Assembly: GCA_000702685.1 (NCBI GenBank)
Contig: JNJD01000012.1
Location: forward strand, 1 to 64,000
Source: Lachnospiraceae bacterium AC2028
Lineage (GTDB): Bacteria; Bacillota; Clostridia; Lachnospirales; Lachnospiraceae
Reading direction: 5' to 3'
Length of the DNA stretch: 64,000 nt
Shown: piece by piece, positions 1 through 64,000 of the stretch
Position numbering within the stretch: position 1 is the first letter of the stretch
Layout of the letters: each line of letters starts with the position of its first letter
Program-made: the position numbers and the translations under genes
The notes under the pieces: generated by a model
Seen by the model: only the letters and a program-made list of their open reading frames with translations
Told to the model about the DNA's origin: nothing
Databases searched by the model: none

Positions 1-292
1 TGCGAACCCATTGACGAAGAGCCCCAGTATCAATACCATTTCCATAAGCTATGGATTTAATTGAGTTGCCAGCCAAAACTTGATAAACCATAGACAATTT
101 CTCTTCAGGCGTCCAAACCTTATTGAAATTATTGTGCCTTAGAGCATCCGGCCCACAGGCATCCTCAATTCTTACCCATTTTCGAACTGTCCCATGAAAG
201 TTCTCTGCATTAATGCCATTAGGAGTATCGGGCCAAAGTCCTTGACGATACAATTCAACAGCTTTTCTTTTGTAATCATAACTGTAGCGCAT
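1..292 (-). CDS. IS3-family-like transposase OrfA (N-terminal part, runs off window)
   Basis: The reading frame opens with ATG at 292 and stays open to the window edge, about 97 residues. It begins MRYSYDYKRKAVELY and contains two helix-turn-helix-like halves, one ending in a VRKWV segment and one in RQWVR, as in OrfA proteins of the IS3/IS150 group that bind the element ends. The DNA is clearly more AT-rich than the neighbouring genes, which fits a recently acquired element. The C-terminus and any OrfB lie outside the window, so it cannot be said whether the element is intact. Family assignment is by remembered motif pattern. A generic HTH transposase is the alternative. Confidence 0.72.
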   Translation of the reverse strand, partial: MRYSYDYKRKAVELYRQGLWPDTPNGINAENFHGTVRKWVRIEDACGPDALRHNNFNKVWTPEEKLSMVYQVLAGNSIKSIAYGNGIDTGALRQWVR

Positions 293-332
293 AAAAAAAT
301 ACCCTCCTTACTGGATGTCCAGTAAAGAGGGT
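293..332 (-). terminator. Hairpin with U-tract directly in front of the transposase start
   Basis: Positions 301-315 and 318-332 form 15-base inverted arms with one G-U pair on the minus strand, followed by seven T residues (299-293) that abut the ATG at 292. The 3' arm contains the AGGAGGG ribosome binding site. The structure therefore looks like an intrinsic terminator and also hides the Shine-Dalgarno sequence. Insertion sequences often use such structures to block expression from outside promoters; here the role is inferred. The element end may be the TGTACC at about 335-330. Confidence 0.6.
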
Positions 333-378
333 ACATATCAAGACTGCCGGGAGTAACATTATTGAATTTGCGCCTGGA

Positions 379-960
379 TTATTTCTCGTCTGCGGTGAAG
401 TATACGAAGAAGAGATCTCCTTCGGTATCGTCTTCATAGTACTCAAGGAAGGAAAGTGAGAAATCCTTGTTTCCTGCGGGAGCTTCAAATACATATACTC
501 CGCTCTTGGATTCCTTGACCTTGAGCTCATACTCTTCGGGAAGCTGCCCCTTGATGATCTCCTCATTGGTAACTACAGGGAAAGAGTATGCATCGTCTGC
601 ATCATCGTTCCACTGAAGCTGGAAATCGGTGTCGAACATAGGGATGGTCTCGCTGAAAGTGTTCTTAATGGTGAGGTCAACAACTACGAGAACATTTCCG
701 TCGGAAGGAGTATATCCTCCGATAGCATCTTCGGTGTAGTAAGCATCGTTGACTGTGAAGTTGAACCAGGCGGTCTTCATCTCGGAGCCCATTCTTCCTT
801 CGTAAAGCTTGGTTCCGTCGGAATACTCGTGAACTTCCACATCATCGTCATCTTCTACCCATGAATCGTCTGCGCCTGCATTCTGGATTCCGGTCTTGCC
901 GCATCCTGCGATGGAAAGGAGCATGATTCCGGTGAGCATTGCTGCTAAAAATTTCTTCAT
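379..960 (-). CDS. DUF4352-type secreted lipoprotein
   Basis: The protein has 193 residues. A lipoprotein signal peptide starts MKKFLAAMLTGIMLL and ends in the lipobox LSIAGC, so the mature protein should be anchored to the outer face of the membrane through Cys20. An acidic linker (about residues 30-45) is followed by an immunoglobulin-like domain with the pattern FTVNDAYY, then GNVLVVVDLTIKN, typical of DUF4352/telokin-like proteins. These are common in Bacillota and mostly of unknown function. It lies downstream of tuf, separated by a hairpin, and next to an IS end. No partner gene is visible, so no specific role is proposed. Confidence 0.75.
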   Translation of the reverse strand: MKKFLAAMLTGIMLLSIAGCGKTGIQNAGADDSWVEDDDDVEVHEYSDGTKLYEGRMGSEMKTAWFNFTVNDAYYTEDAIGGYTPSDGNVLVVVDLTIKNTFSETIPMFDTDFQLQWNDDADDAYSFPVVTNEEIIKGQLPEEYELKVKESKSGVYVFEAPAGNKDFSLSFLEYYEDDTEGDLFFVYFTADEK

Positions 961-1014
961 AATTAAACTCCTAATAAAATCTATTTCCCTTTTAGAAAAC
1001 CCCTTTTACTAAAT

Positions 1015-1041
1015 ATGCCGGAGAGATTGACTCTCCGGCAT
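1015..1041 (-). terminator. Hairpin terminator after tuf
   Basis: Eleven-base perfect arms (1015-1025 and 1031-1041) enclose a five-base loop 37 bases after the tuf stop codon. On the minus strand the hairpin is followed by a short AT-rich stretch with a weak T-tract, so termination may be imperfect. Confidence 0.6.
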
Positions 1042-1077
1042 AGATAAGTTAGATCCGTTAGACCGATCAGTCAGAAA

Positions 1078-2265
1078 TTACTCGATGACAGATGCAACTC
1101 TTCCTGAACCAACGGTACGTCCGCCTTCTCTGATAGCGAAGGTAAGACCCTGCTCCATAGCGATGGGGTGGATGAGCTCGATGGTCATCTCAACGTTATC
1201 GCCGGGCATGCACATCTCGGTGCCTTCGGGAAGGTTGATAACTCCGGTAACGTCAGTTGTTCTGAAATAGAACTGAGGTCTGTAGTTGTTGAAGAAAGGA
1301 GTGTGACGTCCACCCTCGTCCTTGGTAAGAACGTAAACCTGAGCGGTAAACTTCTTATGGCAGGTAACGGTTCCGGGCTTAGCAACAACCTGTCCACGCT
1401 CGATATCTTTTCTGTCTACACCACGAAGGAGAGCTCCGATGTTGTCGCCGGCCTGAGCCTCGTCAAGCATCTTACGGAACATCTCGATACCGGTGATAAC
1501 GGACTTGCCTTTCTCTTCCCTGATTCCAAGGATCTCGACTTCGTCGTTGAGGTGAAGAGTTCCTCTCTCAACACGGCCGGTAGCAACGGTTCCACGTCCG
1601 GTAATGGTGAATACGTCCTCGACAGGCATAAGGAAAGGCTTGTCGGTATCACGCTGAGGATCGGGAATGTAAGAGTCAACGGTATCCATAAGCTCCATGA
1701 TCTTGTCGCCCCACTCGCCGTTGGGATCTTCAAGAGCCTTAAGAGCGGAACCCTTGATGATGGGGCAATCCTTGAATCCGTACTCTTCGAGCTGCTCGGT
1801 AACTTCCATCTCAACGAGCTCGATAAGCTCAGGATCGTCAACCATGTCGCACTTGTTAAGGAATACTACGATGTAAGGAACGCCAACCTGTCTGGAAAGG
1901 AGGATGTGCTCCTTGGTCTGAGCCATAACACCGTCGGTAGCAGCAACAACGAGGATAGCACCATCCATCTGTGCAGCACCGGTGATCATGTTCTTAACGT
2001 AGTCAGCGTGTCCCGGGCAGTCAACGTGTGCATAGTGTCTTTTCTCGGTCTGATACTCTACGTGTGCGGTAGAAATGGTTATTCCACGCTCTCTCTCTTC
2101 GGGAGCCTTATCGATGTTGCTGAAATCGGTAGCGGTATTTCCTGCGACTCTTGCTGCAAGAACCTTGGTGATAGCAGCGGTAAGAGTGGTCTTACCATGG
2201 TCAACGTGGCCGATGGTACCGATGTTACAATGGGGTTTTGTTCTTTCAAACTTTTCTTTAGCCAT
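1078..2265 (-). CDS. tuf: Elongation factor Tu
   Basis: EF-Tu delivers aminoacyl-tRNA to the ribosome as a GTP complex. The protein has 395 residues, the usual bacterial length. The P-loop GHVDHGKT is at residues 19-26, followed by the DCPGH and NKCD guanine-nucleotide motifs, then domains 2 and 3 up to the conserved GGRTVG ending. The start has a good ribosome binding site (CAGGAGGAAAAG). It is the last gene of the str cluster but has its own consensus promoter in the gap after fusA, which allows higher expression than the upstream genes. Confidence 0.98.
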
Positions 2266-2354
2266 TTTAAACTTTTCCTCCTGAAATGAAGTGTTTATAC
2301 GCGCGCCGCCTGCATATAGAGGCGACGCCTCTTTTCGTTACACGGCTAACGACT

Positions 2355-2383
2355 ATTATATTAAAATCGCAAGCCTAATTCAA
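2355..2383 (-). promoter_or_regulatory. Promoter of tuf
   Basis: On the minus strand TTGAAT (2383-2378) and TATAAT (2360-2355) are separated by exactly 17 bases. The transcript would carry a leader of about 80 bases with a perfect small palindrome (GAGGCG/CGCCTC, 2319-2331). This supports separate strong transcription of tuf in addition to read-through from fusA. Confidence 0.8.
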
Positions 2384-2397
2384 GCATTTTGAAGCTA

Positions 2398-4560
2398 TTA
2401 TTTATCCTTGACTGCAAGAACCTTCTCCTGAACGTTCTTAGGTACAGGCTCGTACTTTTCGAAGAACATCGAGTAGTTACCACGTCCCTGGGTTCTTGAA
2501 CGAAGGTCGGTCGAGTATCCGAACATCTCTGCGAGAGGAACGAATGCCTTGACCATCTTGCCGCCGCCGATGTCTTCCATACCCTCTACACGTCCACGTC
2601 TGGAGTTGAGATCTCCGATAACGTCTCCCATGTATTCCTCGGGCATTGTTACCTCAACCTTCATGATGGGCTCGAGAAGAACGGGAGCTGCTTTAGCCAT
2701 AGCGTCCTTGAATGCCATCGATCCGGCAATGTGGAATGCCATCTCGGAAGAGTCTACCTCGTGATAGGATCCGTCGTAAACATTGGCGTGAACGCCGAGT
2801 ACGGGGAATCCGCCGAGGATACCTGCCTGCATTGCTTCCTTGATACCTTCTCCGACTGCGGGTACGTACTCCTTGGGAATAGCACCGCCGACGATGGTGG
2901 ATTCAAAGAGAAGCTGAGGAGGCTCGTTGAGAAGGATGTTAGCCTTGGGATCAAATTCGAAATGGTCGCAGTTTGCTTCCATGGGCTCGAACTTAACCTT
3001 ACAGTGTCCGTACTGACCACGTCCGCCGGACTGCTTAGCATACTTGCACTCAACATCGACTGCCTTGGTGAATGCTTCCTTATATGCAACCTGAGGTGCA
3101 CCTACGTTAGCTTCAACCTTGTACTCACGGAGAAGTCTGTCGACAATGATCTCAAGGTGGAGCTCACCCATACCTGCGATGATGGTCTGGCCGGTCTCGG
3201 TATTGGTGTGTGCTCTGAAGGTGGGATCTTCCTCAGCAAGCTTTGCAAGAGCGTCTGCCATCTTGTCCTGACCTGCTTTGGTCTTGGGCTCGATAGCGAG
3301 CTCGATAACGGGCTCGGGGAACTCCATGGACTCGAGGATGATAGGATGCTGCTCATCGCAGATGGTATCACCGGTAGAGGTGGACTTGAATCCTACTGCT
3401 GCTGCAATGTCACCGGAGAAAACTTCGTCGAGCTCGGATCTCTTGTTAGCATGCATCTGAAGGATACGTCCTACTCTTTCCTTCTTGCCCTTAGAGGAGT
3501 TATATACATATGAACCTGATTTCAAGGTTCCGGAATAAACTCTGAAGAATGCGAGTCTTCCTACGAAGGGATCGGAAATGATCTTGAATGCAAGAGCTGA
3601 GAAAGGCTCCTCGTCGGATGACTTTCTGGTAAGCTCATTTCCTTCCTCATCGGTTCCGACAGCATCGGTGATATCGGTGGGAGCGGGCATGAAGTCGATG
3701 ACTGCGTCAAGGAGCTTCTGGATACCCTTGTTCTGGTGAGCGGATCCGCAGCATACGGGAACACCGGTGTTCTCGATGGTAGCCTTACGAAGTGCTGCCT
3801 TCATCTCGGGAACGGTGGGCTCTTCGCCGTCGAGATACTTCATCATGAGATCGTCATCGAACTCACAGATCTGCTCGACAAGCTTGGTGTGCCACTCGTC
3901 AGCTTCAGCAACCATATCCTCAGGGATATCGGTGATGGAAATATCCTCACCCTTGCTGTCGTTATAGATATAAGCCTTCATCTCAAAAAGATCGATGATG
4001 CCCTTGAAGTAATCTTCCTTACCGATGGGGAGCTCGATAACAACGGGGTTCTTGCCCAGCTTGGTACGGATCTCCTTAACGGTATTCATGAAGTTTGCTC
4101 CGAGGATGTCCATCTTGTTGACGAAAGCCATTCTCGGTACGTGATAGGTGTCAGCCTGTCTCCAAACGTTCTCGGACTGGGGCTCAACACCACCCTTAGC
4201 GTCAAATACACCTACAGCTCCGTCGAGGACTCTGAGAGATCTCTCAACCTCTACGGTAAAGTCTACGTGACCCGGGGTATCAATGATGTTGATACGATGC
4301 TCGAGAGCACCGGGCTGGGGCTTGCAGTTTTCCTGATGAGTCCAGTGACAGGTGGTAGCAGCTGAGGTGATGGTAATACCTCTCTCCTGCTCCTGCTCCA
4401 TGTAGTCCATGGTAGCGGTTCCTTCATAGGTCTCACCGATCTTGTAGTTTACGCCGGTGTAATAAAGAATACGCTCGGTAAGAGTTGTCTTACCTGCATC
4501 GATATGCGCCATGATACCGATGTTTCTCGTTCTCTCGAGGGGATATTGTCTTTCAGCCAT
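2398..4560 (-). CDS. fusA: Elongation factor G
   Basis: EF-G is the GTPase that drives ribosomal translocation. The protein has 720 residues, somewhat longer than the usual 690-700. Part of the excess is a short insertion before the G3 motif, around the segment [13 protein letters not shown]. The G1 motif AHIDAGKT is at residues 18-25, followed by DTPGHVDF and NKMD. Domains II-V follow, with the conserved GGRGQYGHC and RRGRVEGME segments. The gene sits 15 bases after rpsG and starts with ATG behind an AGGAGGG site. It is the translational EF-G, not a TetM-type protection protein, because it lies inside the str operon. Confidence 0.97.
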
Positions 4561-4575
4561 CTATATATTCCCTCC

Positions 4576-5046
4576 TTAAAAACGATAATGCGCAAATGCC
4601 TTGTTTGCCTCGGCCATCTTGTGCATATCTTCCTTACGCTTAACAGCACCGCCGGTGTTGTTGGAAGCATCAAGGATCTCATTAGCCAGTCTCTCTACCA
4701 TGGTCTTCTCGCCACGCTTGCGAGCGAACATGGTAAGCCATCTAAGGCCAAGTGTCTGTCTTCTCTCGGGCTTAACCTCGAGAGGTACCTGATAGGTGGC
4801 ACCACCGACTCTTCTTGCCTTACACTCAAGAGTAGGCATGATGTTGTTCATTGCTGCCTGGAATACTTCGAGTGCGGGCTTGCCGGATTTCTCCTCCACC
4901 TCAGCAAATGCTCCGTAAACGATCTTCTGGGCTACGCCCTTCTTACCGTCTAACATGACGTTGTTCACAAGCTTTGTGACAACCTTGTCATTATACAGAG
5001 GATCTGCCAAAACGTCTCTTTTTGCAATATGTCCTTTTCTTGGCAC
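4576..5046 (-). CDS. rpsG: 30S ribosomal protein S7
   Basis: S7 nucleates assembly of the 30S head and contacts the E-site tRNA. It has 156 residues, the standard length, with the conserved PRKGHI start and the GGATYQVP and RRVGG segments. Translation starts at GTG (5046) behind AAGGAGGG. It lies between rpsL (170-base gap) and fusA (15-base gap), the usual str order. In many bacteria S7 represses translation of this operon; no clear structure for that was recognised here. Confidence 0.97.
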
Positions 5047-5216
5047 GTTACTTCCCTCCTTAACAATTTAACGTTAATTCAACGGTACTCACATGTGTTT
5101 CCCCAAGTGTTCGTGCGGAAAGGTTAGAATCTTTATATAAAAGATGAACTAATTACATTCCAACACTAATTCTCAGTTACGTTTTTGTAATTACCTTACC
5201 CTAGCCTCAAAAGAAA

Positions 5217-5639
5217 TTACTTCTTATCAGCCTTAGGTCTCTTGGCGCCGTACTTTGAACGGGCCTGTCTGCGGTTTGCCACGCCTGCGGTATCAAGGGT
5301 TCCACGGATGATGTGATATCTGGTACCGGGAAGATCCTTAACACGTCCGCCACGGATAAGCACTACGGAGTGCTCCTGGAGATTATGTCCTTCACCGGGA
5401 ATGTAGCTGGTAACTTCAATTCCGTTGGAGAGACGTACTCTCGCGATCTTACGAAGTGCGGAGTTAGGCTTCTTGGGGGTCGCGGTCTTAACAGCGGTGC
5501 AAACGCCACGCTTCTGAGGTGAGGAGTTATCAACAGCCTTCTTGTGAAGAGAGTTGAAACTTCTCTGAAGTGCGGGAGCTGTGGACTTCTTAACGCTGGT
5601 CTGACGGCCCTTTCTTACTAACTGGTTAAATGTGGGCAT
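5217..5639 (-). CDS. rpsL: 30S ribosomal protein S12
   Basis: S12 lines the decoding centre. The start was placed at the ATG at 5639 ([12 protein letters not shown]), which has an AAAGGTG site at good spacing; an in-frame GTG three codons upstream would add three unneeded residues. The product has 140 residues. The [10 protein letters not shown] and GRVKDLPG segments carry the lysines that are altered in streptomycin-resistant mutants of other species, so the protein looks wild type for that drug. The gene heads the str operon behind a strong promoter. Confidence 0.97.
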
Positions 5640-5781
5640 TTCGTTCACCTTTCCTTTCTAAATATTTGCGTCTTTTTACAACGGACTTTCATAGCCCTTA
5701 ACAGGTGCGTTTCCTAATCATTGTGTAAATGCCTTCGGCATTAACACGGGCATAAAAAGGCCTTTGCACGCACGCTAAAAC

Positions 5782-5810
5782 AGTATATGTGCTTACAAAG
5801 GCTTTGTCAA
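5782..5810 (-). promoter_or_regulatory. Promoter of the rpsL-rpsG-fusA operon
   Basis: On the minus strand a perfect TTGACA (5810-5805) and TATACT (5787-5782) are separated by 17 bases. The leader to rpsL is about 140 bases. The promoter stands back to back with the plus-strand promoter at 5827-5855. Confidence 0.85.
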
Positions 5811-5826
5811 TCAATATTTTTATTAT

Positions 5827-5855
5827 TTGAAGATGACCACTATATCTGGTATAAT
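5827..5855 (+). promoter_or_regulatory. Promoter of the YmgE-type membrane gene
   Basis: TTGAAG (5827-5832) and TATAAT (5850-5855) with a 17-base spacer lie 42 bases upstream of the start codon at 5897. A GGAAGGGAG ribosome binding site follows at 5882-5890. Confidence 0.8.
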
Positions 5856-5896
5856 GCAATTCATCAGACAACTATTATTTAGGAAGGGAGACTCTT

Positions 5897-6145
5897 ATGG
5901 GAATGTTAGTTAATCTGATCGTATCTCTTCTGGTCGGCGCAATCTGCGGATGGATCGCAGGCCTCATAATGAAGAGCAACAACGGCATCATCATCAATAT
6001 CCTTCTCGGAATCATCGGAGGCGCCGTTGCGGGTGCACTCTTCAGCCTTATCGGAATCAGCTTTAACGGAATCATCGGAAGCATCATCTGCGGCGTTGTC
6101 GGCGCGTGCCTTCTCATAGCCATCTTCAGACTGATAAGAAAGTAA
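5897..6145 (+). CDS. GlsB/YeaQ/YmgE-family small membrane protein
   Basis: The protein has 82 residues, nearly all hydrophobic, with three predicted membrane segments rich in glycine (WIAGLIMK, then ILLGIIGG, then IICGVVG). This is the transglycosylase-associated / YmgE pattern, a widespread family often linked to envelope stress; its biochemical role is not known. It is one of very few plus-strand genes here, interrupting the rpoC-rpsL order, with its own promoter and a bidirectional terminator shared with rfbD. An alternative in-frame ATG lies two codons downstream. Confidence 0.85.
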   Translation: MGMLVNLIVSLLVGAICGWIAGLIMKSNNGIIINILLGIIGGAVAGALFSLIGISFNGIIGSIICGVVGACLLIAIFRLIRK

Positions 6146-6211
6146 TACCGAAAAAATGATCGATGGATCCGGCATCGGGACTGATCTTAAGCGACGGCCT
6201 CGGTGTTAACA

Positions 6212-6247
6212 AAAACCGCTTCGTACAAAAACTCACGAAGCGGTTTT
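6212..6247. terminator. Bidirectional terminator between the YmgE-type gene and rfbD
   Basis: Thirteen-base perfect arms (6212-6224 and 6235-6247) end in AAAA/TTTT on both sides. The structure lies between two convergent genes and can end transcription from either direction. Confidence 0.85.
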
Positions 6248-6267
6248 ACTTTGCAAAATTTTCCGGA

Positions 6268-7188
6268 TCAGGAATTGGCTTCCATCTCTTTAAGATATCT
6301 CTTAAGAGCATCTCTCCAATCTGGGAGAGGAGTGAATCCGTTAGCGGTAAGCTTAGACTTATCGAGCCTCGAATTGAAAGGTCTTGCCGCCTTGCTCACA
6401 CCGTACTCTTCGGTGGTGACTCTGTTGATCTTCGTGCTGCGGCCCGCTTCCTTCATTATCGCTTCGGCAAAATCCGCCCATGATATATATCCGCCTTCAT
6501 TGGTCGCATGATATGTTCCGAATTTATCGGTAAGGATCATATCGACAAGAAGTCTGGCAAGATCGTAGGTGTATGTCGGAGTGCCTATCTGATCGCATAC
6601 AACGTTCAGCTCATCCCTCGTCTCGGAAAGCTTCAGCATCGTGCGGATGAAGTTCTTGCCGTTGAGTCCGAACACCCAGGCGATACGTACTATGAAATAT
6701 TTTTTCAGTCTTTCCCTCACGGCTTCTTCACCGCGAAGCTTGCTGAGACCGTATACGCTCAAGGGTGCGTAATCGGTGCAGTCGGGATCCCAGGGTTTTT
6801 CGCCCTGTCCGTCAAAGACATAATCGGTGCTCAGATAAAGCATGACGGAATCGTTCATCTTGCAGGCATCGGCAATGTTTTCGGTGCCGGTCGCATTGAC
6901 TTTAAAGACTATATCCTTCTTGTCATCGTCCTCGGCAGCATCAACTGCGGTCCATGCGGCACAGTGCATGACTACATCCGGTTTTATTTCGGCAACGGTC
7001 TTCATCACCGCTTCCCTGTCAGTGATATCGAGAGAAACGTAAGGAGCACTTACCGCCGCACTGCCGTCCATGATGCCGCTGTAGCTTTCGGCAAGATCGG
7101 AACCGATGCATTCAATATTTCTCGAAGTAAGTTCGTTGATCAGATCATGTCCGAGCTGTCCGCCCACTCCGGTCACAAATACTTTCAT
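6268..7188 (-). CDS. rfbD: dTDP-4-dehydrorhamnose reductase
   Basis: RmlD/RfbD reduces dTDP-4-keto-L-rhamnose to dTDP-L-rhamnose for cell-surface glycans. The 306-residue protein is a short-chain dehydrogenase with the NAD(P) motif GVGGQLG at residues 7-13, the STDYVFDG segment, and the YGLSK active-site motif (Tyr and Lys). The start has a TAAGGAGAA site. Other rml genes (A, B, C) are not in the window, so it is an orphan placed just after rpoC. A related SDR sugar reductase cannot be excluded, but the motif set fits RfbD well. Confidence 0.88.
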   Translation of the reverse strand: MKVFVTGVGGQLGHDLINELTSRNIECIGSDLAESYSGIMDGSAAVSAPYVSLDITDREAVMKTVAEIKPDVVMHCAAWTAVDAAEDDDKKDIVFKVNATGTENIADACKMNDSVMLYLSTDYVFDGQGEKPWDPDCTDYAPLSVYGLSKLRGEEAVRERLKKYFIVRIAWVFGLNGKNFIRTMLKLSETRDELNVVCDQIGTPTYTYDLARLLVDMILTDKFGTYHATNEGGYISWADFAEAIMKEAGRSTKINRVTTEEYGVSKAARPFNSRLDKSKLTANGFTPLPDWRDALKRYLKEMEANS

Positions 7189-7252
7189 CAGGATTCTCCT
7201 TAATAAGTTTTGAACTTATCTCATTATATACAATTTTTCCCATAAAAGCGAA

Positions 7253-7284
7253 TTCCCGGTAAAGGATATTTCCTTTACCGGGAA
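7253..7284 (-). terminator. Terminator of rpoBC
   Basis: Fourteen-base perfect arms (7253-7266 and 7271-7284) with a four-base loop lie 19 bases after the rpoC stop. The T-rich tract on the minus side is broken by a few other bases. Confidence 0.7.
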
Positions 7285-7302
7285 CATTATTGATTCGTGA
7301 AA

Positions 7303-10300
7303 TTACTCTTCGGTGATCTCCTCAGCTTCGCTTACGGCTGCTTCGAAAACTTCCTCTGCATCCTCTGCTTCGTTAAGTGAGTTCCTGTTGTTGAGGTCGG
7401 TCGAAAGAGTGATGTTTCTGTATCTCTTGAGACCTGTTCCCGCAGGAATGAGCTTACCGATGATGACGTTCTCCTTGAGTCCGATAAGAGGATCGGTCTT
7501 ACCCTTGATGGCTGCATCGGTGAGAACCTTGGTGGTCTCCTGGAATGATGCTGCCGACATGAAGGAGTCGGTTGCGAGAGCTGCCTTGGTGATACCGAGG
7601 ATGATCTGGGTTGCCTCGATAGGCTTCTTGCCCTCTGCGGTGAGCTGCTCATTGATCTCTTCGAAGTCGAGCTTGTCGATCTGGGTTCCGGAAAGAAGCT
7701 GTGTATCTCCGGGCTCGTCGATGCGGACCTTTCTGAGCATCTGACGTACAAGAACCTCGATATGCTTGTCTGCGATATCAACACCCTGCAGACGGTAAAC
7801 TCTCTGAACCTCTTTGAGGAGATAATCCTGTACGGCTCTGATTCCCTTGATCTTGAGAAGATCGTGGGGATCGATGCTACCTTCGGTGAGATAATCACCG
7901 GCTTCGACATTCTGGCCTTCCTCTACCTTGAGGCTTGAACCGAACTTAGCGAGATAATCTCTCTTTTCGCCGGTCTCCTTGTTCTCAACATAAATCTTCC
8001 TGGATCTCTTGATGTCTTCGATCTTGGTAACGACACCGTCGATCTCGGAGATGATAGCAAGTCCCTTGGGCTTTCTTGCTTCGAAAAGCTCCTCGACTCT
8101 GGGAAGACCCTGGGTAATATCGCTACCTGCGACACCACCGGTATGGAATGTTCTCATGGTAAGCTGTGTACCGGGCTCACCGATGGACTGTGCGGCGATG
8201 ATACCTACAGCCTCACCGATCTGAACCTTCTCGCCGGTTGCCATGTTGGCACCGTAGCACTTAGCACAGATACCGTTCTTGCAACGGCAGGTGAGTATGG
8301 TACGGATCCTTACCTTATCGATCGGCTTGCCGTTTCCGTCAACGCCGTTCTTGATGATCTTCTCTGCTCTTGCGGGAGTGATCATATGGTTGGGCTTGAC
8401 GATAACGTTACCGTCAGCATCCTTGATCTCTACGCAGGAGGTACGTCCTACAAGTCTGTCCTTAAGCTTTTCGATGGTTTCTTTTCCATCCATGAATGCC
8501 TTGACACTCATGCCGGGGATCTCGGGTCTGCCTACGGAACAATCCTCTTCCTGGATGACGAGCTGCTGTGATACGTCTACCATTCTTCTGGTAAGGTATC
8601 CGGAGTCAGCGGTACGGAGTGCAGTATCGGAGAGACCCTTACGTGCACCGTGTGCCGACATGAAGTACTCCAGAACGTCAAGACCTTCACGGAAGTTGGA
8701 CTTGATGGGAAGTTCGATGGTGTGACCGGATGTATCCGCCATGAGTCCACGCATACCTGCAAGCTGCTTGATCTGCTGGTTGGAACCACGGGCACCGGAG
8801 TCAGCCATCATGTAAATGTTATTGTATTTGTCGAGTCCCTTGAGGAGTTCATCGGTGAGCTCTTTATCGGTCTTGTTCCAGACTTCGATAACCGCTCTGT
8901 ATCTCTCCTGCTCGGTGATAAGTCCGTTGTGATAGTTGAGTGCAAGCTTATCAACGGTCTCCTGTGCGGTTGCAAGAAGCTCGGGCTTTCTGGGAGGAAC
9001 GGTCATGTCCGAAATGGAAACGGTCATGGCTGCTCTCGTTGAGAACTTGTAACCGATGGACTTAACGTCATCGAGAACCTCAGCGGTCTTGAATACTCCG
9101 TGGGTGTTGATGACTTTTTCAAGGATCTGCTTAAGCTGTTTCTTTCCTACAAGGAAATCGATCTCGGGCTTAAGGAACTCTTCGGGGTTGGTTCTGTCTA
9201 CATATCCGAGATCCTGAGGAAGTATCTCGTTGAAGTAGAGTCTTCCGAGTGTGGTATCGATGATTCCGGAAACCATCTCTCCGCCGGGAGCCTTCTTGGT
9301 CATACGGACCCTGATCTTGCTGTGAAGGGTGATGTTACCGTTCTCATAAGCAAGAATAGCCTCGCCCATATCCTTGTAAACATTTCCTTCTCCGGGCTCT
9401 CCCTCTCTCTCCTGGGTCAGGTAGTAGATACCGAGAACCATATCCTGTGAAGGAACGGCAACGGGACCGCCGTCGGAGGGCTTAAGAAGGTTGTTGGGTG
9501 ACAGAAGAAGGAATCTGCACTCTGCCTGAGCCTCTGCGGAAAGAGGAAGGTGTACTGCCATCTGGTCTCCGTCGAAGTCTGCGTTGAACGCGGTACATAC
9601 GAGGGGATGGAGCTTGATTGCCTTACCTTCTACGAGGATGGGCTCAAATGCCTGGATTCCGAGTCTGTGGAGCGTAGGAGCACGGTTGAGCATTACGGGA
9701 TGCTCTCTGATGACGTCTTCAAGAACGTCCCAGACCTTATCATCCCAACGCTCTACAAGCTTCTTCGCATTCTTGATGTTCTGGCTTATTCCGCGTCCGA
9801 CAAGCTCTTTCATAACGAAGGGCTTGAAGAGCTCGAGTGCCATCTCCTTGGGAAGACCGCACTGATAGATCTTGAGCTCGGGTCCAACGACGATAACGGA
9901 ACGTCCGGAATAGTCAACACGCTTACCGAGAAGGTTCTGACGGAAACGTCCTGCCTTACCCTTGAGCATGTCGGAAAGTGACTTAAGAGCTCTGTTTCCG
10001 GGACCGGTTACGGGACGTCCTCTTCTGCCGTTGTCGATGAGAGCGTCAACAGCTTCCTGGAGCATTCTCTTCTCGTTTCTGACAATGATGTCAGGTGCGC
10101 CGAGTTCAATGAGTCTCTTAAGACGGTTGTTTCTGTTGATGATACGGCGATAGAGATCGTTAAGATCGGATGTTGCGAATCTTCCGCCGTCAAGCTGTAC
10201 CATTGCACGGAGCTCAGGGGGAATGACGGGAAGAGCTTCGAGGATCATCCACTCGGGCTTGTTGCCGGATTCGCAGAATGCTTCAACAACCTCAAGTCTC

Positions 10301-10944
10301 TTGATGATACGTGCTCTCTTTTGTCCGGTGGAATCTGCAAGCTCTTCTCTGAGTGATGCTCTCTCAGCTTCGAGATCAACCTCGGAAAGAAGTTCCTTAA
10401 CAGCTTCAGCGCCCATTCCTACACGGAAGGACTTGCCGAACTCTTCCCTTGCGTCCTGATACTCCTTCTCGGAAAGAAGCTTCTTCTTCTCGAGAGTGGT
10501 ATCTCCGGGATCAAGTACGATATATGATGCAAAGTAGATAACTTTTTCAAGCTGTCTGGGTGACATATCAAGGATGAGTCCCATACGGCTGGGGATTCCC
10601 TTGAAATACCAGATGTGTGATACGGGTGCGGCAAGCTCGATGTGACCCATACGCTCACGTCTTACACTTGCCTTGGTGACCTCAACTCCGCACTTGTCAC
10701 AGACAATGCCCTTGAAGCGGATCTTCTTGTACTTTCCGCAGTGGCACTCCCAGTCCTTGCTGGGTCCGAAGATCTTCTCACAGAAAAGACCGTCGCGCTC
10801 GGGCTTAAGTGTTCTGTAGTTGATGGTCTCGGGCTTGGTGACCTCACCGTGGGACCATTCCCTGATCTTCTCGGGTGATGCAAGTCCGATCTTGATAGAA
10901 TCAAATGTTACGGGCTGGTATGACTCATTTATTGATTCAGGCAT
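7303..10944 (-). CDS. rpoC: RNA polymerase subunit beta'
   Basis: Beta' carries the catalytic magnesium site of RNA polymerase. The protein has 1213 residues, the compact Gram-positive size. Visible landmarks are the N-terminal zinc motif (CHCGKYKK ... CDKCG, about residues 62-82), the catalytic [12 protein letters not shown], the trigger-loop region with [19 protein letters not shown], and the second zinc motif [13 protein letters not shown]. The C-terminus is acidic. It follows rpoB after 52 bases and is followed by a hairpin. No intein or large lineage insertion is seen. Confidence 0.98.
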
Positions 10945-10996
10945 CTGATGATACTCCTTTTTAACTACACATTAACGGTTGCACTTACCTTGAAGA

Positions 10997-13900
10997 TCAC
11001 TCGTCTTCGCCTTCGAAATCATCGGCGAAGTCATCTTCCGCGATCAGATCATCATCGTCAACGGTCTCAAGTTCTCCGTCTTCGTTAAAGTCCTGAGTCT
11101 GATATCCGTTAGCGGCAAACTTGTCGCCGTCTCTTTCGGAAGTGGAGCGTCTGTCGCCCTCCATGACCGCACGGTAATCCGTCTCACCGTAGTCAACATT
11201 TTCTTTGAGTTCTACCTCATTGCCGCTCTCATCAAGAACCTTCATATCAAGTCCGAGTGACTGAAGCTCCTTAAGAAGGACCTTGAAGGACTCGGGGATA
11301 CCTGCAGCAGGTACGTTCTGTCCCTTGATGATAGCTTCGTAGGTCTTGACACGTCCGAGAATGTCATCGGACTTGACTGTCAGGATCTCCTGAAGTGTAT
11401 ATGATGCACCGTAAGCTTCCAGTGCCCAGACTTCCATTTCTCCGAAACGCTGTCCGCCGAACTGTGCCTTACCGCCGAGAGGCTGCTGGGTAACAAGGCT
11501 GTACGGGCCGGTTGAACGAGCGTGGATCTTGTCGTCTACCAGGTGGTGGAGCTTAAGGTAATGCATGTGTCCTATGGTTACGGGTCCGTCGAAATACTCT
11601 CCGGTACGTCCGTCTCTGAGACGAACCTTACCGTCGGCATTGATGGGAACACCTTCCCATACCTTTCTGTGATCCCTGTGCTCGGAGAGATACTCGTAAA
11701 CTTCCTTGGCAAGATCTGCCTTGTGAAGTGATGAGAAATCACCCTTTCCGTTCTCTGCCCAGGTCTCATACTTCTTGCCGTACTTGTCGGGATCGGAACT
11801 CTTCTTATCCCAATCCTTGGCTTCCTTCTCATCGAAGGGAAGATTTACATAGTCGTTGGCAAGCTTAAGTGTCTCGGTTATATCAGCCTCGGTCGCACCG
11901 TCGAAGATAGGTGTTGCGACATTGAAGCCGAGTGCCTTGGCTGCAAGGGACAGATGGATCTCAAGGACCTGTCCGATGTTCATACGTGAAGGCACGCCCA
12001 GAGGATTGAGCACGATGTCGAGAGGTCTTCCGTTGGGAAGGAAAGGCATATCTTCAACGGGAAGCACGCGGGAAACGACACCCTTGTTTCCGTGACGGCC
12101 TGCCATCTTATCACCGACGGAGATCTTTCTCTTCTGTGCGATATAAACTCTTACGCTCATATTTACGCCGGGAGAAAGCTCATCGGAATTCTCCTTGGTA
12201 AATACCTTGGTATCGATAACGGTTCCGTACTCGCCGTGAGGAACCTTAAGGGATGTATCTCTTACTTCTCTTGCCTTCTCACCGAAGATCGCACGAAGGA
12301 GTCTCTCTTCAGCGGTGAGTTCGGTCTCTCCCTTGGGAGTTACACGTCCGACAAGAATGTCACCTGCTCTTACCTGTGCACCGATGCGGATGATTCCGTT
12401 CTCATCAAGATCCTTGAGAGCTTCTTCACCGACACCGTGAACGTCACGGGTGATCTCTTCGGGTCCGAGCTTGGTGTCACGTGCCTCTGCCTCATACTCT
12501 TCGATGTGGATGGAGGTATATACGTCCTCGCGGACAAGACGCTCTGAAATAAGAACAGCGTCCTCGTAGTTGTATCCTTCCCAGGTCATGAATCCGATAA
12601 GAGGGTTCTTACCGAGTCCGAGCTCTCCGTGATAGGTGGAAGGACCGTCAGCGATAACCTCGCCCTTTACTATCTTCTCGCCCTTCTCAACGATGGGTCT
12701 CTGGTTGTAGCAGTTACCCTGGTTGGAACGTGCGAACTTGCTTACCTTGTATTCCATGTCGGTGCCGTCATCGTTCTTGACCTTGATGGTGGTTGCATCA
12801 ACATAGGTAACGGTTCCGTTTTCCTTCGCAACAACGCATACACCTGAGTCAACGGCAGCCTTTACTTCCATTCCGGTTCCTACTGCGGGAGCATCGGTGG
12901 TCATAAGAGGCACAGCCTGTCTCTGCATGTTCGATCCCATGAGAGCACGGTTAGCGTCATCGTTCTGAAGGAAAGGAATAAGTGCGGTAGCCACCGAGAA
13001 GACCATCTTAGGCGAAACGTCCATGTAGTCGAAACGTGCCTTGGGATATTCCTGGGTCTCATCTCTGTGACGTCCGGAAACGTACTTTCTTACGAAATGG
13101 CCATCGTCGTCGAGCTGCTCGTTAGCCTGAGCTACGTAGTAGTTGTCCTCTTCGTCGGCGGTCATATATACAACTTCATCGGTAACCCTGGGATTAGCGG
13201 GATCGGTCTTGTCGACCTTTCTGTAAGGAGCCTCAACAAATCCGTAGTCATTGATGCGTGCATAGCTTGCAAGGGAGTTGATGAGTCCGATGTTGGGACC
13301 TTCGGGGGTCTCAATGGGACACATTCTTCCGTAGTGTGAATAATGTACGTCTCTGACTTCGAATCCTGCACGGTCTCTGGAAAGACCACCGGGTCCGAGT
13401 GCGGAAAGACGTCTCTTGTGAGTAAGCTCACCGAGAGGGTTATTCTGGTCCATGAACTGCGACAGCTGTGAAGATCCGAAGAACTCCTTGACTGCTGCGG
13501 TTACGGGCTTGATATTAATAAGGCTCTGAGGAGTTACGTCCTCAGCGTCGTGTGTGCTCATTCTCTCTCTTACGACACGCTCGAGTCTTGAAAGACCGAT
13601 GCGGTACTGGTTCTGAAGGAGCTCACCTACGGCTCTGATACGGCGGTTTCCGAGATGATCGATATCATCGTCGTGTCCGATGCCGTACTCAAGGTGCATA
13701 TTGTAGTTGATGGAAGCGAAGATGTCGTCTCTGGTGATGTGCTTGGGAACAAGCTCATGTACGTTCTCTCTGATGGAACGTGCAAGTTCCTCGGGATCGT
13801 CTCCGTAAGCATCAAGGATCTCCCTGAGCTTAGGATAGTAAACTCTCTCCCTTATGCCGAACTCTTCCTTGGGATCGCAGTCAACAAAGTGAGCAAGATC

Positions 13901-14962
13901 TACCATCATATTGGAAAGAACTCTCTCGTTCTTCTCGTCGGTCTGAATGGTGACATACTCTACTGCGGAATCCTGAATGAGATCCGCAAGCTCGGTGGTA
14001 GCGGTCTCGCCGGCAGAAGCGATAACCTCGCCGGTAAGGGGATCGATAACATCCTCGGCAAATACAAGTCCTCTGATACGGTTTCTGAGGGCCATCTTCT
14101 TATTGAACTTATAACGTCCTACTCTTGCAAGATCATATCTTCTTGCGTCGAAGAACATTCTTTCAACTTCGGTGCGCGCATTATCGAAAGTGAAAGGCTC
14201 ACCGGGTCTGATCTTTTTATACAGCTCAAGGAAGCCTCCCTCTACACTTCCTTCGGGGTTCTCGGAAGTGATGGCTGCATCCTTCTTAAGTGTCTCTTCA
14301 ATTTTGATCTCCTGGCCGAACTTCTCGAAGATCTCTGTGTTGGTGCCGAGACCGAGTGCTCTGAGCAGAACGGTTACGGGAACCTTTCTGGTACGGTCTA
14401 CACGAACATAGAAAACATCGTTGGCATCGGTCTCGTACTCAAGCCATGCACCGCGGTTGGGGATGACCTGGCATGAGAAGAGCTCCTTACCTACTTTATC
14501 GTTGGAGATCCCGTAATACATACCGGGGGAACGAACGAGCTGGGATACGATTACACGCTCGGCACCGTTGATCACGAAGGTACCGGTATCGGTCATGAGA
14601 GGAAGATCTCCCATGAATATCTCATACTCCTGGATATTCTTGTCTTCATTACTGTGAAGACGTACAGTTACGAACAGGGGTGCCGAATATGTGGTATCCC
14701 TTTCCTTGCACTCTTCTATGGTATATTTTGCTTCTTCGCGCTTGAGCTTATAGCCTACGAACTCAAGACTGAGTGCTCCCGCGAAGTCCTCAATGGGAGA
14801 TATATCATCGAAAGCTTCCTGAAGACCTTCTTCAAGAAACCACTTATAGGAGTTCGTCTGAACCTCTATAAGATTTGGCATTTCGAGCACCTCACCACGC
14901 CTTGCATAGCTCATTCGCATTGCTTTGGCACTGTGCTCCGGGCGGATCCTGTTCTTGCTCAT
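10997..14962 (-). CDS. rpoB: RNA polymerase subunit beta
   Basis: The beta subunit forms the other half of the RNA polymerase active-site cleft and is the target of rifampicin. The start was set at the ATG at 14962 ([10 protein letters not shown]), which has a GGGGTG site at suitable spacing; an upstream in-frame GTG would overlap that site. The product has 1321 residues. The rifampicin region is intact, with [25 protein letters not shown] and the later [15 protein letters not shown], so the enzyme looks rifampicin-sensitive. The C-terminus is strongly acidic. The gene has its own promoter and is separated from rplL by an ABC module. Confidence 0.97.
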
Positions 14963-15064
14963 TGACAATTTCACCCCGTTCTTTCTGTTGACTTTTTTCT
15001 GTTAATGCACTTCTCCTTTTTTGACGTGCAAAAAAAGAGCTCGTCGCAGAAACGTGCATCATCC

Positions 15065-15093
15065 ATAGTATCATTTTGAATTCAAGCGGTCAA
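15065..15093 (-). promoter_or_regulatory. Promoter of rpoBC
   Basis: On the minus strand TTGACC (15093-15088) and TACTAT (15070-15065) are separated by 17 bases. They give a leader of about 100 bases before rpoB. This makes rpoBC independent of the rplJL operon. Confidence 0.82.
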
Positions 15094-15127
15094 GTAAATT
15101 TTTGAAAAGTTTTTCAATTATTTTGAA

Positions 15128-15143
15128 GCCCCCTTCCGGGGGC
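15128..15143 (-). terminator. GC-rich hairpin after the ABC permease gene
   Basis: GCCCCC and GGGGGC arms with a four-base loop lie 50 bases after the permease stop. The following T-tract on the minus strand is poor, so this is only a possible terminator between the ABC operon and rpoB. Confidence 0.45.
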
Positions 15144-15192
15144 AAAAGAAAACATTAAGCTTATTACAGCCTGCAAACAAATAATGTCATTA

Positions 15193-16557
15193 TCACTCAG
15201 CCCTGATGGCGGCAAGAGGCGAAAGCTTCATTGCCCTGATCGAGGGAAGGAATCCTGCAAGCATTGCTATGAGTGCGGCGAATGTGATCGCAAGAAGCGC
15301 AAGCCAGGGAGGAATGACCGAAAGCTTCGCACCCTCCTCGAACATCATATCGCCAAGTCCCAGGACCCTGTTCATGACATAGGAGATTCCGTAGGAAAGT
15401 ATCATTCCGATACCGCCCCCTATAAAGCCTATGTATCCGGCCTCTATCAGGAAGAGAAACTGGATATCCCTGATGCGGCATCCGATTACCTTCATGATGC
15501 CGATCTCCTTGGTCCTCTCATATATGGACATCATCATGGTGTTGGTGATGCCGATCGCGGCAACAAAAAGGGATATTCCGCCGATTCCGCCCAGAACAGC
15601 CTGGATAATGTTCATTATCTTCATATCGGACTCGATCCACTCGGCATTTGAATATGCCCTGTAGCCCATATCGTTTATTATCTGCTGGACCTGCGTGACA
15701 TTATCCATCTCATCGACATTTACGTTCACACGGGTATAGAAAAGCTCCTTGTAAGGCTTTCCGTTCTTTCTGGTGGGCTGTCCGGGGATCACCCGTCCGC
15801 GGAATTCCCTCGAAAGAACTTCCTTAAGGACTTCGATATCACAATAAACGGAATAACTGTCCTCGTTATAATCATCCAGTCCGCCCGCGACGACTCCCGC
15901 AGTCGGAACGATATATTTCTTGGGAGCGGAGACCGGACTCCCGTCCTCGGATCCCCACTGTGACTGATAATACTTTTCCGTATCGAATATGACGAACAGT
16001 TGGTCATTCATCAGATCAATATCCGGTTCTTTTCCGGTTTCCCAGTATTCATACTGGTTTGTCTTGGTGTTGACAAAATATGCGGGCATGCAGTTTCCCC
16101 AGATCAGCTGAAGGCCTTCTCCCTCCGCGGGAACGCTTCCCTGTCCGAGCGCATCTGCTTTCTCTTCAAGAACGTCCCTGGATACGCCGAGCAGCTCGGT
16201 ATTGCATTCGTAAATACCGCATTTGATGACGACCTGGGTACTGAGGACCGGATCTACGGATGTGACATGATCGATCGACATGAATTCTTCGATCTTGGCA
16301 TCATTGAGCAGCGTGTCTTCGGGATTTTTTTCCTTTCCCGAATCGTCATATCTTCCTGCGCTTTCAACCTCCACGCTCCTGAGGCTTCCGTATGATTCGT
16401 ATTCGGAAAGAAGTGCTTCCTTCATTCCGATGCCGAGCGAGATCATGACAACTATGGATGTTGTTCCTATGACAACACCCATAATGGTCAGAATGGTACG
16501 TACCTTTCTTTTGAACAGACTCTCCAGACTCATCAGGAGAAGATCGGATAGTTTCAT
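15193..16557 (-). CDS. MacB/FtsX-like ABC transporter permease
   Basis: The 454-residue protein begins with a membrane segment after an amphipathic helix (about residues 20-42, ILTIMGVVIGTTSIVVM), then has a large extracytoplasmic domain of about 250 residues and three C-terminal membrane segments starting near IGGISLFVAAIGITNTMMM. This is the MacB/LolC/FtsX topology. Such permeases work with a cytoplasmic ATPase in mechanotransmission rather than ordinary transport. It lies 9 bases after the 578-residue exported protein and shares an operon with the ATPase further upstream. The substrate is unknown. Confidence 0.9.
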   Translation of the reverse strand: MKLSDLLLMSLESLFKRKVRTILTIMGVVIGTTSIVVMISLGIGMKEALLSEYESYGSLRSVEVESAGRYDDSGKEKNPEDTLLNDAKIEEFMSIDHVTSVDPVLSTQVVIKCGIYECNTELLGVSRDVLEEKADALGQGSVPAEGEGLQLIWGNCMPAYFVNTKTNQYEYWETGKEPDIDLMNDQLFVIFDTEKYYQSQWGSEDGSPVSAPKKYIVPTAGVVAGGLDDYNEDSYSVYCDIEVLKEVLSREFRGRVIPGQPTRKNGKPYKELFYTRVNVNVDEMDNVTQVQQIINDMGYRAYSNAEWIESDMKIMNIIQAVLGGIGGISLFVAAIGITNTMMMSIYERTKEIGIMKVIGCRIRDIQFLFLIEAGYIGFIGGGIGMILSYGISYVMNRVLGLGDMMFEEGAKLSVIPPWLALLAITFAALIAMLAGFLPSIRAMKLSPLAAIRAE

Positions 16558-16566
16558 ATAAGATCC

Positions 16567-18303
16567 TTAAATATCATCATCTATATCATCAAGTTCACGG
16601 AGCATTCTCTGCTTCTTACGTCTCTTTGCGATCACTCTCCAGATGATCACCGCAACTATCGCAATGATGATGACCGCTATCACGATGGCTTTGACGTTGA
16701 CACCGCCACCGCCTTCTCCGTCCATATCTTCGAAATCGCCTTCATAGAATCCGTCATCCATATAATATCCGTCATCGGGAACGAAGGGTTCCGTGACCCA
16801 GAGAGTGAGCTCTTTTTCGATAAAGGAGACGTTGCCGGCTTCATCTTCATACGAAACTCTTGCAATGATGATCCCGTCATCCGTGGTGGGAGCTATTCCC
16901 GTCACCATTGCATCGACGTTTCCGGTAGCTCCGGGTTCAAGCTTTCCGAGGAAGGTGGAACCGCCTTCGACGGTATCGCCTATGAAATCAACCTGGACAT
17001 TGTAGAGCGTCGTCTTTCCCTTATTGTAAACAGGGAACATGATATTGGTCTGATTACCAATTTCTATGGATTCGGGAAGGATCTCGGCATCGCCGGTATC
17101 GATCCTTGCTTCCTGCCTGATGGGGATCGATATGTTCGAAGTCATTGTGTAAGGCGCTTTTTCATTATCCTCGTATGCGGCATTGAGCGTGATGACATAC
17201 GGCTTCTGCATCAGATCGCTGCGTGCGGTCATCTCAATGGAAATGCTGATGGTGGAACCCGCAGGTATCGAGGAAACGAACTTTGTTGCAGAACCCGACG
17301 TCGGGAGAAACGCCTCGTAGGTCGTCTCGTTATTATTGCCTTCGCTTGCGGCCTTGAAATCAAACTGAATATTGGAAACAGCCGTAGTGAGCGAGGTGTT
17401 CTGAAGCGTAACGGTAAGGTTGAAAGTATCTCCGGCATATACGACTTCGGGATCGGTCCTGAATCCTGTTACGATGATCCTGGGAGTCGAAGTCTTATCA
17501 TTATTGTCACTGCTTTCGGACAGCATGCCCGCGCCGGGTGCACCGGTGATGTTTATATATGTCGTGATATCGGTGGATGCAAGCTGACCGTTCCTGTAAT
17601 ACTGAACATGGAATACCAGGGGATATGTTCCGGTCTTGGCCTGTGCCGATACCTTGAATGCCCAGGTCACATCCTGTGCATAAGTATGTGCCACGTTTAC
17701 ATCCGATGAAGCCTGGATCTTGGGAATCACGAGGACGCTGGATGCGGTGAGGATCTCAAAGGGCCACTTGTTGATGTCGGTGCTCTCCTGGGGAGTGATG
17801 ACAACATCGGTGACATCAACCTTGCCGAGATTGATGAGTGACAGAGTATAATATGTCATCTGTCCGTATGTTGCGGACGGTGTGATCGAATTGTTGTTTA
17901 CGAAAAGGAATTCTTCGGTGTTGCCGAGATTTGCGGTATCCCCCATCACGGAATCGAAATTGAGCGCGGTGGTGTTGACATAATCGATAAGAGCTGCGGC
18001 GGTCAGATTATTGTCCGCAATATATGAATTGGCAGCGGTCCACACCTGTTCCAGTCTGTCCTTGATATCCTGGGACGGATTGTTGACGTTGACAAGATTG
18101 TTCTTGTACTGGATGAGATATGCGTAAGCAGCCTGTCTGTCGGAAGCATCGATCACCGTATTTCCGGTATGCCCCGATGTGAGGTGAGCTGTGGAAAAGC
18201 CTTCCGCATGTACATGCATTGCTGATGCGGGCATCACGATCAGTGCGAGCATTATGACCGCAAAGATCATTATCTTTGAAAGATTCTTTTTAAACGTTTT
18301 CAT
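16567..18303 (-). CDS. Exported membrane-anchored beta-sandwich protein, partner of ABC module
   Basis: The 578-residue protein has a signal peptide (about residues 1-34, ending ASAMHVHAEG) and a single C-terminal membrane helix (about 538-560) followed by a basic-acidic cytoplasmic tail. The external part looks like repeated beta-sandwich domains of the CARDB / NPCBM-associated NEW3 type, judging from segments such as AGDTFNLTVTLQNTS and IEIGNQTNIMFPVYNKGKTTLYN. Its start overlaps the ATPase gene by 14 bases, so the two are likely translationally coupled. It may be the extracellular arm of a three-part MacB-like machine. The substrate and role are unknown. Confidence 0.75.
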   Translation of the reverse strand: MKTFKKNLSKIMIFAVIMLALIVMPASAMHVHAEGFSTAHLTSGHTGNTVIDASDRQAAYAYLIQYKNNLVNVNNPSQDIKDRLEQVWTAANSYIADNNLTAAALIDYVNTTALNFDSVMGDTANLGNTEEFLFVNNNSITPSATYGQMTYYTLSLINLGKVDVTDVVITPQESTDINKWPFEILTASSVLVIPKIQASSDVNVAHTYAQDVTWAFKVSAQAKTGTYPLVFHVQYYRNGQLASTDITTYINITGAPGAGMLSESSDNNDKTSTPRIIVTGFRTDPEVVYAGDTFNLTVTLQNTSLTTAVSNIQFDFKAASEGNNNETTYEAFLPTSGSATKFVSSIPAGSTISISIEMTARSDLMQKPYVITLNAAYEDNEKAPYTMTSNISIPIRQEARIDTGDAEILPESIEIGNQTNIMFPVYNKGKTTLYNVQVDFIGDTVEGGSTFLGKLEPGATGNVDAMVTGIAPTTDDGIIIARVSYEDEAGNVSFIEKELTLWVTEPFVPDDGYYMDDGFYEGDFEDMDGEGGGGVNVKAIVIAVIIIAIVAVIIWRVIAKRRKKQRMLRELDDIDDDI

Positions 18304-19081
18304 CGGGTCTGATCTCCTCTCCGGGAACTGCCAGTGTTCCGCCCGGGTAAATATCTGTCACTTGGTTTTCGGTATTTTCTATCCGGCCTCCCGGATGTTC
18401 ATCTATCTTGATTATCTTGCCGTCCCTTATGTGGATGACTTTATCTCCGAAGGAAGCAAGGTAATTATCGTGGGTAACCATTACCATGGTCTGTTTTTTC
18501 TCATGCACGATCTTGCGCATCAGGTTCAGGACTTCGAGCGTCGTGTTGGAGTCAAGGTTTCCCGTCGGCTCATCCGCAAAGACTATCTCGGGTTCGACGA
18601 CCAGTGCTCTCGCTATGCCGACTCTCTGCTGCTGGCCTCCGGACATCTGTCCCGGTTTATGATCGAGGAATTTTCCGAGTCCCACGGTCTTAAGCATCTT
18701 GATTGCTTTCCGTTCCCTTATGTCTTTCGGGACTCCCTGGAATGTAAGAGGCATCGCGACATTTTCCACTGCCGTCATATTCGGCATCAGGTTGTAGGAC
18801 TGGAAGACAAATCCCACATGAGCCTGTCTGAAAAGAACAAGTTTGCTCTCATTCTTTTTCTCGATATGCTCACCGCCGATTATGATCTCTCCCTTTGTGG
18901 GAGGTTCGAGACCGGCCATCATGTTCAGGAGTGTCGACTTTCCCGAACCGGATGTACCGACTATACAGCAGAACTCACCTTTCTGGATGGTAAAGTCAAC
19001 GCCGTTTAGTGCCCTGACTTTGTTCTCGCCGATGCGATAGATCTTATATAGATTTTTAACCTGTATGACAGGTTTTTCCAT
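18290..19081 (-). CDS. ABC transporter ATP-binding protein (MacB/LolD type)
   Basis: The 263-residue ATPase has a Walker A motif GTSGSGKST near residue 42, a Q-loop region, the signature MSGGQQQR, the Walker B stretch IVFADEPTGNLDS and the switch histidine in MVTHD. The EPTGNLDS form is characteristic of the MacB/LolD/FtsE group that pairs with FtsX-like permeases. The last 30 residues (GGRIENTENQ onward) extend beyond the usual fold. It is the first gene of the ABC operon. A weak TATGAT -10 element lies near 19050-19055 only if the start is later; the likelier one is at 19150-19155 upstream. Confidence 0.92.
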   Translation of the reverse strand: MEKPVIQVKNLYKIYRIGENKVRALNGVDFTIQKGEFCCIVGTSGSGKSTLLNMMAGLEPPTKGEIIIGGEHIEKKNESKLVLFRQAHVGFVFQSYNLMPNMTAVENVAMPLTFQGVPKDIRERKAIKMLKTVGLGKFLDHKPGQMSGGQQQRVGIARALVVEPEIVFADEPTGNLDSNTTLEVLNLMRKIVHEKKQTMVMVTHDNYLASFGDKVIHIRDGKIIKIDEHPGGRIENTENQVTDIYPGGTLAVPGEEIRPDENV

Positions 19082-19218
19082 TTTCGGATTCTCCGGAATT
19101 GTATTACAGAATTTGAGATCGACGGATCGTTTCCATCAACATCTGTCTCATCATAGCACAAGAAAATCCGCCTTTGTTGAACTTAAAGGCATTTTAAGGA
19201 ATTCTTAAATAAATAAAA

Positions 19219-19246
19219 AAACAGGGACACACAAGTGTCCCTGTTT
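19219..19246 (-). terminator. Terminator of the rplJL operon
   Basis: Twelve-base perfect arms (19219-19230 and 19235-19246) with a four-base loop are followed on the minus strand by a run of T residues. The hairpin ends 19 bases after the rplL stop and separates the ribosomal operon from the ABC genes. Confidence 0.9.
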
Positions 19247-19265
19247 GAAGTGATATAAGAATTGA

Positions 19266-19637
19266 TTACTTAAGAGTAACCTTAGCTCCGACTTCCTCGA
19301 GCTTCTTCTTGATCTCTTCAGCCTCTGCCTTAGCAGCTGCCTCTTTGATAACCTTGGGAGCAGCCTCAACTGCGTCCTTAGCTTCCTTAAGTCCAAGTCC
19401 GGTGATCTCACGAACAACCTTGATAACCTTAACCTTCTCAGCGCCTGCCTCGGTAAGCTCAACGTCGAACTCGGTCTTCTCCTCTGCAGGGCCTGCTGCG
19501 GGACCTGCTGCTACAACTACGCCTGCTGCTGCGGATACGCCGAACTCGTCCTCAACAGCCTTTACAAGATCATTGAGCTCAAGAACGCTGAGCTCCTTTA
19601 TTGCATCAAGAATTTCCTGTGCAGATAACTTAGCCAT
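19266..19637 (-). CDS. rplL: 50S ribosomal protein L7/L12
   Basis: L7/L12 forms the flexible stalk that recruits translation factors. The start was set at the ATG at 19637 ([11 protein letters not shown]), with a GGAGG site 7 bases upstream; the upstream in-frame codons contain that site. The 123-residue product has the N-terminal dimerisation helices, an alanine/glycine hinge ([17 protein letters not shown]) and the C-terminal domain with [18 protein letters not shown]. It is 48 bases after rplJ and is the last gene of its operon. Confidence 0.97.
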
Positions 19638-19686
19638 TTTTATTTCCTCCATAAAAAGTGATTAACAAATGTAAATGCTGATGGGA

Positions 19687-20274
19687 TCAAGCCTCAGCGG
19701 GTGCTTCTGCGGGTGCCTCTGCGGGTGCTTCGGCGGGAGCTTCAGCGGGTGCCTCTGCAGGTGCTTCAGCTTCAGCAGCGGGAGCAGCTTCGCCGCCCTT
19801 TTCTGCGATCTGCTTTACGCAGCGTGCAAAATTGGTGATGGGGCTCTGGATGCTTCCAAGGAACTTGGAAAGGAGCTCTTCTCTTGAAGGGATCTGGGAA
19901 ATGCTCTGCATTCCGGCTGCATCATAGAATGTTCCCTCGACAACGCCTGCCTTGATCTCAAGTGCGGGTGCGGTCTTGGCGAACTTTGCAAGTACTCTTG
20001 CGGGTGCGGTTGCATCATCCTTGGAGATAGCAACTGCGGTGGGTCCTTCGAGAACCTGGTCGAGCTGTGCAAAATCGGTTCCTTCGAATGCTCTCGTAAG
20101 GAAAGTATTCTTGTAAACCTTATAGACAACTCCTGCTTCACGAAGGCTCTTACGAAGCTCGGTATCCTGGGCAACGGTAAGTCCGCGGTAATCTACCGCA
20201 ACAACTGACTGTGCGCCATCGATATTCTCGCTGATCTCAGCGATTATCGGCTTCTTCTCTTCGATCTTTGCCAT
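19687..20274 (-). CDS. rplJ: 50S ribosomal protein L10 with Ala-Pro-Glu tail
   Basis: L10 anchors the L7/L12 stalk to 23S rRNA and usually represses its own operon. The start is the ATG at 20274 (MAKIEEKKP) behind AGGAGGT. The product has 195 residues, about 20-30 more than is common. The extra length is a C-terminal tail made of repeated EAPA units after residue 165 or so. The corresponding DNA (19687-19790) is a run of imperfect 12-base repeats. A typical L10 leader with a terminator hairpin lies upstream. Confidence 0.95.
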   Translation of the reverse strand: MAKIEEKKPIIAEISENIDGAQSVVAVDYRGLTVAQDTELRKSLREAGVVYKVYKNTFLTRAFEGTDFAQLDQVLEGPTAVAISKDDATAPARVLAKFAKTAPALEIKAGVVEGTFYDAAGMQSISQIPSREELLSKFLGSIQSPITNFARCVKQIAEKGGEAAPAAEAEAPAEAPAEAPAEAPAEAPAEAPAEA

Positions 20275-20299
20275 TTTCTTACCTCCTGTTAGATTTTTA

Positions 20300-20435
20300 A
20301 TACGAGGCCGAAAAAAATCTCCCGCATCTGAAGACACGGGAGATGAAGATGATTCATATATTCATCACCTCGGCTGGACTTACAGCGGATGTTCAAACTT
20401 CTTCATCCGGATGCCTGCTGTCTTCGGCTTATATA
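20300..20435 (-). promoter_or_regulatory. L10 leader with attenuator
   Basis: The minus strand between rplA and rplJ contains AGCCGAAGACAGCAGGC near 20430 and a partner segment CCAGCCGAGGTGATGAA near 20370, matching the arms of the Bacillota L10 leader that binds the L10-L12 complex. It is followed by an intrinsic terminator with arms at 20317-20324 and 20337-20344 and seven T residues (20317-20311). Excess L10 should therefore reduce rplJL transcription. Confidence 0.8.
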
Positions 20436-20499
20436 GACCTTGAACAAGATATCATTATTGCCTATCCGTGTCAAGGACTAATACATATTAAGGCAGATC

Positions 20500-21192
20500 T
20501 TATGAGTACTTAGCGGTGGTAACGTGGATGCCGGGGCCCATGGTGGTAGCGAGGGTCACGCTCTTAAGATACTGTCCCTTGAGAGTGCTGGGCTTAGCCT
20601 TAAGAATTGCATCGATGACTGCATCATAGTTAGCCTTGAGCTGGTCCTCGGTGAAGGAAACCTTTCCTACGGGAACGTGAACTATGTTTGCCTTGTCAAG
20701 TCTGTACTCGATCTTACCTGCTTTGATGTCTGCAATAGCCTTTGCAACATCCATGGTAACGGTTCCTGCCTTGGGGTTGGGCATAAGTCCCTTAGGTCCG
20801 AGAACCTTACCGAGACGTCCTACAACACCCATCATGTCGGGAGTTGCAACTACAACGTCGAATTCGAACCATCCCTCGTTCTGGATCTTGGGGATGAGCT
20901 CTTCTCCGCCTACGAAATCAGCTCCTGCGTTCTGAGCCTCGGTCAGCTTATCGCCCTTTGCGAATACCAGGACCTTAACTTCCTTGCCGGTACCGCTGGG
21001 GAGAACTACTGCACCGCGGATCTGCTGGTCAGCGTGTCTTCCGTCGCATCCTGTACGGATGTGGAGTTCTACAGTTTCATCAAACTTTGCGGAAGCGGTC
21101 TTTTTAACAAGTGCTACTGCATCAGCGGGATCATAGAAAGTTCCGCGCTCGACGAGTTTAGCAGCTTCCGAATATTTCTTGCCATGCTTCAT
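20500..21192 (-). CDS. rplA: 50S ribosomal protein L1
   Basis: L1 forms the mobile stalk at the E site and is a translational regulator of its own operon in many bacteria. It has 230 residues, the usual length, with the MKHGKKY start, the conserved [14 protein letters not shown] segment and the [17 protein letters not shown] signature. The start follows AGGAGGATATTAAA. It is 48 bases downstream of rplK. Confidence 0.97.
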
Positions 21193-21240
21193 TTTAATAT
21201 CCTCCTAGGTTCAATCGGCGAATAAACGCCTCCCAAAGTG

Positions 21241-21666
21241 TCAGTCTTTAATGGTAACACCCATGCTGCGAGCGGTTCCTTCGATCATGCTCATTGCTGC
21301 CTCAATAGAAGCTGCATTGAGATCGGGCATCTTGGTCTCAGCGATCTCTTTGACCTGTGCCTTGGTGATGCTTGCAACCTTGTTCTTGTTGGGTACACCT
21401 GACGCCTTCTGAATCTTAGCTGCCTTCTTGATAAGAACTGCAGCAGGGGGAGTCTTGGTGACGAAGCTGAAACTTCTGTCTGCATAAACTGTGATGATGA
21501 CAGGGATGATGGTATCACCCTTGTCAGCGGTTCTTGCGTTGAACTGCTTGGTGAATTCAACAATGTTGACACCGTGCTGTCCAAGTGCAGGACCTACCGG
21601 GGGCGCAGGTGTTGCCTTGCCGGCCGGGATCTGTAACTTGATATAGCCTTCTACTTTTTTTGCCAT
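21241..21666 (-). CDS. rplK: 50S ribosomal protein L11
   Basis: L11 binds the GTPase-associated centre of 23S rRNA and is needed for RelA-type stringent signalling. The 141-residue protein shows the N-terminal [26 protein letters not shown] signature (broken here as [14 protein letters not shown] then VGPALGQHG) and the C-terminal RNA-binding domain ending [13 protein letters not shown]. It starts behind AGGAGGTGCC, 113 bases after nusG. Confidence 0.97.
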
Positions 21667-21779
21667 AATGGCACCTCCTGTTTAATCACCGTATTTAACG
21701 GTTTCGTGGTATTCATGCCGGAGCACATTCCCACTGTTTACATATTTATATCATCGGGCTTATCACCCGGTAATATCTG

Positions 21780-22340
21780 TTAACCCATTCTTCTGACATT
21801 ATCGAGAGGAACTTCGAGAGGAGTCTCTCTTCCGAACATCTCGACATTGATGGTAACGGTCTGCTTGCTGTCATCGATCTTGAGAGCCTTGCCCTCGGTA
21901 TCTCTCCAGGTACCGTCAACAACCGCGATGAGATCGCCGACCTTGATGCCGTAATCTCTCTTGGGTGCTTTCTCTTCATTACCCGAACCGGGCTGGGGCT
22001 TGCCGATGCCAAGATTGATGAGTTCCTCTTCGGTAAGGGGAACGGGCTTGCTTCCGGGTCCTACGAATCCGGTAACGCCTCTGGTATTTCTGACAATGTA
22101 CCAGGTGTTGTCATTCATGACCATATGCACGATGACATATCCGGGGCACATCTTGCGGTCAACGACTTTCTTCTTGCCGTCCTTGACTTCCATTACGCTC
22201 TCGGTGGGAACTTCCACGCCCAAGATCTTGTCGGCGATATTCTTGTTATTGGCGATGGTCTTCTCGATATCCAGCTTGACCTTGTTCTCATAGCCGGAAT
22301 AAGTATGGACCACGTACCATTTTGCTTCTGCTTCTGCCAC
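21780..22340 (-). CDS. nusG: Transcription termination/antitermination factor NusG
   Basis: NusG binds RNA polymerase and couples it to termination factors or ribosomes. The 186-residue protein has the NGN domain (AKWYVVHTYSGYENKVK at residues 6-22, then PGYVIVHM) and a C-terminal KOW domain (VGDLIAVVDGTWRDTEG). Translation starts at GTG (22340) behind AGGAGG. It follows secE by 12 bases, the standard order. Length and single copy in this operon argue for the housekeeping factor rather than a LoaP-type paralogue. Confidence 0.96.
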   Translation of the reverse strand: MAEAEAKWYVVHTYSGYENKVKLDIEKTIANNKNIADKILGVEVPTESVMEVKDGKKKVVDRKMCPGYVIVHMVMNDNTWYIVRNTRGVTGFVGPGSKPVPLTEEELINLGIGKPQPGSGNEEKAPKRDYGIKVGDLIAVVDGTWRDTEGKALKIDDSKQTVTINVEMFGRETPLEVPLDNVRRMG

Positions 22341-22352
22341 TTAAGGTCCTCC

Positions 22353-22556
22353 TTATAAAGACGTGATCCAATTAACGCCGCTCTTAGCCGCGAAATCGAT
22401 AAGAGCGATGATCAGTCCCGCAACAACCGAAATAATGATAACAGCAACAGACTGTCTGAAAGCGGCTTTTCCGTTCGGCCATACGATCTTGCCGAATTCC
22501 GCTTTCACACCGGTCCAGAAGCTGATCTTGTTTTCATTCGCATTTGAATCTGCCAT
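22353..22556 (-). CDS. secE: Preprotein translocase subunit SecE
   Basis: SecE stabilises the SecY channel in the membrane. The protein has 67 residues, the short Gram-positive form, with a cytoplasmic amphipathic helix (KAEFGKIVWPNGKAAFRQ) and one membrane segment (VAVIIISVVAGLIIALI). It lies between rpmG and nusG and starts behind AAGGAGACC. Confidence 0.95.
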   Translation of the reverse strand: MADSNANENKISFWTGVKAEFGKIVWPNGKAAFRQSVAVIIISVVAGLIIALIDFAAKSGVNWITSL

Positions 22557-22589
22557 CAGCTGGTCTCCTTCTATAGGAATAGGATAGGA

Positions 22590-22739
22590 TTACTTTGTTT
22601 CCTTATGAAGTGTGTGCTTCTTGCAAAATCTGCAGTACTTCTTGATCTCCATGCGGTCGGGCATGGTCTTCTTATCCTTGGTGGTGTTGTAGTTGCGCTG
22701 TTTGCACTCGGTGCATGCAAGTGTGATTTTTGTACGCAT
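22590..22739 (-). CDS. rpmG: 50S ribosomal protein L33, four-cysteine type
   Basis: The frame of 49 codons begins [17 protein letters not shown] at 22739 and ends [10 protein letters not shown]. Two CXXC pairs (CTEC and CRFC) mark the zinc-binding form of L33. The start follows GGAGAGGAAAAG. The gene opens the rpmG-secE-nusG operon, as is common in Bacillota, and a possible attenuator lies in its leader. Confidence 0.95.
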
Positions 22740-22777
22740 AACTTTTCCTCTCCTGCTCAAAATATTGAGCGAAAAAA

Positions 22778-22801
22778 ATAGGCCTAACTTCAGCCGCCTA
22801 T
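22778..22801 (-). terminator. Possible attenuator in the rpmG leader
   Basis: ATAGGC and GCCTAT arms (22801-22796 and 22783-22778 on the minus strand) are followed directly by seven T residues, between the promoter and the rpmG start. The six-base stem is short, so this is a weak candidate. Confidence 0.4.
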
Positions 22802-22803
22802 GT

Positions 22804-22833
22804 AATGTAGCATAGACGGGTCATTATCGTCAA
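22804..22833 (-). promoter_or_regulatory. Promoter of rpmG-secE-nusG
   Basis: On the minus strand TTGACG (22833-22828) and TACATT (22809-22804) are separated by 18 bases. It lies just after the end of the preceding gene and gives a leader of about 60 bases. Confidence 0.75.
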
Positions 22834-22844
22834 GTACTTTTTTA

Positions 22845-23534
22845 TTACAGATCTGTGAGCGTATCGATGATATCAAGAAGATCTTTCAGCTGCTGTTCAT
22901 ACAGCTCCTCGGTTTTTCTTCCGAACTGAGGTGTGAAGTATTCGCCCACAGCGTAAGAAACCTTTATCCTGTCGCTTTCGAAAAGAAGGCTGACATGGGG
23001 ATGTCTGTGCATAAGATCTGCTATCTTTACGCGGACACTCGGCGATAGAAGCTTCAGGGCCTCAGCCGGTTCTCCTCTTGCCGCAAGGAAGGAGTCAAAT
23101 GTCTCGTCATCCGTAAGAACACGTTCTTTTTTGAAAACCGACTTTTTCGAACCGACATAAACGGGATTATTTATGAAGTTTTCTCTTCCGACAATGATCC
23201 ACGGTCCCCAGAAACGGTCCATGGTATAATGTGATCCGTCTTCCTTCTCTTCCTCGCTGGTAAAATGCATTACACAGAACCGGACATCCGTATCTTTATA
23301 CCTGACACTTACCAGGTCGCGGCCGCCGGGATCGCCTTCCACAAGTCCCTGCGAATCCGCACCGAAAAAATGTCTGTCGGGATCGTATTCATACTGACCG
23401 AAGGTTTTTTCCAGGAGCGGTCTCATTACAGCTGTCACAGCATCCCTGCGTTTACTGTCTTTTCTGATCTTCCTGATAAGTCCCAGAATTGAGCCGATCA
23501 GGCACAAAACTATGAGTACGCCGCCAACCCCCAT
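22845..23534 (-). CDS. DUF3137-like membrane-anchored protein
   Basis: The 229-residue protein starts with one membrane helix (VGGVLIVLCLIGSILGL, about residues 2-20) and a basic stretch, followed by a soluble domain. The pattern FGQYEYDPD, a middle strand rich in basic and aromatic residues, and LLSPSVRVKIADL followed by SLLFESDRIKVSYAV, resembles DUF3137. The function of that family is unknown. The gene is the last of a tight four-gene operon, 25 bases after the acyl-CoA ligase, with an AAGGGGGT site. The family name comes from memory of the pattern. Confidence 0.6.
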   Translation of the reverse strand: MGVGGVLIVLCLIGSILGLIRKIRKDSKRRDAVTAVMRPLLEKTFGQYEYDPDRHFFGADSQGLVEGDPGGRDLVSVRYKDTDVRFCVMHFTSEEEKEDGSHYTMDRFWGPWIIVGRENFINNPVYVGSKKSVFKKERVLTDDETFDSFLAARGEPAEALKLLSPSVRVKIADLMHRHPHVSLLFESDRIKVSYAVGEYFTPQFGRKTEELYEQQLKDLLDIIDTLTDL

Positions 23535-23559
23535 AAAAACCCCCTTTACCGTTTAAATG

Positions 23560-25194
23560 TTACAGTTCGTTCTCTTTTCCTACAAGTCCCTCTACGCTGT
23601 AGCGCTTTCTGAGAAGGGGCTTTTCGATCTTGCCGGTAGGGTTACGGGGAACATCATCGAAGATGATCTTGCGGGGTCTCTTGTATCTGGGAAGACCCTG
23701 GCAGAATTCCTCGATCTCTTCCTCGGTGCAGGTCATGCCGTCCTTTATTGAAATGATGGCACCCGCGATCTCTCCGAGTCTGGGATCGGGAAGTCCGATG
23801 ACCGCAACATCCTTGATCTTGTCATGCTTTCTGAGGAAGTCCTCGATCTGTACGGGATAGAGGTTCTCTCCTCCGGATACGATGACGTCCTTCTTACGAT
23901 CGACGAGGAAAATGAATCCGTCCTCATCCTGCATCGCAACGTCTCCGGTATAGAGCCATCCGTCCTTAAGGACTTCGGCAGTGGCTTCGGGATTTCTGTA
24001 ATAGCAGGTCATGACGCCGTCGCCCTTGACGCAGAGCTCTCCGGCTTCGCCTCTCTTAACGTCATTGCCGTTTTCATCAACGATCTTGCACTGCCAGCCG
24101 TATCCGGGAACACCGATCGCACCGACCTTGTGGATGTTCTCGACACCCAGGTGTACGCAGCCGGGTCCGATGGATTCGCTGAGACCGTAGTTGGTATCGT
24201 ACTGATGGTTCGGGAAGTATGCCATCCATCTGCGGATAAGCGAAGGGGGAACGGGCTGTGCACCGATATGCATAAGCCTCCACTGTGAAAGCTCGTAATC
24301 GGACATCTTCAGTTCTCCGCTGTCGAGTGAATCCAGAATATCCTGTGCCCAGGGTACGAGCAGCCAGACTATGGTGCACTTCTCGCGCGATACCGCATCA
24401 AATATATATTGAGGCTTTGTTCCTTTTAAGAGGACTGCCCTCGATCCGCTGACAAGACTTCCCATCCAGTGCATCTTGGCTCCGGTATGGTAAAGGGGCG
24501 GAATGCACAGGAAACAGTCATCATGGCTCGTGGAGTGATGGTGCTGCTCAACGGTCGCTGCGGTCATAAGGCTGAGGTGCTTATGAAGGATAGCCTTGGG
24601 GAATCCTGTCGTTCCCGATGAAAAATATATCGCACCGTCGTCGCTGTCCTTGACATCGATGCCGGGATTTGCACTCGAACAGTCCGCAACGAGTTCACGG
24701 TAGCTCTCGGCAAAGGTGGGGCAGGTCTCGCCTACGAAGATAAGAAGGCGGTGCTCCATGAGCCTGTCTACGACCGACTCGATACGTCCGATGAACTCGG
24801 GTCCGAAGAAAAGAATATCCACCTCGGCAAGTTCCGCACAGTAAAGGATCTCATCCGATGAATATCTGAAATTGAAAGGAACAGCGATCGCACCGCTCTT
24901 TAAGATACCCATATAAATGGGAAGCCACTCGAGGCAGTTCATCATGAGGATGGCTACCTTGGTATCCCTCTTTACGCCTCTTTCAAGGAGCATGTTGGCG
25001 ACACGGTTTGCCTTCTCATCAAAGACGCTCCAGGTGATCTCTCTTCTGTAGGGCTGATCCTCCGTCTGCTGGATGAGTGAGTAATCCTTCCAGCTTATGC
25101 GCCTTGTCTCCTTCTGTTCGGGGTTGAGTTCGATGAGCGCGACTTCGTCCCCATATTCTTTTGCATTCTTTTCCAGATACTGTGTGATGGGCAT
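23560..25194 (-). CDS. AMP-forming acyl-CoA synthetase
   Basis: The 544-residue enzyme belongs to the ANL superfamily that activates carboxylic acids as acyl-adenylates. The AMP-binding P-loop YFSSGTTGFPKA is near residue 190, followed by the YGLSE motif, the hinge region YTGDVAMQDEDGFIFLVDRKKD, and the catalytic lysine in NPTGKIEKPLLRK near the C-terminus. This points to an acyl-CoA ligase of the fatty-acid or aromatic-acid type; the substrate cannot be read from the sequence. It lies 29 bases after the M23 peptidase gene. A stand-alone acid-activating enzyme for other purposes is possible. Confidence 0.85.
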   Translation of the reverse strand: MPITQYLEKNAKEYGDEVALIELNPEQKETRRISWKDYSLIQQTEDQPYRREITWSVFDEKANRVANMLLERGVKRDTKVAILMMNCLEWLPIYMGILKSGAIAVPFNFRYSSDEILYCAELAEVDILFFGPEFIGRIESVVDRLMEHRLLIFVGETCPTFAESYRELVADCSSANPGIDVKDSDDGAIYFSSGTTGFPKAILHKHLSLMTAATVEQHHHSTSHDDCFLCIPPLYHTGAKMHWMGSLVSGSRAVLLKGTKPQYIFDAVSREKCTIVWLLVPWAQDILDSLDSGELKMSDYELSQWRLMHIGAQPVPPSLIRRWMAYFPNHQYDTNYGLSESIGPGCVHLGVENIHKVGAIGVPGYGWQCKIVDENGNDVKRGEAGELCVKGDGVMTCYYRNPEATAEVLKDGWLYTGDVAMQDEDGFIFLVDRKKDVIVSGGENLYPVQIEDFLRKHDKIKDVAVIGLPDPRLGEIAGAIISIKDGMTCTEEEIEEFCQGLPRYKRPRKIIFDDVPRNPTGKIEKPLLRKRYSVEGLVGKENEL

Positions 25195-25223
25195 TTTTAT
25201 TCTCCGATCTGTAATGTAAATAT

Positions 25224-26804
25224 TTATGAAATATAATTCAGCGGGTTGACCGGGCTTCCGCCTATGAGGATCTCAAAGTGCAGGTGAGGTCCCGTCGATC
25301 GTCCCGTGTTTCCTGTCTTTCCTATTACTTCACCCTGGCTTACCGTCTGTCCCACGGATACGAATATCTTGGACAGGTGGGCATATCTTGTCTGGGTTCC
25401 GCCGGGATGCGTTATCAGGATCATGTATCCGTAGCTTCCCGACCATCCGGCCTGCGTTACGGTACCGCCGCTCGATGCCATGACGGATGTACCGGTTGCA
25501 ACCGCCCAGTCAACACCTCTGTGATATGTTGTCGCACCCGCAGTGGGAGCATTTCTGTATCCGAAGTATGAACTGATCCTTCCGCCATAGATGGGCTTGA
25601 TATATGTTGGAGGTATCTTGGTGCCGCGTTCCATTATCTTGGGTACGGCCTCGATATCTATTTCTTCTATAAGAATTTCTCTTTCGGCTTCCGTATCATT
25701 GATGAAGTGCTGATCGACTATAGCCCTGTGATGGCCCGCCGAAGGCTGCTGTATGACATTGGTCTCGGTCGTGTACCAGTCATCCCTGGGAATGATTATG
25801 ACTTCCGCGTCATAATCTTCATCCACATAATTCCTCTCGACATGCTCTATCGAAAGTTCCGATTCGGGCTGGTTGATGATGATCGTATCATTTATATGAA
25901 GAGTTGCATTGGCTGTCGGAAGCTTATCCGGGTTGTTCTCCATCAGCTCTTCAATGGGAACGTTATATATCAGTGAGATTCCGCTGAGAGTATCTCCCGA
26001 CTGGATCACGTGTTCAAAAGCACTGTCGTGCTGTTTGGTGACATCCTCTATCGCCTGCTCGAGCGAAGTGAGCTGCGATGCCGGAACATATCCTTCGGCT
26101 ATCTCTATCTTTTCGACAAAATTAATGGATATGAGTCCCGTTTCAAAATCCTGGAAGGTTACCGGCTTTTCTTCGCCGTCTTCTTCGTAACCCTGCTCGT
26201 CCAGGTAATTCTGAAGTCCGCCTCCGGGGATCGGATCGCTCGCACGCATGTTGGCTGATTCGTAAGTATCGACAACTTCGGCGGTAAGAACATTAAAATC
26301 CCTGCCGGGTGCTCTTACCAGTCTTACTTCAAAGCGTCCTCCTGGATTGTATCTGTCTATAGCTTCATTCAAAAGAGTGATGACTTCGGTCTCACCCGCC
26401 AGCGTGACCATATAGTCGCCCATCTTTACCGTATATGAAGGCGACAGTGTTTCCTTGAGGGAAGAGATGAGAACGTCCTCTGCAGCAACAAGAGCTTCAT
26501 CGTGAGGAGTTACATCTCCGGTAAGTACATTTTCGGATTCGATGCGGTAATCGTAATCCATGAAAGCCATTCCCACATATCGGGAAGAAACATTTCTGCG
26601 CGCTTCAAGAATGAGGCCGAGAGCCTCATCATGATCGGAAAAATCTCCAATCTTAACATCATTGATATAAAGATGGAAATAATCATCACTTCCCTGAGAA
26701 TAGGGAGAATATCCGCGTACCCAAAAAAAGCACACGAATATCGTGACAGCGGAAGTCAGTATAAAGATAAGTTCTCTTTTTTTTGAAAAAAACAAATTCT
26801 TCAC
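25224..26804 (-). CDS. Cell-wall endopeptidase with LysM, G5 and M23 domains
   Basis: The protein likely crosslinks to and cuts peptidoglycan outside the cell. After a basic start there is one membrane segment (LIFILTSAVTIFVCFFWV). A region of about 230 residues follows, then a LysM domain (HVIQSGDTLSGISLIYNVP), a G5-type strand region, and a C-terminal M23 peptidase with the zinc ligands in YHRGVDWA and GPHLHFE. The start is uncertain: a GTG at 26804 lies 13 bases after the preceding stop, while an in-frame TTG at 26837 overlaps that gene and lacks a ribosome binding site. All catalytic histidines are present, so it is probably active. Confidence 0.88.
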   Translation of the reverse strand: MKNLFFSKKRELIFILTSAVTIFVCFFWVRGYSPYSQGSDDYFHLYINDVKIGDFSDHDEALGLILEARRNVSSRYVGMAFMDYDYRIESENVLTGDVTPHDEALVAAEDVLISSLKETLSPSYTVKMGDYMVTLAGETEVITLLNEAIDRYNPGGRFEVRLVRAPGRDFNVLTAEVVDTYESANMRASDPIPGGGLQNYLDEQGYEEDGEEKPVTFQDFETGLISINFVEKIEIAEGYVPASQLTSLEQAIEDVTKQHDSAFEHVIQSGDTLSGISLIYNVPIEELMENNPDKLPTANATLHINDTIIINQPESELSIEHVERNYVDEDYDAEVIIIPRDDWYTTETNVIQQPSAGHHRAIVDQHFINDTEAEREILIEEIDIEAVPKIMERGTKIPPTYIKPIYGGRISSYFGYRNAPTAGATTYHRGVDWAVATGTSVMASSGGTVTQAGWSGSYGYMILITHPGGTQTRYAHLSKIFVSVGQTVSQGEVIGKTGNTGRSTGPHLHFEILIGGSPVNPLNYIS

Positions 26805-26817
26805 TGTAAACCTAGGA

Positions 26818-28287
26818 TCAGAACAGGAACCGGGCAATGAAAGGAGCAGCCACCGAAAGGAGTGACAGGATGACTGCGATTACCGCAAGTGTCTTGATGC
26901 CGGCGGTCTTCTCTTCGACCCTGGCAACTTCGCTCTTCATGCTGACCAGCAGCTTGGAATTCTCCTCGCGGAAGCTCTCGAGCTGCTTGCCTCCGTCATT
27001 GCGGAGACTGCCGAGAAGCTTGGCGCTCTCATCCCTGATGACGGTGATGTTTCTGCTTCCTTCGGTCTTGAGATTTTCGAGCAGAGCGGTATTCTCCTGC
27101 TTGAAGCTTTCAAGCTGCTTGGAATTCTCATCCTGGATGGAAGCCTGGACATTACGATAAACCCTTACACACTCTTTATGGATATCAGCATTTCCGAGAG
27201 TCTGGGCAAGTGAGTTCTGGCCCTGGAGCATCTGCTCCTGGCCCTTTCTCAGATTGCTCTGCATCTGCTGCATATACTGATCGTTGGAACTTCTTACGGA
27301 TTCCATCTGAAGCTTCATTGCGGAAACTTCATCCCTGAGCACTTCGACAAGCTCTACAAGATGCTCATCGGAACCGGTGTTGCCGAGCTGCTCGGAAAGC
27401 TTTTCGGATATCTCACTGCCGGAAGCCCTGACGGATGCGTTGATCTCGCCGACGGATGCACTGAGTGCACCTACGGTCTCACTGACGGAATTGACGGATG
27501 CATTAACGGAACTTACGGATTCTTTTACGGGATCGACCTTGGAATCTATCTTGGCATCGATTCCCTGACGGAGATCTCCGAGCTGGGTTCCGATCTGTGC
27601 TTCAAGAAGATCGAGACGTGCGCTGAGTCCCTCGAGAGCATCGAGGCGCGCGCTGATCCCTCCGAGAGCATCAAGGCGTGTGCTGATCCCATCAAGCGCA
27701 TCGAGACGGAGGCTTACTTCATCAAGCACTCCCAGACGTGCACTGACTTCTTCAAGTCCCGCACCGCCCGCATTATCGGCAAAGCCGCTGCGGATCTTTT
27801 CGAACTGCTCTTCATTGGAAGCTTTTATCGATTCGAGTCTCTCCTCATTGGAGGTTCTTATTGATTCGATCTGTTCCCTGAGCTCATTGCTGCTTCTTTC
27901 GAGCATCTCGCTCTGCCTGCTCATGAGTTCATTCTGGCTCTGTGCAAGATCCTTCTGGCGTGCTATGAAATCATTCTGGCTTGCGAGAAGGTCACTCTGC
28001 ATCTGCTGGAGATAATCTTCATTGGCCTTGTTCATGGTAGCCATCTGTGCCTTGATGTCATCAAGAGCGGCATCATAGCTTCCGGCATTCATATCCGGAA
28101 GTGCGGCTATGGTCTGCTGAAGTCCGCCGAGTTCATCCGCAACATTCTTCATGCGGTCAAGACAATCCTGATATTCCCTGACCTGGGCTCTCATAACTCC
28201 CATAGCCTCGGATTCCGCCTCACCGTTGGCACGGATGATCTGCTGAGCATTCAGTTTCTGTGATAACTGGTCCATGAATGTATCCAT
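26818..28287 (-). CDS. Tail-anchored coiled-coil protein
   Basis: The 489-residue protein is almost entirely predicted coiled coil, rich in Gln, Ser, Asn and Glu, with one C-terminal membrane helix (TLAVIAVILSLLSVAAPFIARF) and only a few residues beyond it. Short repeats are visible: six rounds of a unit like ARLDALEGLS (about residues 181-235) and alternating SVNAS/SVSETV units (about 255-290). It resembles tail-anchored scaffold or septation-type proteins in layout, but no family is recognised. It heads the operon with the cell-wall peptidase and starts behind GGAGGC. Confidence 0.7.
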   Translation of the reverse strand: MDTFMDQLSQKLNAQQIIRANGEAESEAMGVMRAQVREYQDCLDRMKNVADELGGLQQTIAALPDMNAGSYDAALDDIKAQMATMNKANEDYLQQMQSDLLASQNDFIARQKDLAQSQNELMSRQSEMLERSSNELREQIESIRTSNEERLESIKASNEEQFEKIRSGFADNAGGAGLEEVSARLGVLDEVSLRLDALDGISTRLDALGGISARLDALEGLSARLDLLEAQIGTQLGDLRQGIDAKIDSKVDPVKESVSSVNASVNSVSETVGALSASVGEINASVRASGSEISEKLSEQLGNTGSDEHLVELVEVLRDEVSAMKLQMESVRSSNDQYMQQMQSNLRKGQEQMLQGQNSLAQTLGNADIHKECVRVYRNVQASIQDENSKQLESFKQENTALLENLKTEGSRNITVIRDESAKLLGSLRNDGGKQLESFREENSKLLVSMKSEVARVEEKTAGIKTLAVIAVILSLLSVAAPFIARFLF

Positions 28288-28331
28288 AATAGCCTCCGAA
28301 ATCGTTTTTACGTTCTGTGACAGCTTAGGTC

Positions 28332-28360
28332 ATTATACTTCATAAGCCTGCGTTTTTAAA
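28332..28360 (-). promoter_or_regulatory. Promoter of the coiled-coil / M23 / ligase operon
   Basis: On the minus strand a TTTAAA (28360-28355) and a perfect TATAAT (28337-28332) are separated by 17 bases, about 45 bases before the start codon. The -35 element is weak. Confidence 0.6.
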
Positions 28361-28494
28361 GGTCGCAGAGCCTTTGGAAACGTTCTTTTTTGTGTATTAT
28401 GTCTATAAAACAGATCTATTAACGTCTTCTTTTATAAACATTTACTTATTTTTTACACGACGTTCATATTTTATTCATACAGCCTGACTATAAT

Positions 28495-28597
28495 GAACCT
28501 TGTAAACAAGAGCAGAGATAAATCGATCATTTTTTCATAATAGCCCGGGAGCCGAAAGGTTTCCGGGCACTCCTCATTCTTGGGGAGTTTTTTTATG
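28495..28597 (+). ncRNA. Candidate small RNA with two hairpins
   Basis: Downstream of a plus-strand TATAAT near 28490 there is a stretch of about 100 bases without a plausible gene. It contains a strong hairpin (GCCCGGGAGCC ... GGTTTCCGGGC, 28543-28568) and then a terminator (ACTCC ... GGGGAGTTTTTTT, 28569-28595). No known riboswitch or RNA family was recognised. The next gene on this strand is far away, so it would be a free transcript whose end overlaps the end of the alarmone synthetase gene. Confidence 0.4.
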
Positions 28598-28598
28598 C

Positions 28599-29261
28599 TC
28601 AGATATCCGGTGCGTCCGCAATGGAAGAGAGCTTAATGATCTCATCGTTAAGGCTGAGCATCTTCTCATCGAGGTCAGAGACGAGATGCGCACATTCCAC
28701 AAGTTCATCCTTGATATGCTGGGGCGCATCGCCTTCGAACTTGTAATGGATCTTGTGCTCGAGACTTGCCCAGAAGTCCATGGCTACAGTCCTGATCTGT
28801 ATCTCAACCTTGGTGTCGACCACCCTGTCCGAAAGATATACGGGTACCGTAACTATCATATGATAGCTCTTGTATCCGCTCGCCTTGGGGAAAGTTATAT
28901 AGTCCTTGACCGTCAGGATCTTGATATCCTGCTGGTGCTCGATCATATCGGCGATCCTGTAAATATCGGATGAAAATGAGCAGATGATCCTGACTCCGGC
29001 AATATCGTTGACATTGTTGACCATATTCTCGATGGTGGAATCAAGACCGTGACGCTTAAGTTTCTTAACGATGCTCTCGGGCGTTTTCATCCTGCATTTG
29101 ATGTGCTCTATGGGATTGTACTGGTGAATGTGCTGGAACTCTTCGTTCAGGATCTCGATCTTGGTCTGGATCTGTCTCATTGCCGCATTGTAGACAAGAG
29201 TTACTTCCTGCCATGTCTCGATCCCGTTTCCCTGCACTATATCGTTGATATCATTATCCAT
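28599..29261 (-). CDS. Small alarmone synthetase (RelQ-type GTP pyrophosphokinase)
   Basis: The 220-residue protein contains a RelA/SpoT synthetase domain alone, without hydrolase, TGS or ACT domains. Key segments are VAGVRIICSF, the KDYITFPKASGYKSYHM substrate loop and VEIQIRTVAMDFWASLEHK. Such enzymes make (p)ppGpp from GTP or GDP and ATP. The start was set at ATG 29261 with a GGAAA site; a TTG two codons upstream is the alternative. Length and domain content fit RelQ/YjbM rather than RelP, but the subgroup is not certain. Confidence 0.9.
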   Translation of the reverse strand: MDNDINDIVQGNGIETWQEVTLVYNAAMRQIQTKIEILNEEFQHIHQYNPIEHIKCRMKTPESIVKKLKRHGLDSTIENMVNNVNDIAGVRIICSFSSDIYRIADMIEHQQDIKILTVKDYITFPKASGYKSYHMIVTVPVYLSDRVVDTKVEIQIRTVAMDFWASLEHKIHYKFEGDAPQHIKDELVECAHLVSDLDEKMLSLNDEIIKLSSIADAPDI

Positions 29262-29423
29262 TGCCAATTTCCGATCTATAAAATATAATCACGGTTATAA
29301 AGTCCGGAGGATGTGGTTAACATAAATCCGTCCGGGCAGAAGTTTACATGTGCATACAAAGTATATTTTACCACAACACTTTAATTCTGTGTAGTGATAA
29401 AAAGTATCCGGGTATCAGCGTAT

Positions 29424-29699
29424 ATGTTCAGACTCTGGGTCAGGGAATTCAAAGAAACTCATATGATAAAAGACATCGTGATCGAAGACGGTTCCGTTGA
29501 CACCAGAACCCATAAGATCATGAAGAGCCTCGAGAAGGCATGCAGGGAATTTGACCTGCCCGTGCCCATCTGGCTCGAGGACAATATCGATTCATTCAAA
29601 AAGACGTCCAAGGCACGCTTCCGCCAGGGCTCCTTCATAGAAGAGATCCCCTTCGACTATCTAGAAATACTCGTCATTGAAGAAGACACAACATATTAA
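29424..29699 (+). CDS. Conserved small protein of Clostridia, unknown function
   Basis: The 91-residue protein begins MFRLWVREFKETHMI and ends DYLEILVIEEDTTY. It has the pattern THKIMKSLEKACREFDLP, then PIWLEDNI, FKKTSKARFRQGSF and FDYLEI, remembered from a widespread hypothetical protein in Clostridia. The start at 29424 was chosen to match that pattern; an in-frame GTG at 29394 would add 10 residues. It lies divergently from the alarmone synthetase and has a strong terminator. No function is assigned. Confidence 0.8.
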   Translation: MFRLWVREFKETHMIKDIVIEDGSVDTRTHKIMKSLEKACREFDLPVPIWLEDNIDSFKKTSKARFRQGSFIEEIPFDYLEILVIEEDTTY

Positions 29700-29716
29700 A
29701 AAACTCCGCGAAAAAA

Positions 29717-29742
29717 TGGAAGGACCGTTTCCGGTCCTTCCA
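29717..29742. terminator. Bidirectional terminator between galE and the 91-residue gene
   Basis: Eleven-base perfect arms (29717-29727 and 29732-29742) with a four-base loop have six A residues on the low side and a T-rich tract on the high side. It can end both convergent transcripts. Confidence 0.88.
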
Positions 29743-29753
29743 TTAGTTTTTGC

Positions 29754-30773
29754 TTAGTCGTCGTATCCGTTGGGATTGTTCTTCTGCCATCTCCAGGAAT
29801 CTTCACACATCTCGCGGATACCGTTCTGCGCGGTCCATCCGAGCTCGGCCTTTGCGAGGGAAGCGTCCGCATAGCAGGAAGCGATGTCGCCGGGGCGTCT
29901 GGGCTTGATGCTGTAAGGAATCTTCACTCCGGTAGCTTCCTCGAAATTCTTGACGATATCGAGGACTGAGTAGCCGGTTCCGGTTCCGAGATTGTAGATC
30001 TTAAGTCCGCAGTTTTCATCGATCTTGTTCAGTGCCTTCACATGTCCTACGGCGAGATCGACGACATGGATGTAGTCGCGGACACCCGTTCCGTCGGGAG
30101 TATCGTAATCGTTGCCGAATACTCCGAGTTCGGGAAGCTTTCCTACCGCAACCTGGGTGATGTAAGGCATCAGGTTGTTGGGGATTCCGTTGGGATTCTC
30201 TCCGATCGTTCCCGACTTATGGGCACCGATGGGATTGAAGTATCTGAGCAGGATCACATTCCATTCGTTATCGGCCTTCTGGATATCCGAAAGGATCTGC
30301 TCAAGCATCGACTTGGTCCAGCCGTAAGGATTGGTGCACTGTCCCTTGGGGCATTCCTCTGTGATGGGAACGAATGCGGGATTTCCGTATACGGTAGCGC
30401 TGGATGAAAAAATGATGTTCTTGCATCCGTGCTTTCTCATCACATCTACAAGAGTAAGAGTTCCCGTAACGTTGTTATCATAGTATTCCCAGGGCTTGGC
30501 AACCGATTCTCCGACAGCCTTGAGTCCCGCAAAATGGATCACTGCACTGATGTCTTCTTTTGCGAAGATGTCGTTAAGCGCGTCACGGTCCCTTATATCC
30601 GCGTTGTAAAAAGAGGGCTTTTTGCCGGTTATGGCCTCAATGCGTCCGAGGACCTTCTCATTGGAATTGCTGAGATTATCAAGTATAACGACTTCTTTTC
30701 CGGAAGTGAGCAGTTCAACCACAGTGTGACTTCCGATGAATCCGGCACCGCCGGTAACAAGTATCTTTCCCAT
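29754..30773 (-). CDS. galE: UDP-glucose 4-epimerase
   Basis: GalE interconverts UDP-glucose and UDP-galactose in the Leloir pathway and supplies UDP-galactose for glycans. The start is the ATG at 30773 ([16 protein letters not shown]) behind AAAGGAGGT; 22 more in-frame codons upstream lack a site. The 339-residue product has the NAD motif GGAGFIGSH, the SSSATVYG serine segment, the YGWTK catalytic Tyr/Lys pair, and [10 protein letters not shown]. It follows the UDP-sugar pyrophosphorylase gene by 87 bases. Confidence 0.96.
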
Positions 30774-30860
30774 AAAACCTCCTTTAATGGTTTTCATATG
30801 ACTATTTAACCCTAACAGATGCCCTAAGGGAAGAGTCAAGGGGAATTCTTAATCAAATCT

Positions 30861-32087
30861 TCAGAGAATCACGCCGTTCTTTTCGAGAAGAGCCTGCGCG
30901 CTCTCGACGGAATCGACACCGGTCTTGTTCTTGATGGGCGCGAACTCTTTCTCTCTTACAACCTCAAAGGGAAGGCAGCTGTCACACTGATGGATCATAT
31001 CGAGTACGAGGTTCTCGTACTTGTATCCGTTGGGTGTCTCGGGCTTGAAAAGATTTCCGTTCTCATCGAGGCAGGGGATCTTCTTTTCAACGATGTGGAG
31101 AGGAAGTGCTCCGTTAAGGATCTTCTCAAGCTGTGCGGTTGAAAAGAGATAATTGAGAATGACTCCGAAATTGTATGCGGGGTCTCCTTTTTCGTTCTTC
31201 GCGTTCATAAGCTCTTCGGTAAGATCGTAGTACTCGACGATCGAAGGCTTTCCGTCCTCAAGGCAGATGACACCGACCTTCTCATCGGGAGCGGCTTTTC
31301 TTACAACCTTTGCACCTACGGTGCAGTTCTTGGAAATGGTAGCACCTACGAATACGGGATCTGCGATCCTCTGGAGAACATTGTCGACAGCGAATACATT
31401 GAACCACTCGATGCCGTTTGCGTGGACATTATCAAGAAGTCCGGCATTTACCAGAGAGATGAACCATCCGCCGTTTCCGTTGGGGCTGGTTGCCATGCGG
31501 CCCTTCTCCTCGAGATAGATCTTGCCGTTATAATCGGTTGCGGCCGCCATATCCTGCATGAAGAAATGAATATGATCTTCGGGATATCCGAAATAATTCT
31601 TTTCCTTCAGGAATCTGACAGTAGCGTCATTATTCTTCTCGGAAGTCATGATGTAGATATGTACAAAAGCTCCGGCCTTGTCAGTAACTTCCTTCAGGTT
31701 ATTTATGAGACATTCGAATATATAAAGTTCTCTGGTCTTGCCGACATTGTACATTCCTTTGGGATCGTCGGATCCGAGTCTGGTACCCATGCCGCCCGCA
31801 AGTAAAAGTGCAGCCACCTTGCCCGCCTTGATCGCATCAAGTCCGATACGCTCAAACTCTTCCCTGCCTGCTTCTATCTCGGGTATCTCCATGCAGTCAA
31901 GCGGAGTGATCACGCCTCTCTTGCCGAGCTCTTCCTGATGAGCGCAGTTCTCCTGGATGCTCATATCGGTTGCGTCGATCTGTGCAAGAAGAGCTGCCTT
32001 CTGTGCATCATCCAGCTCATCGTAATATTTGAGCACCTGCATCTGTCCGTATTTTTCAAGTTTAGCCTTTGCCTGTTCTAAATTCAT
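30861..32087 (-). CDS. UDP-sugar pyrophosphorylase (UDPGP family)
   Basis: The 408-residue enzyme belongs to the UDPGP family common in eukaryotes and found in some bacteria, not to the GalU group. The nucleotide-binding loop LLAGGMGTRLGSDDPKG starts near residue 92. Further conserved parts are IYIMTSE, HFFMQDM, SPNGNGGWF and NVDNVL-like FAVDNVL. Members transfer UTP onto glucose-1-P, GalNAc-1-P or GlcNAc-1-P; the exact sugar is not certain. It precedes galE in the same direction, and together they would supply UDP-glucose/UDP-galactose or their N-acetyl forms. The start follows AAAGGAGAG. Confidence 0.88.
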   Translation of the reverse strand: MNLEQAKAKLEKYGQMQVLKYYDELDDAQKAALLAQIDATDMSIQENCAHQEELGKRGVITPLDCMEIPEIEAGREEFERIGLDAIKAGKVAALLLAGGMGTRLGSDDPKGMYNVGKTRELYIFECLINNLKEVTDKAGAFVHIYIMTSEKNNDATVRFLKEKNYFGYPEDHIHFFMQDMAAATDYNGKIYLEEKGRMATSPNGNGGWFISLVNAGLLDNVHANGIEWFNVFAVDNVLQRIADPVFVGATISKNCTVGAKVVRKAAPDEKVGVICLEDGKPSIVEYYDLTEELMNAKNEKGDPAYNFGVILNYLFSTAQLEKILNGALPLHIVEKKIPCLDENGNLFKPETPNGYKYENLVLDMIHQCDSCLPFEVVREKEFAPIKNKTGVDSVESAQALLEKNGVIL

Positions 32088-32113
32088 TACTTCTCTCCTT
32101 TAATCCATAAAAA

Positions 32114-32138
32114 CACCCGGGAAGTATGTTCCCGGGTG
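32114..32138 (-). terminator. Terminator after the pseudopilin gene
   Basis: Ten-base perfect arms (32114-32123 and 32129-32138) with a five-base loop are followed on the minus strand by TTTTT. It lies between the pilin-like gene and the UDP-sugar pyrophosphorylase. Confidence 0.85.
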
Positions 32139-32164
32139 AGTGTTAACTTAGTTCTGGGAAATGC

Positions 32165-32584
32165 TTACGCTGCCTTATATGCCGCTATGTCTGCTTCTTT
32201 GGTAAGATCATACACCTTTCCGTGGTCATAATCTTCCTTGACATAGATCTCAACGGAATTGATATCCGCATCATATACAGCCATGAACGTTCCGCCGGGT
32301 GTGAATACATGTCCCGCTACGGTAGGCGTCTCGTTGATTGTTCCGGGAAGATAAGAGTTGTTGATCTCTATTTCAACGCTACTTGCACCGACCCTGGAGC
32401 CCTCCGCAATATCGGCAAGGAATGCCTCCCTTATCTGATCGGCTGTCTGAATATCCCTCGATCTTCTCGACTGCTCAACATACTTGAGGAAAAGCGGTGC
32501 CAGAACGGCAACCAGTACTGCCATGATGGCAATAACGATTATCAGTTCTACCAGCGAAAAACCTTGATTCCCTTTCTTTTTCAT
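32165..32584 (-). CDS. Type IV pilin-like protein (prepilin N-terminus)
   Basis: The 139-residue protein has a class III signal sequence: a short basic leader MKKKGNQG, cut before FSLVE, then a hydrophobic helix (LIIVIAIMAVLVAVLAPLF) with the conserved Glu at mature position 5. The rest looks like a small beta-rich pilin head. The start at 32584 has a GGGGAGGG site. No PilB, PilC, PilD or secretion genes are nearby, so it must use machinery encoded elsewhere. It lies 135 bases after the GT-C-like gene. Confidence 0.85.
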   Translation of the reverse strand: MKKKGNQGFSLVELIIVIAIMAVLVAVLAPLFLKYVEQSRRSRDIQTADQIREAFLADIAEGSRVGASSVEIEINNSYLPGTINETPTVAGHVFTPGGTFMAVYDADINSVEIYVKEDYDHGKVYDLTKEADIAAYKAA

Positions 32585-32719
32585 AATATACCCTCCCCTA
32601 GGTGTAAACAAGCGCGCATGATTGATCAGATCATACAACTTAAATTTACCCTTTTTTTACACCAAAAACAAGGGGGAAAAGCCCGTTTTTTGTGGCGTTT
32701 CCGAATTTTAAAGCAGTTT

Positions 32720-34324
32720 TTAGTCTTTGGGGGAAGATTTTTTCAAAGAGTTTACAAAAAAGCCTGCGCGGGAGGCTATTCCATCAAGGCAAAGAGGCAC
32801 CAAAACGGTCAGGCAGACAAAGAAAGGAAAAACATATCTGCACTGGTTTTCCCAGACCGCGAAAAACAGAACCCCTCCTATGCAGTAGATGAGCGAAAGC
32901 TGTGCGGAAACGGGGAGTTTTCCGCCCTTTTTGAACAAGTATCCCGCAGCCGCAAGGAAGGCACACAGATACACAAGAGTCTGATAATAGTTCGCGACCC
33001 ACTCCATCTGTGCATATCTGGCCCCGGTATAAAGGCTCAAAAGCCACCCCGGAGGATTCTCCGGATCACGTCCCGAATCAGCCTTCCAGACCGACGTGGT
33101 CCTTAATGCTTCAAATTCGGGAGCCGTCCATTCCTGTCTTATCTTGGTCGAAAAGAAATATCTGGCATAGGCCGGATTTTCCCTGAAAACGGCGATCCTT
33201 TCATTGAGATCTTTTTTTGCCACGGCAGAAGCAAGAGCAGCATCAAATCCGTTCTCTTCAAACGTTCCCTGGTTATATCTGTTGTAGCTGCCGGGTCTGT
33301 CCCCGGTCTCCTGAAGTCCCATGACCACCCAGCATATTGACGGAACACCGTCCACATTCCTGTAACCGGAAACTGATTCAAAATATTTTTCGATACAGAA
33401 GAACGTGCCCCATGCGGAGATGATCACGCACAGGCCGGCTATGGCAAAGCGCAGTTTTTTCTTTTTCACGCCTGCAAGAACAAGCACTATGAGTACCGCA
33501 GCGATGAAGATCCATATCTGCTTTCTGAGAAGCAACGCCATGGTGCAGGATATGCATAATCCCACGGCATCCCTGATGCGGTCCGTCTTTTCAAATCTGA
33601 CGAGAAAGTTCCCTGCAAGAAAAGATAACGCGATTGAGCCGAGATCTCCGTACATATACGGGATAAAAAGGTACATGGGGATGCAGGAAGCAATAAAGAT
33701 GCAGAAAACCATCCTTGCAAACGGAGATACTTTTTCCGTCTTAAGTATGGAATATCCGGCAAAGAGTACGATCTGCGGATAAATAAGATGCAGATACTGC
33801 GTGCAGACAAATGTATCGTCCCCGAACAGCTTATAAAGTATCATGTAAAAGACAACGAGTCCCTTTTGCTGGGGATAGATCCCCAGGTAACCGCCCGGCA
33901 TGAACATGAGATACCGAAGGTCGGAATCCTCCCATGTTGCATAAACGGCTCCGTAAAAAGTATTGATCTGGTCGCCGTCCATATAGTAGGGATGATCCTT
34001 AAGATAAAAGACTCCGAGAGCAAACATGAAAACGGAAGTAAGTCCCAGTATCACGGCGGCCACCCTGTCCTTACGCTTTACCTTCCTGTCGAATATCAGG
34101 CAAGCGATAACGGACAAAAGAAAGAACGCTCCCGCTGCGATCAGGTTCTTCACCGGGCTGTCCATAACATACATGCTCTCGCAGCCCATATAACTGCGAC
34201 AGTAAAAAGTACCCGTCATCGCATAATAAGCCAGAAGTCCGGTCAGAAGTGCGCCGATCACGAGCATGATCTTCAGCGCGAGATCTACCAGTATTGAATT
34301 GAGTTCTTTTTTATTCTTCGTCAT
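32720..34324 (-). CDS. Multi-pass membrane protein, GT-C glycosyltransferase-like
   Basis: The 534-residue protein has about 11 membrane segments, with a large soluble loop near residues 320-430. The first external loop contains YMDGDQINTFYGAVY, an acidic motif placed as in GT-C lipid-linked-sugar transferases. A segment FMPGGYLGIYPQQKG follows, also typical of such proteins. Acceptor and donor are unknown. Its start overlaps the stop of the LRR gene by one base (TGATG), which implies translational coupling. A non-enzymatic membrane protein is the alternative. Confidence 0.65.
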   Translation of the reverse strand: MTKNKKELNSILVDLALKIMLVIGALLTGLLAYYAMTGTFYCRSYMGCESMYVMDSPVKNLIAAGAFFLLSVIACLIFDRKVKRKDRVAAVILGLTSVFMFALGVFYLKDHPYYMDGDQINTFYGAVYATWEDSDLRYLMFMPGGYLGIYPQQKGLVVFYMILYKLFGDDTFVCTQYLHLIYPQIVLFAGYSILKTEKVSPFARMVFCIFIASCIPMYLFIPYMYGDLGSIALSFLAGNFLVRFEKTDRIRDAVGLCISCTMALLLRKQIWIFIAAVLIVLVLAGVKKKKLRFAIAGLCVIISAWGTFFCIEKYFESVSGYRNVDGVPSICWVVMGLQETGDRPGSYNRYNQGTFEENGFDAALASAVAKKDLNERIAVFRENPAYARYFFSTKIRQEWTAPEFEALRTTSVWKADSGRDPENPPGWLLSLYTGARYAQMEWVANYYQTLVYLCAFLAAAGYLFKKGGKLPVSAQLSLIYCIGGVLFFAVWENQCRYVFPFFVCLTVLVPLCLDGIASRAGFFVNSLKKSSPKD

Positions 34325-35199
34325 CAGATCTCAAGTCCGGAAAAAAATCTGTCAAAAGCTTCGGTTCCGGCATTCTTCATAAGGAGGCTCTTCAGCTCCT
34401 GTTTATCGTCGCCGAGGCTTTTCAGCATCGTGCGCCTGTTTCCGTCATCAACACAGCCGTATCTTTCAAGGATCTCAAAATGCGCTTTGTTGGGATAATT
34501 TTCCCTTACGGCAAGCCAGCTTTCATTGCCGTTTTCGGAGCCTTCCCTGTGACTGTATATATAGTCCGTAAATATTTTTTCGGCATCGCTGCGAAGTCCT
34601 TCCGGATGCAGGAGCCTCTGGATGCAGAGAGACGCCTTGATGACTCTCCGTCCGCTCTCATACGCTTCGCGGTCGCTCAGTCCGACCTCCTCTTCGCCGC
34701 AGAGTATCTGGTTCGTAAATCCCTCGTCGTCGGCCTGCTGAAGAAGCGATACGATCCAGGCATCGAAACGCGCGAACCATTCATCGTTAAGGCTTTCGAC
34801 ATCGGATATCCTGGCAGGTCCCGAAAATCTCACCGAAAGCGCAAACAGCGCGGCTTTGTCTTCCGACATTCCCGGAAAAGTCACCTTCTCCAGAGAGGTG
34901 CAGCCGGTGAATATCCCGTCACCCGCTTCGCACAGCGGCATATCAAGTTCCTTCAGATTACTGCAATGTGCAAATCCGAAATCACCCACGCTGCGTACCG
35001 ATGAAGGAACCGACAGTTTTCGAAGTGTCTTCCTTCCGAGAAACGCCTTCTTGCCTATCCCGACCAGGCGGATGCCTTCCTCCGGATATTCCGGAAGCGC
35101 AAGCGAAGTGAAACTCCCCTTGCAGATGCCGAGCACGGCTTCATTTCCCTTTATCGAATATACCAGGCTTCCTTCCGGATATTCAAATTCTTTATCCAA
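34324..35199 (-). CDS. BspA-type leucine-rich repeat protein
   Basis: The 291-residue protein has no signal peptide. Residues about 30-125 show three to four LRR_5-type repeats (IGKKAFLGRKTLRKLSVPSSV, then VGDFGFAHCSNLKELDMP, then IFTGCTSLEKVTFP). The C-terminal half is predicted helical, with no recognised fold. BspA-type repeats usually serve binding. The gene lies 20 bases after the MoxR ATPase gene and is fused by a one-base overlap to the GT-C-like gene, so it may be a cytoplasmic adaptor of this set. That role is inferred. Confidence 0.7.
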   Translation of the reverse strand: MDKEFEYPEGSLVYSIKGNEAVLGICKGSFTSLALPEYPEEGIRLVGIGKKAFLGRKTLRKLSVPSSVRSVGDFGFAHCSNLKELDMPLCEAGDGIFTGCTSLEKVTFPGMSEDKAALFALSVRFSGPARISDVESLNDEWFARFDAWIVSLLQQADDEGFTNQILCGEEEVGLSDREAYESGRRVIKASLCIQRLLHPEGLRSDAEKIFTDYIYSHREGSENGNESWLAVRENYPNKAHFEILERYGCVDDGNRRTMLKSLGDDKQELKSLLMKNAGTEAFDRFFSGLEI

Positions 35200-35219
35200 A
35201 CCATCCTCCGAAGAATATA

Positions 35220-36728
35220 TCAGATATCAAAACCGGCTATCTTCTGCTTAAGTTCCAGGCCTCTTTCGGAGATCTCCATATCTCCGGCCAGCTTCTCGTA
35301 ATCCTCATTTCCGAATGTGCCTATGAATCTCGACGACCATGTATCGGATGTGAGCCTTGTTGCGAGGATCATGGGTTCATTGCCTCCTTCACAGGCTTTC
35401 CTGACAAATGATATCAGATTTGAAAGCCTTGATGAAGCCTCCAGGGCATTTTCTTTCAGTTCCCCGACACGTTCAGAATAACCTGCAAGGCAGGGATGAG
35501 ATGAGCCGGGCTTCAGCTCCCGGTCAGATCCGTTAAGGCAGTGCCTGTAGAAATCAATCGCATAAGCGATGGAATTTTTACGATGCCTGCTCAGATTTCC
35601 GCGTTCCCGGAGGATCTTAAGACTGTTGTCCTGTGTCTCCAGGGCAGCCGAAAGAGTTCTGTATACCGCATCATTGTCCGAACCTCTTTCCACCATATCC
35701 TTTACAGCCTTTATGACCGGTGTGAGCAGCTGGACTCCGTCGGCAAGGACAAGCGTCTCCTTCATATCTGCGGATACCGATTCGATGAGCATTGAAAGAA
35801 CCGAAAGCCTTTCATCAAAGCCCGCATTCTTCATCTTCTCATAAATGCTTTCCGGTGCCTTTCCCTCAAGTATCTCCGCAATATGATAATCGGTCTTGTA
35901 CTTGATGTACAGATCGTAATAGGCAGCAAAATCCTTCGCCACTCTCTCGCTTCGAAGGTACTGGCTGATCAGGGTTTCATCAACGGCGATCCCTTCTTCC
36001 TCGCTGAGCTTCATCATCTCGGATAAGTCTTCCCAGCCTCTTGCCGTAACGTATGCCCTTCCTTCTGGAGACATTTCCATTACATAGAAATCTTCCTTCT
36101 TCACATCAAGGTAAGCGAGGATCGCACCGTGGATGCTTCTTTCACGTGCATAGTCCATCCACGCCTTGAGATCGGGCTCCACGCTGATCACCTTCATCCT
36201 GTCCAGAGTCGCAACGTCGAATTCCCTCACGGATCTGTTATATTCGGGAGGGTTTCCGGCAGTGACTATGACCCAGCCCTCCGGAAGGCAGTGGCGTCCG
36301 AATGTCTTGTACTGAAGGAACTGGAGCATCGAGGGGCCGAGCGTTTCCGAAACGCAGTTTATCTCATCAAGGAAAAGAATTCCTTCCCTCACATTCCTCT
36401 TATCGATTTCTTCATACACCGATGCTATGATCTCGCTCATCGTATATTCGGTTATCGTATAGTCCGATTCCCCGTAATGCTTCGTGGTTATATAGGGAAG
36501 TCCGAGCGCCGACTGCCTGGTATGATGAGTCATCGAATATGCGACAAACGAGATTCCCATTTCGGATGCGATCTGCTCCATTATCGCGGTCTTGCCTATG
36601 CCGGGTGCGCCGAGCATGAAGATGGGGCGCTGTCTCACCGTGGGAATGCAGTACTCCCCGTCCTTATCCTTCTTGAGATAAATACGCACCGTATCCTTTA
36701 TCACCTGTTTTGCGCTTGCTATGTTCAT
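35220..36728 (-). CDS. MoxR-type AAA+ ATPase
   Basis: The 502-residue ATPase has the Walker A motif GAPGIGKTA near residue 40, the Walker B stretch GILFLDEINCV, a sensor region TAGNPPEYN and a long C-terminal part. MoxR ATPases act with VWA-domain proteins as chaperone-like remodelling pairs. Here the partner gene overlaps directly: the start ATG lies within the stop of the DUF2201/VWA gene (four-base overlap). The C-terminal 250 residues are longer than in simple MoxR proteins. The substrate is unknown. Confidence 0.88.
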   Translation of the reverse strand: MNIASAKQVIKDTVRIYLKKDKDGEYCIPTVRQRPIFMLGAPGIGKTAIMEQIASEMGISFVAYSMTHHTRQSALGLPYITTKHYGESDYTITEYTMSEIIASVYEEIDKRNVREGILFLDEINCVSETLGPSMLQFLQYKTFGRHCLPEGWVIVTAGNPPEYNRSVREFDVATLDRMKVISVEPDLKAWMDYARERSIHGAILAYLDVKKEDFYVMEMSPEGRAYVTARGWEDLSEMMKLSEEEGIAVDETLISQYLRSERVAKDFAAYYDLYIKYKTDYHIAEILEGKAPESIYEKMKNAGFDERLSVLSMLIESVSADMKETLVLADGVQLLTPVIKAVKDMVERGSDNDAVYRTLSAALETQDNSLKILRERGNLSRHRKNSIAYAIDFYRHCLNGSDRELKPGSSHPCLAGYSERVGELKENALEASSRLSNLISFVRKACEGGNEPMILATRLTSDTWSSRFIGTFGNEDYEKLAGDMEISERGLELKQKIAGFDI

Positions 36729-38026
36729 TTCAGTTCATCCTCCTCAATGACTGCCTTCATGCTCCACGCGGGCGGAGCGGGGCGGGATGTGTCTTCGTTC
36801 AAAAATGCAAAAATGACATCAAAGTCAGGTTTCTTCTCGGGATATATTCCGTATCCGTCGGTAAAATATATAAGGCCTTTAAGATCATCGAATTCCCGAG
36901 CATCCTGCAGGGTCTTAACGTAATCGAACACCGGCCTGAAATCGGTTGCGCCTCCTCCGACCAGTTTCATACCTCCGAGAAAGCTTTCCAGCTGCGTTAT
37001 ATCGGTGATCTTATCATCCCTCCCGACTTCCGCATCACACTGGATGATATGTATATTGATCTTCCTGAAAAAGCTTTCGCTGCGCTTCAGAAGATCGAAC
37101 GTCTGTCTTATGAATTTCTTCACGGTCTCTCCGCTGCAGGAAGCGGATGTGTCTATCGCGATGACAAAATCCCTGATCCTTTTGTCTTCCCTGTATTCGA
37201 GAGGTTCTATCAGGGGCATGTTGTCATATTTTTCGAGTCCGTAAGTATAGTATATATAATCGAACTCATCGTCGCTGAGTTTTGTATGTTCGCCCGTGAC
37301 GACAAAGTGCTCGAGGATCCTCCTGTAATCATACTTTACCGCCGAGCCTTCGATAAGGTTCTTTTCAAGCGATTCTCCCGACGAGCCCTTTTTGGAAAAG
37401 CTCTTTATCTCCGCAAGCACCTGACGGGATATCTTCTTCCATTCCTCTTCGGTCATCTGCAGCTCGGGTGAAGCATCCGGTCTCCACAGCTCGTGGGAAT
37501 CACGTGCGAATGCTCTTTCGTACTCCATGACCCTCGAGGGAGTGAGCGGATTTTTTCTGAAATACCTGTAAAGACTTTCAGCGGAAAGCCTGCCGACATC
37601 TTCTCTCAAAACCTTAAGCATTCCGGCTGTTGCAAGATCCGTATCAAGCTTAATGCAGTCTTCATCCAGTTCGGCGATAACATTTTCAACGGCTATGTCA
37701 CAGGCAAGATCCCACAGGACACGGTCCGTCTTTTCACCCGCAAACGGGTGGGAGAAAATATGATGGAGTATGACATGGAAGATCGTTCTTGCGGGAAGCT
37801 TAAAATCACGCTGAGCGGCACGGATGATGTTTACCGGATCATATATGAACGATCCGATTCCCGAATAGATACCCCCGCATCCCGGCCTGGCCTCACTCTT
37901 AAGTTCCATAAGGCTTCTGTCCAGGAATCTGAAGGACATCATGATCTCATCCCTCGCAAGTTCTATTACCTTGGAGGAAAGTGACATGATCTCACTTACT
38001 TCGGTTTTCTTTTCAACATTATCCAT
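36725..38026 (-). CDS. DUF2201 / VWA-like protein, MoxR partner
   Basis: The 433-residue protein has an N-terminal predicted metallopeptidase-like helical domain, in which the usual HE..H pattern appears as HVILHHIFSH (about residues 83-92), and a C-terminal VWA-like domain with FVIAIDTSASCSG, a metal-ion-dependent adhesion motif (DTSAS). It is the first gene of the operon and overlaps the ATPase gene by four bases. Such pairs occur widely in Clostridia and their substrates are not known. The zinc-site change suggests the peptidase-like part may not be catalytic. Confidence 0.85.
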   Translation of the reverse strand: MDNVEKKTEVSEIMSLSSKVIELARDEIMMSFRFLDRSLMELKSEARPGCGGIYSGIGSFIYDPVNIIRAAQRDFKLPARTIFHVILHHIFSHPFAGEKTDRVLWDLACDIAVENVIAELDEDCIKLDTDLATAGMLKVLREDVGRLSAESLYRYFRKNPLTPSRVMEYERAFARDSHELWRPDASPELQMTEEEWKKISRQVLAEIKSFSKKGSSGESLEKNLIEGSAVKYDYRRILEHFVVTGEHTKLSDDEFDYIYYTYGLEKYDNMPLIEPLEYREDKRIRDFVIAIDTSASCSGETVKKFIRQTFDLLKRSESFFRKINIHIIQCDAEVGRDDKITDITQLESFLGGMKLVGGGATDFRPVFDYVKTLQDAREFDDLKGLIYFTDGYGIYPEKKPDFDVIFAFLNEDTSRPAPPAWSMKAVIEEDELK

Positions 38027-38054
38027 TTATGCCCTGATAACCCGCCTTCAGAAA

Positions 38055-38081
38055 AACGGAACGCTTGCCGGGCGTTCCGTT
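38055..38081 (-). terminator. Terminator after the GGDEF-EAL gene
   Basis: Ten-base perfect arms (38055-38064 and 38072-38081) with a seven-base loop are followed on the minus strand by TTTTT. It lies only 28 bases before the start of the DUF2201 gene, so it could also act as an attenuator of that operon. Confidence 0.85.
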
Positions 38082-38101
38082 AAAGCATTCCTAAAGACAG
38101 T

Positions 38102-40459
38102 TCATTTTTCATCCTTCATATACTTTTCTTCAAATTCGGAAACCGGGATCGGCTTTGAAAAATAATAACCCTGGAACATCCGGCATCCGCACTCTTCGAG
38201 GAAGCCTTTCTGTTCCTCGGTCTCAACGCCTTCCGTGATAACGGAAAGTCCCATTTCAATGGCCATATTGATGACATTTGAAAGGATGATCGTTGACTTA
38301 AGATACGTATCGGCATCCTTGATATCGCGAAGGAAGAGCATATCGACCTTGAGGACATCAACGGGCAGATTCTTAAGCGTATTGAGTGAGGAATAGCCGC
38401 TTCCGAAATCGTCCATCTCTACAATGAATCCGTCGCTGCGAAGCTGTGCTATCACGCCGAGAACGGCATCCGAATTACCGATCATCGCAGTCTCTGTAAT
38501 CTCAAGCCTGAGCTGTTCGGGCCCGATACCGTACTTCCCCGCATATCCGGTTATATCTCCGTATACATCGGTAAAATAGAAATCCCTGGGTGAGATGTTT
38601 ACGGACAGATACATATCATCATGTCCCTCCTCATTCCACCTTCCGAGGATCCTGCACGCCGTCTCCCACATATACCGGTCGACCTTTACGATGAGTCCGG
38701 TCTTTTCAAGCACTCCTATGAATCTGCCCGGAGGAAGCATTCCTTTTGTCTTGTGGTTCCATCTGATAAGGCACTCACCGCCTTTTACGCTTCCGTCAGA
38801 TGATACCTGAGCCTGTATGAACGGAATTATCTCTCCGTCTTTCATTGCATCATCTATGCTTCCCGTCACCATCTGCTCCCAGAGTATGGATTCGCGTACG
38901 GAACCGTCATAGTAAGCAACGACCTTCTGCATATCGGATTTGATGCCGTCTATAGCAAGGAATGCCCTGTCAAATATCATCTGGCTGGTAAGATCGGAGG
39001 AATCGACATTGCAGACACCGACATGCATTGTGATCGGGTATTTATAATCCCCCCTGTCTATATAGAGTGATTTGCAGATCCTGGTGAACATTACGGGATC
39101 GAAATCGTCCTTCTTAAGAAAAATACCGAACCTGTCACCCGTGATGCGGCCCACGATGCATCCGGGACCCATCGCTTCCGCAAGTCTGGATGCAATGTCC
39201 TTAAGAACATCATCCGCCCTGTCGGTTCCGAACACTTCATTGATGCTCTTAAATCCGGTAATGTTCGTTACCACTCCGACATATTCCCTGCTGTCCTTGC
39301 GGGCAAGCTTCTCATCCGTGAGCCTGTACAAAGCCGAAACATTGTAAAGACCGGTGAGCGAATCATGCATTGCAAGGAATCTTTCCTTCTCAAGTTCTAC
39401 TTCTTCGTCCGTACGGTCCTTGATCTTGGCATAGAAGCCGCAGTATTCATGGCGGCTGTCATATACATCGCTCACCTCTATATCATAGATGGTATCAAGT
39501 CCCGTCTCTTCATCGGATACCCTGCGGACGGTGGAGAACGATCCGTTCATATCATCCTCATCTTCCGTCAGCTTTTTGAAGATATCGTATGCCTCACCGT
39601 AATCCTGATCTCCGATCCCGAACATATCGGCAAAGCTGTGATTGATGAACACGACTCTTCCGGTATTGTCGAAGAGAACTATGCCGCTTTCCGAAGATCT
39701 TATGGAAGCGGAAAGCAGGCTGTTGATAAGCGTGGCAGGTTTATAAAGAGTTGTGAAAAAGACTATCAGAAGACCCGTGATACCGTAACCGACAAGCGAT
39801 GCGTCAACGGGGCTTCTGGATACCATGACTCCAACATACCATACGGCAGTAACAAACAGAGATCCGGCAATGCAGTAATACTTCACCCAATAGATCGCAG
39901 CATAACGGCTTGCCTTCCAGACAAGGAATGCGATCCCGAGAAGGACGGCAAATGTACACATCGCTCCGTGGATATAGTAATACCACTGACCCGTCACACC
40001 GTAGAATACTCTGTCCATGATCATGGGATATGCCATCGGTGCGCCGATATCACCGGACATCTGCGAAAAATCCGCGGGATCAATTACACGGATCGTATAT
40101 ACATGGTGAAATCTGTAATTAAGCGCTACGGAGATACAATCGAGAAGGCAGAGAGTTCGGAACAGCATCGTATACCACTTCCGCCTGTACTGTACGCCGC
40201 AGTAGTACATTACGAACCTCAGCAGGAAAAAGAGCATCATATCCATCCCGATATAAAGGATCGTATATCCCATATCGGCAACTTCGTAATGCCTTGTCAT
40301 GGTGACACAGCCGTCGGCTATGAATGGTATGAAGGCGGCTACAAGAAAACACGTGATATATCCTTTATAAGGATTATCGCGTGTGCCTACCACAAAGATG
40401 CTTATCGCATACAGCACCATAAAGATTGTGAGAAGGATCATGAAGGTATATGAGATCAT
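38102..40459 (-). CDS. Membrane-bound cyclic-di-GMP phosphodiesterase (7TM-PAS-GGDEF-EAL)
   Basis: The 785-residue protein has an N-terminal membrane region of about seven helices (residues 1-240), like the histidine-kinase-type 7TM domain, then a PAS domain (SGIVLFDNTGRVVFINHSF), a GGDEF domain and an EAL domain. The GGDEF motif reads TGDRF, so diguanylate cyclase activity is unlikely. The EAL domain keeps the metal and catalytic residues: E in GECLIRW, N in VNISPR, E in EITETA, DD in DDFGSGYSS, K in LKVDM, E in EGVET and Q in MFQGYYF. It is therefore predicted to degrade cyclic-di-GMP. Confidence 0.92.
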   Translation of the reverse strand: MISYTFMILLTIFMVLYAISIFVVGTRDNPYKGYITCFLVAAFIPFIADGCVTMTRHYEVADMGYTILYIGMDMMLFFLLRFVMYYCGVQYRRKWYTMLFRTLCLLDCISVALNYRFHHVYTIRVIDPADFSQMSGDIGAPMAYPMIMDRVFYGVTGQWYYYIHGAMCTFAVLLGIAFLVWKASRYAAIYWVKYYCIAGSLFVTAVWYVGVMVSRSPVDASLVGYGITGLLIVFFTTLYKPATLINSLLSASIRSSESGIVLFDNTGRVVFINHSFADMFGIGDQDYGEAYDIFKKLTEDEDDMNGSFSTVRRVSDEETGLDTIYDIEVSDVYDSRHEYCGFYAKIKDRTDEEVELEKERFLAMHDSLTGLYNVSALYRLTDEKLARKDSREYVGVVTNITGFKSINEVFGTDRADDVLKDIASRLAEAMGPGCIVGRITGDRFGIFLKKDDFDPVMFTRICKSLYIDRGDYKYPITMHVGVCNVDSSDLTSQMIFDRAFLAIDGIKSDMQKVVAYYDGSVRESILWEQMVTGSIDDAMKDGEIIPFIQAQVSSDGSVKGGECLIRWNHKTKGMLPPGRFIGVLEKTGLIVKVDRYMWETACRILGRWNEEGHDDMYLSVNISPRDFYFTDVYGDITGYAGKYGIGPEQLRLEITETAMIGNSDAVLGVIAQLRSDGFIVEMDDFGSGYSSLNTLKNLPVDVLKVDMLFLRDIKDADTYLKSTIILSNVINMAIEMGLSVITEGVETEEQKGFLEECGCRMFQGYYFSKPIPVSEFEEKYMKDEK

Positions 40460-40567
40460 ACATTTCCCCGCCCCGTATATACTTATAATTTAGTCCAAAA
40501 CGGCTTTTTTTACAAGGATACGGGCATATTTAAAGCAATTAAAACATGATCTTACGAAAAAAATACA

Positions 40568-40592
40568 GCCCGCGGAAATCAGTTCCGCGGGC
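40568..40592 (-). terminator. Terminator of the chemotaxis receptor operon
   Basis: Ten-base GC-rich perfect arms (40568-40577 and 40583-40592) with a five-base loop are followed on the minus strand by TGTATTTTTTTCG. Confidence 0.88.
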
Positions 40593-40608
40593 CGGTTTAA
40601 ACAGTTCA

Positions 40609-42315
40609 TTATTTGAAGAATGCAACGATCTCTTTAAGATTATCTGCCTGGGCACTGACTCCCTTGATCCTCTCTGCGATCTCCCGGATGGCAGTGGCGA
40701 TGTTATCGGTGCTTGCGGAAACCTCGGCGTTGGATGCGGCATTCTCTTCGGATATGGCGGACAGATCGGAAACGTTGGCAACGATCCTCTCCTTGATATG
40801 CTTAAGGGATTCGGTCTTCTCATCGATCTCCTTGATGCCGTCAACCGATTCTACGATAGCTGCTTCGAGCTTTTCGAACTCTTCCTGTGCCTCTTCGATG
40901 GTAACCTGCTCGGCATTCATGGTCTCCATGATCTCGCCCGCAAGTCTTACCGAAACTTCCGAGTTGGAAAGGATCTCTTCTGCGATGGTCCTGATCGTGG
41001 ATGCACTGTTATTGGACTGCTCGGAAAGCTGTGAAATGGAATCCGCAACAACCGCAAACCCCCTTCCGGCTTCACCCGCTCTTGCAGCCTCGATGGATGC
41101 GTTAAGGCTGAGGAGCTTCGTCTGGCTTGCTATGTCAATGATGAGGTCGATCGCCTCGTTGACCTTGGCGATGGATTCATTCGTAAGGTTGATCTGTTTG
41201 TTGATGGTCTGTACGGCTTCAACACTTCCGCGGCTGGATTCCATTACATCCTTCATCTTGTCGGAAGCAAGACGGCTGATGTTCTTCATCGTGCCTGCGT
41301 TCTTGTTGAGGTTTTCAACATTGCCGCCGATCTCGGATACGGTAGCATCCATATCGGCCGCATGGGAATTAACTTCCTGGACATTCTCCGCCATGTTCTG
41401 TGCGGTGAGCGAAAGTTCGCCTACCGCTGTGGAGATCTGTGCCGCTCCGGTTGCGGAAGAATCGGAAAGGGACATAACCTCACTTGCATCCTCGCCGAGG
41501 GCATCTGCGGAATCCTTGATCTTGGCAACGGTATCCTGAAGCACTGCCTTCATTCCGCCGATCGCGGTGATCATGTTGATATTCTCGGTTATGCCGGAAT
41601 GAGCAGAAGCATCGGATGAGATATCACCGGTTGCCATTCTTTCCATATCTTCGCTTATCATACCGGGTGCTCTTCTGACATAAACCGCAAGGATAAAGAT
41701 CAGGACTGCGAAGAATACGAACAGGATAACAGCTATGATTATCAGGGGGGTGGTAACCGATAGAATTGCCGAGCTTACGGTATCGGCAGGCTCACCGACA
41801 AAGGTCATGCCTATGATACGGCCGTCGGTGGTGTATATGGGCTGATAGTCAACGTAGTACTGCTTGCCGTTGATCATGACACCGTCGGACTGGTAATGCT
41901 GTCCGCCGTTCAGGCATGCTGCGATGACAGCATCGGATGCCTTGGTGCCCTCAAGTCTTTCATTCGTCTTCGAATCCCTGAGATTCGTAACGGCACGGGT
42001 ATCACCCATGAAGATCGTAAGTCCGAGATTCTCGGATGTATATGAATCAACGAATGTGTGATCCGCATCTTCGGTCAGGAAAATTCCCTCTCCCGCGTTG
42101 GCAATGACATCCTCTACGTAATGGTTAAATGCCATGTTCGTGGCATTGAGCCTGTCGTATACGGACTCCTCCATGGATTGCTTGGTCCTCGACGCACTTA
42201 CAAAAGTCTCAATGAGGATTGCAGTGATGATGGGAACCATTCCGAAGAGCATGAGCATCTTCAGAAAGTCGAAGCCTCCCTTCTTCATGCCGGTTGATTT
42301 GACATTGTTAGCCAT
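40609..42315 (-). CDS. Methyl-accepting chemotaxis protein 1 (single Cache sensor)
   Basis: The 568-residue receptor has two membrane segments (about residues 20-42 and 186-212), an external domain of about 145 residues with a Cache-like pattern ([22 protein letters not shown]), and a cytoplasmic signalling helix bundle with the hairpin tip [18 protein letters not shown] that contacts CheA and CheW. The first membrane segment follows a basic stretch (MKKGG). It lies 30 bases after receptor 2 and is followed by a terminator. The ligand is not known. Confidence 0.93.
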
Positions 42316-42345
42316 ATTCTCCCTCCCTGAAATAATATGAACCGA

Positions 42346-44106
42346 TTAAATTGTAAACATACTGACGTTATCCCTGAGTTCGTCCGCAACCACTGAAAGT
42401 GCTTCGGTCTGCTTAACGACACTTTCCATGTTTTCATCAAGCAGCGTAAGGGATGCTGAGGTTTCCTCGGTCGATGCGGCATTTTCTTCCGATACCGAGG
42501 AAAGGGATTCTACTGATTCCATGATCGACTTCTTATCGTTATCGAGCGTCTGTACAAGATCGAGAATCTGCTTGTTGCCCTCCTCGGTCTCACGGAGCAT
42601 GCCTAGCATGGTTTCAAACGAATCGCTCATCGATCCGAGTGCAGTGCTTTCGGCTTCGGTCGCATTCCTGATGTCCTCGGTAAGGGACTTGTTACGGTCG
42701 GAAAGACCGGTGATCGTCTTGAGCATTCCGGTGATCTCGTTAGCGGCACCGTTGGACTCTTCGGCAAGATTCTTGATATTGTCCGCAACAACCGCGAAAC
42801 CCTTGCCGGCCTCACCGGCTCTTGCAGCTTCGATCGATGCGTTAAGTGCAAGCAGATTGGTCTGATTAGCGATGGAAATGATCAGTTCCGCAGCCTGATT
42901 GATCTGCTCCACAACAGTTGCGGTCTCGCCCACGGATTTGGCAACCTGGTCTGCCTTTTCCCTGGTGTTGGCACCGGACTTCATCAGATCTCCGAGTTCG
43001 CCCTGAACCTTGGATGACTCTTCCATAACGGCACGTCCGTTCTCAAGATTCGAGGTCGCGGCATCAAGTACAGTCTCAACCGCATTTCCAATATTGACGG
43101 TGATGTCAGCTGTGGACTGAACATCCGTAGCCATAGCCATGGCACCGTTAGAAAGTTCGGAAACAGCCTGATTGATATCCGCGATCGCTCTCTGGCTGTC
43201 CGTGATCCTCTCCTGGGATTCGGAAGCTCCGGTTTCAACGCTGTGAGCGTTTTCAACGATCTTGCCGATGGCATCACGCAGACTCTGTCTCATGTTCTCT
43301 GCGGAAGCAGCCATATGCCTGAATTCTCTTACGGGAGATTCAACCTCAAGAGGAGTTGCAAAATCGCCCTTGGACATATTGTCAATGGAAGCTCCGACTC
43401 TCTTGACACCGTCTGTAAGTGCCTTGGCGGTGATGATGACAAGTACATAGAGGAGAACAACTATTACGGCAAAAAGAATGCTCAGGGTAACAACCTTGCC
43501 GTTGATAGCTTTCTTGGCGATGGTCTTCTCGGCATCGGCCCAGGATTCCACCACATCCGTCATATCGGAGATGCCGCCTCTGGCTATCTCGAAATCTTCG
43601 TTGAAAGCGGTAATATCACCTTCGTTGGTAACGAAATTATATGTTGCAAGCCATGCATCGTAATTAACCCGGAACTCGTCATACGCATCGCGGAAAGATT
43701 TTCCTTCCACAAGAGTTCCGGTATAAAGCGACTCATCCTGGGCCGCTATCGCAGCAGCTGCATCTATCCTTTCAAGGGTCTGTCCGAGATTTTCTTCCCA
43801 TGCGGCAAGCCTTATGGCATAGAGCATCTCCATTACATCGGGAGGAAGATTTCCGTCCGACTGTGAAATGCTTATATACTGCTGTGCGGCATTCATTGCC
43901 TGATACAGATCCCTGTCCGCATTAAGGAGATTGCTGTTAACCTGATAAAGGTTATCGTAGAAAAGAGATTCCGCCTCATTGTAGGTTCCGTACATCTCCT
44001 TGCCCATCATTACAAGCGTGATGATAATGCAGATGACCGCAGGAAGTACAAGAAGCTGCAGAGCGACCATGAAAGTCATGTTGGACTTCGAGAATAGTTT
44101 CTTCAT
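42346..44106 (-). CDS. Methyl-accepting chemotaxis protein 2 (four-helix-bundle sensor)
   Basis: The start is the ATG at 44106 (MKKLFSKSN) behind GAGGGGAACGG; a longer frame upstream lacks such a site. The 586-residue receptor has membrane segments at about residues 12-33 and 210-232, an all-helical external domain of about 170 residues rich in Ala, Asn and Tyr, a HAMP-like region and a signalling domain with [18 protein letters not shown]. The helical sensor differs from the Cache domains of the other two receptors. It has its own promoter at 44171-44199. Confidence 0.92.
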
Positions 44107-44170
44107 ACCGTTCCCCTCTCTCATAAAAAACTGATATGACATGTATTATATTATGTTGGATAATGCAAAT

Positions 44171-44199
44171 ATTATACCACTAAAAAGCCCTGTAACCAA
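44171..44199 (-). promoter_or_regulatory. Promoter of the two-receptor operon
   Basis: On the minus strand TTGGTT (44199-44194) and TATAAT (44176-44171) have a 17-base spacer, and a TGG just before the -10 makes it an extended -10 promoter. The leader is about 60 bases. Confidence 0.65.
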
Positions 44200-44216
44200 T
44201 AATCGGTATTTTTTTA

Positions 44217-46007
44217 TCAATCCAGCTCGAAACGGTCTATAACCTCCCTGAGCCTGCCGACATATTCGCGGCACTGTCCGACCTTGATACCGGTATCGCT
44301 CATTCCCTGGACGATGTCCGTGGTCTTGCCTGCTATATCGGATACACCCTCCGCAGACTCTCCGACAGCTCCGCTTATCGAAGCAACCGACCCCGCCATG
44401 CTCGCCATGGTCTCGGTCAGTTCATCCACACTGTTCTTGATGCTTGACATGCAATCCTTGAATACATCCGCATCATCCCGGTATCTGAATCCCACATCCT
44501 TGAAGGAATCGAAATTCTTAAGAACCGTATTTTCAAGGAAATCACCCATTTCCTCAAGACAGCTCTGCATCTCCGAAACGGCCGCATTCACCTCAGCTAC
44601 GATATTGTTGATATCTCCAACGGATCTGGAAGTCTGGTCGGCCAGGCTGCCTATCTCGGTAGCCACGACCGCAAATCCCCTTCCCGCTTCACCGGCTCTC
44701 GCGGCTTCTATGGATGCGTTGAGAGCAAGGAGCGATGTCTGCGACGATATCGCCATTATCGCACCGGTCAGTTCATTGATCTTCTCGACAACCTTCGAAT
44801 CTTCTATCGCTTTCTCCGACTTATTCTTTACCTGTGCAAATATTCCGCCCGTTGTATCCGATGCCCTTTCGGTGGATTCGTTAAGCTGCGTAGCCCTTTC
44901 CATGATCTCATCGGATACCGTAAATCCGTCATTGGTCTGCATCTCGATCTGATGGAGCGCATTCCGGATATTGGCTATATCGGTGTTCATCCTGTCGGCG
45001 GAAACCGCACATTCCTGCATCGAGCCGGCCATTTCCTGAGTGGTCGCGGAATTGTCGGTACACATCGAATTGACTACATCCGCCGTCTCGTTAAGCTCCA
45101 TGACATTGGCATCGATTTCCTCCGCAGCACCTCCGATATCATCGACGATCTCCCTGAGCTTAGCCCTCATATTGCCGATGGCAACGGAAATAAGCCCGAA
45201 TTCATCCTTCCTCTTCAGAAGAGCTCCGGATTTCGGATTGTGCTTCAGATTAAACGCAGCGGTGGCATTTATGATCTCAATAAGTGTATCAATGGGTTTT
45301 AAGATAAGAGTGATTATCACAAAGAAAACAATGAGGAATGTCAAAAGAAGACCTGCCGAAGCGGCGATCATCCTGTTCCTCATTGTTCTTATCGGCTTCA
45401 TTACCAGATCGTAATCTCCGGTAACCACAACGATATTACCGCCGTCCGTGAAAGCGTATCCGGCGAATTTGTCAGAACCTTTATATTCGTACACAACGGA
45501 ACCCGCGCCGATGGAAGAAGGCTTTTCTCCCGCGGAAAGCCTGGCCGTAAGGCCCTTTACCGCTGCATTTTCAACGGGGTTGCCGATCCTCTCGGAATTT
45601 GTGTGATATATGGTCATGCCGTCCGCACTGACCATATATGCATATGAACCCTCGATACCGGTAAGTTCGATATCTCCGAGAACGGGCCCGAAATAATCAT
45701 ACAGGAGCTGTCTGTTTGCTTCGGTATCGGATCTGAGCAGTTCGACCATGGCCGTTTCTCCGGCAATGCCCACACTCTCATCTCCGGTGCCTTGGCTGCA
45801 GAGCACGTTAACGGCAGTTGCCGCAGACTCGGCAACATTCATGGTGTACTTTTTATATGTCTCGGTCATGCAGCCTTCGGCATTCCTGATCGCGATCAAA
45901 AGAAGGATCGCGCATGCCGCAATGAATGCAAGCCCTATCGATACTACCAGTTTGAAAGCAACCGAATGAATTCCGGCCTTTCCGTTCCCGTTACCGTTCT
46001 GTGCCAT
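44217..46007 (-). CDS. Methyl-accepting chemotaxis protein 3 (Cache sensor)
   Basis: The 596-residue receptor has an N-terminal membrane helix ([24 protein letters not shown]), an external Cache-type domain with [19 protein letters not shown], a second helix near residue 215, then HAMP and signalling domains with [18 protein letters not shown]. It lies 44 bases after the symporter gene in the same direction, so it may be co-transcribed with lactate dehydrogenase and the symporter. The external motif is the type that senses small metabolites; the ligand is unknown. Confidence 0.93.
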
Positions 46008-46051
46008 AAACTGCCCCCCTCATATAAAAGCAATTGATTATGACGAAAATA

Positions 46052-47569
46052 TTATTTTGCGGCTTTTTCGAAATCCTCGATAACCTTACCCGTAGGTGCG
46101 GGAGTAAGAAGACTTACTATGATTATGAAAAGTGCGGATACTATGAATCCGGGAAGGAGTTCATAGATGTTCCATACACCGCCCAGAGGACGGACCAGGA
46201 ACTTCCATACGAATATCATGACGCCGCCGCTTATCATTCCGGCGAGCGCACCGTATTTATTGGTCCTCTTCCAGAACAGCGCAAAGAGCATAAGAGGTCC
46301 GAATGCGGCACCGAAGCCCGCCCATGCGAAAGATACGATCTGGAATACTGAACTGTTGGGATCCGATGCTATAAAAAGTGCGATTATACTCATCACGACA
46401 ACCGCAATTCTTGCAACGAGCATTGAGCGCTTCGCATCCTGCTTCTTGAAGATCATCTTTCCGAAGATATCATCCGATGCACTGGATGCCGCAGCAAGAA
46501 GCTGTGAATCAGCGGTAGACATGGTAGCTGCAAGTATGCCCGCAAGTATGAGTCCGGCAACGCATGCCGTGAACACGCCATGTGTGCTGAGCAGATCCGA
46601 TATCTTAATGATCGCGGTCTCGGGATCGTCAAGTACTCCTATCGATCCGTTTGCAGTCATTGCCCTTGCAACAAATCCAATGATGATAGCCGTAAACATT
46701 GCGATGAAAACCCATACGCTTGCGATCCTTCTCGAAAGAGAAAGCTTTTCTTCCTTCTCGATAGCCATGAATCTGAGAAGGATATGGGGCATTCCGAAAT
46801 ATCCGAGTCCCCATGCCATGGTCGAAACCTTGGTGAGAGTTCCGTAAGGGATAAGTCCCGTGGCATCGGAATGCATATTGTTAAGATCAAAATATCCGGA
46901 AAGGCTCTTCGCATTTTCAAATACGGCACCCCATCCGCCTGCCTGTGAAGCACCGTAGAAAAGGATTGTCGCAAGAGCGATGGTCATGATGACGCTCTGG
47001 ATAAGGTCAGTGGTGGATGCGGCAAGGAATCCTCCGAGTGTCGTATATCCGATGATGACCAGTGCGAAGATGATCATCGCAACCATATAATCGACTCCGA
47101 AAAGCGAATTGAAAAGCTTTCCGCATGCCGAGAATCCGCTCGCCGTATAGGGAACGAAGAAAATGATTATGACAAGTGCGGCGATCAGCGAAAGGACATT
47201 GTTTTCATCCCCGAACCTGTTGGAGAAGAACGAAGGGATCGTCGCCGATCCGTTTATCTGACTGTATCTTCTGAGCTTTCTTGCAACGATCAGCCAGTTG
47301 AAATAAGTACCTATTCCGAGTCCGAGCGAAGTCCAGAAAGGATCGGCAAGTCCGGATGCATAGGCAAGTCCCGGTATTCCGAGAAGAAGCCAGGAACTCA
47401 TGTCCGAAGCTTCGGCACTCATTGCCGTTACCAGGGGACCGAGTTTGCGTCCGCCGAGATAATAGTCCTCAGTGGTTTTGTTGCCCTTTGAAAACTTTAT
47501 ACCCACAAGCAGAACGAACAGCAGGTACAAAACTATCACGGCAAGGATGCAGATCTGTGTGATACTCAT
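46052..47569 (-). CDS. Sodium/solute symporter of the PutP type
   Basis: The 505-residue protein belongs to the SSS family with about 13 membrane helices. The N-terminal part with TTEDYYLGGRKLGPLVTAMSAEASDMSSWLLLGIPG (quoted in parts: DYYLGGRKLG, then ASDMSSWLLLG) matches sodium/proline symporter PutP. No proline catabolic genes are nearby. It lies 17 bases after the L-lactate dehydrogenase gene, so another sodium-coupled substrate is possible. Confidence 0.88.
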   Translation of the reverse strand: MSITQICILAVIVLYLLFVLLVGIKFSKGNKTTEDYYLGGRKLGPLVTAMSAEASDMSSWLLLGIPGLAYASGLADPFWTSLGLGIGTYFNWLIVARKLRRYSQINGSATIPSFFSNRFGDENNVLSLIAALVIIIFFVPYTASGFSACGKLFNSLFGVDYMVAMIIFALVIIGYTTLGGFLAASTTDLIQSVIMTIALATILFYGASQAGGWGAVFENAKSLSGYFDLNNMHSDATGLIPYGTLTKVSTMAWGLGYFGMPHILLRFMAIEKEEKLSLSRRIASVWVFIAMFTAIIIGFVARAMTANGSIGVLDDPETAIIKISDLLSTHGVFTACVAGLILAGILAATMSTADSQLLAAASSASDDIFGKMIFKKQDAKRSMLVARIAVVVMSIIALFIASDPNSSVFQIVSFAWAGFGAAFGPLMLFALFWKRTNKYGALAGMISGGVMIFVWKFLVRPLGGVWNIYELLPGFIVSALFIIIVSLLTPAPTGKVIEDFEKAAK

Positions 47570-47586
47570 TTAATGATTTCCTCCGA

Positions 47587-48531
47587 TCAAAGATTTTCGT
47601 CGAGTATTGCTTTTAATGTCTCACCCGATTTTTTGAGAGCGGACAGTTCTTCCTCATTAAGTTCCGCAGGTACGGGGATCTCAACTCCGCCCGCGCCTAC
47701 AATAGCCGGAAGTGAAAGTGCGACTCCGTCTATGCCGTACTCTCCGTGCAGCATACGCGATACGGGAAGGATGGATTTTTCATCCCTTATGACAGCCTCA
47801 CAGATACGGCGCACGCTCATTGCGATACCGTAATATGTAGCCTGCTTTTTCTCGATTATCTCATATGCGGCATTCTTGACATTGTCCGCGATCTCTTTCA
47901 TTGCTTTCTCATGATCGTAGTGGCCCTTGAGCTCACAGAAATCATGTACGGGGATGCCCGATATATTGGCGCTCGACCAGACGGCTATCTCACTGTCTCC
48001 GTGCTCGCCGAGTATGAATGCATGTACATTTCTCGAATCGACTCCGAGATGTTCTCCGAGCAGATATTTGAATCTTGCGGTATCGAGAACGGTACCCGAT
48101 CCAAATACCCTGTTCTCGGGAAGTCCCGAAAGCTTGACCGCTGCGGCCGTAAGGATGTCCACGGGATTTGCCACGATAAGGAGTATTCCCTCAACCTTCA
48201 CGCGGTTCAGTTCTCCCATGATGGATCTGAAGATCGCAATGTTCTTTTTGACCAGGTCAAGTCTTGTTTCACCCGGCTTCTGGTTCGCGCCGGCACTGAT
48301 CACTATGATCGCCGCATCCGCGATATCCTCGTATGTGCCCGCATATATCTGCATGGGCTTGGCATATGAAAGACCGTGTGCTATATCGAGAGCTTCGCCC
48401 TCAGCCTTTGCGGTATTCGCATCGATAAGCACCATCTCGGAAAAGAGACCGCTCTGCATAAGAGCGAACGCCGAAGCGGATCCTACAAAACCGCATCCTA
48501 TAAGAGCTACTTTTCTTGCATCAACAGCCAT
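47587..48531 (-). CDS. ldh: L-lactate dehydrogenase
   Basis: The enzyme reduces pyruvate to L-lactate with NADH. The start is ATG 48531 (MAVDARKVALIGCG), 7 bases after AGGAGG; the ATG two codons earlier is too close to that site. The 314-residue protein has the NAD motif GCGFVGSA, the active-site loop ANQKPGETR whose Gln marks lactate rather than malate dehydrogenase, and the catalytic His in GEHGDSE. It precedes the PutP-type symporter gene by 17 bases. Confidence 0.94.
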   Translation of the reverse strand: MAVDARKVALIGCGFVGSASAFALMQSGLFSEMVLIDANTAKAEGEALDIAHGLSYAKPMQIYAGTYEDIADAAIIVISAGANQKPGETRLDLVKKNIAIFRSIMGELNRVKVEGILLIVANPVDILTAAAVKLSGLPENRVFGSGTVLDTARFKYLLGEHLGVDSRNVHAFILGEHGDSEIAVWSSANISGIPVHDFCELKGHYDHEKAMKEIADNVKNAAYEIIEKKQATYYGIAMSVRRICEAVIRDEKSILPVSRMLHGEYGIDGVALSLPAIVGAGGVEIPVPAELNEEELSALKKSGETLKAILDENL

Positions 48532-48581
48532 GAACATACCTCCTTGGAAATCCGTATTTTCCGGGCAGAACGGTCTGTCCG

Positions 48582-49232
48582 TTATTTCTTTTCATATATG
48601 TTGTAGAATCTCGTGGAAAAAGGCATCGCGTATTTTGAATACTCTACAAGTTCATCGAGCCTTATGCTGAACTGCTCTCCCCACGATGCAACCTCGAGCC
48701 ATATCTCGCCGTCCGCTTCCGCGGTACCGAGGACAGTCATATAATGCTCTCTCGTTCTTTTGCCCGAGGGCTTGCGGTCCCTGTTATAGAGTGTCACAAA
48801 TTTATCCTTGAAAAGGAACGGATATCCGGGACCGGCTGCGAAGATCACGGGACAGTCGCTGTCGAGACATTTCTTGATATCCTTCGCTCCGTTCCTGAGC
48901 TGCGAGCGGGCGGTATGACCCCATCCTATCCTCATCTTCGAGCCGTGGGTAAGAAGATAGAAATTACACAGCAGAGGATAATAATATGGAGCGATCCCTA
49001 ATCCGGGGAAGACAAATACGCCTCCCTTTTCCATCTTGCGGATCTGCTCCATATATTCATTACGGCCTTCCGGCGCTTTTAAATATCCTTTATAAACGTT
49101 AAGATCGTGCAGAGCTATGACTCCGCAACCGAATCCGCGGAGTTTTTTATCCAGGTGAACCTTGGGTGTGAACCACATCTGGGAACCTGCCATATAGAAT
49201 TGTTTAAGCAGATGCTGTGTGGTCTTGCCCAA
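48582..49232 (-). CDS. C39-like papain-fold protein, unknown role
   Basis: The 216-residue protein has no signal peptide. It shows GFGCGVIALHDLNVY near residue 33 and REHYMTVLGT near residue 163, followed by IWLEVASWGEQF. A cysteine in a GCG.IAL helix start, a His in a HY..V.G strand and a downstream W.EV.SWG strand are the layout of C39-like papain folds. No signal for export is seen. The start is a TTG at 49232 with a GAGGG site 9 bases upstream, 13 bases after the degV stop, so the two are likely co-translated. No substrate is proposed. Confidence 0.6.
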   Translation of the reverse strand: MGKTTQHLLKQFYMAGSQMWFTPKVHLDKKLRGFGCGVIALHDLNVYKGYLKAPEGRNEYMEQIRKMEKGGVFVFPGLGIAPYYYPLLCNFYLLTHGSKMRIGWGHTARSQLRNGAKDIKKCLDSDCPVIFAAGPGYPFLFKDKFVTLYNRDRKPSGKRTREHYMTVLGTAEADGEIWLEVASWGEQFSIRLDELVEYSKYAMPFSTRFYNIYEKK

Positions 49233-49245
49233 TTTCAGCCCTCAC

Positions 49246-50133
49246 TCAGTGCTCTCTTTCGTCTCCCCAGAAGAAAAGTGCAACGGTACCGGGACCCGTA
49301 TGGCTTCCGATGGTGGCGCCTATCGAATAGATCTGCACCTTGCCGTTCATCTTGGTGAATCTTTCTTCTATAAGGTCTGCAACCGCTCTGGCATCTTCGT
49401 AGCAATCGGAATTGCTGATGAAAACCTTGCCGGTGTAATCGAGTCCGCCCTGTGCGCGCTGCTCCATCACATCAACGATGCGCTTGATGACCTTCTTCTT
49501 GCCTCTGATCTTCTCTCTTGCGATCAGCTTTCCTTCATCATTTACGTTGAGAAGGGGGCAGATGCCGAGAACGGTTCCTATGGCACCTGCGGTCTTGCTG
49601 ACTCTTCCGCCTCTTATGAAGAATGTAAGGTCGGATGAGAAGAACCAGTGATGGGCTTTGTTCTTATTGGCCTCGAGCCAGTCTCTTACCTCATCGATGC
49701 TCTTGCCCTCATCCCTGAGATCGGCTGCGGCATCAACAACAAGTCCGTGTCCGGTGGAAGCTGCAAGTGAATCGACTACATAGAGCTTTCTGTCGGGATA
49801 CTGGGCGCTGAGTTCCTCGGCTGCAAGTCTTGCGGAATTGTACGATCCGGAAAGACCGCTGGAGAAAGCTATGTGGAGAATATCCTTGCCTTCCTTCAGG
49901 AAAGGCTCGAAAAACTCGGTATACTGTCCTACAGTTACCTGGCTTGTCTTGGTATTTTCTCCTTCAAGCATCCTTCGGAAAAGATCCTTGGGTGTCACGG
50001 ACATACCCATATCGTCCGGGTACTCCGTTCCGCCGAGTTCAAATGTAAAATAGGTTACTCCGATATTCCTTTCCTTGAAATATTCAAGGGAAAGATCCGT
50101 TGTGGAGCAAGTGGTCAACATGTATTCAGCCAT
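49246..50133 (-). CDS. DegV-family fatty-acid-binding protein
   Basis: The 295-residue protein matches the DegV family, which binds fatty acids and in some Bacillota supplies them to a fatty-acid kinase. Visible motifs are the N-terminal TTCSTTDLSLEYF, KTSQVTVGQY, the lipid-contacting HIAFSSGLSGSYNSA, and the C-terminal SIGATIGSHTGPGTVALFF. A kinase partner is not in the window. It has a TATAAT at 50208-50213 (minus strand) upstream, and a GC-rich hairpin in its leader. Confidence 0.92.
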   Translation of the reverse strand: MAEYMLTTCSTTDLSLEYFKERNIGVTYFTFELGGTEYPDDMGMSVTPKDLFRRMLEGENTKTSQVTVGQYTEFFEPFLKEGKDILHIAFSSGLSGSYNSARLAAEELSAQYPDRKLYVVDSLAASTGHGLVVDAAADLRDEGKSIDEVRDWLEANKNKAHHWFFSSDLTFFIRGGRVSKTAGAIGTVLGICPLLNVNDEGKLIAREKIRGKKKVIKRIVDVMEQRAQGGLDYTGKVFISNSDCYEDARAVADLIEERFTKMNGKVQIYSIGATIGSHTGPGTVALFFWGDEREH

Positions 50134-50207
50134 TTTTAATCCTCCGCTTCGCCGGCCTGTTTTCCCCCTGGCCGGATCAAAAGCAAAATGCGATACATCG
50201 AATAAAT

Positions 50208-50213
50208 ATTATA
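50208..50213 (-). promoter_or_regulatory. Possible -10 element of the degV transcript
   Basis: The minus strand reads TGTTATAAT, an extended -10 element, about 75 bases before the degV start. No good -35 box is seen. A hairpin with CCGGCC/GGCCGG arms follows at about 50151-50176 in the leader. Confidence 0.5.
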
Positions 50214-50252
50214 ACATATTCCGTCCTCTTCTAAAAAGAGTGACATAGCCTT

Positions 50253-52679
50253 TTAATCGGGCACGGTTTCGGTCCAGTACTCACCGTTATAAATGTCCGT
50301 GATCCTGTAGAGAGCAAGGAAATCCCCGCCGAGATACGTATTGCTTATCTTGATGTTATCCGGGTCGGATATGACCAAGGTTTCCCCGAGATAATAGCTG
50401 TCCTCATACTCTCCGTTATATGTGTAATAATCACAGACAAAATCGATCTCGTCTCCTGCGGCAAGTTCGATAAGGCCTCTTGCCTCGGTATCGGTCGCAC
50501 CCTTGTAATCGATCCTTGCGCCTGCAATGTAGCCGTAAGGGTGATCGTTGTCGAATACGAGCTCGAGCTTGACGGGATCACCGTTCAGATATGCGGGAAC
50601 ATAACCCGTGATCGTATAATCGTCGTCACCGTTATCGATAGTATCGGTGTGGTAATAAGCAACAGGCTGGTCCTCGATCGAAAGCCATGTGCCGTCAACC
50701 ATGGAGATAAGATTTCCCTTGCCGTCTATGTTAAAGATATTATCGAGTCCGAGATCCACATATCCGGATCCGTCGTCGTAGTACATCGCAAGATCTACGG
50801 TATTGATAAGCTCCCACTGATCGCTCTTTATGGGAATATAGTAAGTACCGTTGTCTTCCTTCCAGGAAAGTACGGAAGCATCGAAATGATTGTCCGCAAT
50901 GTAATCTGCGGTATCGGCATCGCTCATGGATCTTCCGGACATCATTCCCGAGAAGCTCGAGATAAGATTGATCATCTCGTTAACATCGATATTGGAAAGT
51001 GAACCGTATGAGCTCTGTGCGGATCCTCCGGAGAGAAGGGATGTCACGTCTATTCCGGATGAAGAAGCGACTGTCTGTCCCGAAGCTTCAAGTCCGGCGA
51101 ACTCCCTGATGCAATCGGTGTACTCATCATCGAGTCCGATCTTTTCATACGTGCTTACCGCCTTGTCAACCTTGGCGGATTTGCTGTTGTACGGGAAGTA
51201 GATGGATATTCCGTAAGCATTGGTCATGTTGTCCGAAGTGCGGTTGTACTTGACCGCGGAAAGAAGAACCTCCGCAAGCGCATCGCCTTCTTCACTTCCG
51301 ACACGCCTTGCAAAGTTGACCATGTCTATCTGGTCTATATGGGAGCTTGTGGCGAATTCCCTCGAGCCCGTACGTGCATCGGAAACGGCCACATAATCAC
51401 CGCTTGTGATAAGTCCCTGTGTATCGGAACAGAATGCCCTGAACTCATCGCCCACGGTCTGCTGGAGTTCGGACAGGTCAACAAGAGAGAGCGTGGTCTT
51501 CTGGCCTGCGCACTTTTTTGCACATGTATCGACGAAATCATCGATTATCTGCTTGCCGATATCGAGGGTGGACATCGAAGTATCCTTCGAAAGAGCGGTC
51601 AGCCAGTCGGTATAATACCAGCCTATGCCGGGCTCTGTCTCTTCGCTTCCGATCAGGTAATCGGCATACCGGGACGCCATAAGATCGGTCTCGAGGCTTC
51701 CCATAAGGCAGGCATCGAATCCGATGAAATCATATTTGATCCCGGCATTCTTAAGAGCGGAGCTTATCTCCGCAAGATCCATCGAACCGGAATTCGGGTT
51801 CTTTTCATCATATCCGTAACCCGAAACGGAACCGCCGCCGTGATCCCAGAAGATAAGAATGTTTCTGTTGGCGGGATAATTACTGTGCGCATATTCTATG
51901 AAGCTCTCAAGAGTCTTCGGATCCGTCATTGCGGCCGTACCCATGTTGCTCTCAAGGCACTCGAGCTTTCCACCGCCGACTACCCTGTAGATCTGGTTGA
52001 CGGATGAAGAAACGATGCTGTTCTTCCAGGCCTTGCATCCGCCGGTATATACAATGACATTCACATTGTCGGACAGAGTCGCATCGGCCATCTCCATAAG
52101 GTCGTTGGTAGCCATGCCGCCCCTGGATTCAAGGTCGGTTCCGCACATATAGACCATTACGGTCACAACGTCCTTGCCGTTTCCGAGGATCTGCGTGTAC
52201 TTCTCCCTTGCTTCGGGAGATACTTCCCTGTTGAGCACACCCGTATTCTTATCGGATCCCCAGGGTGAGGAGGTCGATGAGACATTGGATATGTATGGCG
52301 AAGAGCCGCCTCCGAGAAGTGACGACACTCCCGAAAGAAGTCCCGAATCACCGCCCTGCGAAGAGCCGCCTCCGAACGAAGAGAAAAGTCCCTTTCCGCC
52401 GATGATAATGAATATGACGATGACTAGGAATATGAGTCTGGCTCCTCCGCCGCCTATGCGGGTTCCGCCGCCGGGAAAGGGATATCCGGGCTGTCCGCCG
52501 TTTCCCGATGAATGATGGGGCTGCGGGCCACCCAAATGGGTACCGCTTCCGGACGAGGTCTTTCTTCCTCCTCCGAAGCTTCCGCTTCCGACGGGACCTG
52601 TTCCGAGTCCCGATCCCCTTCTTTGTACTCCTTTACCGCTGCCGGTAACATTACTCTGTCTTCCTCTTGGTGCAGGCAT
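50253..52679 (-). CDS. Clostripain-family (C11) cysteine peptidase, membrane-anchored
   Basis: The 808-residue protein starts with about 75 residues rich in Gly, Ser and Pro, then one membrane helix (LIFLVIVIFIIIGG), so the rest is probably outside the cell. The C11 domain follows, with VTVMVYMCGTDLES, the catalytic His in LIFWDHGGG and the catalytic Cys in GFDACLMGSLETD. The C-terminal 250 residues form a beta-rich region. Clostripain-type enzymes cut after basic residues and are activated by self-cleavage. The start is ATG 52679 with an AGAGGGAG site. Confidence 0.9.
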   Translation of the reverse strand: MPAPRGRQSNVTGSGKGVQRRGSGLGTGPVGSGSFGGGRKTSSGSGTHLGGPQPHHSSGNGGQPGYPFPGGGTRIGGGGARLIFLVIVIFIIIGGKGLFSSFGGGSSQGGDSGLLSGVSSLLGGGSSPYISNVSSTSSPWGSDKNTGVLNREVSPEAREKYTQILGNGKDVVTVMVYMCGTDLESRGGMATNDLMEMADATLSDNVNVIVYTGGCKAWKNSIVSSSVNQIYRVVGGGKLECLESNMGTAAMTDPKTLESFIEYAHSNYPANRNILIFWDHGGGSVSGYGYDEKNPNSGSMDLAEISSALKNAGIKYDFIGFDACLMGSLETDLMASRYADYLIGSEETEPGIGWYYTDWLTALSKDTSMSTLDIGKQIIDDFVDTCAKKCAGQKTTLSLVDLSELQQTVGDEFRAFCSDTQGLITSGDYVAVSDARTGSREFATSSHIDQIDMVNFARRVGSEEGDALAEVLLSAVKYNRTSDNMTNAYGISIYFPYNSKSAKVDKAVSTYEKIGLDDEYTDCIREFAGLEASGQTVASSSGIDVTSLLSGGSAQSSYGSLSNIDVNEMINLISSFSGMMSGRSMSDADTADYIADNHFDASVLSWKEDNGTYYIPIKSDQWELINTVDLAMYYDDGSGYVDLGLDNIFNIDGKGNLISMVDGTWLSIEDQPVAYYHTDTIDNGDDDYTITGYVPAYLNGDPVKLELVFDNDHPYGYIAGARIDYKGATDTEARGLIELAAGDEIDFVCDYYTYNGEYEDSYYLGETLVISDPDNIKISNTYLGGDFLALYRITDIYNGEYWTETVPD

Positions 52680-52693
52680 TTTATTCTCCCTCT

Positions 52694-52903
52694 CTAAATA
52701 TCTTCTATATCTTCAAATACCGTCTCGTTAAGCACGGCATTACATACTTCTTCCTGAGTCTGCTCGACAACGTCCGAATAACCGGTAAGCGCCGCAAAAG
52801 AAGCAAACTGCGCCGCTCTTGCCCCCCTTTCCATCCTCGGATGCTTAACAGGGTCCGGTTCATGGAAGGGCATATTCAAGATGTCACTGTAATCATCCTT
52901 CAT
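52694..52903 (-). CDS. Small partner protein of the Y-family polymerase (YolD-like position)
   Basis: The 69-residue protein begins MKDDYSDILNMPFHEP and has RAAQFASFAALTGYSDV in the middle. This pattern is remembered from small proteins next to Y-family polymerases in Clostridia, in the position that YolD-like proteins take in Bacillus. Its start overlaps the polymerase stop by four bases (ATGA), so translation is coupled. A regulatory or accessory role in lesion bypass is inferred from context only. Confidence 0.75.
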   Translation of the reverse strand: MKDDYSDILNMPFHEPDPVKHPRMERGARAAQFASFAALTGYSDVVEQTQEEVCNAVLNETVFEDIEDI

Positions 52904-54504
52904 GCCTTGTGTCCTCCGACCTGTCCGTTGCGTTCGGCGGTCATCGCGCCCTCCTCAAGATTCATGCCCTTTAGTATAGCATTTTTTCCGTATTTTTGCT
53001 GAATATTCAGCACCGCCTCCTGAAGCCTTCTGTCCTTGGATTCATCCTTCTCGGTCTCGGCCCTCAGCTTTTCCTCTGCTTCGTAATCAGTAAAAAGATC
53101 GAGCTGGACATATTCGGTCTCCCTGCGGTTGAGCGAAAGGCCTTCCTCCTCGGGAAGCGTATGGTTTGCCACGACATTAACCCTTCTTATCAGGAGGTTA
53201 TAGTCTATGATCTCGTCATAAAGCTGCGCAGCGGATGCAACGAGCGTCCTCGTGGACGAAGTATAATGCCCGAGGTTCATGCTGCCTCCCGCGGGCGCGG
53301 GTACAAGCCTTCCGTAATAATCCCGCACTATCTCGCCCTCGTATTCCTTCATCCTCTCGGCGTCCGCAAAATTATCTATGTCATAGCCCACATACAGTAC
53401 AAGCTGGTCCGTCACAAGACCTCTTCCGACAAGATCGAGTGAAAGCTGCTCCGTCATTTCCTTTACTATCAGTTTTCCCTTTTCCGCGGTGTACGGGCAT
53501 TTGAGCACCTGACCCGTGGATATGGATGTGCTCTTCGGAACATAAGCCTTGATGTCCGAGATCTCGCAGGGCTCGTAACCCCATGCATGGTCTATTATGA
53601 GTTCCGCATTTATGCCGAAAAGCTTGTAGAGAAGATCTTCGTTGAAATGCCTGCCCTTTGCACCGACCGAGCATCTCGCCACATCGCCCAGAGTGTGCAT
53701 TCCGTTCTTTTCAAGCTTCCTTGCCGTACCATGGCCTATACGCCAGAAGTCCGTGAGGGGCTTATGGTCCCAGAGGATCTCCCTGAATTTTCTCTCGTCA
53801 AGTTCGGCAACGCGTACGCCGTCTTTGTCCGCCGGCATATGCTTGGCGACTATATCCATCGCAACCTTGCAAAGGAAAAGATTGGTGCCTATTCCTGCCG
53901 TTGCGGTTATGCCCGTTTCCGCCAGAACCTCCCTTACCATCTTCATCGCAAGTTCATGTGCGGACATCCCGTATGTCTTAAGATAATGCGTTACGTCCAT
54001 GAACACTTCGTCTATCGAATAGACATGCATATCCTCGGGCGCGACATATCTGAGATAGATGCTCACGATCCTGGAGCTGTATTCCATGTAATACCGCATC
54101 CTGGGAACGGCGGCGATATATCCGAGCTCAAGCGTGGGATCGCTTTTGATGTCGGGATCATGAACGGATTTACCACTGAAATCCTTTCCTCCGATCGCTC
54201 TTTTTCTTGCGTTATTGATCTCCCTTACTCTCTGGACAACCTCAAAAAGCCTCGCTCTTCCGGAGATGCCGTAAGATTTAAGCGAGGGTGATACCGCGAG
54301 GCAGATGGTCTTTTCCGTACGGGATACGTCCGCTACGACAAGATTGGTCTTAAGGGGATCCAGTCCTCTTTCGACACATTCGACGGATGCATAGAAGGAT
54401 TTGAGATCGATCGCGATAAACGTCCTTCTGTTTTCGCCTTCATCGGAATATACCGGTCTGTCCGTTCCGGGCTTTATGCCTTTATCTTCATAAGGGGCTG
54501 CCAT
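52900..54504 (-). CDS. Y-family DNA polymerase (UmuC/UvrX type)
   Basis: The enzyme copies damaged DNA. The likely start is ATG 54504 (MAAPYEDKG); an in-frame TTG 11 codons upstream overlaps the terminator of the preceding gene. The 534-residue protein has the catalytic segments FIAIDLKSFYASVE and SIDEVFMDV, a thumb with helix-hairpin features, and near its C-terminus the clamp-binding motif QLDLF. Length and partner gene suggest the UvrX/YqjW or UmuC group rather than short DinB. Confidence 0.9.
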   Translation of the reverse strand: MAAPYEDKGIKPGTDRPVYSDEGENRRTFIAIDLKSFYASVECVERGLDPLKTNLVVADVSRTEKTICLAVSPSLKSYGISGRARLFEVVQRVREINNARKRAIGGKDFSGKSVHDPDIKSDPTLELGYIAAVPRMRYYMEYSSRIVSIYLRYVAPEDMHVYSIDEVFMDVTHYLKTYGMSAHELAMKMVREVLAETGITATAGIGTNLFLCKVAMDIVAKHMPADKDGVRVAELDERKFREILWDHKPLTDFWRIGHGTARKLEKNGMHTLGDVARCSVGAKGRHFNEDLLYKLFGINAELIIDHAWGYEPCEISDIKAYVPKSTSISTGQVLKCPYTAEKGKLIVKEMTEQLSLDLVGRGLVTDQLVLYVGYDIDNFADAERMKEYEGEIVRDYYGRLVPAPAGGSMNLGHYTSSTRTLVASAAQLYDEIIDYNLLIRRVNVVANHTLPEEEGLSLNRRETEYVQLDLFTDYEAEEKLRAETEKDESKDRRLQEAVLNIQQKYGKNAILKGMNLEEGAMTAERNGQVGGHKA

Positions 54505-54521
54505 ATAAAGAATTTTAACAT

Positions 54522-54552
54522 AAAAGGTCCGGGGCAAATCCCCGAACCTTTT
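54522..54552 (-). terminator. Terminator after the D-lactate dehydrogenase gene
   Basis: Thirteen-base arms (54522-54534 and 54540-54552, one G-U pair) with a five-base loop end in TTTT on the minus strand. It lies 18 bases after the dehydrogenase stop and just before the polymerase gene. Confidence 0.85.
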
Positions 54553-54570
54553 CTTAAGATTGCCTGTGTT

Positions 54571-55554
54571 TTATTTTATCTCGAAGGGGTTATCCCTGCC
54601 CTCATCCATCTCGAGGATGCCTTCAACGCAGTGCTCGACCATCTCCCTTACGGCAACGTCCGTATAGAATGCCATATGCGATGTGAGCAGGACATTCGGG
54701 TAGGATTTGAGGATTGCCATGTCGTGGTTATCCAGAATATCGCCCTTTCTGTCGAGGTAATACAGCCCGGCTTCATTTTCGATCGTATCGAGTCCCGCAA
54801 AAGAAACCTTGCCCGATTCTATCGCACCGATCATTGCAGCGGTATCGATCAGCATTCCCCTTGCGCAGTTGATGATCATGACTCCGTCCTTCATCATATC
54901 GAACTGTGCCTTACCTATCATATGATGATTTGATTCAAGTCCCGGAACATGGAGTGATATTATGTCGCAGGTTTTGTATATGGTCTCGAGATCTGCGTAT
55001 GTCGCATATTTTGCTGCGGTCTCATTTTCCCTGATGTCATAGCAGAGCATCTTGCAGCCGAATCCCGACAGGTGTTCGATGACCTTGGTTCCGATCCTTC
55101 CGGTTCCTATGATGCCCACGGTGCAATCCTGGATATGCCTTCCGAGCTTTCCCTTCAGGGAATAATCCTGGATGTTGCCCCTGTCTATGATCGGCATTAT
55201 CTTCCTAAGGCCCATCAGCATCATCATTATCGAATAATCCGCAACTCCCGTGGGATCGTAGGAGATCGATGCGGTGCGGATACCGATCTTATGCGCATAT
55301 GCATTGTCGATATGATCGTATCCGATGGTACGGGTCGAGATATATCTGATGCCGAGAGATTTAAACTTATCGAGGAGCGCGGGATCCATTACATTGGTCA
55401 GGATGCTTAGCGCATCATAGCCTTCCGCAAGATGTGCATTTTCAAGCGAAGGATATTCGGATGTAAAGCCGTACTCAACGCCGAGTTTTTTACAGATCTG
55501 TTCGAAATATCCCTGCTCGTCGTAGGGTCTGAGGGAATACGCAAAAATTTTCAT
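54571..55554 (-). CDS. D-lactate dehydrogenase-like 2-hydroxyacid dehydrogenase (VanH-like)
   Basis: The 327-residue protein is a D-2-hydroxyacid dehydrogenase with the NAD motif GIIGTGRIGTKV, the catalytic Arg in INCARG, Glu in LDTIENE and His in TSHMAFYT. The N-terminal MKIFAYSLRPYDEQGY and this active-site set match the D-lactate dehydrogenase/VanH group, which reduces pyruvate to D-lactate. No VanA-type ligase or VanX is nearby, so this is more likely a metabolic enzyme than a vancomycin-resistance one. The start follows CGGAGCAG. Confidence 0.88.
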   Translation of the reverse strand: MKIFAYSLRPYDEQGYFEQICKKLGVEYGFTSEYPSLENAHLAEGYDALSILTNVMDPALLDKFKSLGIRYISTRTIGYDHIDNAYAHKIGIRTASISYDPTGVADYSIMMMLMGLRKIMPIIDRGNIQDYSLKGKLGRHIQDCTVGIIGTGRIGTKVIEHLSGFGCKMLCYDIRENETAAKYATYADLETIYKTCDIISLHVPGLESNHHMIGKAQFDMMKDGVMIINCARGMLIDTAAMIGAIESGKVSFAGLDTIENEAGLYYLDRKGDILDNHDMAILKSYPNVLLTSHMAFYTDVAVREMVEHCVEGILEMDEGRDNPFEIK

Positions 55555-55567
55555 TTTATCTGCTCCG

Positions 55568-55621
55568 AAAAAAATGATAGTAATACCGATTCATTTTATC
55601 ATAATTTCGGCATTACTATCA
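55568..55621 (-). terminator. Terminator of the galactoside operon
   Basis: Fifteen-base arms (55575-55589 and 55607-55621, one mismatch) with a 17-base loop are followed on the minus strand by seven T residues. The loop contains a TAAAAT preceded by TG, which could be the -10 element of the D-lactate dehydrogenase gene. Confidence 0.8.
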
Positions 55622-55638
55622 CTTCGATTGCGGATCTT

Positions 55639-58035
55639 TTATTCTTTTTCCATAAAGTAGATGCGGGATGCGAAATCGGGGAAGTGACGCACCTCTTCGT
55701 TAAAGCCCGTTCCGCCGAAGGCCTGCTTCAAATGGACTCCCGAATACATAAGCGTATCTCCCGATGCTTTAAGGTCTTCATTCTCCGTATCCATCTTGAC
55801 GAATTTTGCGACTATGTCGACAAGAAGCCCGTCCTGTTTCAGATGCACGGGAGAAACCATATTGACCAGATCTCCGAACTCCCTTACATCGATCTTAAGA
55901 GACCTGTTGTAGAAATGATACAGATCGTCTCCGTTAAGTCCTCTTGCAAAATATGTATGGAACTGGGTATTGGGAACTGCAAGCTGCTGCATAAGGAATC
56001 CGACCGCGGACGAACCGTCTTCGGACGCGGCCGTCCATTCCGTAAGATTTCCGGCCGATGACGGATCCGCCGACACTCCGTTAACGGGAAGATTGCCCGC
56101 ATTCCTTCCTCTGTAGAATTCCCCGAACTGAAGAACCTTCCTCCACTTTTTATAAAGCTCCGTCTGAGCCTTGATCGCGGCAAGGTCTTCTTTTTTCAAA
56201 TCGCAGAGATTGCACTCGTATCCGAACACGCCGAATGCCGCAACGTTGAACCTTGTCTCGAGCGATGTCTCGCGCAGCGTCTGATGATTGGGACTTGCCG
56301 ACACATGTGCGGATACGCAGCTCATCGGATAGCCGTAGCTGTAGCCCGTCTGTATCGCCGCCCTGCACACAGGATCCGTATCATCGCTTGCCCAGATCTG
56401 GGGGAAGAAGCTTAATATGCCCAGGTCAAACCTGTTTCCTCCGGATGCGCATCCTTCAAACAGGATATGGGGGAATTTCTCCGTCAGCTTTTTCATTATC
56501 GAATACAGGCCGCAGATATATCTGTGGAAGACCTCACCCTGTCTGTCTGCGGGAAGCGAAGGAGCATAGACATCCGTGAAGGTCCTGTTCATATCCCACT
56601 TCACATATGATATGTCTGCGGACGAAAAGATCTCGCTCATCTTATCCGTTATATATTCACACACCTCGGGATTGCACAGATCGAGTATGCGCTGTGTCCT
56701 GCCCTCCGAATGATCTCTTCCGGGTATCGATACAGCCCAGTCGGGATGTGCTTCATAAAGCTTCGAATTGAACGATATCATCTCGGGTTCTACCCAGATG
56801 CCGAAGCACATTCCGAGTGACGTGATCTTATCGGCAAGACTCTTCAGTCCTCCGGGAAGCTTCTTTTTGTTCACATCCCAGTCGCCGAGACTCGAGTGAT
56901 CGTCGTTCCTTTCACCGAACCATCCGTCGTCCATCACAAGAAGTTCGATGCCGACTTCCCTGCCTGCCTTTGCAAGCTTCACAAGCTTGCTTTCATTAAA
57001 ATCAAAATATGCCGCTTCCCAGCTGTTGAGAAGAACGGGGCGTTCTTTCTTTTTCCATTCGCCCCTCACGATATGCTCTCTTACAAAGCGGTGCATATGA
57101 CGGCTCATCCCGTTAAAGCCTTCGGATGAATATGTCATTACCGCCTCGGGTGCATCGAAGCTTTCGCCGGAAGCAAGTCTGTATTCGAAGCCTTCGGGAT
57201 TAATGCCCGATAAAAATCTCGTCTTGCCAAAAGGGCTTACTTCGGCGGACTCCATATGGTTGCCGCTGTAGATCAGATTAAAAGCGTATACATCCCCGTG
57301 ATCTTCCGTGGTATCCGCAGGGTGAAGCATCGTGAAGGGATTGGCCCTGTGCGACGAACCGCCGCTTCTTGATGAGAACACGTGCTTTCCTCGAAGAAGA
57401 GGCACGGAAGTCCTTTGCATCTCCCTTGCCCATGCACCTGTGAAACCCGTGAATACATATCCCGGCATATCGAGATCGAGCTGATTGCTCATTATTTTTC
57501 CGACAACTATGTCAGAATCCGAATCGTTATAAAGCTTTGTCATCCTGCAGAGGCAGTCACAGTCCGGATAGAGATAATAATGGAGTTCAAGCCTTGTCTT
57601 TTTCACCTTCTCGCGCATCGTGATGCACAGATGCTCACACTTTCCGCTCTCATCATAGGAAACGGGAAGCGTATCGCTTGAAGGCTGCCCTTCGTCTGTC
57701 GAATATTTTTCGTAGACAAAGTCATTAGTCGATGAACCGTCCGCATATTTAATCTCGACAAAGAGGTCACGGAGGTCGCCCTTTCCAGCACCGCTCATTT
57801 CGAGTCTCATATCCTCGAGGGAATAGCCCCAGTGATCGTTGTCATATACGCATGTATTGCCGGGAGCATAGGCATGCTTTTCCGTAAGCGCATCAAGCGC
57901 ACCTTCGCCTTCAGGGATACGGATATGCCTGCCGTAATAAAGATGCTCCAATTGTCCTGTGGGAAGAACATGAAAAGCATATGTGGTATTCGGTGTATCA
58001 AGGACCCATGCATTATCGTATATGTGACGAATCAT
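55639..58035 (-). CDS. Alpha-galactosidase, GH36
   Basis: The 798-residue enzyme is a cytoplasmic GH36 alpha-galactosidase that removes galactose from raffinose-type sugars or galactomannan pieces. The catalytic nucleophile is the Asp in YVKWDMNR (about residue 478), the acid/base Asp lies in ASDDTDPVCR (about 550), and the supporting motifs LVMDDGWFGERNDD and HRYICGLY are present. No signal peptide is seen. It is the last gene of the operon, followed by a terminator, and the downstream gene is a lactate dehydrogenase. Confidence 0.95.
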   Translation of the reverse strand: MIRHIYDNAWVLDTPNTTYAFHVLPTGQLEHLYYGRHIRIPEGEGALDALTEKHAYAPGNTCVYDNDHWGYSLEDMRLEMSGAGKGDLRDLFVEIKYADGSSTNDFVYEKYSTDEGQPSSDTLPVSYDESGKCEHLCITMREKVKKTRLELHYYLYPDCDCLCRMTKLYNDSDSDIVVGKIMSNQLDLDMPGYVFTGFTGAWAREMQRTSVPLLRGKHVFSSRSGGSSHRANPFTMLHPADTTEDHGDVYAFNLIYSGNHMESAEVSPFGKTRFLSGINPEGFEYRLASGESFDAPEAVMTYSSEGFNGMSRHMHRFVREHIVRGEWKKKERPVLLNSWEAAYFDFNESKLVKLAKAGREVGIELLVMDDGWFGERNDDHSSLGDWDVNKKKLPGGLKSLADKITSLGMCFGIWVEPEMISFNSKLYEAHPDWAVSIPGRDHSEGRTQRILDLCNPEVCEYITDKMSEIFSSADISYVKWDMNRTFTDVYAPSLPADRQGEVFHRYICGLYSIMKKLTEKFPHILFEGCASGGNRFDLGILSFFPQIWASDDTDPVCRAAIQTGYSYGYPMSCVSAHVSASPNHQTLRETSLETRFNVAAFGVFGYECNLCDLKKEDLAAIKAQTELYKKWRKVLQFGEFYRGRNAGNLPVNGVSADPSSAGNLTEWTAASEDGSSAVGFLMQQLAVPNTQFHTYFARGLNGDDLYHFYNRSLKIDVREFGDLVNMVSPVHLKQDGLLVDIVAKFVKMDTENEDLKASGDTLMYSGVHLKQAFGGTGFNEEVRHFPDFASRIYFMEKE

Positions 58036-58081
58036 GATATCTCCTTATCTGCACATTTCGCGTTAACGATCCGTGCTCACA

Positions 58082-59593
58082 TCAGTCTTTTGATGCAGTC
58101 TGCTTCATATTCATCGCAAGTTCCACAACTTTATAAGCACCGTCATAGATGCCTGTCTTTTTATTCTCACATATGGTGTCGCACATTTCATCGAGAAGGG
58201 ATGTGTTCATGAACATATCGAGCATCTGAAGGGTGTGGGGGATATCCCTGCACTCTAAACTGCCGTCACCTATCTCCGCGGAATGTATCGCACCCCACAT
58301 CTCATGCTTTCCGACTCTTCTTATGAAAAGCTTGGGAACGGGATAGAATGCAAGCTCCGAAGGCTTTGTTACAAGCACGTCACATCCTCTCATGAGAAGG
58401 TTTGTGCAATAAACCGCTTCGAAGATGTTCTTATGCCAGAATCCGTGGATGCCGACAATATCCCTGTCCGGATCGAGTGCGGATGCGGCAAACTTTTCGG
58501 TATCGGCCCAGTTATCCATATGCTCTTTGGAAAGCTCTGCCATGCCGGGTATCTCTGCCTTGAGTTCATCCCAGACATTCCTGTAGTCACCGACATTTAC
58601 AAAGAGAGCTGCTTTTCCCGATTTGATGAACGGGATCAGGTATTCGATCATCGCAGCGAATATCTCTTTCTGGGCGCCGGCTCCTCCGATCGTAAGAAGG
58701 AATCTCATCGGCTTTCCGGATGCCTTCCTTGCCTTTCTTGCACTGCAGTCGGCTTCGATACCCGCCACGAGTTCGTGATCGATGTAATGACCGGTATAGA
58801 CAAGGGAATCTCCCGGCATGGGTTTACATACCTTGTCCTTGTTCATTCCGTTGAGTATGCGGTATCCCATATATGCATCCCTGCACTGTATCGCGTGCAC
58901 GGCACCTTCCGCAAAGTGAAGCGCCATGGGCCAGTTGTCGGGTATTGCATTGACAACATGCTTCATGCCGGCGTGAAGTGCGGCCTGTGCGGGCCATACG
59001 TGTGTTCCGACCACGGGAATATCCTTGGGAACATTCTTATAGACCGGTGCCATGAGCTCTGCATTCTTCTGGTCCGAAGCATTGTAGGAAAGTGCCCTGA
59101 AGCCTTCGTAGTTGACGGGCTCCCAGACAAGCTTGTTGAATATGGGATTCTTGGAAAGCCTCGAACCGAGTGAATAGAGATCGTTCTGTGCACCGATAAC
59201 CTTGGTGCAGGTTGTCTCACCGTACGAATTGAGATCCATCCAGTACGGAACATAACCCATCGAATGTGCTGCAGAGGCGATCGCCATGGAAATCCTGTAA
59301 TGACCGAAACCCATACGGATATTTCCGACGATCAGTCCCTTTTCTTCATCCCATTCAAGCGCATCGGCATTCCGCGAAGGATCGTAGTGAGCGTTCTTCG
59401 AAAGGTCGCCGACAAGCACGTTATTAACTCCGAGGCTTTCACCGATATACGGATTCTTCTCGAGTCTTACCGGATAATCAGCACCGCTGTCATCGCCGAA
59501 TTTCCTAATGTACTTGTTCTTCGATTTAATTGCTTTTTTATAATCGCGGGAACTTATCTCATTTCCAAATATTTTTCTTGATCTGTCAATCAT
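58082..59593 (-). CDS. GT-B-like protein of a galactoside operon, function unknown
   Basis: The 503-residue protein starts at ATG 59593 behind GCAGGAG; a longer frame would add five residues. It has no signal peptide. A motif VGNIRMGFGHYRISMA (about residue 93) resembles the GxGH loop of GT28/MurG-type glycosyltransferases, and LLTIGGAGAQKE with later VLVTKPSELAFYP resembles the donor-binding half of such GT-B enzymes (for example diacylglycerol galactosyltransferases). A donor or acceptor cannot be assigned. It lies between a 149-base palindrome and the alpha-galactosidase gene. A nucleotide-sugar-binding protein without transferase activity is possible. Confidence 0.6.
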   Translation of the reverse strand: MIDRSRKIFGNEISSRDYKKAIKSKNKYIRKFGDDSGADYPVRLEKNPYIGESLGVNNVLVGDLSKNAHYDPSRNADALEWDEEKGLIVGNIRMGFGHYRISMAIASAAHSMGYVPYWMDLNSYGETTCTKVIGAQNDLYSLGSRLSKNPIFNKLVWEPVNYEGFRALSYNASDQKNAELMAPVYKNVPKDIPVVGTHVWPAQAALHAGMKHVVNAIPDNWPMALHFAEGAVHAIQCRDAYMGYRILNGMNKDKVCKPMPGDSLVYTGHYIDHELVAGIEADCSARKARKASGKPMRFLLTIGGAGAQKEIFAAMIEYLIPFIKSGKAALFVNVGDYRNVWDELKAEIPGMAELSKEHMDNWADTEKFAASALDPDRDIVGIHGFWHKNIFEAVYCTNLLMRGCDVLVTKPSELAFYPVPKLFIRRVGKHEMWGAIHSAEIGDGSLECRDIPHTLQMLDMFMNTSLLDEMCDTICENKKTGIYDGAYKVVELAMNMKQTASKD

Positions 59594-59610
59594 ATATAAC
59601 TCCTGCATAA

Positions 59611-59759
59611 GGGAATGCGTGTCACATTTTCAAAAGCACACTCTAGAGCACGGCCGGTACTTAGTGAGAACAAGCTTTGCGCAGTTCGAGCTTAGTACCG
59701 CTGCCAGTGCGACAGAAGCCGAGAGGCGTGTGTGCGTTGAAAATATGACACACATTCCC
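59611..59759. repeat. 149-base imperfect palindrome
   Basis: The ends (59611-59642 and 59728-59759) pair over about 32 bases with few mismatches, and the inner parts (59648-59662 and 59693-59710) continue the stem around a loop of about 30 bases. No ORF with a ribosome binding site fits it. It lies in the gap between the symporter and the GT-B-like gene inside one operon. It looks like a dispersed palindromic element or a long RNA hairpin. No copy is seen elsewhere in the window. Confidence 0.75.
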
Positions 59760-59773
59760 GGCTTCCTGATGCT

Positions 59774-61201
59774 TTATTTTTTCTTTATTTCAAGTTCCTT
59801 GGATATCTCGGAAAGCTTTGCATCGGTAAGAATGTACTTCTTCCAGAAGACAAAGAGTGCGATGAAGAGACCTGCAATGGGAATGACTGCCATGGTCATG
59901 CGCAGTCCGAACTTCGCAGATGCCGCAACACCGAGGGAATAATCGATCTTCTCGGAAGTATCCGCCGTGCCGCCCTGAAGATTGTTGATCTGAAGGCAGA
60001 TGGAAGCCGCAAATGCCGCAATGCCGCTCGCAAGCTTGACCACGAAGGTCTGCATAGAGAAAATGACACTCTCGTCACGTCTGCCGTTCTTCATTTCACC
60101 GTAATCAACGGTATTGGCCAGGAACACCGTGGTTATTACCTGGAGAACTCCGTTAGCGGCAAAGATGAAGAAGCCGGGAATAAACAGAACAAATACCGTG
60201 CTCATTTTGGTGAATGCGATAATGAACAGAGCCGCATATCCGGTCACCGCACTTGCTATGCACAGATAGAAGATCCTGATGTTGGTCATGAATTTTCTAA
60301 GGAGCGGATAAGCGATCATCATCGAAAGTATCTGTATCGCACCGCCGAACATATTGAAGTATGTATAGCTGTCGCCCCAGCCGATACCGCCGAAATCGTA
60401 CTTGAAGAAATAAATGACCAGATTGGATGTGATATAGATCGAGGTGTTGATGAGAACGATGGCAATGACAACGGTCATGGCCTGGTCGTTGGTCACAAGA
60501 GCCCTGAACATTTCGCCCACAGATGCGGACTTCATATCAACAAGGCTTTCCTCCTTGATCTTCAGGCATGTGACTGTGATGAATACCACGAAGCATATCG
60601 CAATGATAAGCGCAAACCATTTAAAGCCCAGGATCTCACGTGCCGAATTGCTTATCCCCGTTCCCTCATAAAGGGATGCGATCCTCTGGACGATCATAAC
60701 GGTGAAGATCGTAACAAGCGCACTTCCGACTCCGGCACAGCTTCTTGCCAGAGTGGTAAGTCCTTCACGCTCCTTGCCGCCCTTTGTGAATGCGGGGATC
60801 ATCGACCAGTAAGGAATATCCATCATGGTATAGGTGACACCCCAGAGGATATAGGTAATGGCCGCATATGCCACCAGTCCGCTCGGGGACAGGTCAGGAG
60901 GACATGCGAACATTACAAAGAGCACAACGGCGTTCGTCACTGTGCCGATAAAGAGCCAGGGACGGAATCTTCCCCATCTCGTGTGAGTCTTCGCAACAAC
61001 TATTCCCATGATGGGATCATTGAAAGCGTCGAACACTCTGGCCGCAAGAAGGATTATACCCATTGCGACCGAATTGACTTTCAAAAGATCCTGAAAGTAA
61101 TAAAGTACATAGCTTGCGGAAAGCATATAGACCATATCCTTGCCAACGGCACCTATGCCGTAAGCTGCCTTATCGGCTCCGCTCAGTCTCTTTTTATCCA
61201 T
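59774..61201 (-). CDS. GPH-family sugar:cation symporter
   Basis: The 475-residue transporter has about 12 membrane helices and belongs to the glycoside-pentoside-hexuronide family (MelB/XynP type). Typical are the N-terminal KAAYGIGAVGKDMVYMLSASYVLYYFQD (in parts: YGIGAVGKD, YVLYYFQD), then DAFNDPIMG and RWGRFRPWL. The start is ATG 61201 behind GGTGA; an earlier ATG lacks a site. It lies 68 bases after the GH2 gene, so it likely brings in galactosides for the two glycosidases. Confidence 0.92.
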   Translation of the reverse strand: MDKKRLSGADKAAYGIGAVGKDMVYMLSASYVLYYFQDLLKVNSVAMGIILLAARVFDAFNDPIMGIVVAKTHTRWGRFRPWLFIGTVTNAVVLFVMFACPPDLSPSGLVAYAAITYILWGVTYTMMDIPYWSMIPAFTKGGKEREGLTTLARSCAGVGSALVTIFTVMIVQRIASLYEGTGISNSAREILGFKWFALIIAICFVVFITVTCLKIKEESLVDMKSASVGEMFRALVTNDQAMTVVIAIVLINTSIYITSNLVIYFFKYDFGGIGWGDSYTYFNMFGGAIQILSMMIAYPLLRKFMTNIRIFYLCIASAVTGYAALFIIAFTKMSTVFVLFIPGFFIFAANGVLQVITTVFLANTVDYGEMKNGRRDESVIFSMQTFVVKLASGIAAFAASICLQINNLQGGTADTSEKIDYSLGVAASAKFGLRMTMAVIPIAGLFIALFVFWKKYILTDAKLSEISKELEIKKK

Positions 61202-61269
61202 ATATTCACCATATCCTTTCATAAACATGATGGCGCGTTATGACCGAAACGCCTGCTGCAGATCAATGC

Positions 61270-63699
61270 TTACATCTGGGCACTTCTGTTAACGGTTACA
61301 TTGAAGGGGATGACAACTTCTCCGGCCTGCATGCTGACTATGTGCAGGGAAGCCTGACCTGCTTCGCCTACCGTGCGGAGATATGTACCTCCCATGCCTC
61401 CCTTAAGGGAGACTGCGGAAGGTCCGATGATCCTGACGGGACCTTCTGTCTTTAAAAGAACCGGTTCGTTGAAATAAGGAAGGAGGTTTCCGTTCTGATC
61501 CAGTGCCCTGATCCTTACCGCGGTAGCATCATAGGTTTCCTTTTCCTCAAGTTCGGAAGTGAAGCACTCTGCCGCTATGGTCACGGATCTGACAGTTTCC
61601 TTCAGAACACTCTTTACAAGCTTTCCGCCTATGTATGCGTCAAATCTGTAGACCACGGCATCTCCGCCCCAGTTTCCTACATATTTTCCGTAGAGCGAAT
61701 ATGCATCATCCATCGTCATGCGGTATACGGTAAGGCACTTTGCCGCAACGGCCTTTGCCTTGGGTCCGAAATTATCCATTCCGTACAGTGCGTACTGGTT
61801 CAGAAGGAACTTCACATCCTCAGCCTGTGCGGGAATGAAATCTTCGCCCTTTCTGATCGCATCGCCAACGTAATCATCTATGAGGATAGGTCCGTGAGGA
61901 AGATTTCTGTATGGTGAATCCGAAGGGAAGTACTCCTTGATCAGGATGTCGTTCTTGTACATCTTTACGCTCTCGGCGTTCGTATATATCCATGACTCGC
62001 CGATCCTGCTCTCAGGATGCTCGCCGATATCCATAGTGGATGAAACCTCGAGTATCGGCCTTGCGGATCCCTGTGCGGCATATACATAAGCTGCGAGCTT
62101 GGGATTCCTGAACATATCGGTCACGCCGTGATAGCAGATCCTGTCTCCGCTTCCGAAATCCTTGTGGGTATTGTAGTCGAACATGCACCAGCCAAAGCTT
62201 CCTGCGATGTCACCGCTTCCGGCCACATCATCTATTACTTTCGCATGTCTGAGCGAATGCTCGGCTCTGTGCCATTCATCGTCAAAGCTCTTGGTGGGAT
62301 AGATATGTCCGCCGTACTCCGTTACAAGATAGGGCTTGTTCGGATCCGAAGTAACATTCTTTTTAGCCTGGCATCCGTCAGTCTTTCCGCCGGTATGTGA
62401 GAAATCGTTGAAGGTATAGACATCCTCAAGGAGCTCACTCTTTTTAAGATATCTGACTCCGCCGGTGGATCTCGAAGGATCGAGGTTTCTTGCGCATTCG
62501 TTCGTCCTGAGATAAAAGTCATGATCGTCCTGTGACTCGTTGATCCTAACACCCCAGAGAATTATCGATGCGTGATTACGGTACTGAAGCACCATATCCC
62601 TGACATTGGCAACTGCCTGTTCCTTCCAGTCATCTCCGCCGATATGCTGCCATCCGGGTATCTCCATGAAAACAAGGAGTCCGAGCTTGTCACACTGTGA
62701 GATGAATGCCTGTGACTGGGGATAATGGGATGTTCTTACGGCATTTACTCCGAGTTCCTCCTTCAGGATCCTTGCGTCTTCTTTTTGCAGGGAATCGGGC
62801 ATTGCATATCCGACATAGGGGTAGCTCTGATGACGGTTGAGTCCCCTGATCAGATACTTTTCACCGTTGAGATAAAATCCGTCGGTCTTCCACTCAGCGG
62901 TCCTTACACCGATCACGATCGTCTGCTCGTCAAGAGTCTTCTTGGATTTCTTATCGACGATCTCCGTTCTCAGATCATAGAGAACCGGGCTTTCGGGATA
63001 CCAGAGCTTAACATCTCCGGGATCGAACTCCATCGAAAGGGCAAAGCATTTTTCCTCGGGTTCATATTCTCCGATGAGTCTTCCCTTTCCGTCTTCGCCG
63101 TGCTCGCTGATGAACTGCTTTACAAGGATAGGTGCTCCGGGCTCGCCGTCGACGAATGCGCTTGAGTGAAGCCTTAATCCCGCATCATCCTTAACGGTAT
63201 ATGTGAAGAGCTGCTCCATATGTATTCCGTCATAAACATCGATGCGGACATTTCTGTAAATGCCGCCGTATGTCATATAGTCGATGACATGTCCGAACGG
63301 GGGCTGGTCAAGATCTTCGTGGCTGTCGAGCTTTACGGAGATGAGGTTTTCACATCCGTATTTAAGAAGCGGTGAGATATCGATCGTGAAAGCGGTGTAG
63401 CCGCAGTGATGACGTCCCGCTCTGTCTCCGTTGATATAGACATCGGCATAATGAGCCGCGCCTTCGAATGTGAGTTTTATGCACTTTCCTTCCCAGTCCG
63501 CAGGAACATCGATATGCTTTCTGTAAAGAACGAGCTTCTGATATTCGGATTCGTCGAAATAATTGAATGCGGTCTCTTTTACGGTGTGCGGAATGCGCAC
63601 CGTTTCAAAAGCGCTGTCGTCATATTCCGGAAACAGCATCCTGTCCTCATAATCACCCGTGTACTTCCAACCCTCATTCAAGAAAAACTGTTGTCTCAT
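61270..63699 (-). CDS. GH2 beta-galactosidase
   Basis: The 809-residue enzyme has the GH2 layout: an N-terminal sugar-binding domain (GAAHYADVYINGDRAGRHHCGYTAF), an immunoglobulin-like domain and a TIM barrel. The acid/base Glu lies in VRINESQDD (about residue 386) and the nucleophile Glu in LVTEYGG (about 460). The motif GLNRHQSYPYVG marks the substrate loop. The absence of a signal peptide suggests cytoplasmic action on imported galactosides. Beta-glucuronidase is a less likely alternative. Confidence 0.92.
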   Translation of the reverse strand: MRQQFFLNEGWKYTGDYEDRMLFPEYDDSAFETVRIPHTVKETAFNYFDESEYQKLVLYRKHIDVPADWEGKCIKLTFEGAAHYADVYINGDRAGRHHCGYTAFTIDISPLLKYGCENLISVKLDSHEDLDQPPFGHVIDYMTYGGIYRNVRIDVYDGIHMEQLFTYTVKDDAGLRLHSSAFVDGEPGAPILVKQFISEHGEDGKGRLIGEYEPEEKCFALSMEFDPGDVKLWYPESPVLYDLRTEIVDKKSKKTLDEQTIVIGVRTAEWKTDGFYLNGEKYLIRGLNRHQSYPYVGYAMPDSLQKEDARILKEELGVNAVRTSHYPQSQAFISQCDKLGLLVFMEIPGWQHIGGDDWKEQAVANVRDMVLQYRNHASIILWGVRINESQDDHDFYLRTNECARNLDPSRSTGGVRYLKKSELLEDVYTFNDFSHTGGKTDGCQAKKNVTSDPNKPYLVTEYGGHIYPTKSFDDEWHRAEHSLRHAKVIDDVAGSGDIAGSFGWCMFDYNTHKDFGSGDRICYHGVTDMFRNPKLAAYVYAAQGSARPILEVSSTMDIGEHPESRIGESWIYTNAESVKMYKNDILIKEYFPSDSPYRNLPHGPILIDDYVGDAIRKGEDFIPAQAEDVKFLLNQYALYGMDNFGPKAKAVAAKCLTVYRMTMDDAYSLYGKYVGNWGGDAVVYRFDAYIGGKLVKSVLKETVRSVTIAAECFTSELEEKETYDATAVRIRALDQNGNLLPYFNEPVLLKTEGPVRIIGPSAVSLKGGMGGTYLRTVGEAGQASLHIVSMQAGEVVIPFNVTVNRSAQM

Positions 63700-63710
63700 A
63701 TCCCCCTCCG

Positions 63711-64000
63711 TTACTTTACGACAATACCGTCAACCATTATGTTCACAACACTGTCAAGAGCATCGGCATATGAAATGCCTTCCTTTACAAGAACGTCCTT
63801 GGCAAAGAATTTTTCAAGTGCAGCCTCAAAGACCGTCTTGAAGAGTCCGATATTGACCGGCTTGAGAACTCCTTCCCTTATTCCCTGCTCCATTATCGCA
63901 ATGGTCAGTTCCCATCCGCTCTCAAGTCTTTCCTCAACCTTGGCGTAGATATCGGGATATTTATCCCTGAGGATGTAGAGCTGTCCGAGATCCACGTCAC
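63711..64000 (-). CDS. TetR-family regulator, C-terminal part (runs off window)
   Basis: The frame ends at 63711 and is open to the window edge at 64000, so the N-terminal DNA-binding domain is not seen. The visible 96 residues are helical and contain QLYILRDKYPDIYAKVEERLESGWE and IMEQGIREGVLKPVNI, as in TetR-type ligand-binding domains. It stops 11 bases before the GH2 start, in the same direction, which makes it the likely regulator of the galactoside operon. The GTG at 63995 is not the true start. Confidence 0.75.
   Translation of the reverse strand, partial: DVDLGQLYILRDKYPDIYAKVEERLESGWELTIAIMEQGIREGVLKPVNIGLFKTVFEAALEKFFAKDVLVKEGISYADALDSVVNIMVDGIVVK

Follow-up and report, generated by a model that had tools for sequence, protein, structure and literature searches.

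A MoxR-VWA gene pair repeatedly joined to an LRR protein gene in Lachnospiraceae and other clostridia suggests an undescribed protein-remodelling machine

The window, by which we mean the whole 64,000-nucleotide stretch of Lachnospiraceae bacterium AC2028 that was analysed (contig JNJD01000012.1), contains four minus-strand open reading frames with tight junctions (Table 1). Checking of the coordinates agreed with the layout given in the original prediction: the VWA and MoxR genes overlap by 4 bases, a gap of 20 bases lies between the MoxR and LRR genes, and the LRR and membrane genes have one base in common (TGATG). A hydropathy scan found eight strongly hydrophobic segments in the membrane protein and none in the VWA, MoxR or LRR proteins.

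Table 1. Genes and protein features of the locus, with positions in the window.
Feature	Position	Strand	Remarks
VWA/DUF2201 protein	36725-38026	minus	433 aa; core
MoxR AAA+ ATPase	35220-36728	minus	502 aa; core
LRR_5 protein with helical C-terminal domain	34324-35199	minus	291 aa; TTG start; core third component
Multi-spanning membrane protein, GT-C/DUF2142-like	32720-34324	minus	534 aa; accessory, not core
H84-x3-H88-x4-H93 motif of VWA protein	37748..37777	minus	Val replaces HExxH glutamate
MIDAS DxSxS (D292-S296) of VWA protein	37139..37153	minus	site completed by T361 and D390
G168-E169-E170 (LCGEED loop) of LRR protein	34690..34698	minus	invariant
C-terminal tail L-E-I-COOH of LRR protein	34327..34335	minus	hydrophobic-acidic-hydrophobic end

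The VWA protein matches the Pfam family DUF2201 (PF09967) at 42.2 bits (cut-off 26.4), with a C-terminal VWA domain and an N-terminus like the putative metallopeptidase domain DUF2201_N (PF13203), for which the window protein scores 18.5 bits, below the cut-off of 23.2. All five MIDAS residues are present in 90 of 90 VWA proteins, and in 108 or 109 of 109 further loci at each position. Residues 283-433 of the AlphaFold model, which is of moderate quality (pLDDT 77, pTM 0.54), resemble VWA and integrin I folds with Z of 12.9-14.7 among the 50 matches listed. PDB profile searches with the VWA, MoxR and GT-C-like alignments gave no match at the thresholds used. Among sequences with letters at the sites concerned, H84 and H88 of the histidine motif are found in 89/89 and H93 in 88/89, and D110 is nearly invariant, like the three histidines. 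The peptidase-type glutamate has been lost in most of the VWA proteins examined: the window protein reads HVILH rather than HExxH with its catalytic glutamate, Glu occurs in 6 of the 89 sequences with letters at that site, and of the VWA segments from 109 further loci 4 contain an HExxH at any position. The MoxR protein matches AAA_5 at 33.4 bits (cut-off 22), while the bpMoxR model scores below its cut-off on the window proteins. Invariant across 16 MoxR sequences are G40, P42-T47 (Walker A), D121-E122 (Walker B), N159 and R177.

The LRR protein matches Pfam LRR_5 at 40.6 bits (cut-off 27.7), and its model has a mean pLDDT of 92.3. The LRR part matches 6mlx with Z 17.6 and an rmsd of 1.6 over 105 residues, and all of the VIA-align matches listed for the model fall within this part (residues 1-132); matches of the helical part to Protein A were rejected as composition artefacts. 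Across the window gene and most of eight relatives scanned, matches in this third component were of LRR type only; the shortest third components have about 270 residues and the longest more than 800. Comparison by hhalign shows the helical domains of the two LRR types to be homologous (probability 96.8, E 2.2e-10). The G168-E169-E170 stretch is invariant in all 81 aligned LRR proteins of the window type and lies in a region, residues 161-180, modelled with a mean pLDDT of 71-74; an LCGEED-like loop was found in just 2 of 48 other third components. The hydrophobic-acidic-hydrophobic end was seen in 72 of 132 LRR proteins versus 16 of 854 other ORFs (9 of 390 among recurrent ORFs), counts that treat related sequences as independent, so that their p-values are not probabilities, and whose background ORFs may include non-genes. 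Of 53 MoxR proteins from more distant relatives, 7 carry the tail, which makes the observation a local one as far as MoxR is concerned.

The association of the VWA, MoxR and LRR genes is far beyond chance. A MoxR scan, using an alignment built (as for the genus survey below) from LRR-selected loci, returned at least 446 relatives, and among the best 80 of these, mostly Lachnospiraceae loci, a strong LRR match adjoined MoxR in 69 and the order VWA(DUF2201)-MoxR-LRR was found in 65; some genomes occur both in this set and in another set of relatives. Picking the longest ORFs hid some genes, and counts were therefore taken from six-frame searches. In a sample of 199 genera with one genome each, a MoxR of the window type was found in 109 genera, all of which have a VWA homologue, and a same-strand LRR gene adjoins the pair in 88 of the 109, either downstream of MoxR or, more commonly, upstream of VWA. 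The loci of set C were chosen mainly from genera with no strong LRR-domain match, and the other 54 genera with MoxR were brought in later, so that all 109 are covered; two unlinked LRR loci (L189 and L191) were excluded from the counts. The LRR helical domain gave a match of some strength in 33 genera (22 strong, with E below 1e-20, and 11 weak, by thresholds of our own setting), and all 33 have MoxR. For the 22 strong genera, 16 of which were judged by match coordinates alone rather than by the 500-base rule applied to the others, the association with MoxR gave a Fisher p of 8e-7, uncorrected for phylogeny. In other clostridial families, 9 of 11 loci have the LRR link. LRR_5 can also be a rare family, with one match each in G571, where it adjoins the pair, and in G344, an unlinked relative. 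The joining of a MoxR-DUF2201 pair to an LRR protein, the part of the original prediction that is supported, recurs across Lachnospiraceae and other clostridial families, and searches of the open-licence literature turned up no account of it.

Some loci depart from this arrangement. No same-strand LRR gene was found in the region read, despite room on at least one side, in 11 of the 109 MoxR-positive genera. One of the 11 (L227) has its LRR gene on the opposite strand, and six have a fusion that places the helical domain at the N-terminus of the VWA protein (L216, L222, L228, L243 and L254; weakly in L251). The fused domain matches the LRR helical domain (hhalign probability 97.7, E 2.5e-12), and no match to it was found in 153 ordinary VWA proteins. 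No LRR gene lies beside the genes for these fused proteins, so the LRR solenoid seems to be dispensable in some lineages. Neither an LRR gene nor a fusion was found in L218, L229, L253 and L256, with a weak partial match upstream in L253, and two clostridial loci with a low-scoring MoxR (L200, which ends at a contig end, and L201) were also found without LRR. Three genera have the LRR gene at a distance or on another contig, and G482 has about 8 kb between its VWA match and MoxR-LRR. Of 10 genomes with no strong LRR match adjacent at the locus, 7 encode the LRR helical domain at another place, in one of them about 5 kb downstream.

Other genes around the triplet were also surveyed. ABC-type ATPase, methyltransferase, rpL13/rpS9, alpha/beta hydrolase, Na+/solute symporter and two-component genes were set aside as neighbours of sub-lineages or single loci. 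Among the top 32 clusters listed, two (451 aa and 284 aa, eight loci each) span sets. SpoIVA was found in 79 of 109 MoxR-positive and 52 of 90 MoxR-negative genera, a weak association (Fisher p 0.036, uncorrected for phylogeny) from a list from which one sub-cut-off genome, G500, was dropped; in the window genome the triplet is present and no SpoIVA was seen.

MoxR-VWA machines are widespread, and few of them, to our knowledge, have known clients. The keeping together of the three genes across many gut clostridia suggests an undescribed protein-remodelling machine, and we think it probable, with moderate confidence, that the three soluble proteins form one ATP-driven machine in which the LRR protein is the dedicated adaptor. 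In such a machine, MoxR would assemble as an AAA+ ring, onto which the VWA protein would plug and pass force through its MIDAS-bearing domain; the helical C-terminal domain of the LRR protein would dock on the VWA protein, leaving the solenoid to pick out the client. The machine would be cytosolic, with the client encoded away from the triplet. The triplet is kept through changes of gene order, the ATPase and MIDAS residues are conserved, and the helical domain is naturally fused to VWA; the physical complex, the ring assembly, the way in which force is directed and the LRR protein's part as adaptor are what we infer. Two contacts are less certain. One of the invariant glutamates in the LRR protein (E169 or E170) might serve as the sixth ligand of the MIDAS metal, as the glutamates of Ytm1 and Rsa4 do for Rea1, whose ligands also carry WD40 domains, a proposal weakened by the scarcity of the LCGEED loop among other third components. 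The conserved hydrophobic tail of the LRR protein might dock on the AAA+ ring in the manner of the NorD C-terminus. A fuller version, a clostridial MoxR machine with a dedicated LRR receptor whose variable-length solenoid selects clients, whose helical domain couples to the VWA lever and whose acidic loop and hydrophobic tail hand the client to the ring, is offered tentatively as a possibility.

The same proteins can be read in other ways. The LRR protein might itself be the client, activated, unfolded or released by MoxR-VWA in order to act elsewhere. Neighbouring clients occur in other MoxR systems; norQ and norD share an operon with cNOR, their client. Some genomes have the LRR gene unlinked from the pair, and the conserved tail of its product looks like something for a motor to hold on to. 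We nevertheless consider this reading unlikely, as in several lineages the helical domain is fused to VWA with no LRR alongside and a client would hardly be expected to join its own remodeller. An anti-invader role, with the LRR protein as the invader sensor of a biological-conflict system, finds a precedent in published MoxR-vWA ternary systems, which are predicted to be just this and have a system-specific third component; the wide range of third-component lengths here is in keeping with it. It is made quite improbable by PADLOC matches that are weak (the best with E 0.00085) and concern the MoxR ATPase, with none convincing among the four window proteins, by the failure of Pfam and PADLOC scans, which can miss such domains, to find an effector or EAD in the window proteins, by a MoxR of which, at the chosen threshold, 93 of 109 genera have a single copy, and by the ordinary genes that flank the locus in some relatives, among them rpL13, rpS9 and one for an ABC ATPase. 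Similarly doubtful is a role in metal handling, in which the histidine site of the VWA protein would carry a metal for insertion into an enzyme recognised by the LRR protein. The near invariance of the three histidines and D110 despite the loss of the peptidase glutamate speaks for it, as does iron insertion by NorQD, but no conserved metalloenzyme or metal transporter was found among those neighbour families that were scanned with Pfam.

The membrane gene raises a further reading, that of the original prediction, in which all four genes insert or activate a membrane glycosyltransferase that modifies a surface glycan. Its best Pfam match, DUF2142, which we assume to be a member of the GT-C clan, has an E of 1.4e-5 and 24.5 bits, below the cut-off of 30.1, so that "GT-C-like" is a lead rather than a demonstrated family. 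The one-base overlap with the LRR gene recurs in L032, and in close relatives the triplet is followed by genes that, judged by eye, are UDP-sugar pyrophosphorylase-like and GalE-like. Apart from the triplet these two families are the most frequent neighbours (in 31 and 26 of 162 loci), but both are limited to sets A and B, the closer relatives, and neither was seen in sets C and D with their 55 loci; they are read as local synteny, and as candidate clients they were rejected. The GT-C-like gene itself was found in 3 of the best 80 of at least 446 relatives, all three from the window's genus, and gave no profile match in 109 further loci outside it. Within the genus, in which many assemblies are incomplete, a homologue adjoins the triplet in 8 of 31 genomes, and the sister genome G001 has an intact triplet with two abutting GT-C-like remnants (residues 1-24, E 0.17, and 488-516, E 1e-6). 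A four-gene system was rejected as a general rule on this distribution, and the linkage of the membrane gene to the triplet is a local addition. The proposed insertion or activation of a sugar transferase for a surface acceptor loses its support along with the gene, and we regard it as extremely improbable. As for recurrence in other genomes, the four-gene order was unseen outside the genus and the three-gene order recurs.

The adaptor hypothesis is concrete and involves three soluble proteins, and the LRR protein used as bait would offer a handle on the client of an orphan MoxR machine. Reordering, unlinking and fusion notwithstanding, the third component has been conserved in roughly half the genera sampled from a family that is large in gut and rumen. 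Of the systems with which the triplet can be compared, NorQ/NorD, the MoxR AAA+ and VWA chaperone of cNOR, likewise pairs a MoxR ring with a MIDAS-bearing VWA partner; the NorD C-terminus contacts the ring, and its MIDAS is required for target activity rather than ring binding (PMC13036017, PMC9976466). It differs in that its client is known, that NorD is proposed to bind the client itself, and that no LRR component is described in the available text of those papers. Foldseek matches listed for the VWA model include an MDN1-MIDAS complex. Rea1/midasin is a member of the MoxR clade whose MIDAS grips an acidic residue of the assembly factor Ytm1 or Rsa4, but it is a single giant eukaryotic chain whose ligands carry UBL rather than LRR domains (PMC6624252), and the acidic contact in our system is a proposal. 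If true, the dedicated-receptor reading would make the triplet a bacterial equivalent of Rea1 and its separable repeat-domain adaptors. The likeness to BspA-type LRR_5 proteins (PDB 6mlx TpLRR, 4oju, 4gt6) concerns the LRR part, and several such solved structures are titled as surface proteins, whereas the window protein has an added helical domain and no hydrophobic segment. In the published MoxR-vWA ternary conflict systems, MoxR, vWA and a third conserved protein share one neighbourhood, as here, the third being VMAP, iSTAND, FtsH, beta-propeller, iSTAND2 or TERNS3 (PMC7159879, PMC8195603). The triplet is set apart by its LRR_5 and helical third component, its sub-cut-off bpMoxR score and the lack of any effector or EAD seen in the Pfam and PADLOC scans; ternary systems of MoxR and vWA are already published with other third components, and the one described here gave LRR-type matches.

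Four adjacent genes, for a VWA/DUF2201 protein, a MoxR protein, an LRR protein and a GT-C-like membrane protein, had been predicted to work together, and all four ORFs were recovered on the minus strand with the predicted order, coordinates and junctions. The proteins of the triplet VWA-MoxR-LRR have above-cut-off Pfam matches to DUF2201, AAA_5 and LRR_5, and the best match of the membrane protein, to DUF2142, is sub-threshold. A hydropathy scan found eight strongly hydrophobic segments in the membrane protein and none in the LRR, MoxR and VWA proteins, which, because such segments are absent, are taken as cytosolic. A GGDEF-EAL protein and two chemoreceptor-like proteins (the latter recognized by eye) are encoded before the operon, and a hairpin, seen by eye and not flagged otherwise, may terminate their unit. 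After the membrane gene lies a gene for a prepilin-like protein (N_methyl), whose recurrence is restricted to near relatives.

Coordinates of features in the window and in loci of sampled genomes (G, genomes; C, contigs; L, loci)
Feature	Sequence	Coordinates	Strand
VWA/DUF2201 gene	window	36725-38026	minus
MoxR gene	window	35220-36728	minus
LRR gene	window	34324-35199	minus
Membrane-protein gene	window	32720-34324	minus
Prepilin-like protein	window	32165-32638	
GGDEF-EAL and chemoreceptor-like proteins	window	38102-44142	
Hairpin	window	~38056-38082	
VWA match, no MoxR match	G551:C38	64315-65286	
MoxR and LRR with distant VWA	G482:C6	8006-19539	
Two large ORFs upstream of MoxR	L116	238-5967	
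Inserted gene	L051	6566-7375	
Inserted gene	L052	7186-8004	
Inserted gene	L055	4036-4854	
VWA gene with two LRR proteins	L195	3417-8414	
LRR protein, altered domain order	L199	1122-3467	

To follow the triplet across the family, we sampled one genome from each of 199 genera. MoxR was found in 109 genera and VWA in 110, with 109 common to both; at the thresholds used, G551 is the sole genus with a VWA match and no MoxR match. The C-terminal helical domain of the window-type LRR protein, whose gene lies downstream of MoxR, gave strong matches in 22 genera and weak, partial ones in 11 more, and all 33 are MoxR-positive. The weak matches directly adjoin the VWA-MoxR pair, mostly in swapped order with the LRR gene upstream of VWA (the upstream type). 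Altogether, 88 of the 109 MoxR-positive genera have an adjacent same-strand LRR gene. So few LRR_5 genes would not be expected to yield this by chance: 12 genomes had 1 to 36 LRR_5 matches each, many of them repeats inside one large gene. The sole LRR_5 match of one genome (G571) lies next to the pair, and that of another (G344) is an unlinked relative. For the other MoxR-positive genera, the LRR lies within ~7 kb in three (L176, partial; L226, directly before VWA; G094, an LRR_5 match only) and far off or on a different contig in three, the contig leaves no room for it in four, and the regions read hold no same-strand LRR in 11, one of which (L227) has an opposite-strand LRR gene next to the pair. 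A single locus, L170, is ordered LRR-MoxR-VWA. Some loci are arranged differently: in G482 the VWA match lies ~8 kb downstream of adjacent MoxR and LRR genes, in L116 the usual VWA place directly upstream of MoxR is taken by two long ORFs of 913 and 987 aa that match the LRR profile, and three loci have an extra gene separating VWA from MoxR, which Pfam identifies in L051 as an alpha/beta hydrolase.

The same association was seen in other samples. Relatives of the LRR protein sought in 59 related genomes adjoin MoxR in two genera, that of the window and one other. Scanning named genomes with a MoxR alignment, we took the best 80 loci, most titled Lachnospiraceae, of at least 446 relatives; the order VWA-MoxR-LRR holds in 65 of these 80, while four more have the LRR with VWA not found or a contig end, two have a weak LRR match, seven have VWA-MoxR without an adjacent LRR, one stops at a contig edge and one has neither VWA nor LRR. 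When the adjacent LRR was absent or weak (10 genomes, leaving out the contig-edge case), the helical domain was encoded elsewhere in seven, once ~5 kb downstream. In a class-wide sample, triplet-type MoxR occurs in 24 of 391 genomes, 11 of them outside the family, and nine of these 11 loci include an adjacent LRR gene; MoxR scores far lower (355 and 361 bits) at the remaining two, one of which is truncated by the end of its contig. Six further in-family loci from this sample have the LRR adjacent (four), 1.2 kb upstream (one) or nowhere in the region (one). At L195, from another clostridial family, an LRR protein flanks the VWA gene on each side, two in all.

The conserved core is these three genes, without the membrane gene. 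The original prediction of a four-gene system holds for the triplet, which recurs, but not for its fourth member: a genus-wide search of 31 genomes, many of them incomplete assemblies, found a close membrane-protein homologue in eight, each time at the triplet position, weaker relatives located elsewhere in 16 and none in seven, and its profile had no match across 109 loci from other genera. Among 28 loci, the window included, selected via the LRR protein and so biased in its favour, the gene was found in eight. In the close sister G001, whose triplet is intact, a match to membrane-protein residues 1-24 (E 0.17) abuts one to residues 488-516 (E 1e-6), which we read as remnants of a probable internal deletion. 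The commonest other neighbours of the triplet are confined to close relatives.

The confident AlphaFold model of the LRR protein (mean pLDDT 92.3) shows strands and LRRs over roughly the first 110 residues, followed by the helical domain, and the LRR part resembles TpLRR (6mlx; Z 17.6, rmsd 1.6, 105 residues). G168, E169 and E170 of an LCGEED loop are invariant in 81 window-type sequences. Of 48 other third components, only two have a similar motif; upstream-type proteins have a different conserved stretch. The helical domains of the two types are nonetheless homologous. A hydrophobic-x-hydrophobic C-terminal tail ends 113 of 132 LRR proteins versus 116 of 854 other ORFs, and has an acidic middle residue in 72 and 16, respectively; the same ending occurs in 54 of 93 close MoxR relatives versus 7 of 53 distant ones. 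In L199, the helical domain precedes the greater part of a long LRR array, an altered domain order within the third component.

Several loci without an LRR gene encode a VWA protein whose N-terminal ~100 residues resemble the LRR protein's helical domain (31-37 bits in L228, L243 and L254; 20-24 bits in L222 and L216; a weak 13 bits in L251), a match found in none of 153 ordinary VWA proteins. By profile comparison, the six fused N-termini match the upstream-type domain with probability 97.7 (E 2.5e-12) and the window-type domain with only 51.9 (E 1.5e-4). Neither an LRR gene nor a fusion was found in L218, L229, L253 and L256. Since fused genes usually cooperate physically, this fusion provides the strongest evidence for docking of the helical domain on the VWA protein. 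In addition, the LRR solenoid seems dispensable in some lineages, because the domain is fused to VWA where the LRR gene is absent.

The VWA protein has its VWA fold in the C-terminal part, according to structure-model comparison, and all five residues of its metal site (MIDAS) are kept in 90 of 90 sequences. An HExxHxxxxH-like motif (window residues 84-93) lies in the N-terminal region of the protein; its histidines are kept, and its glutamate is lost in 83 of 89 sequences and present in only six; in 109 further loci, HExxH occurs anywhere in four VWA segments and the histidines are kept in at least 104. Because the glutamate is mostly lost, most members cannot be ordinary HExxH peptidases, and we infer a metal-binding or scaffold role for this region. 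The protein appears to be a widespread pseudo-peptidase-like VWA partner.

By analogy with NorQD and Rea1, we propose that MoxR would act as a motor, the VWA protein as a lever and the LRR protein as an adaptor, the last because of the fusion and because the third component differs in length between loci (from about 270 to over 800 residues). NorQD is the best described of the MoxR-VWA pairs consulted: a VWA finger enters the ring and the VWA C-terminus holds it, MIDAS mutation abolishes target activity while sparing ring binding, and the likely MIDAS ligands are acidic target residues (PMC13036017, PMC9976466). In Rea1, the MIDAS holds on to glutamates in Ytm1 and Rsa4 (PMC6624252). We found no description of the VWA-MoxR-LRR triplet in the open-licence literature searched, and other literature may hold one. 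In the main text of PMC7159879 the sole word starting with LRR is LRRK2, in a reference, and the accessible part of PMC8195603 mentions LRR in other contexts. As far as these two sources extend, the published MoxR-vWA ternary systems have VMAP, iSTAND, FtsH, beta-propeller, iSTAND2 or TERNS3 as the third component (PMC7159879, PMC8195603), whereas here it is an LRR protein.
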